A stretch of DNA of 64,000 nt, from assembly GCF_030323265.1 (NCBI RefSeq), contig NZ_CP104992.1, positions 4,129,501 through 4,193,500 on the forward strand, in the 5' to 3' direction. Within the stretch, counting starts at the first letter, position 1; each line of letters starts with the position of its first letter. The notes below the pieces were generated by a model. That model searched no databases. It saw only the letters and a list, made by a program, of their open reading frames with translations, and had not been told where the DNA came from. Positions 1 through 64,000 of the stretch are shown piece after piece. Source of the DNA: Terrirhizobium terrae (GTDB taxonomy: Bacteria; Pseudomonadota; Alphaproteobacteria; Rhizobiales; Rhizobiaceae). The position numbers and the translations under genes are program-made.

Positions 1-1515
1 CCATCGCGAACCTTCTCGCCGGAGGCGCTGATGAGCGCCTTGATTTCGCGCGCGGCATTGGCCGAACGCTGGGCGAGTTCACGTACTTCCTGGGCAACGA
101 CCGCAAAGCCCTTGCCGGCTTCACCTGCACGTGCCGCTTCCACCCCTGCGTTAAGCGCCAGAAGGTTGGTCTGGAAGGCGATCTCGTCAATCACGCCGAT
201 GATGTTGGAGATCTCACCGGAAGACTTTTCGATCGCCTCCATGGCGTTGACCGCCTGGCGGACGATGTCGCCGGAACGCTCCGCACCTGCGCGGGTCTGG
301 TCGACCAGCGTGCCTGCTTCACCGGCACGAACGGCCGAGATCCTTGACTGCGGTGGTGACCTGCTCGAGCGCTGCGGCCGTTTCCTCGACCGAGGCAGCC
401 TGCTGTTCGGTACGCTTGGAAAGGTCGTCGGCAGCCGAGCGGATCTCGTTGGCGCCGGCATCGATCATGCGGGCATTGTCGCCGACCGAGCGCAGCACGG
501 TCTGCAGCTTGCCGACGGATTCGTTGAAGTTTGTGCGCAGCATGTCGAGCTGGCCGGCAAACGGCTGCTGCAGGCGGATGGTCATGTCGCCATCCGACAG
601 GCTCTTCAAACCACGAGCGAGGCCATCGACGGCAAAGGCGACGTCGGCAGCTTCGCGGGCCTTCTGCTCTTCATTGGCGATACGCTCGCGCTCGCTCATC
701 GAACGATTGGCTTCGGTTTCCTGCTCCAGGCGGACGCGCTCCAGTGCATTGTCGCGGAATACTGCGACGGCCGCCGCCATTTCGCCGATTTCGTCCGGAC
801 GGCCGGCATAGGGAATGGCGACCGAGCTGTTGCCGGCGGCAAGGACGTTCATCGAATTGGTGATCTGGGTGATCGGGCGGGTCACGCGCATAAGGCACAG
901 AACCGCAGCACCGACGGCAATCGCGACGGCGAAGAGGACGCCGCCGATCGTGGAGATGTAGACGAAGTCAGCCGTGTCGCTTGCCTTCTGGCGATCCTCG
1001 ACGCTGCGTGCCTTGTTGTCGTCCATCAGGCCCTGCAGCATCGTGCCGGCCTCTCCGCCCAACGGGATCATCTTGGCGATGACGTCCTTGGCTTCATAGA
1101 CCCGCGACGACTGAACGAGACCGATAAACTGCTGCCCGAGCGCGTCATAATCCGCGACGACCTTTTCGATCTCGGCGAATTTTTCCTTCGCGGCGGGGAT
1201 CGTCATCGAATCGCCATAGGCCTTGAAGGCTTCAGCACGAGCGGAGTTCTTTTCCTGAAGCTGGGAAAGCCAGTTCTTCCTCTCCGCGGCATTGCTTGCC
1301 GTCAGCGTCATCAAATAAAGACGACGGATATCCGACAGAACGCCGTCCATATCCGCAACCATCAGTGCGCGATCGATGCGCCGGCTGATCTGGTCGGTCT
1401 GCTCATCCATCTGAGCGACGGAACGCATGCCGAGAGCACCCTGAACAATTAGGATTAAGACCATCACGCCGAAAAGCGCAGGCAAAAGTAGTTTTATCTT
1501 AATAGAGTTCATCAT
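1..1515 (-). CDS. Methyl-accepting chemotaxis protein (partial, frame broken)
   Basis: Membrane chemoreceptor that signals through CheW/CheA. The start is the ATG at 1515 or the adjacent one at 1512 (MNSIKIKLL). A first membrane helix lies at residues 7-25, then a four-helix-bundle-like ligand domain, a second helix ([16 protein letters not shown]), a HAMP linker and the coiled-coil signalling domain. The gene runs off the left edge of the window; the last visible residues match the conserved MCP signalling tip region ([18 protein letters not shown]). The frame breaks near 337-343: after AVKD the reading goes to a stop at 319, while one base fewer restores [13 protein letters not shown], the usual MCP continuation. 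The insertion looks like an assembly error. Ligand unknown. Confidence 0.85.
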
Positions 1516-1717
1516 CTCGTTAACCAGCTGAGGAAAAAGCCAAAAGTGCGAAGCACCCGTGCTTACTTGCTGCCAGTTTCCGATGAAGAAAGACTTACCA
1601 ACCGATGAGAACAATCGGCGTTCAACGCAAAGTCGCGCCTGGATTTGACGAACATCAAGTCCGGCTCATGCAAAAAGGGCGACAAGCAACCACGGCGCGA
1701 GATGCGAAGGCGGCGGG

Positions 1718-3586
1718 TTACCCCGCCGCCGCGTCCTCCAGTGCATGATCGCCGAGGAACCCGCCGGACTGCCTGTGCCACAGATCGGCGTAGATGCCGC
1801 CCGAGGACACCAGTTCCTCATGCGTCCCGACCTCGACGATATGGCCCTTGTCGAGCACGATCAGCCGGTCCATCTCGGTCAAGGTGGAAAGGCGATGCGC
1901 GATTGCGATCACCGTCTTGCCCTGCATCAGCGAGAACAGGTTTTCCTGGATCGCAGCCTCGACTTCGGAATCGAGCGCCGACGTCGCCTCGTCCAGCACA
2001 AGCACCGGCGCATCCTTGAGGAACACGCGGGCAATCGCGATCCGCTGGCGCTGGCCACCGGAAAGCTTCACGCCGCGTTCGCCCACATGGGCATCGAGAC
2101 CGGTACGTCCCTGCAGGTCGGACAGGCCTTCGATGAACTCCCAGGCATTGGCGCGCTTGGCGGCCTGCATGATCTCAGCATCGCTCGCCTCGGGGCGGCC
2201 ATAGGCGATGTTGTCGCGGATCGAGCGGTGCAGCAGCGAGGTATCCTGCGTGACCACGCCGACGAGACCGCGCAGGCTGTCCTGGGTGACCGTCGAGATG
2301 TCCTTGCCGTCGATGGTGATCCTGCCCGCTTCCAGATCATAGAAGCGCAGAAGCAGGTTCATCAGCGTCGTCTTGCCGGCGCCGGAACGGCCCACGAGGC
2401 CAACCTTCTGGCCGGCGGGAATGTCGAGCGACAGCCCATCGATGACGCCCTTGTTCTTGCCGTAGTGGAAGCGGACATTCTCGTAGCGGATATGCCCCTT
2501 GCCGCCAGTGGCCGGCCCAGTGGCAATCGGATGCGCGCCCTCGACGTCGATCACGTCATGCGGCTTGGTCATCATGTTCATGCCGTCATAGACGGTGCCG
2601 ATCGCTTCGAAGAGCGCGGTGACTTCCCACATGATCCATTGCGACATGCCGTTGATGCGCATCGCAAGGCCGATCGCCACCGCGATCGAACCGACGCTTA
2701 CCCCGCCTCCGAGCCACAGCCAGATACCGAGACCCGCCACGGCAAACACCGTCAGCGCGTTGTTCAGGTCGACGAAGATGTTGAGCAGACTGATCTGGCG
2801 CATCTGGCGATGCACCGTACCGAGAAACTCGTTCATGCCTTCCCTGGCGTAGCGCTCCTCGCGACCCGCATGGGAAAACAGCTTCACCGTGCCGATATTC
2901 GTATAGCTGTCCACGATACGGCCCGTCATCATCGAACGGGCATCGGCCTGCTCGCTGGAAAGCTTGCGCAATCTCGGAATGAAATACCGCAGGATCAGCA
3001 CATAGAGCACGAACCACATGACCAGCGGCAGCACCAGCCGCCATTCGACCGCGATGACCAGCGCCAGCATCGAGACGAAGAAGCTGATCGCATAAACGAA
3101 GACGTCGATGATCTTCATCGTAGCCTCGCGCACGGCAAGCGAAGTTTGCATCACCTTGGTCGAGACGCGACCGGCGAATTCGTTGGCGAAGAAGGCCATG
3201 GAATGGCGCAGCAGGAAGCGGTGCATCTGCCAGCGCGCGATCATCGGATAGTTGCCGGCCAGCACTTGGTGCATGGTGATCGTATGGACGGCACCGACAA
3301 GCGGCAGGCCGACCAGCACAAGCGCCGCCATCCAGAACAGCTTCCCGCCTTCATCCGAGAGGAAAGTCTCACGGTTCGCCGCAGCCAGCCAGTCGACGAT
3401 ATTGCCGAGGAACTGGTAGAGCAGCACTTCGGCAACGGCGATCAGCAGCGAGCAGGTGCCGAGCAGCGCAAGCCACGGCCAGACCGGCTTGGTATAATGC
3501 CAGCAGAAGGCAAAAAGCCCCTTGGGCGGAAGGGTCGGCTGATCGTCCGGATAGGGATTGAGACGACGTTCAAACCACGAAAACAT
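1718..3586 (-). CDS. ABC exporter, fused permease and ATPase
   Basis: Half-size ABC exporter of 622 residues: an N-terminal six-helix membrane domain (about 30-330) followed by one nucleotide-binding domain. The Walker A is GRSGAGKTTL, the signature is LSGGQRQ, the Walker B is VLVLDEATSALD and the H-loop is IAHRLST; all look intact. It acts as a homodimer in the inner membrane by family knowledge (MsbA/multidrug type); the substrate cannot be told. The ATG at 3586 was chosen because CGGAG lies 8 nt upstream; frame upstream of it lacks a good ribosome site. It stands alone, divergent from trmL. Confidence 0.9.
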   Translation of the reverse strand: MFSWFERRLNPYPDDQPTLPPKGLFAFCWHYTKPVWPWLALLGTCSLLIAVAEVLLYQFLGNIVDWLAAANRETFLSDEGGKLFWMAALVLVGLPLVGAVHTITMHQVLAGNYPMIARWQMHRFLLRHSMAFFANEFAGRVSTKVMQTSLAVREATMKIIDVFVYAISFFVSMLALVIAVEWRLVLPLVMWFVLYVLILRYFIPRLRKLSSEQADARSMMTGRIVDSYTNIGTVKLFSHAGREERYAREGMNEFLGTVHRQMRQISLLNIFVDLNNALTVFAVAGLGIWLWLGGGVSVGSIAVAIGLAMRINGMSQWIMWEVTALFEAIGTVYDGMNMMTKPHDVIDVEGAHPIATGPATGGKGHIRYENVRFHYGKNKGVIDGLSLDIPAGQKVGLVGRSGAGKTTLMNLLLRFYDLEAGRITIDGKDISTVTQDSLRGLVGVVTQDTSLLHRSIRDNIAYGRPEASDAEIMQAAKRANAWEFIEGLSDLQGRTGLDAHVGERGVKLSGGQRQRIAIARVFLKDAPVLVLDEATSALDSEVEAAIQENLFSLMQGKTVIAIAHRLSTLTEMDRLIVLDKGHIVEVGTHEELVSSGGIYADLWHRQSGGFLGDHALEDAAAG

Positions 3587-3966
3587 GAATAAGCTCCGAT
3601 GGACGGAAACCTCGAGCGATCCGAAGGCACGGGCATACCGGAGCCGATACACATCGAGGGAAAACAGCTATGGACGCATTCGACGACGAACGGTCCTTGA
3701 AGAGCGGATCAGTGAAGAAAAGACTTTGCGTGAACCGCGAAACGCCTCAGGCCAGACGAAGATCCGACTGGCGGAGGCGCGAGAGCACGGTCATATCCAT
3801 GTAGGCCTCCGGAGTGGGCGTTAAACAGGCCGTCCTCATACACGCTTGCGGTAAAATTGAAAAGGCCATTTCGGCCACAGATCGCGCCGCGCGAAAAGTC
3901 ATCGAGTGCCCTAGGGAAAGACAAGGGCCTTGAGCGAGAGACCCGGTCTCCGCTAACAAGATCTCC
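3587..3966. other. Divergent intergenic region
   Basis: About 380 bp between the divergent ABC exporter and trmL. It must hold both promoters. No convincing open frame, RNA gene, terminator or repeat was recognised. Confidence 0.5.
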
Positions 3967-4428
3967 ATGACCGACCTGCGCATTGCTCTTTATCAGCCGG
4001 ATATTCCCGGCAATACCGGCACGATCCTGCGGCTTGCCGCCTGCCTCGGCCTCGGCGTCGACATCATCGAGCCCGCCGGTTTCGACATATCCGACCGTAA
4101 CCTGAAACGCGCCGGAATGGATTATCTCTCGGCCGTTTCGCTCACCCGCCACGTGAACTGGCAGCAATTCGACGAATGGCGCCGCGGAGCCGGCCGCAGG
4201 CTGGTGCTCGCGACCACGAAATCGCCTGAGCCCTATACGCAATTCGCCTACCGGCCGAACGACATCCTGCTCTTCGGCCGCGAAAGCGCCGGCGTGCCCG
4301 ACCATGTGCATGAAGCAGTCGAGGGACGCATCCTGATCCCGATGGTGGAAGGCCAGCGCTCGATCAACGTCGCCATGTCGGCCGCCATGATCGCCGGCGA
4401 GGCGATGCGCCAGACTGTTTGGCAATAG
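3967..4428 (+). CDS. trmL: tRNA (cytidine(34)-2'-O)-methyltransferase TrmL
   Basis: SPOUT-class RNA methyltransferase of 153 residues, the normal size for TrmL, which 2'-O-methylates the wobble base of tRNA-Leu isoacceptors in the cytoplasm. The SAM-binding trefoil-knot motifs are visible: N-terminal YQPDIPGNTG, motif 2 LLFGRESAG, and motif 3 IPMVEGQRSINVAMSAA. The ATG at 3967 starts directly with the conserved MTDLRIALYQP. It ends convergent with the small minus-strand gene at 4438. Confidence 0.95.
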   Translation: MTDLRIALYQPDIPGNTGTILRLAACLGLGVDIIEPAGFDISDRNLKRAGMDYLSAVSLTRHVNWQQFDEWRRGAGRRLVLATTKSPEPYTQFAYRPNDILLFGRESAGVPDHVHEAVEGRILIPMVEGQRSINVAMSAAMIAGEAMRQTVWQ

Positions 4429-4437
4429 CCAGCTTTT

Positions 4438-4695
4438 TCAGTCCGCGGTCGGCAGGCGCCGCATGGTGAACTCGATCCGGTCGCCTTCCAGCTGCCGCCA
4501 GCTCTCGACTTCCGTCCAGTAGGCAGCCTTGGGAAATTCCTCGAACCATTCCCTCGCTTTTTCGCGCGCATCCAACCGGGACATCTGGAAAGTCTCCCGG
4601 ACGAACATGCCCGAACGCTCACCGGCGGTCTGCTGCCGATGGCGGCTGATCCGCCGCTTCAGGCCGTCGAGCGGCGGTGGTGTGAATTTCGCCAT
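4438..4695 (-). CDS. Conserved hypothetical protein, 85 aa
   Basis: Small, charged, soluble protein without signal peptide or membrane segment; the sequence is rich in Arg, Glu and aromatic residues (EWFEEFPKAAYW, ESWRQLEGDRIEF). I do not recognise a domain. Coding is supported by a clean frame that fills the gap between trmL and the hemF promoter region and by the protein-like composition. It faces hemF divergently. Function unknown. Confidence 0.6.
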   Translation of the reverse strand: MAKFTPPPLDGLKRRISRHRQQTAGERSGMFVRETFQMSRLDAREKAREWFEEFPKAAYWTEVESWRQLEGDRIEFTMRRLPTAD

Positions 4696-4916
4696 GAAAG
4701 CCTCTCATCCGCACCTTGCTGAATACGGAAGATAGGCTTGCTCTGCACGTTTTACGAGTCTGATTTTACACGGATGATTAGCCGTGGAGCCGACTGCGGA
4801 ATGGCTCGCGAAAGTCATTGCTGTTATGTCGGTGGCCGAGGAGCCGAATCGCCCGAACAAGCGACTGCGCCAAGCGAATGCGCAACGTGACTTGCAAGAC
4901 CGGAAGGAAGTATTGA

Positions 4917-5848
4917 ATGGAGCGTCCTGATCTGCCGAAAGGCCTGCCTGACGACATCGAGGACAAGAAGCAGGCAGCGCGCGCCTGGTTCCAGACCCTG
5001 CGCGACACGATCTGCGCCTCCTTCGAGACCCTGGAAGAGGAACTGACCGGCATGCTGTCGGACCAGCCGCCCGGAAAATTCACGGGCAAGGACTGGCTTC
5101 GCGACGGTGGCGAAGGCGGCGGCGGCCGTATGTCCATGATGGAAGGCCGCGTCTTCGAAAAGGTCGGCGTTCACACCTCCACCGTGCATGGCGAATTCTC
5201 CCCGATTTCCGCAGCCAGATCCCCGGCGCCGAGGAAGACCCGCGTTTCTGGGCCTCCGGCATCTCGCTGATCGCCCATCCGGTCAATCCCAATGTGCCGA
5301 CCGTGCACATGAACACCCGCATGGTGGTAACGTCGAGCCACTGGTTCGGCGGCGGCGCCGACCTGACGCCGGTGCTCAACGATCGCCGCACCCAGGAAGA
5401 TCCGGATACCCAGCTCTTTCACCGGGTAATGGAAATCACCTGCCAGCGGCATGGCGAGGTCGCCGACTATCCGCGCTACAAGGCGTGGTGCGACGAGTAT
5501 TTCTTCCTCAAGCACCGCAACGAGCCGCGCGGCATTGGCGGCATCTTCTTCGACTGGCTGCAGTCTCCCGCAGAAAAGGGCGGCTGGGAGGCCGATTTCG
5601 CCTTCGCGCAGGATGTCGGCCGCGCCTTCAATCTCGTTTATCCGCGCATCGTCCGGCAGAACTTCAACAAGCCATGGACGGAAGAGCAGCGCGACGAACA
5701 GCTCGTGCGCCGCGGCCGCTATGTGGAGTTCAATCTACTCTACGACCGCGGCACGATCTTCGGCCTGAAGACGGGCGGCAACGTGGAATCGATCCTTTCC
5801 TCCCTGCCCCCGTCGTCCGCTGGCCATAACGAAGGATACGGCAGATGA
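4917..5848 (+). CDS. hemF: Oxygen-dependent coproporphyrinogen-III oxidase HemF (frame broken)
   Basis: Aerobic oxidase that decarboxylates coproporphyrinogen III to protoporphyrinogen IX in haem synthesis, cytoplasmic dimer. Reading both frames gives about 310 residues, the usual length. Family motifs are present: [24 protein letters not shown], then in the second frame [52 protein letters not shown] and the C-terminal [16 protein letters not shown]. The break is at 5201-5204, where one G (or C) is missing between GEFSP and [17 protein letters not shown] lies just upstream of the ATG. Its stop overlaps the next start (ATGA). Confidence 0.93.
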
Positions 5849-6519
5849 ACACGGAACTGGTTGCGCTGACCGGCGATCACGACATCACCGAAAAGCTGGA
5901 AGCCTATTTCAGAACCGTCGACGCCTGGAGCGAGGGCCGAGACGAGCTCGGTCTTTTACCGCGACCCGAAGCGATCGAGCAGACTGAGAATTTTCGAAGC
6001 TTTCATCCGCTGGTCAGGACACTCCAAGGCATAGTTCTGGATGATCCCGACACGAGCAACCATCATGTGGTTGTGTGTCGCAGCCCGCTAGAAGGAACGG
6101 TCGTTTATCTGGCTCATGACGGCGACAGCCGGATCGTTTTCGACGGCATTACAAGCTTCATGGAAGCGGCCCGCCGTGCTTCTGATGCCGGAGGTTTCCT
6201 GGATGATGAGCATCCGCAACATGCTTGGATCGCCGGCGATCAGGCCGGCTTGAAGAGCCTCATCGCGCAGCTATGTTCGGAAGCGGATAACGAAGATATC
6301 GTCCCGGTTCTTGTGCCCTCGCTCGACCTCTCCGACCCGGATTATCTGTCCATCCTTGTCGGTGGCGATGACGTTTACGTCGCGGAAGCGCTATGCCGGA
6401 CGATAGCTCAGCGCCCGATGCCGCATCTGATGCAGGTTGCCGAGCAAGGCGAGCAACATCCGCACCCGATGGTGCGCAACGCCGCCACTCTCGCGCGAAA
6501 GCGCATTTCAGGGCTCTAG
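5845..6519 (+). CDS. Hypothetical protein, 224 aa, translationally coupled to hemF
   Basis: The start codon overlaps the hemF stop in an ATGA, so it is probably co-translated with hemF. The protein is acidic, soluble, and has no signal peptide or membrane helix. I do not recognise a domain; the C-terminal third ([14 protein letters not shown] stretch, helices) resembles a short helical repeat, and the middle has a beta-rich region ([21 protein letters not shown]). No catalytic motif is evident. Function unknown; a role next to haem synthesis is only implied by position. Confidence 0.75.
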
Positions 6520-6701
6520 CACATCTCGCCTGCGGGAAGTCTTGGGCTGTCGACACGCAGGGTATCTCCGACAATACACCGACGCACGAATCTTTGATCT
6601 CTACAACAACTCTTCGTTGACAAATGTCATACGCGAATCGCATCCTTGGTGTTAGCTTGTTCTAACTTAGCTCGAACGAGCTATCACCGGAGGAGGAGTC
6701 G

Positions 6702-6982
6702 ATGAGTGAATCGAAGAGCATGCCCTCACCAGCAGCATTGCCTCCCAAGGACGATCCGAACCACCCGACCGACAAAGCCCAGCTTATAGAGCGGATGGCG
6801 CGTGAAATGCGGACCGCGAGCGGTGGTGAACTCCCCATTCCTTCTGTGTCGAGCAGGTCAAGCGCAAGCTGGCGGGCAAGACTGCGGAAACGGCAGCGGC
6901 CAATACCGCAGCGGCATTTTCGGCAAAGACGGCGCAGACCGGCGGCAGATCGGTGTTCCACTCTTGGGCTATGCCCGAATAG
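6702..6982 (+). CDS. Hypothetical small protein (frame broken)
   Basis: A frame opens at 6702 behind a good GGAGGAG ribosome site and encodes MSESKSMPSPAALPPKDD and on to MRTASGGELP. At the CCCC run 6833-6836 adding one base leads into a coherent Ala-rich continuation (SFCVEQVKRKLAGKTAETAA, then AKTAQTGGRSVFHSWAMPE) ending at 6982, about 93 residues. Without the correction the frame turns into Arg/Pro-rich sequence typical of off-frame high-GC DNA. Soluble, no recognised domain. Confidence 0.5.
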
Positions 6983-7113
6983 CGACCTGGCGCGGCCTTT
7001 TCCGCATCAGCCTGGGCAATCGAGAACCGTGGGAACTCTTGCGCTCTCCATTGGTTTCCGTCTGACCACTCGCAAAACGGGTGGCGGACATCAACCATCA
7101 GGGAGATATGGCC

Positions 7114-7302
7114 ATGCGGCTTTTCGAATGCGGGACGCTGGTGCCCGGATGCCAGTGGCATACGCGCGCCGAAGAGGATGCCGAAGTCGTGCGTCGGGCG
7201 GTGGAGCATATGCGCAGCGCCCACGGCGAGGAAATTATTCGCGAGAACATGGTGGAAAACATCAAGGCGCGCATCCGCAACGAGCAGAACGCGCCCGCCT
7301 GA
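7114..7302 (+). CDS. DUF1059 family small protein
   Basis: A 62-residue protein beginning MRLFECGTLVPGCQWHT and containing EVVRRAVEHMRSAHGE, which matches the DUF1059 family pattern (short protein with a conserved CG...C N-terminus). The ATG at 7114 is preferred over 7108 because AGGGAG at 7100-7105 is 8 nt upstream. Function is unknown in the family; the conserved Cys residues suggest metal or redox chemistry, which is inference. Confidence 0.8.
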   Translation: MRLFECGTLVPGCQWHTRAEEDAEVVRRAVEHMRSAHGEEIIRENMVENIKARIRNEQNAPA

Positions 7303-7358
7303 GTTTCATCGGGCTTGAGCTTCACCAAGCCTGGACTTCGTTGGCTTGAGTTTCGGGG

Positions 7359-8620
7359 CTAGTCCTGCTTGCTCACCATATCCGACAGACGAGCGGCCAG
7401 TTCGGGCCGCTCGGGATTGAAGTTCCGGCTGATCCAGAATTCCTCCAGCTCCTTCAGAACCTCTCCCACCTGCTTGCCTGCGGGCACACCGGCTGCAATC
7501 ACGTCCGCGCCACTCAGGGGAAGTTCGGCTTTTCGTAGGCCTCCGCCTTGGACAGAAGCTCATACAACCGCGCGCTCTTGCGCATCGCGATCGGGTCGCC
7601 TTCTGCGGAGGCCCGTGCCGATGCCAGCGCCAGCTTCAACCGGCTGATCATGCCAGGCTTGCCGTGCCTGTAGAGCAGTCGCGTAAAGCCGACATCTGTC
7701 ACCTCGTCCGGCGGCATCGGCGTCGTCGCCCAGCGTGTCAGTTTCAGTGCATCGGCATTCGACAGGCGCAGCCGCTTGGCGAGCGCTTCCAGCCTCTGTT
7801 CATCCGGTGGCACGATGGCCGCAAGCCTGAGCAGCGGATCCGGTGCCCAGCCGAGCGACTTTTCTGCCGCGACCAACCCGTGGATGGCATCGATGCCCCA
7901 TTTTTCCGTCTCGGACAGAATTTCCGTCAACACGCCGGCCTGCCGCATCCACAAAAGCGACCGTGACGGGTCCGGTGCGGATAGCAACTTCTTCGTCTCG
8001 GCCCAGACCCGTTCCGCAGACAGCGTCGAAAGCTTGTCCTTCGCCCGCGCGCAGGCTCGCAAACCATCAGCATCGGGGCGGCCGGAGCCGTAAAAGGCGA
8101 AGAAGCGAAAGAACCTGAGGATCCGCAGATGATCCTCGGCAATCCGTTGCGACGCGTCGCCGATGAAGCGGATGGTCCGTTTTTCGAGATCCTTCAACCC
8201 CTCGACGAGATCAATCACCTCGCCCTTGGCATCTGCATAGAGCGCATTGATGGTGAGATCCCGCCGTTCGGCGTCAGCCTTCCAGTCGGTGCCGAATTCC
8301 ACAACTGCATGCCGGCCATTGGTCTCTATATCGCGCCTCAGCGTCGTCACCTCGAACCCGCGGCCGTCGATGACCAGCGTCACCGTGCCGTGCTCGATGC
8401 CCGTCGGCACGCTCTTGATGCCGGCCGCCTTGGCGCGCTCGACGACGACCTCGGGCCGCAGCGTCGTGGCGATATCGACATCCGCAACAGCAAGGCCCAT
8501 CAACGCGTTGCGCACCGCGCCGCCAGCGACCCGCGCCTCGCCGCCATCATCATTGAGCAGCACAAGAATGCGCTGCAGGGCCGCATCCTGGAACCAGGTT
8601 TCGCCAGCCACCGATGTCAT
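7359..8620 (-). CDS. cca: CCA-adding tRNA nucleotidyltransferase (frame broken near end)
   Basis: Class II CCA-adding enzyme or poly(A) polymerase-like nucleotidyltransferase, maturing tRNA 3' ends. The nucleotidyltransferase core is intact: GGAVRNALMG, the DVDIATT catalytic carboxylates, RRDLTINAL and EDHLRILRFFRFFAFYG. At the GGGG run 7517-7520 (CCCC on the coding strand) one base is lost, giving an early stop after KPNFP; restoring it continues with LSGADVIAAGVPAGKQVGEV to a stop at 7359, giving about 420 residues as expected. The ATG at 8620 overlaps the stop of the Nudix gene (ATGA), so the three minus-strand genes from 9887 form an operon. Confidence 0.93.
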
Positions 8621-9267
8621 GCATAAAGCCTTTCGTAGAGAGTGCGGAGGATACCGGCGGTGATCCCCCATATATTCCGGTTCTCGTAGGGCATCAGGTA
8701 GAAATGCCGCTCCGTGCCGTTGAACTGCCGGGTGCCGCGCTGATGGTTCGCTTCGTTCATCAGAAACGACAGCGGCACCTCGAAGGCATCATCGACTTCC
8801 GTCGGATTGAGCTTCAGGTCAAATCCGCGATTGACCACGGCAAGCACCGGCGTGATGCGAAAGCCGGTCATCGCGTAATATTGCGGCAGCCGCGCCAGCG
8901 GTTCGACGAAACGGGGATCAAGCCCGATCTCCTCTTCCGCCTCACGCATCGCCGCCCGCTCCGGAGAGCCGTCCTCGGGATCGACGGCACCGCCCGGAAA
9001 GGCGATCTGGCCGGAATGTTTCCTCAAAGTCGCCGTGCGCTGCGTCAGGATCACCTTCGCCTCGTCCCCGTCGTCGATGACCGGCACGAGAACGGCCGCG
9101 TCCTTGAGCTTCAGCTCCATCGCGGTCTGGACGAATTGCGGATTGAGCAGATGGTCGCCATGGTCACGCCACGCCGTCTCCAGCGGAGCTCCGGCCTGAT
9201 GCAGCGCTCGGCGGCGAAAGCTCTCTGCCGAAAACGGCGCGCGGTCATGGGCTGAGAGATCGCTCAT
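8617..9267 (-). CDS. Nudix hydrolase, CoA pyrophosphatase type
   Basis: A 216-residue Nudix enzyme. The Nudix box is complete: GGAVDPEDGSPERAAMREAEEEIGL region, with the REAEEEIG metal-binding core. The preceding LRKHSGQIAFPGG is the extra signature of CoA/NADH-cleaving NudL-type proteins, so hydrolysis of CoA to 3'-phosphoadenosine phosphate and phosphopantetheine is likely. It overlaps its upstream neighbour DUF1285 (ATGA at 9264-9267) and the downstream cca, which implies translational coupling. Confidence 0.88.
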   Translation of the reverse strand: MSDLSAHDRAPFSAESFRRRALHQAGAPLETAWRDHGDHLLNPQFVQTAMELKLKDAAVLVPVIDDGDEAKVILTQRTATLRKHSGQIAFPGGAVDPEDGSPERAAMREAEEEIGLDPRFVEPLARLPQYYAMTGFRITPVLAVVNRGFDLKLNPTEVDDAFEVPLSFLMNEANHQRGTRQFNGTERHFYLMPYENRNIWGITAGILRTLYERLYA

Positions 9268-9887
9268 GACGCCAGCCGATCCAGCTCGTCCGCCGACATG
9301 ATCGGGAAGGTGACGCCGCCCGAGCGGACAGAAAACATCGCGACACCATCGACATCGATAACGTCACCAAGCTCGACCAGGTCATACATGACGGGCCGCG
9401 ACACGAGCGCTTCCAGCCGGCCGCGCACGAGCAGATAGGGCTTCAGCTGCCGGTCCTCGCCGAGCGTCTCGAAGCGCAGCGGATGCTCGGTCCCGATCTC
9501 CACAACGTCACCGACATTTGTGCGGAACGTGAGGACCGGCTCATCGTCTCGCTCGGTCACCTGCATCTCGACCGCCAGGAAGGGCGCGTCGACGACCCGG
9601 ATGCCGACCTTTTCCACAGGCGTGACGAGATAGGTCTTGCCGTCCTCATCCTTGCGCAGGACGGTGGAGAACAGCCTGACGAGAGGCGCCCGGCCAATCG
9701 GCGTACCCATGTACAACCAAGTCCCGTCGGCCCTGATTTCCATGTCGAGATCACCGCAAAAGGGCGGGTTCCATCTGTCGACCGGCGGCAAGCCGCGCTT
9801 TCCGGTACCTGATTGTTCGGCGGCGCGCGAAATCATGGCCGCAAGGCCGGCGGCGTCGGATGCCGAATTTATCGTTTCTGCTGCCAT
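9264..9887 (-). CDS. DUF1285 domain protein
   Basis: A 207-residue soluble beta-rich protein with the family features: GKRGLPPVDRWNPPFCGDLD near the N-terminus, GTWLYMGTPIGR, and the C-terminal SVRSGGVTFPIM. The biochemical role of DUF1285 is not known. It heads a three-gene overlapping operon with the Nudix hydrolase and cca, an arrangement that I recall as common in Rhizobiales. The start at 9887 faces moxR divergently. Confidence 0.85.
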   Translation of the reverse strand: MAAETINSASDAAGLAAMISRAAEQSGTGKRGLPPVDRWNPPFCGDLDMEIRADGTWLYMGTPIGRAPLVRLFSTVLRKDEDGKTYLVTPVEKVGIRVVDAPFLAVEMQVTERDDEPVLTFRTNVGDVVEIGTEHPLRFETLGEDRQLKPYLLVRGRLEALVSRPVMYDLVELGDVIDVDGVAMFSVRSGGVTFPIMSADELDRLAS

Positions 9888-10078
9888 CTTTCAGTCCCGG
9901 TTCGATTTTAATCGTTCACGGTCGCGGTAGTTCTCACGAGATAGTCATTCGAAACGAGCTTGTCAGCCATATTTCGGGTAATAACTTCTGAGGGTATCGT
10001 GTCTGTTGCGGTGCAACGAGTCGCGACCGGGCATGAAGCCGTTCGGTTTTGAACAAGACCTTGAACATGGAGAACGAC

Positions 10079-11092
10079 ATGGGCGTGATGAATCCAACCG
10101 AGGCCGTTCTTGATGAAAAGGCGATCGTCGCAGCCGCCGAAAAGGCGCTCGCAGACATCGCAGCGGTCCGCGAGGAAGTCGCCAAGGTCATCTTCGGCCA
10201 AGAGCGGGTCGTCGAAAACACCCTTCTCGCCGTTCTCTCCGGTGGCCACGCATTGCTCGTCGGCGTCCCGGGTCTTGCCAAGACAAAACTCGTCAATACC
10301 CTCGGCACGGTTCTTGGTCTCGATTCCAGCCGCATCCAGTTCACGCCCGACCTGATGCCCTCCGATATTCTCGGCTCCGAAGTCATGGATACGGACGAGA
10401 GCGGCCGCCGCTCGTTCCGCTTCATCAAAGGCCCCGTCTTCGCCCAGCTTCTGATGGCCGACGAGATCAATCGCGCCTCGCCGCGCACCCAGTCGGCACT
10501 GCTGCAGTCAATGCAGGAATATCACATCACGGTGGCCGGCCAGCGCTACGATCTGCCCGCCCCTTTCCATGTTCTCGCGACCCAGAACCCGCTGGAACAG
10601 GAAGGCACCTATCCCCTGCCGGAAGCACAGCTCGACCGCTTCCTGCTGCAGGTCGACGTGCTCTATCCGGATCTCGCCGCCGAGCGACAGATCCTTCTCG
10701 ACACGACCGGCATGGCCGAAGCAAAGCCGCGCGGCGTGATCGACAGCGCCCGCCTGCAGGAGATCCAGATGCTGATCCGCCAGATGCCGGTCTCCGACAA
10801 GGTGGTCGATGCCATCCTGTCGCTCGTCCGTTCAGCGCGTCCTGGGCACGGCAATGCTCAGACCGACAAGCATGTCGCCTGGGGCCCCGGCCCGCGCGCC
10901 GGCCAGTCGCTGATGCTGACGGCGCGTGCACGCGCACTTTATGAAGGCCGCCTCGCCCCGTCGCTCGACGATGTCTACGCGCTGGCGGAGCCGGTTCTCG
11001 AACATCGTATGGCCCTGAATTTTGCAGCGCGCGCCGAAGGCATGTCGGTGCGTGACGTGATTGCTGGATTGGTAAAGCAGGCTCGCGGGTAA
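10079..11092 (+). CDS. moxR: MoxR-family AAA+ ATPase
   Basis: MoxR/AAA_3 ATPase of 337 residues, a chaperone-like ATPase that works with von Willebrand-type partners encoded next to it. Walker A is GVPGLAKTKL, Walker B is LLMADEINRAS, and the sensor 1 is LATQNPLEQEGTYPLPEAQLDRF. The ATG at 10079 is chosen because GGAG at 10069-10072 is 6 nt upstream; in-frame ATG 10067 and TTG 10049 lack spacing. It leads a cluster with DUF58, BatA/DUF4159 and a large membrane protein. Confidence 0.92.
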   Translation: MGVMNPTEAVLDEKAIVAAAEKALADIAAVREEVAKVIFGQERVVENTLLAVLSGGHALLVGVPGLAKTKLVNTLGTVLGLDSSRIQFTPDLMPSDILGSEVMDTDESGRRSFRFIKGPVFAQLLMADEINRASPRTQSALLQSMQEYHITVAGQRYDLPAPFHVLATQNPLEQEGTYPLPEAQLDRFLLQVDVLYPDLAAERQILLDTTGMAEAKPRGVIDSARLQEIQMLIRQMPVSDKVVDAILSLVRSARPGHGNAQTDKHVAWGPGPRAGQSLMLTARARALYEGRLAPSLDDVYALAEPVLEHRMALNFAARAEGMSVRDVIAGLVKQARG

Positions 11093-11119
11093 AATCCCGC
11101 TCCTCTGAAAGGACAGTGC

Positions 11120-12037
11120 GTGGCATCAATCGGCCAGATCGTCGAGCAGACATCCAGCAGCGAAGTCCTCTCCCGCGCCCAGGCGCGCGCAGCACTCGTT
11201 CCCGACTGCATGGTGGAAGCAAAGCGTATCGCCAACACGGTGATCGCCGGCTGGCATGGCCGGCGCAAGCGCGGCATGGGCGAAAACTTCTGGCAGTTCC
11301 GCCCCTATGCGGATGGCGAAAGCCTGTCGCGCATCGACTGGCGCCGCTCCGCCCGCGACGACCACACCTATGTCCGCGACCGCGAATGGGAAGCCGCCCA
11401 CACGATCTGGCTCTGGGCCGACATGTCGCCGTCGATGATGTACAAGTCGACGCTCGCCATGGTCTCGAAGGAAAGCCGCGCGCTGGTGCTGATGCTGGCG
11501 CTTGCCGAAATCCTCGCGCGCTCAGGCGAGCGCATCGGATGTCCGGGCATCATGGAGCCGGTCTCGTCCCGCAACGCCGCCGAACGGCTGGCAACCGCCA
11601 TCATGCACGCACCGCTCACCACCGGCCTGCCGGAAACCTCGATGATCAGAGGCCAGAGCGATATCGTCCTGATCGGCGATTTTCTCGATGACGCCGATAC
11701 CGTGATGAGCCGCATCTCGCCGCTCGGGAAACGCGGCCTGCGCGGCCATGTGGTCGAGGTCGCCGACCCGGCCGAGGAAACCTTCCCCTATGCCGGCCGC
11801 ACCGAATTCACCGATCCCGAGACCGGCGAGAAGCTGACAGCCGGCCGCGCCGAAATGATCCGCGACGACTATCAGCGCGCCTATCTCGCCCGCCGCGAGG
11901 CGCTTGGTGAAGGCCTGCGCCGGCTCGGCTGGAGTTTCGTTTTCCACCGCACCGACCATCTGGCATCGGAAGCGCTCGTCGCCGTCCACGGTTATCTCGC
12001 CGGCATGCCGGCCGTCATTCCGGGGGCGCGGACATGA
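11120..12037 (+). CDS. DUF58 domain protein
   Basis: A 305-residue protein with the DUF58 core: GMGENFWQFRPYADGESLSRIDWRRSAR, followed by a vWA-like segment (LWADMSPSMMYK) with a DxSxS-like metal-site motif. It starts at a GTG with AAAGGACAG upstream and its stop overlaps the next start at 12034. DUF58 proteins pair with MoxR ATPases; the process served here (often envelope or aerotolerance functions) is not shown by the sequence. Confidence 0.88.
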   Translation: MASIGQIVEQTSSSEVLSRAQARAALVPDCMVEAKRIANTVIAGWHGRRKRGMGENFWQFRPYADGESLSRIDWRRSARDDHTYVRDREWEAAHTIWLWADMSPSMMYKSTLAMVSKESRALVLMLALAEILARSGERIGCPGIMEPVSSRNAAERLATAIMHAPLTTGLPETSMIRGQSDIVLIGDFLDDADTVMSRISPLGKRGLRGHVVEVADPAEETFPYAGRTEFTDPETGEKLTAGRAEMIRDDYQRAYLARREALGEGLRRLGWSFVFHRTDHLASEALVAVHGYLAGMPAVIPGART

Positions 12038-14876
12038 GTGCTCTCGCCTTCGCCAACCCCTTCATCCTCTTCGGGCTTCTGTCGCTGCCGGTGATCTGGT
12101 GGCTGCTCAGGCTCACCCCGCCGCGCCCGCAGACGGAAGTCTTTCCGCCGCTTCGTATCCTTGCGACGGTCCTGAAGCGCGAGGAAACGCCGGCCCAAAG
12201 CCCCTGGTGGCTGACACTGCTGCGCATGCTGCTTGCCGCCGCCGTCATCCTGGCGATCGCCGATCCGGTCCTCAATCCGCGCGCAAGCTCGCTCAATTCC
12301 GGCGGTCCGCTCGCGCTTGTGATCGACAATGGCTGGTCGAGCGCCGTCGACTGGGAGCGCCGCATCGAGACGGCCAACATGCTGATCGACGAGGCCGAGA
12401 GCTCCGACGTGCCGGTTTCGGTCATCTTCACTGCCGAAGCGACCAACGAGCCGGTCGCGGGAACCGCCGCCGCCGCGCGTGACAAGCTCGCCGCAGCCGA
12501 GCCGAGGCCGCTCGTGCCTGACCGCCTGCGCGCCGCCCGCGCCTTGCAGGAGTCACTGAACGGCAACCAGCCCGGCACCGTCGCGATGATTTCCGATGGC
12601 ATCGCTGCCGGCGGCGACGAAGAGGCAATGACGACGCTCGCTGGCCTGTCTCCCGGCGAAGTCCGCCTCTACGAAGGCGACGGCCGTGGCTCGATCGCGC
12701 TGACCAGCGCCACCAACAATTCCGCCTCCATGGCTGTCACCGCCACCCGACTTGAGACCGGTGCGCCGCAACAGGTCACCGTCAACGCGCTGGATCAGCA
12801 GGGCCGCGCGCTCGCCTCGGGCACGATGGATTTCGCCGCCGGCTCCGGTACCGCCACGGCGGAAATCTCCGCCCCTTTGAGCTGCGCAACGATTTCGCCC
12901 GCCTGAGTGTCGAAGGTGTCGCTACGGCCGGCGCCACCCATCTGCTAGACGACGGCTTCAAGCGCCGCCGCATCGCTCTGATAGCCGGCGAGAGCGGCAG
13001 CGATTTCCAACCGCTGCTCCAGCCGCTCTACTACATCAGCCGCGCGCTCTCGCCCTATGCCGACGTCATCCAGCCGAATACGGCCGATCTCGCGGTGTCC
13101 ATCCCGCAGATTCTCGAAAACAACCCGTCCGCGATCATCATGGCCGATGTCGGGCGCCTGCCGGCGGAGACCTACGCTCCTCTACAGCAATGGATTTCAC
13201 GCGGCGGCACGCTGATCCGCTTCGCCGGCCCACGCCTTGCCGCCGCCCCTGCCGACGATCCGCTCGTGCCGGTGCGGTTGCGCCAGGGCGAGCGCGCGCT
13301 TGGCGGCGCCATGTCCTGGTCAGAGCCGCAGGTTCTGGCGGACTTCCCGAAATTCGGTCCCTTCGCCGGCATGCCGCGCGCCGCCGACATCACCGTCACC
13401 CGCCAGGTCCTCGCCGAACCGACGCCGGACCTTGCCGAGCGCACCTGGGCAAGCCTTGCCGATGGCACGCCGCTGGTCACGACCCGCGAAGTCGAAGCCG
13501 GCCGTCTCGTCCTCTTCCATACGAGCGCCGAGGCGACATGGTCCAACCTGCCCCTATCGGGCAATTTCGTCGAAATGCTGCGCCGCGTGGTCCAGCTCGC
13601 CCGCGCCGGCGGTGCGACCACTTCGTCTGCCGGCTCGGATAACGCGGCAGCGACCCTTCCGCCTTATCGCCTGCTGACGGCTGACGGCCTGCTGACGACG
13701 GAAACGGGCGGTGCCCGCCCGATCACCATCGCCGCCGGCCAGACGCCATCCGCCAATTTCGACCATCCGCCCGGCCTTTACGGCACCGAGGACGGCTTCT
13801 CGGCCGTAAACCTTTTAGCCCCGGGAACGGTGCTCGCCGCCTTCGATCCCGCCGCGATCGGTCGCCCCGTCGTCCGCGAAGGGCTCGCCGGTGGTGAAGC
13901 CGTGTCGCTGCGTCCTTCGCTGTTTGCCGCAGCCTTCGCCATGCTTATCCTCGACAGCCTGATCGTGCTCTTCATGAATGGTGCCTTTTCCCGCAGGCCG
14001 AAAGGCCCACGCCGCAGCTCCGATGCAGCCACTGCGGCCGCTATCGCAGCGCTGGCCTTCGGCCTCTTCGCCATGCAGCCGAACCCGGTTTCCGCCCAGG
14101 AAATGCCGGAGGGCAGCGGTGCGAAGGCCGGCGACGAGCAGATCCTCGAACATCTCGACACGACCCATCTCGCCTATGTCGTCACCGGCGAGGCGGATGT
14201 GGATAGCGTCTCCGAACAGGGGCTCGACGGCCTGTCGCAGTTCCTGACCTATCGCACGACGCTGGAGCCCGGCGCGCCCGTCGGCCTCGACATCACCAAA
14301 GACGAACTGTCCTTTTACCCGATCATCTACTGGCCGATTTCCGCCAACGCACCGATGCCCTCGCAGGCCGCGATCTCCCGTATCGACGCCTATATGCGCA
14401 ATGGCGGTACCGTGTTGTTCGATACGCGCGATCAGGTGTCCTCGCTTGATGGCGGCACATCTCCGAACGGCGAGCGGCTGCAGGAAATCCTCGCCAACAT
14501 CGACATTCCGCCTCTGGAGCCCGTGCCGGAAAACCACGTTCTCGCGCGTTCTTTCTACCTACTGACCAACTTCCCCGGCCGCTATACCGGCAGCCCGCTC
14601 TGGGTCGAGGCACGGCAGGACGGACGCAACAGCGCAAACCAGGTGTCTTCCGGCGGCGACGGCGTCTCGCCGATCATGATCACCGGCAACGACATGGCCG
14701 GCGCCTGGGCCGTCGATGCACAGGGCGCGCCTGTCCTGCCGACCGTACCGCCGGACGACATGCAGCGGGAATATGCCTACCGCGCCGGGGTCAACATCAT
14801 GATGTACATGCTGACCGGCAACTATAAAGCCGACCAGGTGCATGTCCCTGCCCTGCTCGAACGGCTAGGCCAGTAA
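12034..14876 (+). CDS. BatA/DUF4159 membrane protein (frame broken)
   Basis: Large two-part membrane protein, about 947 residues after correction. The N-terminus (FANPFILFGLLSLPVIWWLL) is the aerotolerance-regulator BatA-type helix followed by a second helix; a membrane segment near LFAAAFAMLILDSLIVLFMNG precedes a C-terminal DUF4159 domain (LAYVVTGEADVDSVSEQGL, YPIIYWPISANAPMPSQA, NGGTVLFDTRD). The frame is lost in the CCCCTTT run 12872-12878; adding one base joins EISAP to FELRNDFARLSVEGVA. It overlaps the DUF58 gene and is followed after 12 bp by the next membrane gene. Confidence 0.88.
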
Positions 14877-14888
14877 GGGAGAACGACG

Positions 14889-16955
14889 ATGACACTTGAA
14901 TTCGCGCCCTTCTTCCCCTGGCCTGTGCTGATCGGTCTCGGCGCCTTCGCGCTCATTCTCTGCGCCATGGCTTTTTGGCGTGGCATTCGTGGCGCGAGCC
15001 TGCGCACGCTCGCCCTCGCCGCCCTGCTTCTGGCACTCGCCAATCCGACGCTGCTGCAGGAAGACCGCGAGCCGCTCTCGACCATCGTACCAGTCATCGT
15101 CGACCGCTCCCAGAGCCAGCAGACCGAGGAACGCAAGCGCCAGACGGATGAGGCGCTGGCCGAACTGAGGGATCGCTTCTCGCGCTATCCCCGCATCGAG
15201 ACGCGCATCGTCGAGGTCAATGACGACCCGGATAGCGACACGCCCTCGACGAGGCTGTACACCGCGCTCCGTGCCGCGATCTCCGACGTTCCGCCTGCCC
15301 GTCTCGGTGCCGCCGTCTTCGTTACCGACGGCCAGATCCACGACATGCCCGGCACCAATCAGGATCTCGGCTTCAATGCCCCCGTCCACGGCCTGATCAC
15401 CGGCCAGCCGGACGAGTTCGACCGCCGCGTCGAAGTGGTCCGCGCCCCGCGCTTCGGCATCGTCAACGAGGAGCAGGAACTGACGCTTCGGGTTGTCGAC
15501 GACGGCCGCTCCAATAATGCGCCGGCCCAGGTGACGGTGCGCATGAACGGCGAACAGACCGCGACCTTCCGCGCCACGCCCGGCACCGATACGCCCTTCC
15601 CCTTCACCGTGCCCCGCGCCGGCAATAACGTGATGGAATTTTCCGTCGACGAACTGCCGGGCGAAGTGACGACGGCAAACAACCGCGCTGTCCATGTGAT
15701 CGACGGCATCCGCCAGAACCTGCGCGTGCTGCTCGTCTCGGGCGAACCGCACGCAGGTGAGCGCGCCTGGCGTAACCTCTTGAAGTCCGATGCCTCGGTC
15801 GATCTGGTCCACTTCACCATCCTGCGTCCGCCGGAAAAGCAGGACGGCACGCCGATCGACGAACTGTCGCTGATCGCCTTCCCGACCCGTGAACTCTTCG
15901 TCGAGAAGATCAAGGATTTCGACCTGATCATCTTCGACCGCTACAAGCATCGCGGCGTCCTGCCGATCCTCTATTACGACTACATCTCCCAATATGTGCA
16001 GAACGGCGGCGCGCTGCTGATCGCGGCGGGCCCGGAACATGCGAGCGAGGATTCGATCGCGCTGACGCCGCTGGAACAGGTACTCCCCGCCTCCCCGACC
16101 GGTGAAGTCCACAATGCCGGCTTCTATCCGCACCTTTCGGCAGCCGGCCAGAAGCATCCGGTGACCCGCGGCCTCGACGGCTCCAATTCCACCCCGCCCG
16201 CCTGGGGCCGCTGGTTCCGCACCATCGATGTCGACCAGCCGCAGGGCCAGACGGTGATGGAAGGCGACGGCAACCGTCCTCTCCTCGTGCTGAACCGCCA
16301 GGGCGAAGGCCGCGTCGCCATGCTGCTCTCCGACCAGGGCTGGCTCTGGGCCCGCGGCTTCGAAGGAGGCGGCCCGCATGTGGCGCTCTATCGCCGCATC
16401 GCCCACTGGCTGATGAAAGAACCGGAACTCGAGGAGGAGGCGCTGACCGCCCGCTCCTCCGGCCGCACGCTCGAGGCGACGCGCCAGACGATCGGCGACG
16501 ATCCGGGTCCCGCGACAGTCCGTTTCCCGTCCGGGCGCACCGAGACCATCCCGATGGCCGAAGCCGGCCCCGGCCAGTACCGCTTCGAGCGGCGCATGGA
16601 TGAGGTCGGCCTCTTCCAGGTGTCGAACGGCGATTTCACCACGCTCGTCCATGTCGGCGCCGTCGATGCACCGGAATTCAAGGCAATGATCTCGACCGAA
16701 GAGACGCTGAAACCCTATGCCGACGAAACCCGTGGCCTCGTCACCCGCGTCGCATCCAGCGACGGCATCACTTTGCCCGATATCCTGCCGGTGCGCGGCG
16801 AGGTGCGCATCAGCGACCCGAGCCGCATGGTCGTGCGCATGACCGATGAATCCGTGCTGCGCGGCATCAACAGCCTGCCGCTGTTCGCCGGCTTTGCGGG
16901 CCTCTCGGCCCTGCTCTTCGCCGTCGCCGCCATGTGGTGGCGCGAGGGTCGCTGA
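14889..16955 (+). CDS. Membrane protein with vWA-like and amidotransferase-like regions
   Basis: A 688-residue protein with N-terminal helices (about 10-30 and 38-55), a vWA-like region starting IVPVIVDRSQSQ and containing AAVFVTDGQIHDMP, a class I glutamine-amidotransferase-like fold around ALLIAAGPEHASED without an evident catalytic Cys, and a C-terminal helix (FAGLSALLFAVAAMWW). It closes the MoxR-DUF58-DUF4159 cluster, so it probably forms part of the same envelope complex. No enzymatic activity can be asserted. Confidence 0.85.
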   Translation: MTLEFAPFFPWPVLIGLGAFALILCAMAFWRGIRGASLRTLALAALLLALANPTLLQEDREPLSTIVPVIVDRSQSQQTEERKRQTDEALAELRDRFSRYPRIETRIVEVNDDPDSDTPSTRLYTALRAAISDVPPARLGAAVFVTDGQIHDMPGTNQDLGFNAPVHGLITGQPDEFDRRVEVVRAPRFGIVNEEQELTLRVVDDGRSNNAPAQVTVRMNGEQTATFRATPGTDTPFPFTVPRAGNNVMEFSVDELPGEVTTANNRAVHVIDGIRQNLRVLLVSGEPHAGERAWRNLLKSDASVDLVHFTILRPPEKQDGTPIDELSLIAFPTRELFVEKIKDFDLIIFDRYKHRGVLPILYYDYISQYVQNGGALLIAAGPEHASEDSIALTPLEQVLPASPTGEVHNAGFYPHLSAAGQKHPVTRGLDGSNSTPPAWGRWFRTIDVDQPQGQTVMEGDGNRPLLVLNRQGEGRVAMLLSDQGWLWARGFEGGGPHVALYRRIAHWLMKEPELEEEALTARSSGRTLEATRQTIGDDPGPATVRFPSGRTETIPMAEAGPGQYRFERRMDEVGLFQVSNGDFTTLVHVGAVDAPEFKAMISTEETLKPYADETRGLVTRVASSDGITLPDILPVRGEVRISDPSRMVVRMTDESVLRGINSLPLFAGFAGLSALLFAVAAMWWREGR

Positions 16956-16958
16956 CCC

Positions 16959-17375
16959 GTGGCCACGATCGAGCTCACGTCCGCGCCAACCGGCGAGGAT
17001 CTGGACGTCATCCTCAAGGGCCTCACCGCCTATAACGAAGCCGAGGTCGGTCCCGCCGACCGCATCCCGCTGGCGGTCCTGATCCGCGACGAAGGCGGAC
17101 AGGTGATCGGCGGCCTGTCGGGCTACACGTCCTGGGGCTGGCTGTTCACGCAATTGCTGTTCATTCCCGAACAGCTGCGCGGACACGGCATGGCCGCCAG
17201 ACTGCTGGATGAGGCAGAGGCCGAAGCCCGCCATCGCGGCTGCCGCGGTGCCTGGATCGACACGTTCAACCCGCAGGCCCTCAAGGCCTATCAGCGGCAG
17301 GGATACGAGATCTTCGGCGAACTGCCCGCCTTCGTCGGCGACCGCACCCGCAGCTTTCTCCGGAAGGCGCTCTGA
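16959..17375 (+). CDS. GNAT acetyltransferase (tandem copy 1)
   Basis: A 138-residue GNAT protein starting at GTG, 3 bp after the preceding stop. The acetyl-CoA binding motif A is visible as LFIPEQLRGHGMAARLLDEA, followed by the conserved IDTFNPQALKAYQRQGYE. Its neighbour at 17414 has the same layout, so the two arose by tandem duplication. The acceptor substrate is unknown. Confidence 0.85.
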   Translation: MATIELTSAPTGEDLDVILKGLTAYNEAEVGPADRIPLAVLIRDEGGQVIGGLSGYTSWGWLFTQLLFIPEQLRGHGMAARLLDEAEAEARHRGCRGAWIDTFNPQALKAYQRQGYEIFGELPAFVGDRTRSFLRKAL

Positions 17376-17413
17376 GCTACAACTCCCCTGAAAACGGGAG
17401 GAAATCCAGAGGC

Positions 17414-17833
17414 ATGGAATCCGAGCTTAAAGTGACGGAGGGAATTGCTCCTTCAAAGGAAGCGGTCATTCTCGATCGGTTGAAGTCATTCAATACCGCC
17501 TCTTTCGGCGAGAGCGATCGCCGCGAACTGACCATCCCTCTTTACGGCGATGAGGGCGAAATCACTGGAGGCCTCGTCGGCTATACAGGCCGCGGATGGC
17601 TCTATGTCTCGATGCTCTACATCCCGGAAGAACTGCGTGGCCAAGGCCTTGCCGCCCGCATGCTCGCCATGGCCGAAGACGAGGCCCGCCAACGCGGCTG
17701 CATCGGCGCCTATATAGACACGATGAACCCGGCGGCGCTGAAACTCTATCTCAAGCTCGGCTACGCAGAGATCGGCAGGCTCGACGCGCTCGCGGGCGGC
17801 CATGTCATCACATGGCTCGCCAAACGCTTCTAG
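17414..17833 (+). CDS. GNAT acetyltransferase (tandem copy 2)
   Basis: A 139-residue paralogue of the preceding gene: LYIPEELRGQGLAARMLAMA and IDTMNPAALKLYLKLGYAE align without gaps to the first copy. A GGGAGG lies upstream of the ATG with a rather long spacing. It ends convergent with the MFS gene. The substrate is unknown. Confidence 0.85.
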   Translation: MESELKVTEGIAPSKEAVILDRLKSFNTASFGESDRRELTIPLYGDEGEITGGLVGYTGRGWLYVSMLYIPEELRGQGLAARMLAMAEDEARQRGCIGAYIDTMNPAALKLYLKLGYAEIGRLDALAGGHVITWLAKRF

Positions 17834-17839
17834 AGCGCG

Positions 17840-19152
17840 TCACGACAGCGAAGCGTCCCTCGTCTCGACACGGATCATCAGCGAAGCGATCGCCGCAACC
17901 AAAAGCAATGCGGCGAAGATGCCGATCGTCAGGCCGAAGCCGTGGGCAACGATATAGACCATGGCCGAAGGCGCGATCAGCCCGCCGAGCCGGGCCATGG
18001 CGCCTGCAGCGCCCATGCCGGTTGCGCGCGACGTCGTGGGATAGAGCTCCGGCGTATAGGCGTAGAGCGCCCCCAGGTGCCGAGAAGCGCAAAGCTCATC
18101 AGCAGCAGCGACGTTCCGATCATCACCGCGCCTGACGCCAGCACGAAGAGCAGGCATCCGACGGCGGAAAGCAGGCAGAAGCCGGTCAGTGTCGGCTTGC
18201 GGCCCCATTTCTCCACACCATAGGCGGCAAGCGCATAGCCCGGCAGCTGAGCCAGAGCTACGAGGACAAGGAAGCCGTAGCCGCGCACGAAGCCGAAGCC
18301 TTCGCTGGCAAGCCTCGCCGGCATCCAGGTGAAGACCCCGTAATAGGAGACTGAGACCAGGAACCAGACAGCAAGGATCATCACGCTCGTTCGCCGCAGC
18401 GCCGGCGCGAATATGCCGACCCGCGCCTCCGCCGGCGGCAGAACCAGTTCCTCCGACAGCGCGAGCTCCTTGCCGGTATTGACGGCCACGATCCGGTTCA
18501 CCACCTCGCGCGCCTCATGCGTCTTACCCGTGCGCAACAGATAAATCGGCGATTCGGGGATGAGCACGCGCATGCCTATACCAAGGATAGCCGGCAGGGC
18601 CGTGACGGCGAAGATAACCCGCCACGCGTCGGTGATCCCGGCAACGTTGGCGATCCAGGCCGTCAGGGCAACGATCAGAGTGCCGATTGCCCAGAAACCT
18701 TCCAGCGCCACCAGCCAGCGGCCGCGGTTCTTCGCCGGAAGGAATTCCGACATCATCGCATAGTCGACCGGCAGAGTGCCGCCGACCGCCATGCCGGTAA
18801 ACAGCCTGAGGATCAAGAGAATGGTGAAGTCAGGCGCAAAGATCGACAGCGTTCCGAAGAGCGCGTCGCAGGATACGGTGATGATCAGCACCGAGCGTCG
18901 GCCGATCCGGTCGGCAAGCCGTCCGAAGGCAACCGCGCCGATCAGCATGCCGAGGAAGAATACCGTTCCCGTCTGCAGGGCCTGCGGGATAGTCAGGCCG
19001 AAGGTCGCCGCGATCGACGCCGCGGTAAAACCGACCGCCAGCACCTGCATCGCGTCGGCGGCCCAGACGAGCCCGAAAATCGCAATCAGCCGACGCTGAT
19101 ACCGCCCGGCGCCGGCACGATCCAGCGCTTCGTCGACAGTGATGTATTTCAT
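17840..19152 (-). CDS. MFS transporter, sugar/metabolite symporter type (frame broken)
   Basis: Twelve-helix MFS carrier of about 437 residues. The loop 2-3 motif is GRLADRIGRRS, and PESPIYLLRTGK in the central loop and GVEKWGRKPTL in loop 8-9 match the sugar porter/metabolite-H+ symporter branch. The ATG at 19152 has GGTGAGG 6 nt upstream. A base is missing in the C run 18070-18074 (G run on the coding strand): the direct frame ends in Arg/Pro-rich sequence, while the corrected frame continues GALYAYTPELYPTTSRATG, the typical motif before helix 11. Substrate unknown. Confidence 0.88.
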
Positions 19153-19220
19153 GCCCGCCCTCACCCCTGAGTTCAGTTCGGCTCTCGCCACCAGCCAAGG
19201 GTAGGCATAATCGATTTAAT

Positions 19221-19751
19221 TTATTCGCGCCAGCCGATGACGCCCTTCAGGCCGTCATGCACGCCCTCGACCAACGGTACGACCAGAACTCGTGCCGGAT
19301 CGACCGGACCGGGGAACTTCAGCGCATCGTAAGAGACCTTTTCGAAGCCGAGCGGCATGTAATAGGGCGGGTCACCGATCAGGATCACGCCTTCCGAACC
19401 CTTGCGCCGCGCGGCCTCGATGGCAATCCGCACCAGTTCCCGGCCTATACCGCGGTTCTTGTGCGAGGGCCTGACGGCAAGCGGGCCGAGCATGTGGCCT
19501 CTTACGGAACCCGCCAGCACCGGCGTCATCCGCACGGAAGCGATCGTCTCGCCGTCATCGGTGCAGACAAAGGACAGCGACCGGTCATGCGGCCCCTGCT
19601 CGCGGATGCGGGCTGCGGCCCTGACATGCCGGCCGGGACCGAAGGCTTCTTCGTTGATCAGTTCGATGACTTCATCATGAGACGCGTCCTCGGTCAGATA
19701 GACGAGATCGTGTTTTGCGAGCGACTGGATGCTGAGAAGGTGCAGGGACAT
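19221..19751 (-). CDS. GNAT N-acetyltransferase (YhbS-like)
   Basis: A 176-residue GNAT with the pattern LGPLAVRPSHKNRGIGRELV (CoA motif A) and VILIGDPPYYMPLGFEKV, which is characteristic of the YhbS/putative acetyltransferase group. The ATG at 19751 (MSLHLLSIQSL) is chosen; a further upstream in-frame start at 19790 would add a cationic extension without clear support. Substrate unknown. Confidence 0.83.
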   Translation of the reverse strand: MSLHLLSIQSLAKHDLVYLTEDASHDEVIELINEEAFGPGRHVRAAARIREQGPHDRSLSFVCTDDGETIASVRMTPVLAGSVRGHMLGPLAVRPSHKNRGIGRELVRIAIEAARRKGSEGVILIGDPPYYMPLGFEKVSYDALKFPGPVDPARVLVVPLVEGVHDGLKGVIGWRE

Positions 19752-20013
19752 GGTGAACCGAAGCCGTAGATAAAGGAGCGGACAGGACAAGCGAAATCGA
19801 TGACGCCTCTTGTGGCGTCGTGGTCGATCTTCAGCGTCGTCGCAGTGCCCGTACTTCGGTCATGAGAGTGCGTGTTCCCGAAAAAGTGTGAAAAGCGAAC
19901 TAGCAGTATTTCTTTTGTCCGTCCAATGCAAAAACACATCGTTCGCAAAATCGCGTCTCGCCATCTGCCGCAAGCGCCGTATGTATCGGGAAACGAAGGA
20001 TAAGGAGAGCGCT

Positions 20014-21000
20014 ATGGGCATGCTCGTCGAAGGCAAGTGGCAGGACGTCTGGTACGACACCAAGGCGACCAAGGGACATTTCAAGCGGACGGAATCACAG
20101 TTCCGCAATTGGATCACGCCCGACGGTTCCGCAGGCCCGACGGGAAAGCCCGGCTTCAAGGCGGAACCCGGTCGCTATCATCTCTATGTTTCCCTCGCCT
20201 GCCCCTGGGCGCATCGCACGCTGATCTTCCGCAAGCTGAAGAAACTCGAGGGCCTGATCTCCGTTTCGGTCGTCGACTACCTGATGCTGGAGAACGGCTG
20301 GGAATTCAGGAAACGCGACGGCGCCACAGGCGACGACCTGTTCGGTTCCGACTACCTCTATCAGGTCTATCTCAAGGCTGATCACAGCTATTCGGGCCGC
20401 GTTACCGTGCCTGTCCTGTGGGACAAGCAGCAGAACACGATCGTCTCCAACGAAAGCGCCGAGATCATCCGCATGATGAACAGCGCCTTTGACGGGCTGA
20501 CGGGATCGGATCTCGACCTCTATCCCGCCGAGCTGCGAAGCGAGATCGACGACCTGAATGCCATCGTCTACGACCGGGTCAATAACGGTGTCTACAAATC
20601 AGGCTTCGCGACGACACAGGACGCCTATGAAGAGGCCGTCACCGCGTTGTTCGAGACACTCGACATGCTGGACCAGCGGCTGGAGACGAGCCGCTATCTC
20701 TTCGGCGACCAGCTGACCGAGGCCGACTGGCGGCTTTTCACCACGCTGCTGCGCTTCGATCCCGTTTATGTCGGCCACTTCAAATGCAACATCCGCCGCA
20801 TCGCCGACTATCCCAACCTGTCGGGCTATTTGCGCGACCTCTACCAGCAGCCGGGCGTGGCCGAGACCTGCAATCTCTTCCACATCAAGCATCACTATTA
20901 CGAGAGCCACAAGACCATCAATCCGACCGGCATCGTGCCGGTAGGCCCGGCGCTTGACCTGAATGCCGCGCATGGGCGCGAGGGGTTGGCTCAGACCTGA
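20014..21000 (+). CDS. Glutathionyl-hydroquinone reductase (Xi-class GST)
   Basis: A 328-residue Xi-class glutathione transferase of the YqjG/PcpF type that reduces glutathionyl-hydroquinones. The catalytic Cys sits in LACPWAHRTLIFRKLK, followed by the thioredoxin-fold VPVLWDKQQNTIVSNESAEI and the C-terminal helical domain. The ATG at 20014 has AAGGAGAG directly upstream; longer in-frame starts have no ribosome site. It stands alone, convergent with the Nudix gene. Confidence 0.9.
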   Translation: MGMLVEGKWQDVWYDTKATKGHFKRTESQFRNWITPDGSAGPTGKPGFKAEPGRYHLYVSLACPWAHRTLIFRKLKKLEGLISVSVVDYLMLENGWEFRKRDGATGDDLFGSDYLYQVYLKADHSYSGRVTVPVLWDKQQNTIVSNESAEIIRMMNSAFDGLTGSDLDLYPAELRSEIDDLNAIVYDRVNNGVYKSGFATTQDAYEEAVTALFETLDMLDQRLETSRYLFGDQLTEADWRLFTTLLRFDPVYVGHFKCNIRRIADYPNLSGYLRDLYQQPGVAETCNLFHIKHHYYESHKTINPTGIVPVGPALDLNAAHGREGLAQT

Positions 21001-21012
21001 GGCATCGCCCGC

Positions 21013-21501
21013 TCACCAATAGTCAGATCGCTCCGCTTTGCCGCTCAGTTCCTGCAACCGGCGAAGCGTCGCGTCTGTCACGCCGTCGGGCAGAGCCTCC
21101 AGCGAATAAAAACCGCTCTCGGCGATCTCCATGTTCGGCGCACGCGGCGCCGTCTGCTCCACGTCGACGCGATAGAAAAGCACATGGTCGCGCTTGCTGG
21201 CCTTGCGATTGTAGTAGACGTGAAAGAGCTGCGGCTCGCCCCTGACGACAAGATTGCCCTCCTCCCGCAACTCCTTGTGCAGAGCTCCAAGCGCCGTCTC
21301 GCCCCGCTCCATCCCGCCACCCGGCATGTACCAGCCTGGAACATAGGTATGGCGCACCAGGAAAATACGGCCTTCGGCATCGAAACAGGCGGCCCTGACG
21401 CCCACGGTCATACCGCGCGTGAAGAAGAAAACGCGGTGCATCAGCCACACGATTATGCGGGTACGCCAGCTGCCGATCTCAGGTATTCCAGCGCTGCTCA
21501 T
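21013..21501 (-). CDS. Nudix hydrolase
   Basis: A 162-residue Nudix protein with the box GGGMERGETALGALHKELREEGN, in which the metal-binding Glu residues of REEG are present, preceded by VRHTYVPGWYMPGG. A short hydrophobic segment (VWLMHRVFFFTRGM) precedes the fold, typical of a group of alphaproteobacterial NUDIX proteins. The ATG at 21501 has GGAGGT upstream. It is divergent from the metallophosphoesterase at 21567. Substrate unknown. Confidence 0.83.
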   Translation of the reverse strand: MSSAGIPEIGSWRTRIIVWLMHRVFFFTRGMTVGVRAACFDAEGRIFLVRHTYVPGWYMPGGGMERGETALGALHKELREEGNLVVRGEPQLFHVYYNRKASKRDHVLFYRVDVEQTAPRAPNMEIAESGFYSLEALPDGVTDATLRRLQELSGKAERSDYW

Positions 21502-21566
21502 ATGACCTCCACATCGCTCGCGCAAATTTCATAACGAATTTCCATTTCGTGCGTTATGTCTGGGTC

Positions 21567-22526
21567 ATGTTCAAATTCGCCCATATTTCCGATATCCACC
21601 TGGGGCCTCTCCCGAACCTTACGCTTCGCGAACTGATGTCGAAGCGCATAACCGGCTTCGTGAACTGGCATCGAAACAGGCGCAAGCATCTCTTCGTCAA
21701 TACGCTCGACCTCATCCTGAGCGACCTGAAGAGCCGCCATCCGGACCAGCTCGTCATCACCGGCGATCTGGTCAATTTGGCGACGAAGATCGAGACACGG
21801 CTGGCGCGCGAATGGCTGGATACGATCGGCACGCCGGAGACGATGACGGTGGTGCCCGGCAATCACGACGCTTACGTGCCCGGTGCCCACGATAAGTCCG
21901 TCGAGGCTTGGTATCCCTATATTGCGAGCGACGACGATTCCCAGCACTGGTCGGAAGAAGACCATATCTTCCCGACGCTACGCCGCCGCGGGCCGCTGGC
22001 GATCATCGGTTGCTCCACCTCCAATGCCACTCCGCCCTTCTCCGCCTCCGGCTTTTACAGCCCCAGGCAAGCGCGCGAGACGGTCAACCTGCTGAGGAAG
22101 GCCGGCGAAGAAGGCCTTTTCCGCGTCGTCCTCATCCACCACCCGCCGATTCATGGCGCGGCTGCATCCCACAAGCGCATGATCGGGATCAGGCGTTTCG
22201 CGGCAGCGATCTCTACCGGCGGCGCGGAACTCGTTCTGCATGGCCACACCCATCTTAACACAGTCTACCAGCTGAAAACTCATGGTGATCCGGTGCCCGT
22301 CGTCGGCATCGCTTCCGCCTCCCAGGGACCCGGTGGCCATAAACCGCGCGCGGCTTATAACCTCTTCACTTTGTCGGGAGAGCCCGGCGCCTGGAACCTT
22401 CTGTGCGAGCGATATGCGCTGACCGAGGCCGGCGATCACGTGCAGCTCGACGAGAGCCGGTTGTTCTACGGCCATGTGCCGGAACAAATCCCGGTGGAGG
22501 AAGCCGCCAGAACACTACAAGTTTAA
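21567..22526 (+). CDS. Metallophosphoesterase
   Basis: A 319-residue calcineurin-like phosphoesterase. All metal-site blocks are present in order: SDIHLGP, ITGDLVN, VPGNHDAY, IHHPP and HGHTH. There is no signal peptide, so it is probably cytoplasmic. The start ATG at 21567 begins MFKFAHISDIH; the in-frame start at 21549 adds only six residues. The substrate could be cyclic nucleotides or lipid-linked phosphates; the sequence does not decide. Confidence 0.88.
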   Translation: MFKFAHISDIHLGPLPNLTLRELMSKRITGFVNWHRNRRKHLFVNTLDLILSDLKSRHPDQLVITGDLVNLATKIETRLAREWLDTIGTPETMTVVPGNHDAYVPGAHDKSVEAWYPYIASDDDSQHWSEEDHIFPTLRRRGPLAIIGCSTSNATPPFSASGFYSPRQARETVNLLRKAGEEGLFRVVLIHHPPIHGAAASHKRMIGIRRFAAAISTGGAELVLHGHTHLNTVYQLKTHGDPVPVVGIASASQGPGGHKPRAAYNLFTLSGEPGAWNLLCERYALTEAGDHVQLDESRLFYGHVPEQIPVEEAARTLQV

Positions 22527-22615
22527 GAGAAGCTTGTTGCATAATCGTCACAATCGATTCATAGCTAGATCTCGCAAGCAATCGATCGAATGGCGAAAAG
22601 GCCACCAGCGCATTC

Positions 22616-23095
22616 ATGACCGCATCCGCCACCTCCAATGACATCCGCCGCGATCTCGTGGCCCTCCTGCCGCAGCTCAGGCGTTTTGCCTTGACGCTCA
22701 CCAGTGATGCCTCGATGGCAGATGCATTGGTGCAGGATGTCTGCGCGCACGCGATCCAGAAGAGCCATCACTGGAAGGGCAAGGGAAGGATCGAGAGCTG
22801 GTTGTTCAGCCTGATCCGCACGACATGGAGCGATCAGGCAAAAAAGCGCGGTGATCAGGAGGCGAATAGCGTAAATGCCTCTTCAAACGATATTCAAGGC
22901 ATAGCGGGCAGAACTCTTCTCTGTCTGCCGGAAGGCCTCGCCAGCACGCTGCTTCTCGCCGATGTGGAGCGTTTCGATTATGCCGAAGCGGCGTCCATCC
23001 TCGGCATCCCGTCAGATACCTTTGCCTCCCGGCTCTGCGCTGCCCGCTTGCACCTTGCCTCGCTGCCTCCCGAACCGATGGAGAGGCGGGCATGA
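22616..23095 (+). CDS. ECF-like RNA polymerase sigma factor
   Basis: A 159-residue protein with a region 2-like segment (LPQLRRFALTLTSDASMADALVQDV, WLFSLIRTTWSDQAKKR) and a region 4-like helix-turn-helix (YAEAASILGIPSDTFASRLCAAR), matching ECF sigma factors, though on the short side. Its stop overlaps the start of the next gene, a membrane protein with anti-sigma features, so the pair probably works as sigma and anti-sigma. The inducing signal is not evident. Confidence 0.8.
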   Translation: MTASATSNDIRRDLVALLPQLRRFALTLTSDASMADALVQDVCAHAIQKSHHWKGKGRIESWLFSLIRTTWSDQAKKRGDQEANSVNASSNDIQGIAGRTLLCLPEGLASTLLLADVERFDYAEAASILGIPSDTFASRLCAARLHLASLPPEPMERRA

Positions 23096-23945
23096 CAATT
23101 GCGAGCGTCGAGCCGTCAGCGCTGGAAAGGAGCCTGTCGTCCTTTGTCGACGGCCAAATCTCCGACAACGAGAAGCAGGACATGGAAGCGCTTCTGGTCA
23201 ACGATCCCGAAGCGCGGAGCCTGCATGATGGCCTGAAGCGCGGCGGCGATCTCGGCCGCCGCCTGTTCGACGACATGCTGAAGGAGCCCGTTCCGCTTGA
23301 TCTGGTGCGCGGCATCAAGAATGCGCCGCTGCCCCGCAAGGCAATCCGCCTTCCCGGCTCGCCGCGGCCCAGCATGGCATTCAAGATGTCGGCACCCGCA
23401 ACACTTGCCGCCTGTACGCTGACACTGATCCTCGGCGGCGGCATCGGCTACATGATGGGCATGCAGCCGCTTGGCGTCGCCTCGCCGCAACTCGCGCAAA
23501 GCAACGCCGCGGCCACGCGTGACTGGTTTGATGACATCGTCGCCCACTACAGGCTCTACGCGCGTCAGGATAATCGCCTCGTCGAGATCGGCGCCGATCG
23601 GCCGGCCGATATCCTGCAATGGCTGACGACCGGCACCGGCGTAACCTTCCGCATCCCCGATCTAGGCGATAGCGGCCTGACTTTCTTGGGCGCCCGCATG
23701 ATCGCGGCCGACAATACGCCGACCGGCATCCTGCTATACCGCCGCACAGACGCCGATGTCGGCAGCGACATCATCGCGCTGACTTTCTCCAAGTCGCGCC
23801 CGGAAACCTCAAGCCGGCCGAAGACATCCGCATTGATACCGGACTTGTGTCCTGGAGCACGCCGATGGCGACCTATGTCGTGGTCGGCCCCTCTTCTGCC
23901 GCAGACCTGGATGAGATTGCCGCCAAGGCCGCCGGGCTGATCTGA
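23092..23945 (+). CDS. Membrane anti-sigma factor-like protein (frame broken)
   Basis: About 284 residues after correction. The N-terminal part (LSSFVDGQISDNEKQDMEALL, then a GDLGRRLFDDML helix) looks like an anti-sigma cytoplasmic domain, followed by one membrane helix (LAACTLTLILGGGIGYMMG) and a periplasmic domain. The break is in the CCC run 23799-23802; adding one base gives GNLKPAEDIRIDTGLVSW and an end at 23945. It is coupled to the sigma gene by an ATGA overlap. Assignment rests on layout and context. Confidence 0.75.
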
Positions 23946-23983
23946 TCCGGAAGATCGAACGCACGCGATAATCCAAAACGACA

Positions 23984-24011
23984 AAAGCCGCATCGAACCC
24001 GATGCGGCTTT
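23984..24011. terminator. Bidirectional rho-independent terminator
   Basis: A 12-bp perfect stem (AAAGCCGCATCG / CGATGCGGCTTT) with a 4-nt loop, flanked by A and T runs, lies between the convergent anti-sigma and leuA genes and can serve both. Confidence 0.85.
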
Positions 24012-24032
24012 CGTTTTAGCCACACTCAAACC

Positions 24033-25819
<1,787 letters not shown>

Positions 25820-25849
25820 CTAATCTCAGCTTAAATTAGGATTTCTTGC

Positions 25850-25896
25850 GAGGAGCTCTTACGCCGGCGGGCTTTGTCGGCCGCCGGGCGCTCCTC
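25850..25896 (-). promoter_or_regulatory. Two-tier hairpin in the leuA leader
   Basis: Directly at the leuL stop codon the RNA can pair GAGGAGC with GCTCCTC (7 bp) and, inside, CCGGCGG with CCGCCGG (7 bp) around a 10-nt loop. No U run follows, so this is not a canonical terminator; it is more likely the pause or anti-structure. The segment GCGCCC on its 5' side can instead pair with GGGCGC at 25807-25812, which would give a switchable fold. Mechanism inferred. Confidence 0.6.
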
Positions 25897-26020
25897 AACG
25901 GACCCGGCAACCGAGTGTAAGGTCGAGGCTAAGAAGCGAGAGAGGCGCGAAAACCGTCGCCCCGGCAGCGATGCTGCGGGCGGCAAAACGGTCGGACATG
26001 ATCGCGCCTGTCATGGTCAT
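25895..26020 (-). CDS. leuL: LeuL: leucine-rich leader peptide ORF upstream of leuA
   Basis: A 41-codon frame begins at the ATG 26018-26020, only 7 nt after a strong -10 box, so translation is probably leaderless, as known for the rhizobial trpL RNA. Near its end it reads PLSLLSLDLTL: six Leu codons (all CTC or CTT) in ten positions. The stop at 25895-25897 lies in the base of a hairpin. Internal ATGs at 26014 and 25999 are alternative starts. Role (inference): stalling of the ribosome at Leu codons when leucyl-tRNA is scarce sets the downstream RNA fold and so leuA expression. Confidence 0.72.
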   Translation of the reverse strand: MTMTGAIMSDRFAARSIAAGATVFAPLSLLSLDLTLGCRVR

Positions 26021-26027
26021 GTCGGGA

Positions 26028-26056
26028 TGTATAACTGCCGCGAATGAAAGTGGCAA
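26028..26056 (-). promoter_or_regulatory. Sigma-70 promoter of leuL-leuA
   Basis: On the minus strand TTGCCA (26051-26056) and TATACA (26028-26033) are separated by exactly 17 bp. The expected start point is at or next to the A of the leuL ATG. The promoter lies about 30 bp behind the benE stop. Confidence 0.75.
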
Positions 26057-26088
26057 GAACCGCTTTCGCCGTTGCGGTACGGTTTGCC

Positions 26089-27269
26089 TCAGGCCTTCTT
26101 GCGCATCACGCGTGCCAACCCCATCATCACGCCGCCAGCCACGAGGCCCCAGAACGCACCGGAAATACCGGCAAACGTGGCGCCGGATGCCGTGACGAGG
26201 AAGGTGATCACGGCAGCCTCGCGCGTTTCTGGATCACGCCATGCCGCAAAGGCCGCATTCGAAAAGGCACCGATCAGACCGAGACCGGCGACAGCTTGCA
26301 GGAGAATCGGTGGCGCCATCGAGACGAAGGCGATGATGCCGCCCGCGATCAGGCCGAGCACGATGTAGGCAGCACCGCCGACGACCGCCGCCCAATAACG
26401 TCTGGCGGGATCGGGGTGGGCATCTTCGCTGGCGCACATCGCCGCCGTGATCGCAGCCATGTTGACCGGCAGGGCGCCGAAAAAGGCGCAGATGGTCGAA
26501 AACACGCCGGTCGAGGCAAACAGCGGCCCGGGCTCCGGCTCGTAGTGATGCGCCTTGAGGATGGCGATGCCCGGAATGTTCTGCGACGCCATGGTGACGA
26601 TGAACAGCGGCAGAGCGACCGAAACGACACCATGCCAGGTGAAGACAGGCATGACGGCGATCAGATCCGGGTGGATCGCCTCGCCGATCCGCGCGAAGGC
26701 ATTATCCGGCAGGTCGACGCCGAAGATGAGCACCAGCACGAAGGCCCCGAGCGCAGCCGGCACGGCCCAGAGCCGCCAGCGCGAAACAACCACCATCCAG
26801 GCCAGCACGATCGGCAGGCCGAGTGCCGCATCGAAGGCGACAGCCTTGACCGGCGCAAGGCAGAGACCGAGAAGAATGCCGGCAAGCATGGCATTGGCAA
26901 GCGCGGTCGGGATCAGCCGGATCGCCCGGCCGAGCGGGTGAAACAGTCCCGACAGCGTGATCAGCACGCCGCAGATGACGAAGGCGCCGACCGCCGCCGG
27001 AAAGCCGCCCTGTATGGCACCGGTCGCGGCCAAGAGCGCGCCGCCGGGCGTTGACCACGCCATCATGATCGGCATGCGAAGCCGGAGCGAGAAGTAGATC
27101 GCCAGAACGGCCTGCGCGAGCGAAAGCGCCAGAAGCGCGCTCGCCTGTTCCGCACCCGTCGCCCCCATGGCCTGCAATCCCTGCAGGATGACGGCAAAGG
27201 AACTGATGAAACCGACGAAAGCCGTCAGCAGCCCCATGGTGAGGGCAGAGGGGAGAAATCTTTGAGCAT
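26089..27269 (-). CDS. benE: BenE-family transporter (benzoate/H+ symporter type; N-terminal frame break)
   Basis: Inner-membrane carrier of about 393 residues with 11-12 helices, matching the BenE family: GLLTAFVGFISSFAVILQGL, MAWSTPGGALLA, FGALPVNMAAITAAMC and the C-terminal FAGISGAFWGLVAGG. The uninterrupted frame starts at 27237, but BenE proteins usually begin MLKDFS...LTMGLL; the ATG at 27269 gives MLKDFSPLP, and one extra base in the G run 27243-27245 (coding CCC) joins it to LTMGLL. The substrate is aromatic acid by family name only; no catabolic genes are nearby. Confidence 0.85.
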
Positions 27270-27430
27270 GGATGACTCGGGGACAGATTGCGCGAACTGT
27301 CCGTTCGTCAGATCAAACCGAGAGAGTTCTTGCAAGTCGGCGAAGGTCGAAAGCGTTCGGCGGGTCACGCCTATCGCTCATCCATGCGTTGAAGAGATCA
27401 CGCAACAGGGTCGCGTGATCTCAAGGCTAT

Positions 27431-28867
27431 CTAGGAAAGCATTCCGTCATGGTGGGTAGCAGAGCTGGCTGTTGCCTGCTCCATATCGTCCAGCGAATAG
27501 GCGCGGATGTAGTCCACCTTCAGCTCCGAGCCATTTGGCAGACCGTCTGCCGGCTTCCCCGCCATGCCGCCGACCGCAAGGTTGACGATCATGTACATCG
27601 GGTCATGCATGTCCGATGGCGTATCCGTCTGCGCAACGGCGACGTCGTCGAAATACCAGGTGATATGTTCTTCGTCCCAGAGCAGCCCATAGGTGTGAAA
27701 ACCTTCGGTGCTTGCCACGCTGACATCCTGGATGACGGAAGTCTTCTCACCCGTCTCGTTCGAATGCGCCGAGAGGATCAGCGAATTCGGATTTTGCCCA
27801 CGCATCTCGATCACGTCGAGTTCCGGCGGCCAGGAGCCATCTTCCGGCAACAACCAGAATGCAGGCCACGCGCCCTGTTCCTCCGGCATGTCGGCGCGGA
27901 TCTCGAAATAGCCGTAGGTCTGGGCAAAGCTTGCATGCGTCGTCAGCATCCCCGACGTGTAGTCGTAGCCTTCGACATGGTAGGAAAGCTCGTCTGGTGT
28001 CTGCTCCGCCCGGATCGTCAGCACACCGTTCGAGATCGAGAATGGATTAGCCGATGCGGTCGGGCCGTATTCCGGATTGATGTACCATTGATACTCGCCA
28101 TTGGTATGGAGCGAGGCTCCTTTATCCGGCGCCCACCAGTATTTCGCTTCCCATGTGCCGCCTTCACCGTTGTTGAGCGAAAGTGAATTGAAGTCGTCAT
28201 TGAAGGTCTGGGTGAGGTTGGAGCGGTCCAGGTTCAGATCGAATTGATCTGCGCTCAGATCGTCCTTCGTCGTGTTGGCAAGAACAATGCTCTCCCCATT
28301 GTCGAAATTGAGCCAGAGGTCGCTGCCTTTCTGCGTCGATCCGCTGATCAGCTGGTCGAAGGTCGTGGCGCCGTAGCCATTCAGGCGGATCGTGTCATCC
28401 GCGCCGAAATCCCGGATAAGATCCGTGCCGTTGCCGCCGGTGAAGATGAATGTATCGGCACCGCCGCCGCCGATCAGCACATCATTGCCGGCACCGCCGT
28501 CGATGGTCTGACTTCCAGAGCCGCCGGTAATAATATTGTCGATGGAATTGCCGAAGGCATAGCGACCGTCGCCGGTCACCCTGAGATTTTCGAAATTCTC
28601 CGGCAGGGTGTAGCTCATCCAGGTATCGATCGTATCGACCCCTGCCCCGGATGACTCTACGGCACGGTTGATGCTGGAATAGAGGTAGTAGATATCGTCG
28701 CCGGTTCCGCCGGCCATGGTCACATTGACGGCGCCGTCACCCCAGATGGAATCATTGCCGGCAGTGCCGTTCAGCGTCGGTCCGGATCCCGTCGCCGAGA
28801 GCCAGGCCGTTGATGTGCCACTATAATAAAGGGGTTGGCCTAACGCATTCAAAATGGAATTCGTCAT
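27431..28867 (-). CDS. exsH: RTX-type secreted endo-beta-glycanase, GH16 (ExsH-like)
   Basis: A 478-residue secreted enzyme with N-terminal calcium-binding RTX repeats (GTAGNDSIWGDG, GGTGDDIYYL, GGAGNDVLIGGGGADTFIF) and a C-terminal GH16 domain. The catalytic motif is ELDVIEMRG, with both Glu residues and the Asp, and WPAFWLLPEDGSWPPE lies before it. There is no N-terminal signal peptide, in line with type I export of RTX proteins (PrsDE in Sinorhizobium). The architecture matches ExsH, which cleaves nascent succinoglycan; the exact polysaccharide here is inferred. AGGAGCG lies upstream of the ATG. Confidence 0.85.
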   Translation of the reverse strand: MTNSILNALGQPLYYSGTSTAWLSATGSGPTLNGTAGNDSIWGDGAVNVTMAGGTGDDIYYLYSSINRAVESSGAGVDTIDTWMSYTLPENFENLRVTGDGRYAFGNSIDNIITGGSGSQTIDGGAGNDVLIGGGGADTFIFTGGNGTDLIRDFGADDTIRLNGYGATTFDQLISGSTQKGSDLWLNFDNGESIVLANTTKDDLSADQFDLNLDRSNLTQTFNDDFNSLSLNNGEGGTWEAKYWWAPDKGASLHTNGEYQWYINPEYGPTASANPFSISNGVLTIRAEQTPDELSYHVEGYDYTSGMLTTHASFAQTYGYFEIRADMPEEQGAWPAFWLLPEDGSWPPELDVIEMRGQNPNSLILSAHSNETGEKTSVIQDVSVASTEGFHTYGLLWDEEHITWYFDDVAVAQTDTPSDMHDPMYMIVNLAVGGMAGKPADGLPNGSELKVDYIRAYSLDDMEQATASSATHHDGMLS

Positions 28868-29078
28868 CGAAATCGCTCCTGTTGCGTGGTCTCCTCCAGA
28901 TTTTCTCCCGCTGGGAACATGCGGCCGGAATGGGGCGAGAATGCAACAAACCGAGACATAATCCGATTTTGATACACCTAAATCGTCATGGCGGTTAAGT
29001 CAGGCTGAAACGGCGATCGAACGATGTGCCGCAATGAAACAGGCTTTATCGCGGCACTTATTCGCATATGGAAGCGGC

Positions 29079-29947
29079 TCAACGCTTGGTCGCGACCACC
29101 TCGAGATAGTCGCTCGGAACCACCATCGTCCCGTCCTTTGCGTGATTGAAACGCGAAATCAGATCGAGCAGCTCCCTTTGTAGATCGGCCTGCTTCTCCG
29201 GCTCAAGCGCTCCGAAAGCTTTGTGAACCGGCCCGTACCAGTTGCGGAACACGTCGACCCAGTGTTCGGGCGAGCGATACCGGAAGACGAAGGACTGTGC
29301 CTCGATTGCCAGACCGGCCATCGGTTCAAAAGCTCATCGAGCCGCGCAGGCGTGCCCCAGAGGGACGGCGGCTGCACACCGGCTGGTGGCGGGACGTAAC
29401 GCCCGATCGTTTTGAACAGCTGTCCGATGAAGCTGTCGGGCGTCCAGTTTGCCATGCCGATGCGGCCGCCGCTCTTGCAGACCCGCAGCATTTCTCCTGC
29501 CGCCTTTTGCTGGTCGGGCGTGAACATCACGCCGAAGGTGGAAACGACGACATCGAACGCCTCATCGCAAAATGGCAGAGCTTCGGCGTCCGCCACCTGG
29601 AAATCAACGGTAAGCCCCTCCGCCTCAGCCCGGCGTCTGCCCTGCTCCAGCAAGGCAGGCACGTAGTCGGTCGACGTCACGCTGCACCAGCGCCGCGCGG
29701 CAGCCAGCGTTGCATTCCCGTTTCCGGCAGCGACATCCAGCACCGTTTGCCCGCCGCGCAGGTCAAGCGCCTCACACAGCCGCTCGCCGACGATCTGCAG
29801 CGTCGTGCCGACCACCGCATAGTTTCCGGAAGCCCAGGCGCCCTGCTGCCGTGTCTTGACGGCAGAAAAATCCACGCCGCCGAAAGGCACGGGCTGCAAA
29901 GGCGGAGCTGCATTACCCCGGGACGGGTTGAGATTGGTGTTCTGCAT
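29079..29947 (-). CDS. Class I SAM-dependent methyltransferase (frame broken)
   Basis: A Methyltransf_11/UbiE-like enzyme, about 289 residues. SAM motif I is VLDVAAGNGNATLAAAR, the acidic post-I loop is TSTDYVPALLEQGRRRAE, and DAEALPFCDEAFDVVVSTFG is motif II. The start ATG 29947 has GGAGG at 7 nt. The A run 29328-29331 (coding TTTT) is one base short: past DELL the frame becomes Arg/Ser-rich, while the corrected frame gives EPMAGLAIEAQSFVFRYRSP. Acceptor unknown. It is followed divergently by no close partner; the HxlR regulator lies upstream on the same strand. Confidence 0.87.
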
Positions 29948-30070
29948 TGTAATCCCTCCACTCGAATGATCGGCCCGCTTGATCTTGGGCCATGGAGGGA
30001 AAATGCAGGAAAGCACCTCAGTCTCTCCAGTGCAGGAAGTGTAGCGGACCTGCTACAGAAACTGGAGCAC

Positions 30071-30753
30071 TCAGCAGCCGGCAAACGAGCTGCGCACCAT
30101 CCATGTGTCGATGCGCGCGGCGATATCGGGGTCACCGACGAGTGAAATCGTACCGCGATCGATCTCGGCCTTCAGACCGGACAGGCCCATCCAGGCCGCA
30201 GTCATCGCCTTGAGTTGTGCGGTAATATAGAGGTCGACGTCATAGCCGGGGTCGATCAGGCATAGATCGACAGGCTCCCCGGCTTGCTGACGATCCAGTA
30301 ATTGCGCTCCTCACGCGGCAGTTCCGGATAGCTGAATTCGATCACGCTGCGCTTTCGCTTCGGCAGTCCGGTCGCATCGACCTTGCGGCGCATGTTCCAC
30401 ATCAGCAGACGCGCATCGAGATGTTCGAGGGTCACCTCCGCGTCGACATTGCGGTGCGCCCAGCGGCCGAGCTCCTTGACGATCGGCGCAAGCTCATTGG
30501 CGATATCGGTCGTCACATAGGTGATTTCGCCGGTCCGCCCGTTGATCGAGCGGGTGACGAGGCCGTTCTCCTCCAGTTGCTTCAATCGCTTGGACATCAG
30601 CGTCGGCGACATTCCCGGTACGCCGCGCCTGATCTCGTTGAAATGGGTCGATCCCGACCACATTTCCGACAGCAGCAACAAGGTCCACCGCGGTTCGATC
30701 AGCTCGCAGGCCTTTGCGATGGGGCAGAACTGATTGTAGCCGTCACCCTGCAT
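30071..30753 (-). CDS. HxlR-family transcriptional regulator with C-terminal extension (frame broken)
   Basis: A winged-helix HxlR/MarR-like regulator. The motif FCPIAKACELIEPRWTLLLLSEMW and the recognition part RRGVPGMSPTLMSKRLKQLEENGLV are typical. Without correction it stops after SKPGSLSIYA at 30256; one extra base in the C run 30277-30280 continues EPVDLCLIDPGYDVDLYIT to a stop at 30071 (about 227 residues), adding a domain with SCP2-like look. GGGAG precedes the ATG. It likely controls a neighbour such as the methyltransferase; ligand unknown. Confidence 0.82.
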
Positions 30754-30950
30754 GGCTTGGTCTCCCGTCCAGCAAATTATGCGCCTGCGTAGAGACAGGG
30801 TCTAGTCCACGAATTGTACCGGCACACTGACTGAACAACCAGAGGTGATCGCCGGCAGCCTTCAGGCTTAACCTCTTCAACACCTTATTCCTAAAGTATA
30901 ATTTTAAAGCTTATCTGAAAAAATGGCCAAGTATCCGATCGGAATAGTCT

Positions 30951-33632
30951 ATGGCCTTTTATACGTCTTCTGCAGCACCCGGCGCACCGGCGACCCAGTC
31001 GTTCGGAATAAGCTATTTCCTGCCTGCCATCGTGGTTGTGGTGGCCGTAACCATTGGCGTCGTTCAGGCCGATCGCGAACAGCACGAACAGTTCCTGTCC
31101 GAACAGCGGCTTGTCGCATCGGAAAGACTTGCCCAGGTATCCTCCAGGCTGGAGACGCAGATCCACGGCAACGTCAATCTCGTCCACGGTCTGGTTGCCG
31201 CCATCGCTGCAAGCCCGGACATGAGCCAGCCGCAGTTCGCCGCGCTATCGGAACGAATATTTTCCGTCCCCTCGCAGTTGAGGAATGTTGTCGCCGCGCC
31301 TGATCTTGTGGTCAAGCTCGTCCATCCCCTCGAAGAGAATAAGTCGCTCATCGGTCATGACTATGCGGCGCATCCCAAGCAATCGGGTTCGGTCATGGAG
31401 GCCATCAAGCGCCGTAAGACCATGATCGCCGGCCCCGTGAAGCTGGATCAGGGCGGTTACGGGCTGCTCGTCCGCTACCCCGTCTTCAAACTGTCCAACG
31501 GGCATTTTTGGGGCATAGTTTCTTCGGTCATAGATGCTGATCGCCTGTACCGCGACAGCAACCTCAATTCCAATCGCCAACCTCTGGATATCGCCATATC
31601 CCGGCGCCCGCTTCCGCAGCCCAAGGACGTCTTTGTCGGCAACCCCGCCGTCTTCTCCGAAGACGCGGTGCGCACCCGCATCGAGCTCGGTTACGACACC
31701 TGGTATCTCTCTGCCGTTCCGAAGGGTGGATGGGTCGAGACCCCGCCCTCAATCGCGATATTCCGCCTGTATGCGGCGCTGATTGCCGTCGGCATCGTCG
31801 CTCCGATGATATGGGCGGGGCTGTTGATGAAGCAGCGGTACCGCACCCTCGTTACCCTGCAGCAACGGGAGGAGGAGCTCGGATCGATTTCCCATCGCCT
31901 CGGATTGGCCCTGGAAGCATCCGGCATCGGCGTATGGGAATACGACCCGGATAGCGGCAATCTGATCTGGGACCGCCGCATGCGAGAAATGTATGATGCC
32001 GCGCCGGATCGCTCGACATTCGGCTATGAAGACTGGAGAAACGCCATACATCCGGACGATGCCGCGGCCGCAGTGGCAGGTTTCCGCGAGACGCTCAATG
32101 ACGATTCTCCTTACGTCACCCAGTTCCGCCTTGTTTCCCCGCGAGGTGAAATCCGCCATATCCGTGCCAATGGGCGCGTTTACCGCCCGCCCGGTCGTCC
32201 GATCAAGGTCATCGGCGCGAACTGGGACGTGACCAACGACATGATGCTGCAGGCGGAACTGAACGATGCGCGTCAGCGCGCCGAGCAACAGAACGACCAG
32301 TTGCGCGCCACCCGCCGCACCCTCGAACACCAGTCGCTTCACGACGCGCTGACGGGCTTGCCCAATCGCCGCTTCCTCGACCAGTTTATGGATGCCGAGA
32401 ATACCGCTGATGCCAACCATCGCCTGGCTTTCATCCATGTCGATCTCGACCGCTTCAAGGAGGTCAACGACACGCTTGGCCACGCAGCCGGCGACGAGGT
32501 GCTGAGACAAACGACCGAACGACTGCTCAAGCTGATCGGCCACGACGAATTTGCCTCGCGCGTCGGCGGTGACGAATTCGTCGTCGTCACCAGCGGCCCG
32601 CAGGCCTGGCGCCGCTCGCGCGAACTGGCGCTTGCAATCGTCCGCTCGCTCGCCAAGCCGATCGAGATCGACGGCCAAAAATGCCGCATCGGCTGCAGCG
32701 CCGGCATCGCCTGCCAGACGGCCGCCGCAGAAGACCCACGCCAGCTTCTCGTCAATGCCGATATCGCCCTATATGAGGCGAAGAAGCGCGGCCGCAACCG
32801 CATGGAAGTCTTCTCCGAAGAACTTCGCATGGCCGCGGTGCGCCGCAAGAACACGTCGGACGAATTCCTGACGGCGCTCGAACACGATCAGATTGTGCCG
32901 TTCTTCCAGCCGCAATTCGACGCGTTGACGCTCGATATCGTCGGTGTCGAGGCGCTCGCCCGCTGGGATCATCCCGAGTTGGGCATCCTCGCCCCGGACA
33001 AGTTCCTCGATATCGCCGAAAGCCTCAACCGCGCGGCCGATCTCGATGCGATCATGCTGGACAAGGCCTTCTTCCAGTCCACCCGCTGGCAGGCCCTTGG
33101 CCTCGACATCCCGCATCTGTCCGTCAACATCTCGGCCCAGCGGCTAAAGGACGGCCGCCTGATGGACAAGCTGGCCGGCATGCATTTCCGGCCGGGCAGC
33201 CTTTCCTTCGAACTGCTCGAATCCATTTCCTTCGACGGCAATGACGACGAGCTGCGCCTCGCGACCAGCAGGCTGAAGTCTCTCGGCGTAGACATCGAGA
33301 TCGACGATTTCGGCACGGGCCACGCGTCGATCGTCAGCCTCCTCGAACTCGGCCCGAAACGCCTCAAGATCGACCGGAAGCTGATCGCACCGCTCGAAGC
33401 ATCCGCCTCGCAACGCAGACTGGTCGCCTCCATCATCGAGATCGGCAAGTCTCAAAATATCGAGATCCTGGCCGAAGGCGTCGAAACCCAGGCGCATATC
33501 GAGATCCTGCGCAATCTCGGCTGCCACGCGCTGCAGGGTTATGCCTTCGCCAAGCCCATGTCGGCGGAAGCTTTTGTCGACTTCGCCCGCGACTGGCAAA
33601 ATCGCGACCGGCTCGGCAGCGCCGTCGCGTGA
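30951..33632 (+). CDS. Sensor with CHASE-like, PAS, GGDEF and EAL domains
   Basis: An 893-residue membrane protein for c-di-GMP turnover. It has an N-terminal helix (about 20-38), a periplasmic CHASE-like domain, a second helix near LYAALIAVGIVAPMIWAGLL, a PAS domain (LGLALEASGIGVWEYD...), then GGDEF with RVGGDEFVV intact and EAL with GVEALARWDHPE, DDFGTGHAS and EGVET intact. Both cyclase and phosphodiesterase residues look present, but the I-site RxxD before GGDEF is not (EFAS region). Direction of activity cannot be read from sequence. Upstream intergenic DNA is AT-rich. Confidence 0.92.
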   Translation: MAFYTSSAAPGAPATQSFGISYFLPAIVVVVAVTIGVVQADREQHEQFLSEQRLVASERLAQVSSRLETQIHGNVNLVHGLVAAIAASPDMSQPQFAALSERIFSVPSQLRNVVAAPDLVVKLVHPLEENKSLIGHDYAAHPKQSGSVMEAIKRRKTMIAGPVKLDQGGYGLLVRYPVFKLSNGHFWGIVSSVIDADRLYRDSNLNSNRQPLDIAISRRPLPQPKDVFVGNPAVFSEDAVRTRIELGYDTWYLSAVPKGGWVETPPSIAIFRLYAALIAVGIVAPMIWAGLLMKQRYRTLVTLQQREEELGSISHRLGLALEASGIGVWEYDPDSGNLIWDRRMREMYDAAPDRSTFGYEDWRNAIHPDDAAAAVAGFRETLNDDSPYVTQFRLVSPRGEIRHIRANGRVYRPPGRPIKVIGANWDVTNDMMLQAELNDARQRAEQQNDQLRATRRTLEHQSLHDALTGLPNRRFLDQFMDAENTADANHRLAFIHVDLDRFKEVNDTLGHAAGDEVLRQTTERLLKLIGHDEFASRVGGDEFVVVTSGPQAWRRSRELALAIVRSLAKPIEIDGQKCRIGCSAGIACQTAAAEDPRQLLVNADIALYEAKKRGRNRMEVFSEELRMAAVRRKNTSDEFLTALEHDQIVPFFQPQFDALTLDIVGVEALARWDHPELGILAPDKFLDIAESLNRAADLDAIMLDKAFFQSTRWQALGLDIPHLSVNISAQRLKDGRLMDKLAGMHFRPGSLSFELLESISFDGNDDELRLATSRLKSLGVDIEIDDFGTGHASIVSLLELGPKRLKIDRKLIAPLEASASQRRLVASIIEIGKSQNIEILAEGVETQAHIEILRNLGCHALQGYAFAKPMSAEAFVDFARDWQNRDRLGSAVA

Positions 33633-33674
33633 TTGCCGGAACAGGCTGAAAACAGAACGAATGCACGGAACGGC

Positions 33675-33705
33675 TTGACCTTGCCCCTGGGTCCGCCCCG
33701 ATAAG
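33675..33705 (+). promoter_or_regulatory. Candidate MerR-type promoter with 19-bp spacer
   Basis: TTGACC (33675-33680) and GATAAG (33700-33705) are separated by 19 bp, the long spacing typical of promoters bound by MerR regulators, directly upstream of a merR-like gene. The dyad between them is weak, so this is tentative. Confidence 0.35.
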
Positions 33706-33735
33706 GATGCGGACTATAACCAGCGAGGTGATTCC

Positions 33736-34757
33736 GTGAGCCCATATCCAGCAGATCTTACCGCGTCGCAGGCCGTGCGGAGGCTCGGCGTATCTCGCAA
33801 GGCCCTCCTGCTTTACGAACGGCACGGACTGGTCGAGCCGCAACGATCGGCTGCCGGCTGGCGACTTTACGGACCGAATGAAATGGCGAGGGCGGCGGCC
33901 GTCGTGGAGATGCGCAATCTCGGCCTAAGCCTGGCCGAGGTCAAGCGCATGATAGGCGGCGAACTGCAAGCAATGGACGCGGCTCTCTCGGCCCATCAGG
34001 CGAGGCTTGAGCGTCAGATCGACGTCGTTTCGGAAAGGCTGCGCGCAGTGAACGACCTTCGCGCGGGCATTTCCCGCGGGCACAAACCGACGCCAGAGGA
34101 ACTCGCTCATGGCCTTCGCCAGAGACCGAAGATCTCGGTTTGCTTCGACCTCCCTGGCCCTGGGGCGGTGAACGCTTCGAGTTTAATAGCGATGCGACGC
34201 TGATCTACATCGTCGGGCCGCTCGGCAGTGGCAAGACCCGCCTCGCGAAAGCGCTGGCCGGCAACATAGCGGATGCCATCTTCGTCGGCATGGGCCGGGA
34301 TGGCGACTGCGACGGCAAGCGAATGGCGGATGACGTTGAACTCGCCCGACGCGTGGATCGAGCCATGCGATGGATGGCCGAGGAAGGCGCGCGCGAAACC
34401 GCTGCCCTTCAAGCACTGCTCGTTGCCATAGAAAGCGATCCCGAAACCATCAAGGTCATCGACATGATCGAGCATGATCTCGACGCGGCCACCCAGCAGG
34501 CAGTCGCGGCATGGCTGAAACGCCCGGGCCGCAGCGTGCCGATCTTCGCCATGACACGCTCGTCGGCGATCCTGGATCTTGCAGCGATCGGCCCGCAGGA
34601 AGCAGTACTCTTCTGCCCTGCCAACCACAGCCCGCCTCTCGTGGTGGAACCACGCACCGGAGCCTTTGGCTTCGAGGCGGTCGAAACCTGCCTCGCGACG
34701 CCTGAAGTGCGCGCTCGGACTGCCGGCACGATTGCCTGGCGGCGGCAGGCCGCCTGA
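33736..34757 (+). CDS. MerR-family regulator fused to a P-loop NTPase domain (frame broken)
   Basis: About 340 residues after correction. The N-terminal MerR domain (ASQAVRRLGVSRKALLLYERHGLV, RLYGPNEMARAAAVVEMRNLG) is followed by a coiled dimer helix and then a P-loop NTPase with Walker A GPLGSGKTRLAKAL and a Walker B-like VIDMIEHD. The two parts lie in different frames; one base more in the CCC run 34152-34154 joins CFDLP to WPWGGERFEFNS. The start is GTG at 33736 with GAGGTG upstream. Ligand and target are unknown; autoregulation is possible from the 19-bp-spaced promoter. Confidence 0.8.
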
Positions 34758-34762
34758 CGAAA

Positions 34763-34793
34763 AAGCCCCGCCGGCTATGAGCAGGCGGGGCTT
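34763..34793. terminator. Bidirectional rho-independent terminator
   Basis: Perfect 10-bp stem AAGCCCCGCC / GGCGGGGCTT with an 11-nt loop between the convergent merR-type gene and clpP, flanked by A and T-rich ends on both strands. Confidence 0.8.
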
Positions 34794-34818
34794 CAAAAGA
34801 ACCTATGGGTTCAGGCGA

Positions 34819-35439
34819 TCAGAGTTCGCTCTGCGACGTCACGATCTTCGACACCAGACCGTAGGAAACGGCTTCGTCGGCGGAGAGCCAGTAATCGCGG
34901 TCGATGTCCTTGGCGATCTTGTCTTCCGGCTGCCCGGTGGCCTTGGAGAAGATCTTGATCAGACGCTCGTTCATCTTGATGATTTCGCGGGCCTGGATCT
35001 CGATGTCCGAAGCCATGCCGCGGGTACCGCCGGACGGTTGGTGAAGCAGGAAGCGGGTGTTCGGAAGCGCGATACGGCGCTCTTTCGGCGCGGCCGCATA
35101 GATCAGCGCACCGGCGGAAGCGACCCAGCCGGTTCCGATCATCCAGACCTTGGGCTTGATGAACTTGATCATGTCATGGATCGAGATCGCCCGATCTCGA
35201 CGTGACCGCCAGGCGAGTTCACGTAGATGCGGATGTCGTCATCGCTGGCTGCCGAAAGGGCGACCAGCTGCGTGTTGACCTTCTGCGCCAATTCCTGGGT
35301 GATCGGCCCATAGATGAAGATCGAGCGCGACTTGAAAAGATCTCGCCTCAGTTTCCTTGCCCAGCGGCAATTCCTTGGTCTTGTCGTCGTTGTCGTCTTC
35401 GTCGTTCAGCACAGTCAGTGTCTCCTGCATGGGATTCAT
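34819..35439 (-). CDS. clpP: ATP-dependent Clp protease proteolytic subunit, paralogue (frame broken)
   Basis: ClpP serine peptidase of about 205 residues, degrading proteins with a ClpA/X partner. The catalytic Ser is in [13 protein letters not shown], the His in [10 protein letters not shown] and the Asp in [11 protein letters not shown]. The N-terminus [16 protein letters not shown] is that of a rhizobial accessory ClpP. The frame is shifted between 35343 and about 35190: after GKETEAR one extra base breaks [14 protein letters not shown], and two more extra bases in the block ending HVEIGDSIHDM bring the original frame back. The net change is three bases, so both ends are in phase. This points to consensus errors. 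Confidence 0.88.
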
Positions 35440-35627
35440 ATACCGGACATAATGTGTTCGCGGCCACAAAACAATGGAGGCAGGCCCGAAGCCACACGGT
35501 TAGCGGTGACTAAGGTGAATGACGTAGGAACTTCAGCCCGATAGCCCTTGATTGCCGTGGACAGGCCGGACGGTCCTGCCCTATTCTCGCCAACATCGAT
35601 TTTGCAGAACAAGATTACGGGGACCCG

Positions 35628-36212
35628 ATGTTCAAGCGCCTTTCACTGTCAGCCGCCATTTTCGCCGCCGCGGCGGCACCCGCTTTTGCCCATCTCAATC
35701 CGGAGGAACATGGTTCCTTCATGGCCGGCTTCTCCCACCCGCTTTTCGGCATGGATCATATCCTGGTGATGATCGCGGTCGGCCTCTGGGCTGCTCAGAT
35801 TGCCCAGGACGGAAAGCGGAGCGCTCTGTGGATCGTTCCGTCTGCATTCGTCGCGACGATGGCTGTCGGCTTCTCGCTGGCGCTTGCCGGCATCGAACTC
35901 CCGTTTGTCGAGCCCGCGATCCTTGCATCGGTCATTGCGCTCGGCCTTCTCGTTGCAGTGGCCGTTCGCCTGCCGACGGCAGCCTGCGCCGCGATCGTCG
36001 CGATCTTCGCTCTCTTCCACGGCCATGCCCATGGCGGTGAACTCGGTTCGGCGGGCGCGATGCAGTTCGGCATCGGCTTCGTCATCGCCACCGCCCTACT
36101 GCATGTCGCCGGCATAGCCCTGGGTCTCGGAATTTCGCGGTTCAGCCCCTATATCGCCCGCGTTCTCGGGGGCATCACCGCCCTGCTAGGTCTGTCGCTG
36201 GCCTTCGGCTGA
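35628..36212 (+). CDS. HupE/UreJ family metal transporter-like protein
   Basis: A 194-residue membrane protein with a signal-like N-terminus (SLSAAIFAAAAAPAFAH) and six helices. The family motif HPLFGMDHILVMIAVGLWAAQ and the second FHGHAHGGE block contain the His/Asp residues thought to bind nickel or cobalt. HupE/UreJ proteins serve nickel supply to hydrogenase or urease; neither lies here, so the metal and client are not known. GGGGA lies upstream of the ATG. Confidence 0.87.
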   Translation: MFKRLSLSAAIFAAAAAPAFAHLNPEEHGSFMAGFSHPLFGMDHILVMIAVGLWAAQIAQDGKRSALWIVPSAFVATMAVGFSLALAGIELPFVEPAILASVIALGLLVAVAVRLPTAACAAIVAIFALFHGHAHGGELGSAGAMQFGIGFVIATALLHVAGIALGLGISRFSPYIARVLGGITALLGLSLAFG

Positions 36213-36345
36213 GCGGAAACCTCGGGACAAAGCCGGAGACGGCCGCATTACCGCGAATTAACCTTCCGGCGGTTTGAAAAGCCGATACTCTCTCCTACCT
36301 CCCTGTGGATAACAACAGCCCCAAGGGGCTCACAGGGAGGCACTC

Positions 36346-37170
36346 ATGTCGCCGGAAGAACGCCAGCTTCTCAATGGACTTTTCGAACGGATCCGCACGG
36401 CATCCGCCACGCCGCGGGACAGGGAAGCGGAAGAACTGATCGAGCAGGAAACCCGCCGCCAGCCCTACGCCGCCTATTATCTTGCCCAGGCAGTCGCCGT
36501 GCAGGAAAAGGGGCTCGAAGCCGCTGCCAACCGCATTCGTGACCTTGAAGACCGCATACGCGAGCTGGAAGCCAGCGGAAGTGATCACCGCCGCGCCGAA
36601 CAGGGAGGAGGTTTTCTGAGTTCGATTTTCGGCTCATCACAGCCTCAACAACAAGCGCCAGTGCAGCAAAATTCCGGTCCATGGGACAGCACGGCGCGTG
36701 GGCCGTCCGATGACGGCCGTCGCCACGATGAAGGCTATCGTAGTCCGCAGCCCTCCTCTGGCTACCAAGCTTCAGCAAACCAGCCCGCCGGCCCATGGGG
36801 CGGTAACGCATATCGCGGCCCGTCCGCCGGCAGCAGCTTTCTGACCGGAGCACTCGGGACCGCGGCCGGGGTAGCCGGCGGCATGCTGCTCGCCAATTCC
36901 TTGTCGGGAATTTTCAGCAGCCATATGTCCGGAGCGGGCCTCGGCAATCCGCTCGCCGGTGCGGGCGCATTCGGCGCCTCGGAACAGCCTGCCGTCGAGG
37001 AGACCGTCGTCAACAACAACTACGGTGACGATGCCATCCGCGAGGCGTCAGACAATGGCGACGATGGCGGCGCCGCCGGTAATGATGGCTGGCAGCAGGC
37101 AGATTACGACAATGATGACGGCGCCTCTGATCAATCGGACTTCGGCGACGACAACAGCCTCGACATCTGA
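36346..37170 (+). CDS. DUF2076 family protein
   Basis: A 274-residue protein with the DUF2076 layout: an N-terminal helix MSPEERQLLNGLFERIRTAS, a coiled-coil stretch (AANRIRDLEDRIRELE), a low-complexity Gln/Pro/Gly linker, a short hydrophobic Gly/Ala-rich segment (TGALGTAAGVAGGMLLAN) and an acidic Asp-rich tail. It is probably a periplasmic ligand-binding-like or envelope protein; no activity is known. Confidence 0.82.
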   Translation: MSPEERQLLNGLFERIRTASATPRDREAEELIEQETRRQPYAAYYLAQAVAVQEKGLEAAANRIRDLEDRIRELEASGSDHRRAEQGGGFLSSIFGSSQPQQQAPVQQNSGPWDSTARGPSDDGRRHDEGYRSPQPSSGYQASANQPAGPWGGNAYRGPSAGSSFLTGALGTAAGVAGGMLLANSLSGIFSSHMSGAGLGNPLAGAGAFGASEQPAVEETVVNNNYGDDAIREASDNGDDGGAAGNDGWQQADYDNDDGASDQSDFGDDNSLDI

Positions 37171-37217
37171 GCCACACCCCGAACGGACCTCGGGTAACAG
37201 CACCAGTAAGTGTCAGG

Positions 37218-37550
37218 TCATGGACGGCGACGATACGTGCTTCGCTTGCCGGCGGATGTGATCATCCAGAAGGTCTTTCCGTCGTCATCCGTCACGATGC
37301 GGTCGCAGCGGTTGCGGCGGCTGTCGAAATGGATGCAGATCCTGCCATTCGCGATCGTATACACGCCGGGATATTTCCCGGCATGAAGGTAGCGTCCATT
37401 GGTCATGTATCGCATTCGACCATTCATGGTGTGGCCGACAGCAATCCGCTCGATTTCTGCCTTGGTAGCCGGCCGCTCGATGGCATGAGCCAGACTGCTT
37501 GAGAGAACCGATGCCAGCAAGGCGACACCTGAAATGCAAATGACCTTCAT
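37218..37550 (-). CDS. Secreted hypothetical protein, 110 aa
   Basis: A Sec signal peptide (MKVICISGVALLASVLSSSLAHA) precedes an 87-residue basic domain with two Cys and the repeat-like MNGRMRYMTNGRYLHAGKYPG. GGAGGAAG lies upstream of the start. Probably periplasmic. Function unknown. Confidence 0.78.
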   Translation of the reverse strand: MKVICISGVALLASVLSSSLAHAIERPATKAEIERIAVGHTMNGRMRYMTNGRYLHAGKYPGVYTIANGRICIHFDSRRNRCDRIVTDDDGKTFWMITSAGKRSTYRRRP

Positions 37551-37729
37551 CTCTTCCTCCAGCTTTAGATGGAGCTGAAGTAAAGCAGACTATCCGCGTC
37601 CCGACATAAATCTATGTTGGTCAACAATGGAGATAATCTGCTTATCGAGCAGTATTATCGGAAAGACTTCGCTTTGGGCGACCTCCGAAGGCGGCCGCTC
37701 GCTTCGCATCATGGCCGTCCTGGCGGCTC

Positions 37730-38193
37730 TCAGCCTCGACCGCGATAGGTGGGTACGCCCTGGTCAGGCAGCCATACACCGGCCGGAACTTCGCCCGTCT
37801 GCCAGAACACGTCGATCGGAATGCCGCCGCGCGGATACCAGTAGGCACCGATCCTCAGCCATTTCGGCTGCAGCAGCTCGACGAGCCGCTTGGCGATGTA
37901 GACCGAGCAGTCTTCATGGAATGCCCCGTGATTGCGGAACGAGGTGAGAAAAGCTTCAGCGACTTCGATTCCACCAGAAAGGCATCGGGAATGTAGTCGA
38001 TCACGATATGGGCGAAGTCCGGCTGGCCGGTCATCGGGCAGAGCGACGTGAATTCCGGCGCGGTGAAGCGTGTCACGTAATCCATGTCCTGGTTGCTGTT
38101 CGGTACGCGCTCCAGTACGGCCTCTTCCGGGCTCTTCGGCGCGTCCACCTGTTTTCCGAGCTGCGACAGCCCGCTGACATCCGTCATCGTCAT
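37730..38193 (-). CDS. queF: NADPH-dependent 7-cyano-7-deazaguanine reductase QueF (frame broken)
   Basis: Reduces preQ0 to preQ1 in queuosine synthesis; short (YkvM-type) QueF, about 154 residues. The catalytic Cys is in [13 protein letters not shown], followed by VESKSLKLF, the NADPH motif, and the C-terminal [21 protein letters not shown]. One base is missing near 37946-37950; restoring it joins KSLKLF to [14 protein letters not shown]. The start codon overlaps the stop of the CDF gene upstream, so the two are coupled. Confidence 0.94.
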
Positions 38194-39134
38194 TTGCCTG
38201 TTCCTTCCGGGCCTGCATGCCCTTCAACGTCTACCTTCTGTCCATGTGCGTGCTCGCCTTCGGGCTCGACATGGATCGCCAATGTGGCGCCGGGAATAAC
38301 CTCTTTGATCGCGTCTTCCAAGCGGTCGCAGATATCATGCGCTTCTCCGACGCTCATCGATGCGGGCACGACGAGATGGAAATCGATGAAGGCCGCTGCC
38401 CCTGCCCGTCTGGACTTGAGGTCGTGAACATCGAGCGCGCCAGTGGAATGGGTAGTGATCGCAGCGCGCACCGCTGCCTCCTCGTCCGGCTCCAGCGCCT
38501 TGTCCATCAGGCCGCCGAGCGAGTGGGAAATCACCTTGTAGCCCTGCCAAAGGATGTTGATCGCCACGAGGATCGCGAGCAGCGGATCGAGGATCGCATA
38601 GCCGGTGACGACAGCGAGGATGAGGCCGACGAAGACACCAGCCGAGGTGACGACATCCGACATGATGTGATGACCGTCGGCCGTCAGCGCAGGAGAGCGG
38701 AACTTTGTCCCGGTGCGGATGAGGATTGTCGCCCAGATTGCGTTGAAGACACCGGCAACCGCATTGATCGCAAGCCCCAGCGCCGGCGCCTCCATGACGG
38801 CCGGAGATGCCAGCGCGTCCCACGCCTCCTGGATGATCAGGATCGCCGCAACGACGATCAGCACACCCTCGACGACAGCCGAGATATATTCCGCCTTGTG
38901 ATGCCCGAACTGGTGGTCATGGTCTGCCGGACGCTCCGCATAGCGGATGACGAAATAGGCGATGAAGGCCGCCGTCACGTTGACGAAGGATTCCAGCCCG
39001 TCGGAGAGCAGTGCCACCGATCCGGTCACCCACCATGCCAGCATCTTCAGGCCCATCACGCCGATCGAGATGGGGATGCCCCAGAATGCCAGCCTGCCGA
39101 CGATGGATCTGTCCTCAACGGTAACGGTATTCAC
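38190..39134 (-). CDS. Cation diffusion facilitator (CDF) metal exporter
   Basis: A 314-residue six-helix CDF transporter exporting divalent metal ions by proton antiport. Metal-site motifs are [26 protein letters not shown] and [12 protein letters not shown], and the C-terminal domain ([22 protein letters not shown]) is the dimer/metal-sensing fold. The start is taken as GTG at 39134 with AGAGG upstream, giving [10 protein letters not shown]; the longer frame to 39185 begins only with TTG. The gene is coupled to queF. A promoter and terminator-like leader precede it, so metal or other signal-dependent attenuation is possible. Metal identity unknown. Confidence 0.88.
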
Positions 39135-39192
39135 GGATCGCGCCTCTATTGCGTGTGCGAATGACTTGCAGGAGCCAAGCTCCAAAACGGCA

Positions 39193-39228
39193 AAACCGCC
39201 GCCACGACGGAGGTCGCGGCGGCGGTTT
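39193..39228 (-). terminator. Terminator-like hairpin in the CDF leader
   Basis: An 11-bp perfect stem AAACCGCCGCC / GGCGGCGGTTT, extended by a further 4 bp after one mismatch, is followed on the minus strand by TTTTGCCGTTTT. It lies between the promoter at 39240-39269 and the CDF start, so it would end or attenuate the CDF transcript. Confidence 0.7.
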
Positions 39229-39239
39229 CGGATGAGCGG

Positions 39240-39269
39240 TTCTATGCCTTAGACAGGGTCGGTTGTCAA
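39240..39269 (-). promoter_or_regulatory. Sigma-70 promoter upstream of the CDF gene
   Basis: TTGACA (39264-39269) and ATAGAA (39240-39245) with an 18-bp spacer (17 bp if CATAGA is used). The expected start point, about 39233, lies only a few bases before the terminator-like hairpin. Confidence 0.6.
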
Positions 39270-39403
39270 AGGCGCGCGGTTACTCCCTGCCCGACAATGT
39301 TCATCCCCAATATCTTGTTAGGCTTATCAAGAAAATCTGTACAAAAGAGATCCAACTAAGCTTATGTAACGTAAAACTAATAAAAATGGACCGATAGGCT
39401 GGG

Positions 39404-39634
39404 ATGGACACCAATATCCAATTCTTCATCGAATTCGACAAAGAAACGATGCGACGCTTCGACGTTACCCCCGCGCCGGACGGCAGCTATGGCGTGACCA
39501 CCACGATGCAGTTCGATGCCGGCTGGGAGAAGCCGGAAACGATTCTCAATTTTTCCGACAAGAAGAAGCTTGCCCGTCACCTCATCAACGAAGGCATCCC
39601 GCGCGAGGAAGTAGATAGGAAGCTCGGGGTCTAG
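39404..39634 (+). CDS. Conserved hypothetical protein, 76 aa
   Basis: A small acidic soluble protein (MDTNIQFFIEFDKETMRRFD ... EEVDRKLGV) with an alternating charge pattern; no membrane segment, signal or known domain. It lies in an AT-richer stretch upstream and ends in front of the trpEG terminator. Function unknown. Confidence 0.6.
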   Translation: MDTNIQFFIEFDKETMRRFDVTPAPDGSYGVTTTMQFDAGWEKPETILNFSDKKKLARHLINEGIPREEVDRKLGV

Positions 39635-39712
39635 GCATTTGGCGAAACGCGGGGCTTGCTGCTGCCTCAATCCTGAGCCCTGCTGATGGCCTCGCGTTTC
39701 GGTAAATCAGGA

Positions 39713-39758
39713 AAGAGGAGCCGGCAAGGGGAGAACTCACCCCTTGCCGGCTCCTCTT
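39713..39758. terminator. Terminator of trpEG
   Basis: A 19-bp perfect stem (AAGAGGAGCCGGCAAGGGG and its complement) with an 8-nt loop follows the trpEG stop on the minus strand; on that strand it is followed by CTTTCC. It can also end rightward transcription from the 76-aa gene. Confidence 0.85.
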
Positions 39759-39769
39759 CCCAAAACGGC

Positions 39770-41958
39770 TCAAGCAGCCTTCGTCTCGCGCTTCCTGGCC
39801 AGATGCGCCACGACATTCTCGATCATCCGCATCCCTGCATCGCCGCCGAGCGTCATGATCGATTCCGGATGGAACTGCACAGCCGCGATCGGCTCCTTGG
39901 CGTGCTCGATGCCCATAATCGTGCCGTCTTCGCTCTCCGCCGTAATGATGAAGTTCGGATCGAGCGTCGCCGGATCGGCAAAGATCGAGTGATAGCGACC
40001 GACCGTCACTTCCTTGGAAAGGCCGGAAAAGACGATGCCCGGCTCCAGCACGCGGATGCGCGATGGCTTGCCGTGCATCGGCAGCGCCAGATGGCGCAAC
40101 TCGCCGCCATAGGCTTCCGCCAGAGCCTGCAGGCCGAGGCAGACGCCGAAGATCGGCAGGTTCTTCGCCCTGGCCGCCTTGATCGTCGCCTTGCAGTCGA
40201 AGTCCTTTGGGTTGCCGGGTCCCGGCGACAGCACGACGAGATCGGGATCGATCCGGTCGAACACCTCTTCCGGCACCGGCGTGCGAACAGTGGAAACCGT
40301 CGCGCCCGTCTGGCGGAAATAGTTGGCGAGCGTATGGACGAAACTGTCCTCGTGGTCGACGAGCAGGATCTTCACCCCTCGCCCACCCGGGCGACATCAC
40401 GGGAGACCTTGCCCGTATTGCCGGCGCGCGCATCGCGGATCGCGGAAATCATGGCCGATGCCTTCAGTTCGGTTTCTGCTTCTTCCTCTTCCGGGTTGGA
40501 ATCGTTCAGCAATGTCGCACCGGCACGCACTTCGGCAATGCCGTCTTTGACCCGGATGGTACGCAGCGTCAGACCCGTATTCATGTTGCCGTCGAAGCCG
40601 ACCATGCCGATCGCACCGCCATACCATGCGCGCGGGCTCTTCTCGTGGCTCTCGATGAAGCGCATCGCCCACAGTTTTGGCGCACCGGTGACTGTCACGG
40701 CCCAGGCATGAGACAGGAAACCGTCGAACGCATCCATGTCCGGCCGCAGGCGGCCTTCGATATGATCGACCGTGTGGATGAGGCGCGAATACATCTCGAT
40801 CTGGCGGCGACCGATCACCTTCACCGAACCCGGCTCGCAGACACGGCTCTTGTCGTTGCGGTCAACGTCGGAGCACATGGTGAGCTCGGACTCGTCCTTC
40901 TTGGAATTGAGCAACTTGAGGATCTGCTCGCTATCGGAGATCGCGTCCTCGCCGCGCCTGATCGTGCCTGAGATCGGGCAGGTCTCGATCCGGCGACCGG
41001 AGACGCGCACGAACATCTCCGGCGATGCGCCGATCAGATACTCCTGGTTTCCAAGATTGATGAAGAAGGAATAGGGCGACGGGTTGATCGCCTTCAGCCG
41101 GTTGGAAATCTCCGAAGGCTTGGAATCGCAGCGTTCCATGAATTTCTGGCCCGGCACCACTTCGAACAGATCGCCACGGCGAAAACTTTCCTTCGCCTTG
41201 GTGACGAGGCTCGCGTATTCGCCCGGCTTGTGGTCGCCCTTCGGCGGCGTGACCGTCGTCCGGCGGAAAGGATCAGGCGCTACATCGCCCGACTTGCCCT
41301 CGGTCGTCACGCCGTCCTTGGCAAAATCATAGCGGTCGACCCAGGCCTTCGCCGCATGGTGGTCGACGACCAGGATTTCGTCCGGCAGGAAAAGCACCAT
41401 GTCGCGCTGGTCTTCCGGCCGCTCCATCGAAAGCTTGATCGCATCGAACTGGAAGGCGAGATCGTAACCGAAGGCACCGAACAGGCCGATGGCCGAATCC
41501 GCATCGGAATAGAAGAGATCGACGACTGCCCGCAGGACGGTGAACACCGTCGGCATCTTGGAGCGCTCTTCTTCGGTGAAGACGCGGGACGGCTGGTTGA
41601 CCGTCAGGTCCAGCCGGCGTGCAGTCCGTTCGCCAAGTGTCAAGTCCTCGACCGTCGCAAGCCTGTCGGCAACGAACCCAAGGAGAACCTCACCGCGCTC
41701 GTTATAGGCATCGATCCATACCTTGCGGCCATTGCAGGTGAGCCCGAGCGGGGGATCAGCGATGGCCGTGTCCCATCTTGTATAACGGCCCGGATATTCA
41801 TAGTTCGACGAGAAGACGGCGCCGCGGCGCTCATCGAGCCGGTCGACATAGGACGAAATCGCCGTTGCATATTCCGCCGGCCGGCGTGCGCGGCTGACGG
41901 TAATGCCGCCCTTCGTCTCGTAAGTCTCCGATCCGTCGTCGTTGATGATCGTCACCAT
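39770..41958 (-). CDS. trpE(G): Fused anthranilate synthase TrpE-TrpG (frame broken at the junction)
   Basis: Makes anthranilate from chorismate and glutamine, the first Trp step. The TrpE part (1-525) has [36 protein letters not shown] and [20 protein letters not shown]; the TrpG part has SPGPGNP, the catalytic Cys in [10 protein letters not shown] and the QFHPESI triad residues. Together they give 729 residues, the size I recall for rhizobial TrpE(G). The break is at the CCCC run 40375-40378 (coding GGGG): without one more base TrpE stops at VGEG and TrpG seems to start as a separate [10 protein letters not shown]. The ATG 41958 has GGAGAGG at 7 nt. Expression is attenuated by the upstream trpL RNA. 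Confidence 0.95.
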
Positions 41959-42055
41959 GGCATGCCTCTCCGGTCTCTCGTCTCCGGCGCAGGCTGAGAC
42001 TTCACGTCGCGTTGGCCTGCTCGGGTTGTTCAGTACCCGTTTCCCTCGTCGGCCA

Positions 42056-42175
42056 ATAAAAAAGCCGCCTCGGGTCTCGGGCGGCTTGGTCTCGTCTTGT
42101 CGATGGACATGACTGGTCAAGGCCGCGTCAGCGTGCCCACCACCAGTTACCGTTGTTGATCATCGAAATCGTCAT
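42056..42175 (-). ncRNA. rnTrpL: rnTrpL: attenuator RNA of trpEG
   Basis: Leader transcript that starts at the trpL ATG and ends at a terminator about 120 nt later (stem AAGCCGCC / GGCGGCTT at 42062-42069 and 42080-42087, then a U run). In Sinorhizobium the released RNA also acts in trans; this is knowledge of the family and not shown here. Confidence 0.85.
42128..42175 (-). CDS. trpL: TrpL leader peptide, 15 aa
   Basis: The frame reads [15 protein letters not shown] and stops at 42128. Three consecutive Trp codons (TGG TGG TGG) sense Trp-tRNA: ribosome stalling there would prevent the terminator at 42062-42087 from forming and allow trpEG transcription. The start codon is 8 nt after the -10 box, so it is leaderless, as known for rhizobial trpL. 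Confidence 0.93.
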
Positions 42176-42183
42176 GGGCGGAA

Positions 42184-42212
42184 TTGTTAGCGTCAGTCCG
42201 TTCCACGCGCAA
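42184..42212 (-). promoter_or_regulatory. Promoter of trpL-trpEG
   Basis: TTGCGC (42207-42212) and TAACAA (42184-42189) with a 17-bp spacer. The expected start is the A of the trpL ATG at 42175. Confidence 0.75.
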
Positions 42213-42343
42213 GCGCAAAAATACCGTCGACGGATGCGACCAAATCCGGGTCACGCGCGTTGCCTGTCTGGCCGGACGTCCGAGATAGCCCGGCAACGGG
42301 CGTTCTGGCCCATGGATAGACGAGGAATAGGACAGGACGAAGG

Positions 42344-43660
42344 ATGAAGCGATCCCTTTATCTTCTTGCCTTGGGCATGCCCCTGATGCTCGGCGCATCA
42401 CTGCCGCCGACGCGGCCGATACCGCAGGCTCAGCCTGCGGATGTCGTCGAAGTGAATGTCATCGACCGCTTCCTCCAGGATGCCGGCGTCAGGAAGCGTC
42501 CGTCCTCCCAGCGCACCAGAACACGCTCCCAGGCCAATCGCGGCGTGTTCCCCAAACCACCGGCCATCGCAAGCGTTCCATTGCCGCTGCCGAAGCCTAC
42601 GCAAAACGCGCAAGCTGCGCCCGCAAACGAGCAGGCGCAGACGGAAGATAAGTCTGGCACCACCCCAACGCCGCAGGAAAAGCCAGCGGAACCAGAGAAG
42701 GCAGAAACCGCTCCCGGGAAACCGGCAGAACGCGAAACTGCGACGCCGAGCACCTCATCGTCGGACACTGCTCCGCCTTCTGCTGCAAAGCCGGAGACGG
42801 CAAAGGCCGACGAGCCTCCGTCTCCAGCCACACCGGCTCCGACTGACGGGGCAGCCAGCCCGCCTGTCGTCCAGCAGCCGGCCACCGCTAACGAGCCGGC
42901 CCGTGAAGCCGAGGTTCCCAAGCCCTTGGCCAAGCCTGAAACGGATGAGGCAGCGACCGACAACAAGGGGCCGGCAACGAAGAACGATCAGGAACCAGCC
43001 AAGGACGGCGAGACCGCTGCCGATGAAACCAAACCCGATGGGAAAGCGGCGGAAGAAGGTGAAAAGGCCGAGGCCGAACCGCCTCCACCGCCGCTTGTGA
43101 AGGAAGACCCGCAGGAACTGCAGGCCTGCCTTGCCGATCTCAAAGCGATCGGCGCAAAATTCGAGGCGACGGATCCGATCAACGAAGGCAATGGCTGCGG
43201 CATCGAGCACCCGATCGATGTCGCCGAAGTCCTGCCCGGTGTCGATCTCGGCGGCGCGACGATGCGCTGCAAGACGGCGCTCACCATGGCCCACTGGCTG
43301 AAGGACACGGCCCAGCCGGCGCTGGACATCGCCATGCCTGGCCGCAAGATCGTCCGCCTCGTGCCCGGCTCCACCTATCAGTGCCGCCTCAGAAACAACG
43401 CCTCGACCGGGAAGATTTCAGAGCATGCGCGCGGCAACGCCTTCGATGTGGCCGCCTTCAAGCTCGACAATGGCGAGACCATCGAGATGAAACCACGCGA
43501 CGAGGATTCCACGCTCGAAGGCGCCTTCCAGCGCACCGCGACAGCCGGCGCCTGCCTGCACTTCACAACCGTGCTCTCTCCCGGCAGCGATGCAGCCCAC
43601 GAAGACCACCTGCATCTCGACGTCATGGAGCGGAAAGGCGGCTATCGCTACTGCCGTTGA
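42344..43660 (+). CDS. Extensin-like C-terminal domain protein
   Basis: A 438-residue secreted protein. It begins with a signal peptide (SLYLLALGMPLMLGASLPP), continues with about 200 residues of Pro/Ala/Glu/Lys-rich low-complexity linker, and ends with an Extensin_2 type domain (about 245-438). The domain keeps its conserved Cys residues (LQACLADL, NGCGIEHP, MRCKTAL, YQCRLRNN, ACLHF) and the metal-binding-like SEHARGNAFDV and EDHLHLD. It is probably a cell-envelope protein; no enzymatic activity is proven for the family. GAAGG lies just before the ATG. Confidence 0.85.
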   Translation: MKRSLYLLALGMPLMLGASLPPTRPIPQAQPADVVEVNVIDRFLQDAGVRKRPSSQRTRTRSQANRGVFPKPPAIASVPLPLPKPTQNAQAAPANEQAQTEDKSGTTPTPQEKPAEPEKAETAPGKPAERETATPSTSSSDTAPPSAAKPETAKADEPPSPATPAPTDGAASPPVVQQPATANEPAREAEVPKPLAKPETDEAATDNKGPATKNDQEPAKDGETAADETKPDGKAAEEGEKAEAEPPPPPLVKEDPQELQACLADLKAIGAKFEATDPINEGNGCGIEHPIDVAEVLPGVDLGGATMRCKTALTMAHWLKDTAQPALDIAMPGRKIVRLVPGSTYQCRLRNNASTGKISEHARGNAFDVAAFKLDNGETIEMKPRDEDSTLEGAFQRTATAGACLHFTTVLSPGSDAAHEDHLHLDVMERKGGYRYCR

Positions 43661-43719
43661 ATCAATGTCTCAACAGCATGAATCATAACCGCAACTGCAA
43701 GCCTCAAGCATCTGTTTCA

Positions 43720-43768
43720 AAAACACAATCCCGCGAAACTCGACCTGAGTTTCGCGGGATTGTGTTTT
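43720..43768. terminator. Bidirectional terminator, 22-bp perfect stem
   Basis: Perfect 22-bp stem (AAAACACAATCCCGCGAAACTC and complement) with a 5-nt loop GACCT between the convergent extensin-like gene and the small secreted gene. It ends in T runs on both strands. Confidence 0.88.
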
Positions 43769-43785
43769 TAGGGACTAGTTGGGGG

Positions 43786-44034
43786 TCAGAAGATCGGCTT
43801 GAAGCAGACCTCGACAACCCGGCTATCGTCCGGATCGGTGATGCGCAGCAGCTGGCAGTCGCGAACCTCGCGGCGCACGTAAGTCGTGCGAACGGCGCGA
43901 GCCTCGCGATAGTGAGACTGGGATGGCGCATAATAGCCACCGACGAGATCAGCGGCACCTGCTGTAATGGGCGATACCATTGCAGCCATAAGAGCAGCCG
44001 CAGGAAGCGTAAGCTTTCGGAATGAAATCGACAT
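43786..44034 (-). CDS. Small secreted hypothetical protein, 82 aa
   Basis: The ATG at 44034 has GGAG just upstream. A signal peptide (MSISFRKLTLPAAALMAAMV, ending near TAGAA) precedes a short Arg/Tyr-rich mature part with two Cys (REVRDCQLLRITDPDDSRVVEVC). Probably periplasmic. Function unknown. Confidence 0.7.
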   Translation of the reverse strand: MSISFRKLTLPAAALMAAMVSPITAGAADLVGGYYAPSQSHYREARAVRTTYVRREVRDCQLLRITDPDDSRVVEVCFKPIF

Positions 44035-44194
44035 GGATATCTCCGGAAAAGAAAAATGGACGCGGAAAAGGTTGCCCCCAATCCCGCGCAGCATCAATTC
44101 CGAAATGGGATTTAGGTTCCCACAGCTCCTGCACGCAACTAGGTGAGATCTCTCGAACTGTCGAAAGGCCGATGTTCACCCATTGGAAACCGGG

Positions 44195-44398
44195 TCAGAG
44201 ATCCCGCGCAGCGGCAACCCCGGCCACGTCCTCGTCTGTCAGCACGACCTCGTATTTCTGATCCGGATCGAACACCTCGACACGATTTGCCGTCACTTCG
44301 TCGTTTTCCGCCAGCGCCCGAGAAAACGCCTCGGGCGACCGCTCGTCCTCGACCAGAATGGTGCTTCCGGCCTTCAATGCGACTTCGAGATAGGGCAT
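44195..44398 (-). CDS. Small hypothetical protein, 67 aa
   Basis: A soluble, acidic protein (MPYLEVALKAGSTILVEDER ...) with an excellent GGAAGGAG ribosome site. No domain is recognised. It lies between the small secreted gene and fhs, all on the minus strand, and may be in the same transcript as fhs. Function unknown. Confidence 0.65.
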   Translation of the reverse strand: MPYLEVALKAGSTILVEDERSPEAFSRALAENDEVTANRVEVFDPDQKYEVVLTDEDVAGVAAARDL

Positions 44399-44458
44399 GG
44401 CGGCTCCTTCCTGCGTTCTTGCCTGTGAAGCTGAACGCCCGGAGCCTCGATCGGTTGC

Positions 44459-46138
44459 CTAGAATAGCCCTTCGATCTGGCCTTCCTCGTTGAGCATGAT
44501 CCGTTCCGCCGAAGGCGAGCGCGGCAGACCTGGCATAGTCATGATCTCGCCGGTGATCGCCACGATGAAGCCGGCACCGGCCGAAAGCCGCACTTCGCGT
44601 ACATGCACGACATGCCCTTCCGGCGCGCCGCGCAATGCAGGATCGGTCGAGAATGAATATTGCGTCTTGGCGATACAGACGGGCAGATGGCCGTAACCCT
44701 GATCCTGCCAGGCCCTCAGCTGGTCGCGCACCGCCTTGTCTGCCGTCACTTCGCCGGCATGGTAGATCTTCGTGGCCACGACCTCGATCTTTTCCATCAG
44801 TGGCGTATCGTCGGGATAAAGCGGCTGGAAATCGGCCTGACCGCTATCGGCAAGCTCGACCACCTTATAGGCAAGCTCCTCGATGCCGGCAGAGCCCTGC
44901 CCCCAATGGCGGCAAACGATCGCATCAGCGCCATGCCGATCGACATATTCCTTGATCGCGGCGATTTCCGCATCTGTGTCGGAGATGAAGTGGTTGATCG
45001 CCACGACCACCGGCACGCCGAACTTGCGCACATTGGCGACATGACGGCCGAGATTGGCACAGCCGCGCACGAGCGCCTCGACATTCTCGGCGGACAAGTC
45101 TTCCTTCTTCACGCCGCCATTCATCTTCAGCGCACGGATCGTTGCGACGATGACCGCCGCATCAGGCTTCAGCCCGGCCTGACGGCACTTGATATCGAAG
45201 AACTTTTCAGCGCCGAGATCCGCCCCGAAGCCCGCTTCCGTCACGACATAATCGCCGAGCTTCAGCGCCGCCTTGGTGGCGATCACCGAATTGCAGCCGT
45301 GGGCGATATTGGCGAACGGGCCGCCATGCACGAAAGCCGGATTGTTCTCCAGCGTCTGCACCAGGTTCGGCTGCATCGCATCCTTGAGCAGAACCGCCAT
45401 CGCCTTGTCGGCCTTCAGATCACGGGCATAGACCGGCGAGCGGTCGAAACGGTAGCCGATGACGATCTCGCCGAGCCGCCGCTCGAGATCGGCCAGGTTT
45501 TCGGCAAGGCAGAGGATCGCCATGACTTCCGAGGCGACCGTGATGTCGAAGCCGCCTTCGCGCGGAAAACCGTTCTTGGAACCGCCGAGCGACATGACGA
45601 CTTCGCGCAGCGCGCGGTCGTTCATGTCCATCACCCGCCGCCAGGTGATGCGGCGGATGTCGATGTTAAGCTCGTTGCCCCAATAGACATGATTGTCGAT
45701 CATCGCCGACAGGAGATTATGCGCCGAGGTGATGGCGTGGAAATCGCCGGTGAAATGGAGGTTAATATCCTCCATCGGCACGACTTGAGCATATCCGCCG
45801 CCAGCAGCCCCGCCCTTGACGCCGAAACAGGGACCGAGGGACGGTTCGCGCACGCAGATGACCGCCTTCTTGCCGATGCGGTTGAGACCGTCTCCGAGGC
45901 CGACCGTCGTCGTCGTCTTCCCTTCGCCGGCCGGCGTCGGGTTGATCGCGGTGACAAGGATCAGCTTGCCGTTCTTGCGGCCGTCGAGCGAAGCGATGAA
46001 GCCCTCGCCGATCTTCGCCTTGTCGTGACCGTAAGGAATGAGGTCCGCAGAGGGAATGCCCAGCTTATCGCCGATCTCGCCGATCGGTTTCTTCACCGCT
46101 GCGCGAGCGATCTCGATATCCGATTTCACGTCTACCAT
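44459..46138 (-). CDS. fhs: Formate-tetrahydrofolate ligase
   Basis: Makes 10-formyl-THF from formate, ATP and THF, in one-carbon metabolism; 559 residues, normal length. The P-loop is [49 protein letters not shown] and [14 protein letters not shown] are family signatures. The ATG at 46138 has GGAGAA at 7 nt; the reading frame stays open far upstream but has no coding character. No frame break here. Confidence 0.96.
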
Positions 46139-46245
46139 AGGTATTCTCCGCATCTCTTTGCCACGCATGGCCCGTGGCGACACCGATAGCGAAGATGGCG
46201 CGAAGATAGAATAGCCAAGGGTGATCTTCCCGAGATGCCCACAAG

Positions 46246-46279
46246 GAAAAGGCGGCGCAGTTTCCCGCACCGCCTTTTC
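46246..46279 (-). terminator. Terminator of the TonB-receptor gene
   Basis: A 10-bp stem GAAAAGGCGG / CCGCCTTTTC with further inner pairing, followed by a U-rich end on the minus strand, lies 33 bp behind the receptor stop and before fhs. Confidence 0.75.
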
Positions 46280-46311
46280 AGAGCGTCCCCGCTCCTGTCC
46301 ACTCTTGCCGG

Positions 46312-48543
46312 TTAGAACCGCTGCGTCAGCGAGATCTTGAAGGTCCGGCCAGGCTCGGTGTAATAGTCCTTCGTCGCGGCAGGCACGGTTGCGTCCTTCG
46401 TGTTGAGCGCATCCCAGTACTTCCTGTCGAAGACGTTGTAGACGCCGGCGCGGATACTCAGGCCCTTGACCTGCTCGGGCTCCCACCATGCCGTCAGATC
46501 GACGAGGCCGTATCCCGGCGCCTTGAATGTTGCCGTGGACTTGTCCGAAACGCCCGCCACGCCGGTCCACAGCGCATCGACGCCCCAGCTGTCGGCCGCG
46601 TAACCGGCACCGATGACACCCTTCAGCGGCGCAACGGAGCTGAGGTAGCGATCCGTCTGCTGGTTTACGCCCCTCGTGAAGGCGAGGCCTGCGCGGACAT
46701 TGAAGCCGTTCACGAAGTTCTTGTGCACGCTGAACTCGGCACCGTAAATCTTGGCGCGCGAAATGTTCTGGTATCCCGAAACTCCCAAGGGAAGTCTGCC
46801 GGATCGTATCCCGCTTCGATGGCCTCGGCGTTCGTATAGGCGCGGCTGTCGATGAAGTTCTTGTAGCGATTGTAGAAGAGGTTGACCGAGCCACCGAAGT
46901 CGCCGTCTCCCAGACGTGCTCCCACTTCGAAACCGCGGCTGGTTTCCGCTTCCAGATCAGGATTGCCGATCCGCAGATAGCTGCCGGTCCCGCCGTAGGT
47001 GAGATAGAGCTCGTTCGCGGTCGGCGAACGGAAGCCCATCGCCCACTGGCCAAAGAAGGTAAGGTTATTGTTGACCTCATACTCCGCCAGGATTTTCGGG
47101 GAAAACGCACTGTCGCTGGAGCCGTTCGGCAGAACCGGCGTTGCCGGGTTGCTCAGATAGGCCTCAGTGTCCTGGGGAGAGTGATCATACCAATCGAAAC
47201 GGATACCCGGCGTAAGCGAGAAACCGCTATCTCCGAATGTCATCCGGTCCTGCGCATAAACGCTGACCTTCGAGCTGTCGACATCCGGCATGTCGGACTG
47301 GTTGGTGTGCAGCATGCTGCAGGGCGGAAACAGAGAGGTAATAGGCGTGCACGAGATCGACGCCGGCGGAATATTGTTCGGCCTTGGAGAAGAACATGCT
47401 CGTGCCGAGCGTGAACGTGTGATTGACCGATCCGGCATCGAGACCGGCATCGAAGAACCCGTTGAAGCCCACACCGGATTCAGAGATCTCGTTATTACGC
47501 TTGAACACGCCGCGAACGCTGGTCCAGCGATAGGAATCCTGGCTGTCGACGCGCTCCTGCCGCTGCCAGTAGAGAGTTGCCTCGGCGGCATCGATCAGGC
47601 CGTCCATGCTAGGCGCTTCGTATTCGTAATCGAGCGAAACGCGGGTGCGCTTGTTTTCTTCCCCTGAGGAATGGTCGCCCGGACGATAGTTTCCGGTAGG
47701 GGTCTGCGCCTGCTTCAGATCGATATCCTTGTCGAAGTCGAAATGCTCCGCCGTTATGCCGAAACGATGCCCGCTATCGGTATCCTGACGCAGCTTGAAC
47801 AACAGGTTGTACTGATCGTAGTCGGCCGGGTTCGTTTTGGTTCTGAGCGGCCCGTAGCCCCCGACATCGCCGCGATTGTCCCGCTCATCGCCCTTCTTGT
47901 AGGTACCGAGGAACAGCACGGACGTATTCTGGATCTTCTTGGCGACAGCCGCTCCGCCAAACCTGCTATTGTCCATGCTGTCGTAAGTGACGCCGACCTT
48001 GCCGCCCCAGTCCTTGCCTTCGCCGATCAGGTCTTCGGGCTCCAGCGTGCGCAGGACGAGCGCGCCGCCGAGCGCGCCATCGCCGATGCGGCTGCTGTCT
48101 GCGCCCTTCACCACATTGACGGTGGTCAGTGAGAAGAAATCCACACTGTCGGCACCGCCCGCAGTGCTGCGGGCACCATCGCTGAGATAGCTCAGAGGGA
48201 TGCCATCGACCAGGGTCGTTACGCGATTGCCTTCGAGGCCACGGATGTTCAGGGATTTCGTCGCCCGGTTGAAATTGACGCCGGGATCAATGGTACGACC
48301 GAGATCCTCGATGGACTGAACCTGCTTCTGCTCAAGCTGAGCTTCGGTGGTTTCGGTTGCAGTCGGTGTGCTCTCGAGATCGCCGGCCTTGGTCGGCCGT
48401 TTGCCCTTCAGCACGATGGGCTCCAGAGATTCTCCCTCCTGCTCGGCCTGGGCCGGTTGCTGGGCAGAGGCCTGGGCAGCAATCGATACCAAAGCGAGTG
48501 CCGTGCACGTGGTAAATACATAGCGCAGACGCCGACTGATCAT
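46312..48543 (-). CDS. TonB-dependent haem/haemoglobin-type outer-membrane receptor (two frame breaks)
   Basis: About 743 residues after correction. A signal peptide ([23 protein letters not shown]) is followed by the plug ([40 protein letters not shown]) and the barrel, ending in the typical terminal Phe ([10 protein letters not shown]). The segment [22 protein letters not shown] is like that of haem/haemoglobin receptors (ShmR/HmuR type). Breaks: near 47325-47335 one base too many (or two too few), and at 46789-46791 one base missing. Transport is TonB/ExbBD driven; haem as ligand is inferred from family. A strong promoter lies at 48666-48692. Confidence 0.87.
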
Positions 48544-48665
48544 GAATATCCCTTCGTCCGGCCGCACGAAATCGTCCCCGCGCGGAAGCGCGTGGAACAA
48601 TGGATGGGCCTCGTTCAACTATGGCAAAAATACGGAAAGCAGCAGAAAGCCGCCTTATTCATGCC

Positions 48666-48692
48666 ATTATAAAACATGAGCAAAATTGTCAA
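48666..48692 (-). promoter_or_regulatory. Candidate promoter of the TonB receptor
   Basis: TATAAT (48666-48671) with TTGACA (48687-48692) upstream on the minus strand; the spacer is 15 bp, shorter than optimal, so activity may depend on an activator or be repressed by an iron regulator. No clear Irr or RirA box was identified. Confidence 0.5.
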
Positions 48693-48829
48693 TTATTGAA
48701 ACATGACTCTTGCGATCATCTTTCCGAGAGGCAATTTTGGTGACAAATTTACAACAATCCTGATGGGTATCTTGCGACGCTGGCATTCCTAAATTATGGG
48801 AAACTAAAAACTATTTCCGCGGAGCCCCG

Positions 48830-49375
48830 ATGAAATCGCTGGAACTACTGGTCGAAAAGATCATTCTCTCGAGCCGCTGGCTTCTGGTCGTTTTCTACAT
48901 GGGACTGGTCGCAGCGTTGGCCGTCTACGCCCTCTCCTTCATCTTCAAGTTCTGGAAGGTTGCTCAGGGCGTATTCACGCTTGGCGAAGCAGAAATGATC
49001 CTCGCCATGCTCGGCCTGATCGATGCGGCACTCGTCGCCAGCCTGATCGTCATGGTGATGATCTCCGGCTACGAAAACTTCGTCAGCCGCTTCGACGAGA
49101 CGGAGGCGGATGTTTCCTTCCTCGGCAAGCTTGACGCCGGTAGCCTGAAGATCAAGGTAGCCTCCTCTATCGTGGCGATCTCCTCGATCCATCTGCTGCA
49201 GATTTTCTTGAACGCGAGCCAGTATAGCGACGGGCAGCTGATGTGGTACACCATCATCCACCTCGCGTTCGTCGTCTCCGCCGTTATGCTCGGCTGGCTC
49301 GAACGCATCATGGCCGCCGCCAAGGCGGACAAGGCTGAGGTCAGCAAAGACAACGACCACCAAGTCAAGCTCTGA
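48830..49375 (+). CDS. UPF0114 family membrane protein (YqhA-like)
   Basis: A 181-residue protein with about four membrane helices, matching UPF0114: SRWLLVVFYMGLVAALAVY, LAMLGLIDAALVASLIVMVMISGYENFVSRFD and SSIHLLQIFLN. The function of the family is not known. GGAG lies just before the ATG. It precedes a diguanylate cyclase by about 140 bp on the same strand. Confidence 0.87.
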   Translation: MKSLELLVEKIILSSRWLLVVFYMGLVAALAVYALSFIFKFWKVAQGVFTLGEAEMILAMLGLIDAALVASLIVMVMISGYENFVSRFDETEADVSFLGKLDAGSLKIKVASSIVAISSIHLLQIFLNASQYSDGQLMWYTIIHLAFVVSAVMLGWLERIMAAAKADKAEVSKDNDHQVKL

Positions 49376-49511
49376 CTGGAGAAACCTAAGGTTGTCAGAG
49401 ATGTTTCCGCCTCCAGACACAGTAGAGACAAAAAGTCGGAATGAACAATCGCACATAATCGATTGGTAAGGGATGCCGCTTACCAGTGTACCCAATACAC
49501 TGGAGCAAGAC

Positions 49512-50848
49512 ATGACTGTTGGCAGGGACAATCTGCTCATGGCCGAAGGGCCGGGCAATCGTGGGGCAGATAAAATCCTCCTTATTGAGGATTCCGTCGC
49601 TCTCTCGACCCTGCTGACCCAAAGGCTGGAAGAGGAGACCGGCGTTTCGGTGACCCGTTGCGGCAGCATGGCGGCGGCTCGCGCCAGGCTGCAGGAAAAA
49701 GCTTCATGCTTGCGCTCTCCGGCCTCAACCTTCCGGATGCACCGAATGGCGAAGTTCTCAGCCTTCTCGACGAATCCGGCGTTCCCACCATCGTTTTCAC
49801 CGCCCGTTTCGATGTGAACGCCCGGGAAAAATATGCCGAAAAGAAGATCATCGACTATATCGTCAAGGACGGCAGCCGCACGGTCGACACGGTTGTCCAC
49901 ACCGTGCGCCGCTTCTGCACCAACAGCTCTTACCGGATCCTCGTGGTTGACGACGTCCGCACCGCCCGCTCGGGCCTGACCGACATTCTCGATCGCCAGA
50001 ATTTTCAGGTTCTGGAAGCCCATTCCGGCAGGCAGGCACTCGAAATCCTGGCCGGGGACGACACGATCGAACTCGTCATCACCGACTATCACATGCCCGA
50101 CATGGACGGTTACGAGCTGACCCGTCGTATCCGCGAAACCCGTGGCTCCGAGGAAATCCGCATCGTCGGCGTCTCGTCCTCCTCCGACCGCCTGCTCTCG
50201 GCAAGCTTCCTCAAGGCGGGCGCCTCCGACTTCATCTACCGCCCCTTCGTACCGGAAGAGCTGCAGTGTCGGATCGACAACAATATCGAGACGCTGAACC
50301 AGCTGAAGCACCTGCGCCGCCTTGCGGAGCGCGATCATCTGACCGGACTGGCAAACCGCCGGCACTTTTTCGACCGCATGCGCAATCTCGGCGCCGATGC
50401 CCTTTCCGGCTCCATAGCCCTGCTCGACATCGACCACTTCAAGAACGTCAACGACAGCTATGGTCATGATGTCGGCGACCGCGTGCTGGTGACCCTGGCA
50501 ACCGTGATGGAGAAGATGTGCGCGGCCGGCCGGCACATTCCCGCGCGGCTCGGCGGCGAGGAATTCGCCATTTTCCTCAACAAGGCCGATGCTTTCCAGA
50601 GCCATTCCTTCTGCGGGGACCTACGCCGGGCAATCGAGGAAGCCGAGGTGCCGACCGGAAGCGGCAAAATATCCGTCACGGTTTCGATCGGTGTTGTCGA
50701 GATCGAGCCAGGCGAGACGTTCAACAACCAGATGAACGCCGCCGACCAGCTTCTCTATCTCGCCAAGGCCAACGGCCGCAACCGCGTCTATTCCTCGCTG
50801 ACGCTTCCCGAAGCCATGCGCTCCCTGTCATCCTCGACCGGCGATTGA
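49512..50848 (+). CDS. Response regulator with REC-REC-GGEEF (PleD-like; frame broken)
   Basis: About 445 residues. The first receiver (LLIEDSVALSTLL ... LALSGLNLPDAP) keeps the acidic pocket but shows Ser-Gly where the phosphorylatable Asp is expected; the second (LVVDDVRTARSGL, VITDYHMPDMDGYEL) is intact. The C-terminal GGDEF domain has RLGGEEFAIF, so it should make c-di-GMP; the RxxD inhibition site is absent (the matching residues are AGRH). One A is missing in the run 49696-49700, which breaks the first receiver. The ATG 49512 has GGAG at 6 nt; a later ATG at 49539 is possible. Confidence 0.88.
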
Positions 50849-50860
50849 CGTGGCTCAAAC

Positions 50861-50888
50861 GATCAAGGCACCTCGCGGTGCCTTGATC
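50861..50888 (+). terminator. Hairpin behind the diguanylate cyclase
   Basis: Perfect 12-bp stem GATCAAGGCACC / GGTGCCTTGATC with loop TCGC, 12 bp behind the stop. No long T run follows, so termination is moderate. Confidence 0.65.
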
Positions 50889-50942
50889 CATTCAAACGGC
50901 GGTGTAGCTTACGCTTCCGTATTTGCATTGAGCGTTCGACAC

Positions 50943-50969
50943 GCAAAAGGCTCCAGTGGAGCCTTTTGC
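50943..50969. terminator. Second convergent hairpin (putA side)
   Basis: Perfect 12-bp stem GCAAAAGGCTCC / GGAGCCTTTTGC with a 3-nt loop, containing T and A runs; it can end both the cyclase and the putA transcript. Confidence 0.7.
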
Positions 50970-51017
50970 CGGCAAGCCGTCGCGCCCTGCCGGCCCCGGC
51001 TTACGCCGGACCGTTCC

Positions 51018-54000
51018 TCACCCTTCCCCGATCGCGATCAGGCTGGCGTTGCCGCCGGCTGCAGCCGTGTTGACGGAGACGACCTGTTCTTCGGCGAAGC
51101 GCATCAGATAGGCCGGACCACCCGCCTTGAAGCCGGTACCGGAAAGTTTTGACCCGCCGAAGGGCTGGGTGCCGACGACGGCGCCTATCATGTTGCGGTT
51201 AACGTAAACATTGCCGACATCGAGCGCGTCCGAAACCTTGCGGATCGTTGCCTCGATACGGCTATGGATGCCGAGCGTCAGGCCGTAGCCGGTTGCCTCC
51301 ACCGCCTCGATCACCTTGTCGAGATCCTTCGCCTTCCAGCGCACGACGTGGAGAACCGGACCGAAGACTTCCTTGGTCAGTGCCGCAGCGCTGTCGAGTT
51401 CGATGATGTGTGGCGCAAAGAAATTGCCCGTCGTCGGCACCTTGCCCGCATAACGAACCTTCTGCTTGGCGCCCATCTCGGCCACATGGCCGGACAGCAT
51501 CTTCGTCTGGTTCTCGTCGATGATCGGACCGACATCGGTATTGGCAAGCATCGGGTCGCCGAGATTGAGTTCGGCGGCAGCCCCTTCGATCATCTTCAGC
51601 ATGCCGTCGGCAATATCGTCCTGCAGGAACAGCAGCCGCAGGGCCGAGCAGCGCTGGCCGGCCGAACGGAAGGCGGACATGACGACATCGTCGGCCACCT
51701 GTTCGCCTAGCGCCGTCGCATCGACGATCATCGCGTTGATGCCACCGGTTTCCGCGATCAGCGGCACGATCGGACCGTCCTTGGCCGCGAGCGTCCGGTT
51801 GATCGCCCAGGCCGTCTTGGTCGAGCCGGTAAAGGCGACGCCGGCAAGCTTCGGATGGGCGGTGATGGCAGAGCCGATTTCCGGACCACCCGGTAGGAAT
51901 GCGAGCGCCTCGACCGGAATGCCGGCCTGATGCAGCAGCTTGATCGCCTCGAAGGCGACCAGCGGCGTTTGCGGCGCCGGCTTGGCGACAACCGTGTTGC
52001 CGGCCACGAGTGCTGCCGAAACCTGCCCAATGAAGATCGCCAGCGGGAAATTCCACGGCGAGATGCAGGCGAAGACGCCGCGGCCGCGCCACAGGTGCCG
52101 GTTGTCCTCGCCGGTCGGGCCGGGCATCGCAGTCGGTGTGCCGAAGAGTTCGCGGCCCTTGTCGGCATAGTAACGAAGGAAATCGACCGCCTCGCGGATT
52201 TCGGCGACACCGTCATCCAGCGTCTTGCCGGCTTCCTGTGCCAGAAGCGCCAGCAGGCCGTCGCGATTGTCTTCCAGCAGCCCGGCGGCACGTTCCAGGC
52301 AGGCGGCACGCACTTCCACCGGCTGGCGCGCCCAAGCCTTGAACGCCTTGGAGGCGGCATCGAAGGCGACGCCGACATCCGTAACGCTCGCGTCCTGCAC
52401 CGTGCCGACGATCTTCTGCCTGTCGGAGGGAGACCGAACCGGCTTGGCTTCCGCCTTGGGCACCAGACCGGCAACCAGCGGCCCGGCCTTGATCTCGCCA
52501 AGCGGCCGCTCAAGCGTCGCCATCAGCCGTTCAAGATTTTCGCGATGGCCGAATTCGAAGCCGGCGCTGTTCTTGCGGCGCCCATAAAGCTCGGACGGCA
52601 GCGGAATCTGCTTGTGGCGGGCGCTCGCGCCATCATCCAGGCCAAGGCGCTGGGCGGGGCGCTCCAGCAGCTTCTCGACCGGGATCTGCTTGTCGCCGGC
52701 AACCGCGACGAAGGAGGAGTTCGCACCGTTTTCCAGGAGGCGGCGGACGAGATAGGCGAGCAGGTCGCGATAGCCGCCGACCGGCGCATAGATCCGGCAG
52801 GCGATGCGGTCGTTGCTTTCCAGCAGGTCATCATAGAGCGCCTCCCCCATGCCGTGCAGGCGCTGGAATTCGAAGCCGCTGCGATCAGGGCCGGCCAGTT
52901 CCAGAATGGTCGCGACGGTCAGCGCATTGTGAGTGGCGAATTGCGGGAAGATGCGGGCGCGTTTCGACAGCATCTGCTGGGCGCAGGCGAGATAGGCCTG
53001 GTCAGTGGCGGGCTTGCGGGTCCAGACCGGATAGTCTTCGAGCCCGCGCTCCTGCGTGCGCTTCACCTCGGTATCCCAATAGGCGCCCTTCACGAGGCGC
53101 ACCATCATCCGGCGACCATAGGTGGCGCAAAGATTGTCGATATAGTCGATCACTTGAGGCGCGCGCTTCTGATAAGCCTGGATCGCAAGCCCGAAGCCGT
53201 CCCATCCTGCAAGCGACGGGTCGGAGAACACGGCGGCGATGACGTCGAGCGACAGTTCCAGGCGATCCGCCTCTTCGGCATCGACGGTGAAGTTGAGCTG
53301 ATGCTCCTTCGCCATGCGGGCGAGGTCGAGCAGATCCGGCACCAGTTCACGCATCACCCGGTCGCGATGGGTGGCGAGATAGCGCGGATGCAGCGCCGAC
53401 AGCTTGACCGAAATACCCATGCGGTCGGGCAGCTGCTTGCCCTTGCCCTTCTTGGCCATGAACGTGCCGATCGACTGGATCGCGTCGGCATAGGAGCGGA
53501 AATAGCGCTTGGCGTCCTCAGCGGTGCGGGCACCCTCGCCCAGCATGTCGAAGGAGTGGCGGTAGCCCTCTCCTCGCTCTTGGCGGCGCGGCCAAGCGCA
53601 TCCTTCATTGTCTCTCCGAGAACAAAGTGATGACCGAGGAACCGCATCGCCTGCTTGGTGGCGCTGCGCACCGTCGGAAGGCCGACGCGCTTCACAAGGC
53701 CGCGCAGGACACCTTCCGGCGTCTCGCCGGGGCCGATGACGCGGGCAGACACGGCAAGCGCCCAGGCAGAAGCCGAGACGAACCAGCTTTCGCCTGTAGC
53801 CTCATGGGTGCTCCAGCCTCCCTGGCGCAGCTTGTCCTCGATCAGCCTGTCCTGGGTGATCGCGTCGGGAACGCGCAGCAGCGCTTCCGCCAGCACCATC
53901 AGCGCCAGCCCTTCGCGCGTCGAAAGACCGTATTCGCGCAAAAGTCCTCGACACCGCCGACCTTGCCGGAGCCGTCGCGAATGGCGTTGATCATGCGACG

Positions 54001-54138
54001 TGCACGCTGGTCGATCGCCGCATCCTGGGCGGCGGTAAAGCTGGTGCGGGCGGCGAACTGGCGGATCAGCCGATCGTCGTCACCGGCATAAGGGGCATTA
54101 AACAGCGCAAAGGTCTCGGTCACGTTTCTCGGCTCCAT
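51018..54138 (-). CDS. putA: Bifunctional proline dehydrogenase / P5C dehydrogenase PutA (two frame breaks)
   Basis: Oxidises proline to glutamate. About 1040 residues after correction. The N-terminal PRODH barrel has KLSALHPRY, RRMMVRLVKGAYWDTEVKR and EFQRLHGMG; the C-terminal ALDH part has SPWNFPLAIF, ETGGINAMIV (Glu) and SAGQRCSALR (catalytic Cys), and GTQPFGGSKLSGTG. Breaks: T run 53940-53943 and G run 53566-53568, each one base short. There is no ribbon-helix-helix at the N-terminus, so it does not regulate itself; the divergent Lrp-type gene (putR) 111 bp away is the likely activator. Confidence 0.94.
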
Positions 54139-54249
54139 GGCACATCCCGTTTCATCGCCCAGATAGCGGGAAATTGCTGGTGTTTCCCGCTGATTTCATC
54201 GATAGTAGCGGAGGATCTCACTGCAAAAACGACACTTCCTAGGGACAAC

Positions 54250-54709
54250 ATGAAGGATTTAGACCGCCTCGACCGCAAGATACTCCGGCTGCTCCAGAAA
54301 GAGGGCCGCCTGACGAACACCGAACTGGCCGATCGGGTAAGCCTTTCCCCACGGCCACGACCGAACGCGTCAAGCGCCTGACCCGGGAAGGGTACATCAC
54401 GGGCTACAGCGCGCAACTCTCCCCTACCAAGCTCGGACGCAATCTCCTCGTCTTCGTTCAGGTGAAACTGGACCGCACGACACCGGATGTCTTCGATGCC
54501 TTCGCCGCCGCCGTGAAGCGCAGCGATGACGTGATGGAGTGTCATATGGTCGCGGGCGGTTTCGATTATCTCGTCAAAGCGCGCGTAGCCGGCATGGATG
54601 CCTACCGCCAGTTTCTCTCGGAGGTGATTCTCCCCTTCCAGGGGTCCGAGAGACCCACACCTACGCGGTGATGGAGGAGGTGAAAACGACTGGGCATATT
54701 CCTGTGTGA
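54250..54709 (+). CDS. putR: Lrp/AsnC-family regulator, PutR type (two frame breaks)
   Basis: About 153 residues after correction: HTH (KILRLLQKEGRLTNTELADRVSLSP, then TTERVKRLTREGYITGYSA) and the RAM ligand domain (LVFVQVKLDRTTPDVFDAF, CHMVAGGFDYLVKARV). Breaks: C run 54347-54350 and G run 54641-54644; the second correction gives VRETHTYAVMEEVK and the end at 54709. Divergent from putA, it is the classic proline-responsive activator of putA; this is by family knowledge. Confidence 0.9.
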
Positions 54710-54866
54710 TTGACATTTGCCCACAACCCACTGATATTAAATAATTAATGTGATCAGATATCAGAAATATTGCATTGGTAACCATTCGTGCACTAATATC
54801 TGCTGGCCATTCAAACTGATTAGTATATTTATTAACAAGAACATAGCTCCTCGAAACGATGAACTG

Positions 54867-55593
54867 ATGATCATTCTCGAACGGCAATCGGTGCTGAGCA
54901 GCGAAATCTCCGCTGTCCATTCACAGGAAGGCTTGTTCCTTGCCTTGAGACGTGTGACGCACGAATTTAGTCTGCGGCATGTGACTTTGCTTTCCCTGCA
55001 TAATCCAGACGAAGAATTTCTTTCGCGAATGGTGGTGGAGAGCAGCGTTCCCAAAGCCTTCCATCAAGAATTCGACCGTAAACGGCTCTTGAGAAAATGC
55101 CCGATCGCCCCGATCATCCTCAACTCCAAGCTGCCCTTCTGTTGGTCCATCAATGACACGATCCAGACCCGCGGCTTCTGAACTCGATCCGGCTATCGAG
55201 GAGTTGCAACGCCGTTACGATCTCATCACCAGCGTTGCGATGACCCTGTATTCGATGGACGGCGGCCGCTTCATCATGCGCTTCGACGGCACGCGCCACC
55301 GCCTGACCCAGGTGGAACTGAACGAGATCGGCATGATCATGCTGCACGCGTTCGACGTCTATGACCGGATCAAGCGCTGCGAGCGAAAAGCCGCTCCCGC
55401 GCTCTTGACGACCCGCGAACTGGAGGTTGTTCGCTGGACCGCCCAGGGCAAGACCTCCGCCGAAATCGGGCAGATCCTGTCGCTCTCCGATCATACCGTC
55501 AACGCCTACATGACCAATGCGATCAAGAAACTCGATTGCGTGAATCGCACCCAGTTGGTAGCTAAGGCGTTGAGGTTGAGGCTGATCGCCTAG
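54867..55593 (+). CDS. LuxR-family transcriptional regulator (frame broken)
   Basis: About 241 residues. The N-terminal part (VHSQEGLFLALRRVTHEF, HVTLLSLHNPDEEFLSR) looks like a LuxR autoinducer-type domain, though the conserved ligand-contact aromatic residues are not clear. The C-terminal GerE HTH is complete: LTTRELEVVRWTAQGKTSAEIGQILSLSDHTVNAYMTNAIKKL. Between 55155 and 55175 one base is in excess (or two are lost) between the two halves. No luxI-like synthase is nearby. It is followed at once by a PAS gene. Confidence 0.82.
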
Positions 55594-55596
55594 TGT

Positions 55597-56109
55597 ATGA
55601 AGGGGTCTCATCCGGCGTCAGGAGACCCTGGATTGGCGTCCTGGATCGAATATTCTCGCAAACCATACGAGGCTCAGCATCGCATGGTTGGATTGGGCGA
55701 CAACGAAGTTCTGGAACTGCTCTCGTCGTTCCGGCTATGCGGTTTTTGGCGCTTTGACATAGACAGCGGCCATTTCTTCGCAAGTCCTGACCATGCCAGG
55801 ATCTTCGGCATGACGCACACGACTGGTCCGGTCAATCTCGTGAAGCTCAGCTCCCTCATCCATCCTGACGACCTCTCGTCGATGATGGAAACTTTTGAGA
55901 GAGCCAGTGCAGCTCGACTTACCTATCACAACCTCTACCGGGTGAAGACCGACGCGGAGAACTATCGCTATGTCCGCAGCGTCGGCAAGTTCCGTCCTGC
56001 GGAAAGCAGCAAGGGCGAGGTTATAGGCATGACCTATGAACTCTTCCCCCAGGAGACCACGATCGGGTTCATTTCAGGGGAAGAAATCTTGAACGAGCAT
56101 GGGGGCTAA
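55597..56109 (+). CDS. PAS-domain protein
   Basis: A 170-residue single-domain protein with a PAS_3-like fold: LCGFWRFDIDSGHFFASPDHARIFGM, LIHPDDLSSMMETFERA, LYRVKTDAENYRYVRSVGKF. No kinase or output domain is attached. The ATG at 55597 follows the luxR gene by 3 bp; ATG 55684 (MVGLGDNEVLELL) would give a shorter form. It may sense a signal for the neighbouring LuxR regulator; inference. Its stop lies in the edge of a RIME-like repeat. Confidence 0.78.
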   Translation: MKGSHPASGDPGLASWIEYSRKPYEAQHRMVGLGDNEVLELLSSFRLCGFWRFDIDSGHFFASPDHARIFGMTHTTGPVNLVKLSSLIHPDDLSSMMETFERASAARLTYHNLYRVKTDAENYRYVRSVGKFRPAESSKGEVIGMTYELFPQETTIGFISGEEILNEHGG

Positions 56110-56206
56110 AGCATGTCTCCCGAAAGTGGCTCCGGTTTCGGGAGACATGCGAAAAACAAAAGGCTAAAGTGTGAGAGCGAATCTGAAAGATCGCGACACG
56201 CTTTAG
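56107..56206. repeat. RIME-like element with two palindromes
   Basis: Two palindromes: a 15-bp perfect stem GCATGTCTCCCGAAA and complement (56110-56124 / 56135-56149) with a 10-nt spacer, and an imperfect one at 56164-56206 framed by CTAAAG / CTTTAG with the AGATCGCGACACGC core. The layout and sequence fit the Rhizobium-specific intergenic mosaic elements (RIME). It sits between the PAS gene and the convergent DUF2333 gene and can end both transcripts. Confidence 0.75.
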
Positions 56207-57354
56207 CGGTCCAGCACCGAGCGGATTTCCACGAGGTTGGAGCGGATCTGCAATGTGTAGAAACCCATCACCGCAAGATGCGTCGGCATGATCCACCCGT
56301 CTTCACGGCCATTGGAAATGATGGCGGGCTGGATGCGCAACGCAGCCTGCATCTGCTTCAGCGTATCGCCCCAGAGCGTTGCGAGGTTGCGCTCGCGGAT
56401 CACCTGCGAGAAATCTGCTCCCGCACCAGAGAGAATGGCGTAATAACCATAGATCTGGCCATACGAAAACCAGAAGCGGTCATCCGCCCGGGTATCGAAC
56501 CAGCCGCCATTATAGTTTTCCGAACGTTCCCTGAGGATCGCCGAGGTGCCGCCGAGATCGTTGGCGATACGGTCGAGGAACTGGACGAGATTGTCGGCGC
56601 GGCTATCGAACATCGTCGAGCAGTTGCCGAGTTCCACATTGAACTTGCGCAGGCTGTCGATCGCTGCGCGATAATAGCTCGGCGTCGGCGTCTTCGGGCC
56701 GAACGGGCTGAGGCCGAAATACCAGGAATATTCGTCGAACTGCAGATTGCTGCGCGCGTCCTGAAGGTTATTGTTGACGCCCGACGTACCCCTCACCCGC
56801 GCAAGCGTATCGACGAGTTCCACTGACGTGCGACGCACGGCCTGGTTCACACCGCGCTGGAAGGACGCCTTGTTGTCGAGAAAGGGCGTCGCATCCCAGT
56901 CCATGCCGAAGAAGCCGAGACGATAGAGCAGCATGGACGAAATCCATGCGTTCTGGTTGACGTTCATGTCGGTCAGGTCGACGGCCGCGTCTGCGATCGC
57001 CGAGGTCTGGCATTGCTTGGGAACGGTCGAGGTGGCCGCCGCATTGGCCTGCTCCTGCGGGCCAGCGGTCGGCAACTCCTGCCCCGCCGGAATGTTTCTC
57101 TCGCTCCAGCGATAGCTGTCGACGAAATTGGGATTAAAGCCGCTCCACACCTGCGTCTGCCAGATGAAATAGCCGTAAAGACCAACCAGGAGCACGAGAA
57201 ACGCCGCAATAGGAGCCTTCACCCAGAGATGACGCCCGCGATACCAGCCGTGGGCGGCCATGAACGGCCAGATCAGCCAGGCAATCAGCAACCGGATCCC
57301 GCGTCCAATGGCGGAAACGATCCTTCGAAGAAATCCGGTGATCTGGTCGAGCAT
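56203..57354 (-). CDS. DUF2333 family membrane protein
   Basis: A 383-residue protein with one clear N-terminal membrane helix (APIAAFLVLLVGLYGYFIWQ) after a basic start, and a large periplasmic domain (WISSMLLYRLGFFGMDWDATPFLDNKASFQRG), matching DUF2333. Function unknown. AGGAGG lies upstream of the ATG. The stop codon at 56203-56205 is supplied by the end of the RIME-like repeat. The 277-aa gene upstream is probably co-transcribed. Confidence 0.85.
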   Translation of the reverse strand: MLDQITGFLRRIVSAIGRGIRLLIAWLIWPFMAAHGWYRGRHLWVKAPIAAFLVLLVGLYGYFIWQTQVWSGFNPNFVDSYRWSERNIPAGQELPTAGPQEQANAAATSTVPKQCQTSAIADAAVDLTDMNVNQNAWISSMLLYRLGFFGMDWDATPFLDNKASFQRGVNQAVRRTSVELVDTLARVRGTSGVNNNLQDARSNLQFDEYSWYFGLSPFGPKTPTPSYYRAAIDSLRKFNVELGNCSTMFDSRADNLVQFLDRIANDLGGTSAILRERSENYNGGWFDTRADDRFWFSYGQIYGYYAILSGAGADFSQVIRERNLATLWGDTLKQMQAALRIQPAIISNGREDGWIMPTHLAVMGFYTLQIRSNLVEIRSVLDR

Positions 57355-57431
57355 TATTCCTCCTGGAACCTATCAACAATCGTGACCGCTGACATATGTT
57401 GTCGAACCGTGTTCTACAACAGCACGGTTCA

Positions 57432-58265
57432 TCAAGCTTGACCGCGAGGCGAGAACCGCTCCTCGAAAGCGCGGTCTGCGGCATGGCGCGCAGGCGCCAG
57501 ACGGCCACCGGGCAGGATGCCGTCCGCAAAGCGTGCGATCGACGGGCTGAAATGCGGATGGGCTTCTGGTCCCGGCAGTGCCTCGCGCACCAGGCCCATA
57601 TCCGTGAGGACATTGTAGACCTCCAGCGCATGCTCAAGATCGAAGGTCAGCTTGTGCAGCAAGACCACATGGTCGCCGATTGCCCTATTGAGTAAATCGA
57701 CGAAGGCGGAGAAGGAAGGAGCGGCCGGGTCGACCGCTTGAGCGCTTTCGATATCTGACGGGCGCGACAATTCGGCGGCCGCATCGTCCATCTCCTGTTC
57801 GCGATTGCGATTGCGGGAATAGAATTTCGAAAGAGTGGCCTCCGCTCTATCACGCTGCCCCGTCACCATGTGACGATGTCCCTCGATAATTCCCGCCAGC
57901 CGGTCACAGCGGCCAAGTACCAGCAGCAACCCCTGCCCTTGCGACAGCCGACCGGAGCGACCTGCAATCCGGCGCCGCATCAGCCGTTTTGAAACGTGAC
58001 CGATCCATCGGTCGCTGCGACGCGGCTCGTCATCTGCCGCGAGCGCCGTACGTGCCCCATCAACCGCCTTTGAGATCTCTCCGACCTGCCCGGCCAGCAT
58101 GGCATGGGCCATCTTCTGGTGGGCGATCAATGCATCGCAGTTACGGTCGAAGTCGGCGATATCAGCCGCATGAGGAGCTCCGGGGCCGACGCCCGACACC
58201 ACGCGCTCGACGAGCCGGTCGGCCACTTCGCCGATAGCCCTCAACTCGGCGCATGTCTGCGCCAT
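57432..58265 (-). CDS. Hypothetical protein, 277 aa
   Basis: A soluble, largely helical protein (RSDRWIGHVSKRLMRRRIAG, TFDLEHALEVYNVLTDMGLV) without signal or membrane segment. I do not recognise a domain. GAAGAGG lies 4 nt before the ATG. It ends 77 bp before DUF2333 on the same strand. Function unknown. Confidence 0.7.
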   Translation of the reverse strand: MAQTCAELRAIGEVADRLVERVVSGVGPGAPHAADIADFDRNCDALIAHQKMAHAMLAGQVGEISKAVDGARTALAADDEPRRSDRWIGHVSKRLMRRRIAGRSGRLSQGQGLLLVLGRCDRLAGIIEGHRHMVTGQRDRAEATLSKFYSRNRNREQEMDDAAAELSRPSDIESAQAVDPAAPSFSAFVDLLNRAIGDHVVLLHKLTFDLEHALEVYNVLTDMGLVREALPGPEAHPHFSPSIARFADGILPGGRLAPARHAADRAFEERFSPRGQA

Positions 58266-58447
58266 AGCCTCTTCGAACGAAACCGCCCCTCAATCCGCCG
58301 CATTCCTGCCCCTGGTACCTGCGCTCGGCCGCCCCCGGCCTTTCATGCGCCAGACGGAAATAGGGCCGCCACGCGATTTGACGATGGCGGCCCTATCGAA
58401 CAGTTCAGAAATTCGACAAGGTGTTGGAAATTCGGCGGCGCCGAAGA

Positions 58448-58897
58448 TCAGAGCCCGAGATTGGCGATCTCGGCGTCCAGCCGATCCTTGGCCTTTTTCG
58501 GCATCTTGGCTGCCTTGACCGCATCGATATTTGCGGGCGCATCACCGACGACGACGAGCGCCACCATGCCCATGCCGAAATGCGGCGTGCACTTGAATAC
58601 GTAGGCACCGGGTTGATCGACGGTAACCGACAGGTCCTGGCTCATCTTGCCCTTGATCGCGGCAACGCCGTCCGGCACGAGGCCCGGCAGCGAGGCTGCG
58701 TCATGGCCCTTATCGACGGCGACGAACTTGATCGTGTCGCCGGGTGCAGCCTTGACGGCTGCAGGCTCGAACACCATCGCCTGGCCGTCCGTGCCCTTGT
58801 TCATCATCTTGATCTCGATCTCGGCAGCAAGCGCCGGCAGTGCCAATAGGCTCATGCCGGCAGCCAGAACGAGGGAAGTGAGACGGGTCTTGGTCAT
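58448..58897 (-). CDS. Pseudoazurin-type blue copper protein
   Basis: A periplasmic electron carrier of 149 residues. The signal peptide is MTKTRLTSLVLAAGMSLLAL to LAA. The type-1 copper ligands are present: His in KGHDAAS, and Cys, His and Met in KCTPHFGMGM. The DUF-free length fits pseudoazurin, which feeds electrons to copper nitrite reductase in denitrifying rhizobia; no nir genes are in this window. AGGAGAA precedes the ATG at 7 nt. A 269-bp inverted-repeat element ends 46 bp upstream of the start. Confidence 0.92.
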   Translation of the reverse strand: MTKTRLTSLVLAAGMSLLALPALAAEIEIKMMNKGTDGQAMVFEPAAVKAAPGDTIKFVAVDKGHDAASLPGLVPDGVAAIKGKMSQDLSVTVDQPGAYVFKCTPHFGMGMVALVVVGDAPANIDAVKAAKMPKKAKDRLDAEIANLGL

Positions 58898-58943
58898 TAG
58901 AAATTCTCCTGCGGGGATCACGCGAAACCGTGGCAACGGTGTT

Positions 58944-59212
58944 CTAGGGTCAAAACTCAATCAGGATGGGTGTTCTGCAAGCTGTATTTTGTGCCTGAGT
59001 AGGAGGGAAGTGCAGAAAGTGCCAATCACTTTCAAACTTCTCCGACGCCCGCAGGCACAAAATACAGCTTGTCCGAAGGATTGAACGGGATGGGCCGCCT
59101 GATCGCGAACAATGCTCGACAAGACCTTCGGGTCTTGCCTTGCGCTTGTTCGCTTCCATTCGATCCCATCCCGTTCAACAGAACACCCATCCTGATTGAG
59201 TTTTGACCCTAG
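58944..59212. mobile_element. 269-bp nested inverted-repeat element (MITE-like)
   Basis: The ends are a perfect 34-bp inverted repeat (58944-58977 and 59179-59212) bounded by CTAG. Inside lie two further perfect inverted repeats that abut it: 20 bp at 58978-58997 / 59052-59071 and 14 bp at 59081-59094 / 59165-59178. Further small stems fill each arm (GAAAGTG/CACTTTC; GCGAACAA/TTGTTCGC; CAAGACC-TTCG-GGTCTTG at 59120-59137). A transcript would fold into a three-way junction. No transposase gene is present; CTAG ends fit insertion by an IS630- or IS427-type enzyme duplicating TA. It sits in the upstream region of pseudoazurin. Confidence 0.8.
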
Positions 59213-59293
59213 CCCTCCTCCCGGAGCACGCTTTGACATCGGTCAATTGTAGCGCGCAAGACAATCCCGCCTGACGACCGGACACGATCGCGT

Positions 59294-59875
59294 TTACTCG
59301 CAGCGCATCGCCTCTTCCCAGTGGCGGCGGCAGAGCGACACGTATTTCTCGTTGCCGCCGACCTCCACCTGAGCGCCCTCGCGGATCACCTCGCCCGCCT
59401 CGTCGACCCTGACCACCATCGTCGCCTTGCGGCCGCAATGGCAGATGGTGCGCACTTCGCGCAGCTCGTCGGCAATCGCCAGAAGCTCCAGCGAGCCTGG
59501 AAACAGCTTGCCCTGGAAATCGGTGCGCAGCCCATAGGCCATCACGGGAATACCGATCCGGTCGGAGACCCGCGCCAGCTGCCAGGCCTGTTCGGCCGAC
59601 AGGAACTGCGCCTCATCGACGAAGACGCAGGCGATCGGCTCGGCGGCATGCATCTCGCTGATCATCGAGAACAGGTCTTCGCCGCCACCGAAGGGGATCG
59701 CCTCGGACGACAGTCCGATCCGCGAGGCGACGCGTCCCTTGCCGGCGCGATCGTCGAGCGCGGCGATGAAGATCGCCGTGCGCATGCCCCGTTCCCGGTA
59801 GTTATACGAAGCCTGCAACAGCATCGTCGACTTGCCGGCATTCATCGTCGCGTAGTGGAAATAGAGCTTGGCCAT
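59294..59875 (-). CDS. tdk: Thymidine kinase
   Basis: A 193-residue type II thymidine kinase of the salvage pathway. The P-loop is MNAGKSTMLLQA, the DEAQFL motif is the Walker B with the catalytic Glu, and the zinc residues lie in ICHCGRKA and CRRHW. The ATG at 59875 starts with the conserved MAKLYFHYATM. It precedes no close partner; pit ends about 90 bp upstream. Confidence 0.95.
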   Translation of the reverse strand: MAKLYFHYATMNAGKSTMLLQASYNYRERGMRTAIFIAALDDRAGKGRVASRIGLSSEAIPFGGGEDLFSMISEMHAAEPIACVFVDEAQFLSAEQAWQLARVSDRIGIPVMAYGLRTDFQGKLFPGSLELLAIADELREVRTICHCGRKATMVVRVDEAGEVIREGAQVEVGGNEKYVSLCRRHWEEAMRCE

Positions 59876-59963
59876 GGATGCGTTTTGACCTTCCGCCGCT
59901 TTCGACGGAAGGGATTGGTGCCGATAACCACAGATAATTGAAGCGCTGCCCCCAAGCGCTCCG

Positions 59964-60968
59964 TCAGCCGAACAGCGATGCGGCCTTGTAGGTCAGGTAG
60001 GAGATCAGCGCCGCCGCCGGCATGGTGACGATCCAGGCGATGACGATGTTGCCGGCAAGCCCCCAGCGCACTGCCGACATCCGACGCGCCGCACCCACGC
60101 CGATAATGGCACCTGTGATCGTGTGGGTGGTGGAGACCGGAATACCGAGCCATGTCGCGCCGAACAGCGTCAGCGCACCGCCCGTTTCGGCGCAAAAACC
60201 CTGCATCGGGTTGAGCCGGGTGATCTTCGACCCCATTGTGTGGACGATCCGCCAGCCGCCGAACAGCGTGCCGAGTGCCATCGCCGACTGGCAGGTGATC
60301 ACCACCCAGAACGGGACGTAGAACTCAGAACCGAGATAGCCCTGGCTGAACAGCAGAACCGCGATGATGCCCATCGTCTTCTGCGCATCATTGCCACCAT
60401 GACCGAGGGAATACAGCGAGGCCGAGATGAACTGCATGATGCGGAATGTCCGGTCGACAGCGAAGGGCGTCTGGCGCACGAAGATCCAGGAGACGGCAAG
60501 CACCAGCACCAGCGCCAGGAAGAAACCGATTGCAGGTGACATGAAGATCGCCCCCGCCGTCTTCAGGAAACCGCTCCAGACGATCGAAGAGACGCCGACC
60601 TTGGCAAGACCTGCTCCAATCAGTCCACCGACCAGCGCGTGCGACGAACTGGACGGAATACCGAAGATCCAGGTGACGATGTTCCAGACGATCGCCCCCA
60701 TCAGCGCGGCGAAGATCACCGCAGGCGACACGATGCCGGGATCGATAATGCCGGTTCCGAGCGTCTCGGCCACATGCAGGCCGAAAAACAGGAAGGCGAT
60801 GAAATTGAAGAACGCAGCCCAGGCCACCGCATATTGCGGCCGCAGCACACGCGTCGAGACGATCGTCGCGATCGAATTGGCGGCGTCGTGCAATCCGTTG
60901 AGGAAATCGAAAAACAGCGCGATGCCGATCAGACCGGCGAGAAGCGGAAAAGCGAGTGTCGCGTCCAT
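59964..60968 (-). CDS. pit: Low-affinity inorganic phosphate transporter Pit
   Basis: A 334-residue inner-membrane phosphate/H+ symporter with ten helices. The signature repeats are FFDFLNGLHDAANSIATIV (N-terminal) and SLGHGGNDAQKTMGII with GIPVSTTHTITGAIIG (C-terminal). The start overlaps the stop of orfA (TGATG), so the two are co-translated, as in the known S. meliloti orfA-pit operon, which PhoB represses under phosphate limitation. The Pho box at 61660 fits. Confidence 0.95.
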   Translation of the reverse strand: MDATLAFPLLAGLIGIALFFDFLNGLHDAANSIATIVSTRVLRPQYAVAWAAFFNFIAFLFFGLHVAETLGTGIIDPGIVSPAVIFAALMGAIVWNIVTWIFGIPSSSSHALVGGLIGAGLAKVGVSSIVWSGFLKTAGAIFMSPAIGFFLALVLVLAVSWIFVRQTPFAVDRTFRIMQFISASLYSLGHGGNDAQKTMGIIAVLLFSQGYLGSEFYVPFWVVITCQSAMALGTLFGGWRIVHTMGSKITRLNPMQGFCAETGGALTLFGATWLGIPVSTTHTITGAIIGVGAARRMSAVRWGLAGNIVIAWIVTMPAAALISYLTYKAASLFG

Positions 60969-61612
60969 CAGACATTCTCGATTACAATGCCGCTGATCTC
61001 GTTGGCGACGTCCTCGAACCGGTCGACGACCTTTTCAAGTTCGCCATAGATCTCGCTGCCGATCATATAGGCCATCGCATTGCCGGCAGCGCCATGGCGG
61101 ATGAAGAGATCCTTGAGCCCCTGATCGTGCAGGTCGTCGGAACGCCCCTCGACGCGGGTGACTTCTTCGGCGATGGCGCTCAGACGCTGTGCATTAGCGC
61201 CGACCTTATCGAGCAGCGGAATGGCTTCGGCGACGAGATGCGCGGCCTTCACGACCTCCTCGCCCATCTGCCGCATCAACGGATCGAAGCTCGTCTGCTC
61301 GAACAGGCGGATCGTTTTGACCGTCTTGTGCATCATGTCGATCGCGTCATCCATCGACTGGATCAGATCCTTGATGTCGCCGCGGTCGAAAGGCGTGATG
61401 AAACTGCGCCGCACGGCCAAAAGCACCTCGCGGGTAATGTTGTCGGCGCGGTCTTCCAGTGTCACGATGCGCTCGCAGTTCTTCTCCACGTCCTCGCCGT
61501 TGAGAAGACTGCGCAGCGCCTCGGCAGCTTCGACCACTGTGCGCGAATGCTCGGAGAACATGTCGAAGAACTTGTCCTCGCGCGGCATCAATTTCCGGAA
61601 AACGCTCATCAT
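60968..61612 (-). CDS. orfA: DUF47/PhoU-like Pit accessory protein (OrfA)
   Basis: A 214-residue helical protein of the DUF47 (TIGR00153) family: FRKLMPREDKFFDMFSEHS, DRADNITREVLLAVRRSFITPFDRGDIKDL and DDAIDMMHKTVKTI, similar to PhoU. It regulates or assists Pit. It is coupled to pit by a TGATG overlap. The upstream region holds a consensus Pho box. Confidence 0.93.
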   Translation of the reverse strand: MMSVFRKLMPREDKFFDMFSEHSRTVVEAAEALRSLLNGEDVEKNCERIVTLEDRADNITREVLLAVRRSFITPFDRGDIKDLIQSMDDAIDMMHKTVKTIRLFEQTSFDPLMRQMGEEVVKAAHLVAEAIPLLDKVGANAQRLSAIAEEVTRVEGRSDDLHDQGLKDLFIRHGAAGNAMAYMIGSEIYGELEKVVDRFEDVANEISGIVIENV

Positions 61613-61659
61613 GGCCCTGTCCTCGGTATTGTCTCAGTGTTCGTCGTCTGGCGCCGCCA

Positions 61660-61677
61660 CTGTCACAAAACTGTCAT
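61660..61677. promoter_or_regulatory. Pho box (PhoB site)
   Basis: Two direct repeats, CTGTCAC (61660-61666) and CTGTCAT (61671-61677), separated by AAAA, match the PhoB consensus of two 7-bp repeats with a 4-bp spacer. It is 48 bp upstream of orfA-pit (minus) and 53 bp upstream of the Nudix start (plus), so it can repress the first and activate the second; inference. Confidence 0.8.
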
Positions 61678-61729
61678 AAATGCTATCGGGCCGCTGGAAT
61701 CAACCGTGAAAATCGGCTTTTACCCGCCC

Positions 61730-62245
61730 ATGAAGCCTGCCAGAAAAGATAAGAAGCGGCTCGACACCAAACCGAGGACGCTGCTGCAACAGCTTGCGCA
61801 GATGCCGGACAAGCTGTTCAACGGCGAGTTCCGGCATCAATACGCAGCGCTCTGCTATCGGCAGGCGGCAGGCCGCGGAGATATCGAAATCCTGCTCATC
61901 ACCTCGCGGGAAAGCGGCCGCTGGGTGATCCCCAAGGGCTGGCCTATGAAAAGGAAGAAGCCGCACGAAGCCGCCGAGATAGAGGCATGGCAGGAAGCGG
62001 GCGTCCGCGGCCGGGCGAAAAAGAAGCCTGTGGGTCGCTACACCTATCTGAAATGGCTGGACGACGGCGACGTCGCGCCCTGCATGGTGGAAGTCTACGA
62101 GATCGAGGTCACCGAGATAGATGCCAAGTTCAAGGAACGCGGCCAGCGCGAGCTTGCCTGGCTGTCACGCGAGGAAGCTGCCCATCGTGTCCGCGAGGTC
62201 GAGCTCAAATCCCTCATCATCGACTTTAGGCCGAAACAAAAATAG
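61730..62245 (+). CDS. Nudix hydrolase, DIPP-like
   Basis: A 171-residue Nudix protein. The box is GWPMKRKKPHEAAEIEAWQEAGVRG, a form seen in the diphosphoinositol-polyphosphate-type group, with the metal-binding EAWQEAGV core, and a basic N-terminus (MKPARKDKKRLD). The ATG at 61730 is chosen; an in-frame GTG at 61706 is an alternative. It lies 53 bp beyond a Pho box, so phosphate starvation may induce it. Substrate unknown. Confidence 0.82.
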   Translation: MKPARKDKKRLDTKPRTLLQQLAQMPDKLFNGEFRHQYAALCYRQAAGRGDIEILLITSRESGRWVIPKGWPMKRKKPHEAAEIEAWQEAGVRGRAKKKPVGRYTYLKWLDDGDVAPCMVEVYEIEVTEIDAKFKERGQRELAWLSREEAAHRVREVELKSLIIDFRPKQK

Positions 62246-62252
62246 GCGACGG

Positions 62253-62821
62253 CTAACCAATCGGCCGGCATCGCTCAGCCCTGCCCGCCCCTGGAATTTC
62301 CAGCATGCGGAGAACGAAATCCGCCCGTTCGCCGACCGTCACTTTCGGCAGCGGGATCACTTCATAGCCGAGCGCGGGATAGATCGCGGCAAGCCGCTCG
62401 TATTCGGCAACGGCGTCATCAAGCGAATGGCGCCTCTCAGCGTCCCCGGCATAGATTTCCGGCCAAGGCGGCGTCATGAAGACCATGGGTTGGTAGGGAT
62501 GGGATGCGTTGAGCCGCGCGGCAGCCGGCTCCCCGGTCGCCTGCTCGAGCGCTGCGGCTGCATCGACCAGCCCGCGATCGAAGAACGTCCAGCCTTCATT
62601 CCGGGCAGCCGAAGCACGGTCGGCGACCGCCATTTCAATGGCCCGACGCGCAAACGCCGCGAGGTCCACCCAGGGAGAGCGGCCCCCGTGCCTTCCAGTT
62701 CCTCCTTCACGATCCGCCGTCCGGGCTCTTCCACGACTGTATGGCCCCGCGCTGCAAGCTCGGCAAGCAGTGTGGACTTGCCGCCACCGGAGCATCCTGA
62801 AATCACGACCAAACGGTCCAT
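62253..62821 (-). CDS. Small AAA-type ATPase (frame broken)
   Basis: About 189 residues after correction. Walker A is SGCSGGGKSTLLAEL; then VVEEPGRRIVKEELE, and in the second frame AAFARRAIEMAVADRASA, WTFFDRGLVDAA and the C-terminal RLAAIYPALGYEVIPLPK, matching AAA_28-type ATPases (ATP/GTPases of unknown target). One base is missing in the G run 62673-62675. The ATG at 62821 faces the VOC gene divergently. Confidence 0.85.
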
Positions 62822-62918
62822 GCGAAATATTCCTGTCCTGTAAGCCGGATCGAGAAGGCAAGGTTTCGGGTATTGCCGCCATCGCCGCCATGCCTAATCT
62901 GCGCGAGATCCTATCGGA

Positions 62919-63566
62919 GTGACACTCGTGCTGAAACTCGATCATCTGACCGTGATAGCGCCGTCGCTGGCCGAAGGGGTTGAGCACGTCCGCAATTGCC
63001 TCGATCTCGACGTGCCCTTCGGTTCGCGCCACGACTATATGGGCACCCACAACCATCGCCTCCAGCTGGGAAACTCCGTCTATCTCGAAATCGTTGCGCT
63101 TGATCCCGACGGCACGCCACCCGGCAGGCCACGCTGGTTCGGCTTGGATGATCAGCGAAAGATCAGGTCGGACTGGGATGCCGGGCGACGCCTGAGAGGC
63201 TGGGTTGCCAATACCGATCACATGGATGCCATCCGCCAGACCCATGGTGCAATCTTCGGCGACGCGGTGAGCCTGCCGTCAGCGGACCCGACCTTCACAT
63301 TCTCGATTCCGGCTGATGGATCGCTTCCGCTGGATGGCGCGGCTCCCTCGATCATCGATCATCGCGGCGATGCCAGCTATGTGGCCTCCATTCCGGACCT
63401 CGGCGCGCGCCTTCACGCGTTCACCCTGGAGCATCCAGATCCGGAAGGCATAGAGGCGCTCTACCGGGATCTCGCCATCCAGCAGCCGCCGGCCGTCATC
63501 GCGGGTCCCGAGCTTCGCTACCGGGCGGCGATTGCAACGCCTTCCGGATTGAAAGCACTGACCTGA
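62919..63566 (+). CDS. VOC-superfamily protein (glyoxalase-like)
   Basis: A 215-residue protein resembling the Glyoxalase-3-like family: KLDHLTVIAPSLAEGVEHVRNCLD with a His at the metal site, GTHNHRLQLGNSVYLEIVALDP, and a second half FTLEHPDPEGIEALYRDL. The start is GTG 62919 (or 62928). It probably binds a divalent metal; the reaction is unknown. Confidence 0.8.
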   Translation: MTLVLKLDHLTVIAPSLAEGVEHVRNCLDLDVPFGSRHDYMGTHNHRLQLGNSVYLEIVALDPDGTPPGRPRWFGLDDQRKIRSDWDAGRRLRGWVANTDHMDAIRQTHGAIFGDAVSLPSADPTFTFSIPADGSLPLDGAAPSIIDHRGDASYVASIPDLGARLHAFTLEHPDPEGIEALYRDLAIQQPPAVIAGPELRYRAAIATPSGLKALT

Positions 63567-63736
63567 ACCGCCGCACGACGCACGGCAGCCGATTCCAGCT
63601 CATTTGCCCAGGCTCAGTTGCGTCGGTGAACTGGCGGCCGCCCCCAATATGGCAGCCGCCAGCCATCGCTCCCTGAAGGTGGCCGGCCGGTTGCGGCAAC
63701 GCCTGGCGAAACAAGCGCGCGGCGAACTGGCCAGCA
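63567..63736. other. Short convergent gap
   Basis: About 170 bp between the VOC gene and the likely end of the FkbM gene. It holds no recognised gene; frames here are Arg/Ala-rich, as expected of non-coding high-GC DNA. No clear terminator was seen. Confidence 0.4.
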
Positions 63737-64000
63737 TCAATGCCGCGAGATACGCGGCTTGAAAAGAGGTGGGGACGTCCTTCCAATGCTTCCGGCTTGA
63801 GCAAGGGCTCGGCCGCCTGTCCGTCATGCCGCTGGATGAAGACGTCGTATTTCGACACGTCGACGAGATCCCATAACGCGTCGGGCTCCCAACCGAATTC
63901 ACGCACGATATTGCAATGGACTTCGATGGAGAGCGCCGGCGTCCTCGCCAACGCCTGTTGCGCGCCGCGCAGGATCTCGAACTCGTAGCCTTCCACATCG
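63737..64000 (-). CDS. FkbM-family methyltransferase, C-terminal part (window edge)
   Basis: The visible part begins DVEGYEFEILRGAQQAL and SIEVHCNIVREFGWEP, typical of FkbM SAM-dependent methyltransferases; the N-terminal part lies beyond the right edge. The uninterrupted frame runs to 63496 and would overlap the VOC gene by 70 bp with Arg/Gln-rich sequence. One extra base in the A run 63762-63765 (coding TTTT) would end it as HLFFKPRISRH at 63737, a more likely end. The other alternative frame ends at 63600. Substrate unknown. Confidence 0.7.

Follow-up and report, generated by a model that had tools for sequence, protein, structure and literature searches.

A 263-bp element with a very stable predicted fold lies directly upstream of the pseudoazurin gene of Terrirhizobium terrae, in the 64,000-nucleotide stretch of contig NZ_CP104992.1 that we analyzed (hereafter the window). 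Comparison with related loci makes it probable that this is a MITE moved by an IS427-type transposase, that it carries a conserved structured core, and that it has displaced the activator site of the pseudoazurin gene. In this reading, the element would be non-autonomous, moved in trans by an IS5-family enzyme that recognizes its ∼20-bp ends, and would insert at CTAG or YTAR with duplication of the TA; unlike an ordinary deleted IS, it would hold a conserved core of two arms, with the same rigid hairpin frame in one arm or, in part of the family, in both, and in arm 1 only in the window copy. MITEs are usually seen as decayed IS ends around filler, and here the filler is the conserved part, which opens to direct test a long-standing question, namely, whether the MITEs of bacteria bring along structured RNA or DNA with a function or merely hitchhike.

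The inserted element, its target, and a candidate IS partner

The element was described in an earlier note as a 269-bp set of nested perfect inverted repeats that ends in CTAG 46 bp from the pseudoazurin ATG (58897, minus strand), and this geometry is confirmed throughout. The 34-bp terminal repeats are perfect (Table 1) and enclose two abutting perfect inverted repeats of 20 bp (58978-58997/59052-59071) and 14 bp (59081-59094/59165-59178), with a TTCG tetraloop at 59127-59130. The proposed junction fold of the whole element also holds, with the correction that it contains three hairpins (arm 1, a TCCGAAGGA mini-hairpin, and arm 2) rather than two. Its folding energy is −170 kcal/mol versus −76.7 (SD 4.9) for 200 dinucleotide shuffles (z = −19), none of which folded as stably, and at the position of the mini-hairpin relatives carry CCGAAGG, CCGCAGG, or a CCCTACGGG-like sequence. 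The open reading frames that overlap the 263 bp are mechanical ones only, and the element is short and non-coding, as a MITE would be. Rfam 15 reported nothing on the element at the gathering score, and in E-value mode the element and 17 distinct loci gave only subthreshold matches; the lowest E value (0.001, to the Brucella sRNA BSR1073) came with 26.6 bits against a cut-off of 241 and was taken as chance, as were weak matches to miRNA hairpin families. Elsewhere in the window, an RcsR1 sRNA (RF02552) scored 80.9 bits at 42058-42156 on the minus strand, above its gathering score.

Table 1. Features of the insertion locus, in window positions
Feature	Positions	Strand	Basis
MITE proper, 263 bp, GGGTCAAAAC...GTTTTGACCC	58947..59209	.	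G040 empty site and relatives
Left target TA copy, within CTAG	58945..58946	.	Empty-site comparison; TA at both ends in 25/30 elements
Right target TA copy, within CTAG	59210..59211	.	Empty-site comparison
Left terminal inverted repeat (TIR), 34 bp including CTAG	58944..58977	+	Perfect match to right end
Right TIR, 34 bp including CTAG	59179..59212	-	Perfect match to left end
Arm 1, long hairpin	58978..59071	+	Conserved motif on + strand; R1 match
Mini-hairpin TCCGAAGGA separating the arms	59072..59080	.	Sequence and fold
Arm 2, hairpin with TTCG loop	59081..59178	-	Inverted repeat and fold
Pseudoazurin gene, downstream of the insertion	58448..58897	-	TIGR02375, 157.9 bits, over cut-off
Thymidine kinase gene, upstream of the insertion	59294..59875	-	PF00265
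TTGACCGATGTCAA, FNR/FixK/NnrR-type box, 342 bp from ATG	59233..59246	-	Comparison of homologous loci
TAGAAC, presumed -10 hexamer, its TA the insertion target	58941..58946	-	Position; TAAAAC in relatives

An exact empty site is present in the closest relative at this locus (genome G040, locus L126), whose pseudoazurin protein is 94% identical and whose neighborhood aligns across the insertion point: at that point CTAG occurs just once in G040, GTGTTCTAGCC, and the window reads GTGTTCTAGGG...CCCTAGCCC, that is, CTAG-element-CTAG. Relative to G040 the TA is doubled, and TA is found at both ends in most of the elements examined (Table 1). The base flanking the TA varies between related copies while the TA itself is mostly kept, and the transposed unit is for this reason probably the 263-bp MITE proper of Table 1 with a TA duplicated on each side. 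At five insertions in Rhizobium paknamense and Allorhizobium sonneratiae (L263, L272, L277, L283, and L291), CTY-TA or GCTY-TA was read on both sides, which suggests a palindromic target such as GCTYTARAGC.

The genome holds more than one copy of the element: a second one (G000:C3:103018-103224; L002 and L092) is 207 bp long, with the same perfect 34-bp ends intact and an internal deletion that removes much of the arm stems and with them the two-arm fold. Matches at E ≤ 0.001 were recovered in 10 of 57 genomes of the genus (own genome included, and some by the ends or a part only); the copies in G029, G030, G031, and G045 span most of the element. G036 has 25 matches to the 15-base end at ≤1 mismatch. 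In this last genome, an element directly adjoins the end of a second copy that appears to be partial, with a single TA common to both (L069, 1619-1620); a different G036 locus, L071, holds two copies in the same orientation ∼4.9 kb apart (1192 and 6121-6390). Named genomes contributed 38 loci, 12 in R. paknamense and 14 in A. sonneratiae, of which 36 yielded an element and two lay at a locus edge; 43 sequences from this set passed the length and N filters, 40 of them distinct and 19 left after reduction. Among 30 elements of 200 to 300 bp, 10 are of the window's kind (A-type, including the window copy and its deleted sister) and 20 are B-type, with the same ends and layout and other arm sequences. 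Their length from TA to TA is 267 to 271 bp, except in the deleted sister and in the tandemly expanded L067 (292 bp); before pairs were counted, the deleted copy L092 was left out of the A rows, and L067 (expanded end) and a spurious L160 pair were left out of the B rows. In a plasmid collection, the window element and another A-type element each matched a single record and a B-type element matched four, and searches of phages and viral contigs gave no match.

According to a simple ORF caller, 33 loci, which include elements counted from both ends and so are not 33 independent insertions, comprise 17 between codirectional genes, 9 between converging genes, and 5 between diverging genes, with 2 possibly intragenic. 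At 10 of the 33 (L009, L015, L046, L058, L179-L181, and L183-L185), a neighboring ORF ends 76 to 78 bases from an arm center, at the element border, and the TAG of the element may be the source of its stop codon.

A candidate source of the transposase was found in a different genome from this bacterial family, where an 850-bp IS5 element (L105) has ends that each differ at only 2 of 20 bases from the outer 20 bp of the MITE, counted from the TA. Its two overlapping frames score 146.8 and 116 bits with NF033580 (cut-off 110) and match Pfam DUF4096 and DDE_Tnp_1. The 20-base end pattern (≤2 mismatches) occurs in 37 of the 394 family genomes searched, that of T. terrae among them, and pairs of such ends bound elements of 838 to 865 bp in L105, L113-L117, L121, and L123, as well as one of 1404 bp in L118. 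The L117 transposase also exceeds the NF033580 cut-off (139.7 bits), as do the L237 and L238 pieces (120.1 and 134.5 bits), while the L241 piece falls just below it (105.6 bits) and the L113 piece further under (78.2 bits). None of the transposase sequences of these six IS (L105, L113, L117, L237, L238, and L241) matched IS630. Mobilization by an enzyme of IS630 or IS427 type had been suggested, and the second half of that suggestion is supported, with IS5 transposases over cut-off between matching ends and a TA duplication, while for the first no match was found among these six IS. The MITE reading itself is supported by the exact empty site, the duplicated TA, the dispersed copies, and the IS with matching ends, and as a mobile element it is ordinary in kind.

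In the T. terrae genome itself, we found no IS with matching ends; the best relative of the L105 transposase is distant (42% identity), a 10-base exact scan detected no TAGGG-type ends around three of the five transposase matches, and no further copy of the element ends was present at ≤1 mismatch. With only distant transposases and no further ends in its genome, the local element looks orphaned.

A conserved arm hairpin and its folded strand

The arms are the surprising part of the element. We identified 49 distinct arms that fit a single gap-free frame, GGAG-38 nt-CGACG, by a scan that allowed Watson-Crick pairs only and three fixed letters; the frame runs from an outer stem through a 2x3 internal loop, a G-C pair, a tandem GA/GA, 8 bp, a 3x2 internal loop, and 7 bp to a 5-nt loop, with the internal loops at fixed places. 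It did not occur once in 978 kb of base-shuffled loci. Arm 1 of the window is one base shorter than the frame and is thus not among the 49, but a model (R1) trained on an alignment (A1) that contains arms of relatives and not that of the window recovered it at 58988-59064 on the plus strand with 71.4 bits (E = 3.3e-22 in 361 bases). Arm 2 of the window was not recognized by R1 (8.7 bits, minus strand).

In a nonredundant set of 29 arms, AGGAG and CGACG are invariant or nearly so, and beyond them two columns reach at least 90% conservation. In the structure, 90.1% of cells are paired, and 25 of 28 pairs have changed on both sides. The covariation measure was 0.658 against a shuffled mean of 0.232 (none of 500 shuffles equaled it) and fell to at most 0.177 when the pairing was slid by up to 3 columns; a measure based on further pair types was less extreme, being reached by 29 of the 500 shuffles. 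At the level of sequence comparison, a conserved, strand-specific arm motif is well supported as a structure.

The motif also shows which strand folds. A G-T pair on one strand is an A-C pair in the view from the other, so the two would be equally frequent if neither strand were selected; in the motif orientation, G-T exceeded A-C by 125:11 in the 49 arms and 75:7 in the 29 arms (pair 14-32, at which arm 1 of the B-type slides, was left out of these counts; with it, the first becomes 125:27). The excess was found again in 18 further arms from other families (37:4), across 97 arms (227:17), and in 16 arms at most 59% identical (29:7; 13 arms versus 1, p = 0.002), the later arm samples having been drawn from loci found with R1, which tolerates G-U. 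These counts indicate that one strand of the motif is selected as a folded single strand, be it RNA or single-stranded DNA.

When only the pairs common to the predicted folds of both strands were counted, no such preference was seen in the terminal repeats (2:1 in A, 4:5 in B), while in the B-type arm 1 gave 6:2 and arm 2, where the motif is on the other strand, gave 3:10. In the A subfamily the asymmetry of such pairs is weak (5:2 in arm 1, 4:5 in arm 2, and 6:3 in the TIR). Whole-element counts of 9:3 (A-type) and 13:17 (B-type) could be taken to mean no strand preference; the arm-wise, motif-oriented counts rule this out for the B-type, in which the asymmetry cancels because the two arms lie on opposite strands. 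Counts over the union of both strands include doubtful pairs and are uneven in the TIR (14:24 in B, 10:3 in A), so we use them as support only, and region counts from a single-strand fold, being biased, were left out.

Whenever two arms both fit the frame, they are inverted relative to each other (21 of 21 pairs, all distinct, with centers 107 to 109 bases apart), as are close R1 pairs (12 of 12 among the matches listed). This two-strand layout characterizes part of the family, since B-type copies from the window's family account for 18 of the 21 frame pairs and since, for 60 distinct arms with enough sequence on either side, no partner within the strict frame was found. Two such arms on opposite strands would present one correctly folded motif in a transcript, or in a strand exposed by replication, whichever way the element was inserted.

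The earlier note had set a structured RNA against a MITE as alternatives. The two are not exclusive: arm 1 does belong to a covarying, strand-specific motif, whose folded strand may be RNA or single-stranded DNA. The covarying structure of the arms, with its RNA-like wobble preference, is what a functional RNA would have, and it is also compatible with single-stranded DNA. The principal alternative, which we rate as possible though on the unlikely side, is that the arms are REPIN-like hairpins of single-stranded DNA, with a transposase or host factor binding the motif strand during replication and the inverted pair offering one site per strand. The inverted doublet with its constant spacing in copies with two frame arms would suit this, a strand asymmetry would also be expected (G-T being, we presume, the mildest DNA mismatch), and the copies are not confined to contexts of transcriptional read-through, with 5 of the 33 loci between divergent genes. 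However, the ends and the TA duplication indicate a DDE transposase, which needs no hairpin, and G-T makes up ∼10% of the arm pair cells (125/1225), a share that we take to be RNA-like. We consider a role as RNA the most likely, at about even chances: a host protein would bind the motif, or the motif would resist decay, so that insertions beside genes would be tolerated or even useful.

Displacement of a presumed activator site of pseudoazurin

The element lies between the stop of the thymidine kinase gene (59294) and the start of the pseudoazurin gene (58897), both on the minus strand, and the earlier note had argued that it must affect or carry the pseudoazurin promoter. A box of the TTGA/TTGAC-N4-TCAA type, which at pseudoazurin genes we take to be an FNR/FixK/NnrR activator site, is present in 29 of 30 pseudoazurin-like loci, window included; the 30 come from the 52 of 57 genomes with a pseudoazurin match, and four of them (L148 and L151-L153) lack the thymidine kinase side and may be paralogues. 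The pattern matches once in the window against 0.01 expected. In the 28 other loci the box precedes the start of the aligned protein match by 76 to 108 bp, compared to 342 bp in the window, and an effect on the promoter is borne out to this extent. In the empty site, the target TA begins the hexamer TAGAAC, which aligns with TAAAAC in several relatives and whose distance to the box is, we presume, the expected -10 spacing for such an activator. The element has thus entered the presumed -10 box and moved the FNR/NnrR-type site from about 76 to 342 bp upstream, a displacement that would uncouple pseudoazurin from low-oxygen or NO control; regulated expression of the gene is very probably broken by the insertion. 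The locus is a clean natural experiment, in which sister species have the site either occupied or empty and the promoter box has been shifted away from its gene.

It is unlikely, in our judgment, that the element has instead given pseudoazurin a new promoter or 5′ leader by which expression is kept or raised. The presumed -10 hexamer and the Shine-Dalgarno region are intact beside the ATG, and the TIR ends in TTTTGACC, which we take to be -35-like, but no -10 is found 16 to 18 nt from TTGACC, and a sigma-70 scan of the region detected no consensus promoter on either strand. The cost of such a loss of regulation may have been small: a model of the Cu nitrite reductase NirK had no match in the T. 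terrae genome (estimated completeness, 91%), and the effect on the promoter may for that reason have no consequence for denitrification.

Persistence and spread of the core, and comparison with known systems

A different account of the conserved pairing takes the element for an ordinary MITE in which template-switch correction at DNA hairpins alone maintains the perfect palindromes, with no selection on structure. In agreement with it, nearly all cells of the TIR are Watson-Crick pairs (289/297 in the A-type and 540/551 in the B-type), and in two copies (L170, 327-594, and an A-type copy of A. sonneratiae) arm 2 is a perfect palindrome with its internal loops erased, as correction would do; in these two lineages the loop-erased arm is likely the footprint of that process. 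As an account of the arms in general it is improbable, because the GA/GA, 3x2, and 2x3 loops keep their places in arms that share no more than 59% identity, because the preference for G-T over A-C follows the motif strand and flips between the two B-type arms, and because loops and asymmetry survive in independent lineages, an outcome contrary to it. Misassembly of perfect palindromes does occur, but an assembly artifact or chance palindrome can be dismissed here given the copies in G029, G030, G031, G045, and named genomes, the second copy in the same genome, and the exact empty site in G040.

The selected arm motif extends well beyond the window's family. R1 arms were recovered in 45 of the 297 genomes searched within the order, which represent 30 of its 122 sampled genera (E ≤ 1e-4), in 19 of 385 genomes of the class (E ≤ 1e-5), and in 14 of 398 genomes of a phylum sample (E ≤ 1e-5), 3 of them outside the class; these samples overlap, all include the T. 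terrae genome, and 11 to 16 candidates per genome were scored. The matches outside Alphaproteobacteria are in G1311 (six matches), G1212, and G1201. The core is found between different terminal repeats, for example, TAGGGTGCGGACCC in G520, TAGGGTCAGGACCTA in G470 and G183, TAGGGCCAGGACCTGG in G045, and TAGGGCCTGTTGACAG in Terrarubrum. In G520, two elements of ∼840 bp (L237 and L238) are bounded by ends similar to those of its core, and in G045 just one end of such an IS was seen (L241). From these end sequences, we read the pattern as a single structured core that several IS5 lineages carry, although a gradual divergence of the ends together with their transposases is possible; even then the core is the better-kept part. 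On a plasmid of Terrarubrum flagellatum (L176, 2470-2770), a core bounded by TAGGGCCTGTTGACAG repeats separates genes for sarcosine oxidase subunits and is on account of this position probably inside an operon.

We tentatively suggest, with somewhat less than even confidence, that Alphaproteobacteria carry an undescribed structured module, the GGAG/CGACG hairpin, often as a two-strand doublet, which would be a selected passenger or symbiont of IS5-type transposition; its fold would persist through exchanges of the terminal repeats between IS lineages, and in doublet form it would show one functional folded strand in either orientation. This class of folded elements is apparently widespread in alphaproteobacteria and undescribed: in the open-access literature, we recognized no paper describing it. 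RIME, the Rhizobium-specific intergenic mosaic elements, are palindromic intergenic repeats of rhizobia and are alike by description. REPINs, or REP doublets, which are moved by RAYT transposases, are likewise mobile, non-autonomous units built on two strand-specific hairpins in inverted orientation, but they are much shorter, lack DDE-type terminal repeats and a TA duplication, and have a different hairpin.

In its mobility the element resembles the IS427 group of the IS5 family, whose members are ∼850 bp long with two overlapping frames and 2-bp duplications, and IS with ends like TAGGGTCRAAACYCAATCAG have IS5-type transposases; a CTAG-like target with duplication of TA is also a feature of the group. 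IS427-group elements carry their transposase, whereas the present element consists of ends and structured core alone. Examples from Paracoccus are ISPaes1 and ISPpa6, which belong to this group and have 2-bp direct repeats (PMC3281130). Among tagged palindromes (GTAG or CGTC), the CGTC type occurs in alphaproteobacterial orders, often as head-to-head dimers, but has stems of 8 to 9 bp and loops of 4 to 5 nt, and the parts of the description consulted mention no IS5 ends (PMC3733652); on these dimensions it is ruled out as the identity of the arms. QMITE1 and QMITE2 of Coxiella burnetii differ in their direct repeats of 2 to 4 or 7 to 9 bp, and the consulted part of their description reports no paired motif, covariation, or strand asymmetry; compared by description, they resemble the present element as bacterial MITEs with very stable folds, and they often overlap the 3′ ends of genes, with sRNA transcripts in three cases (PMC5896051).
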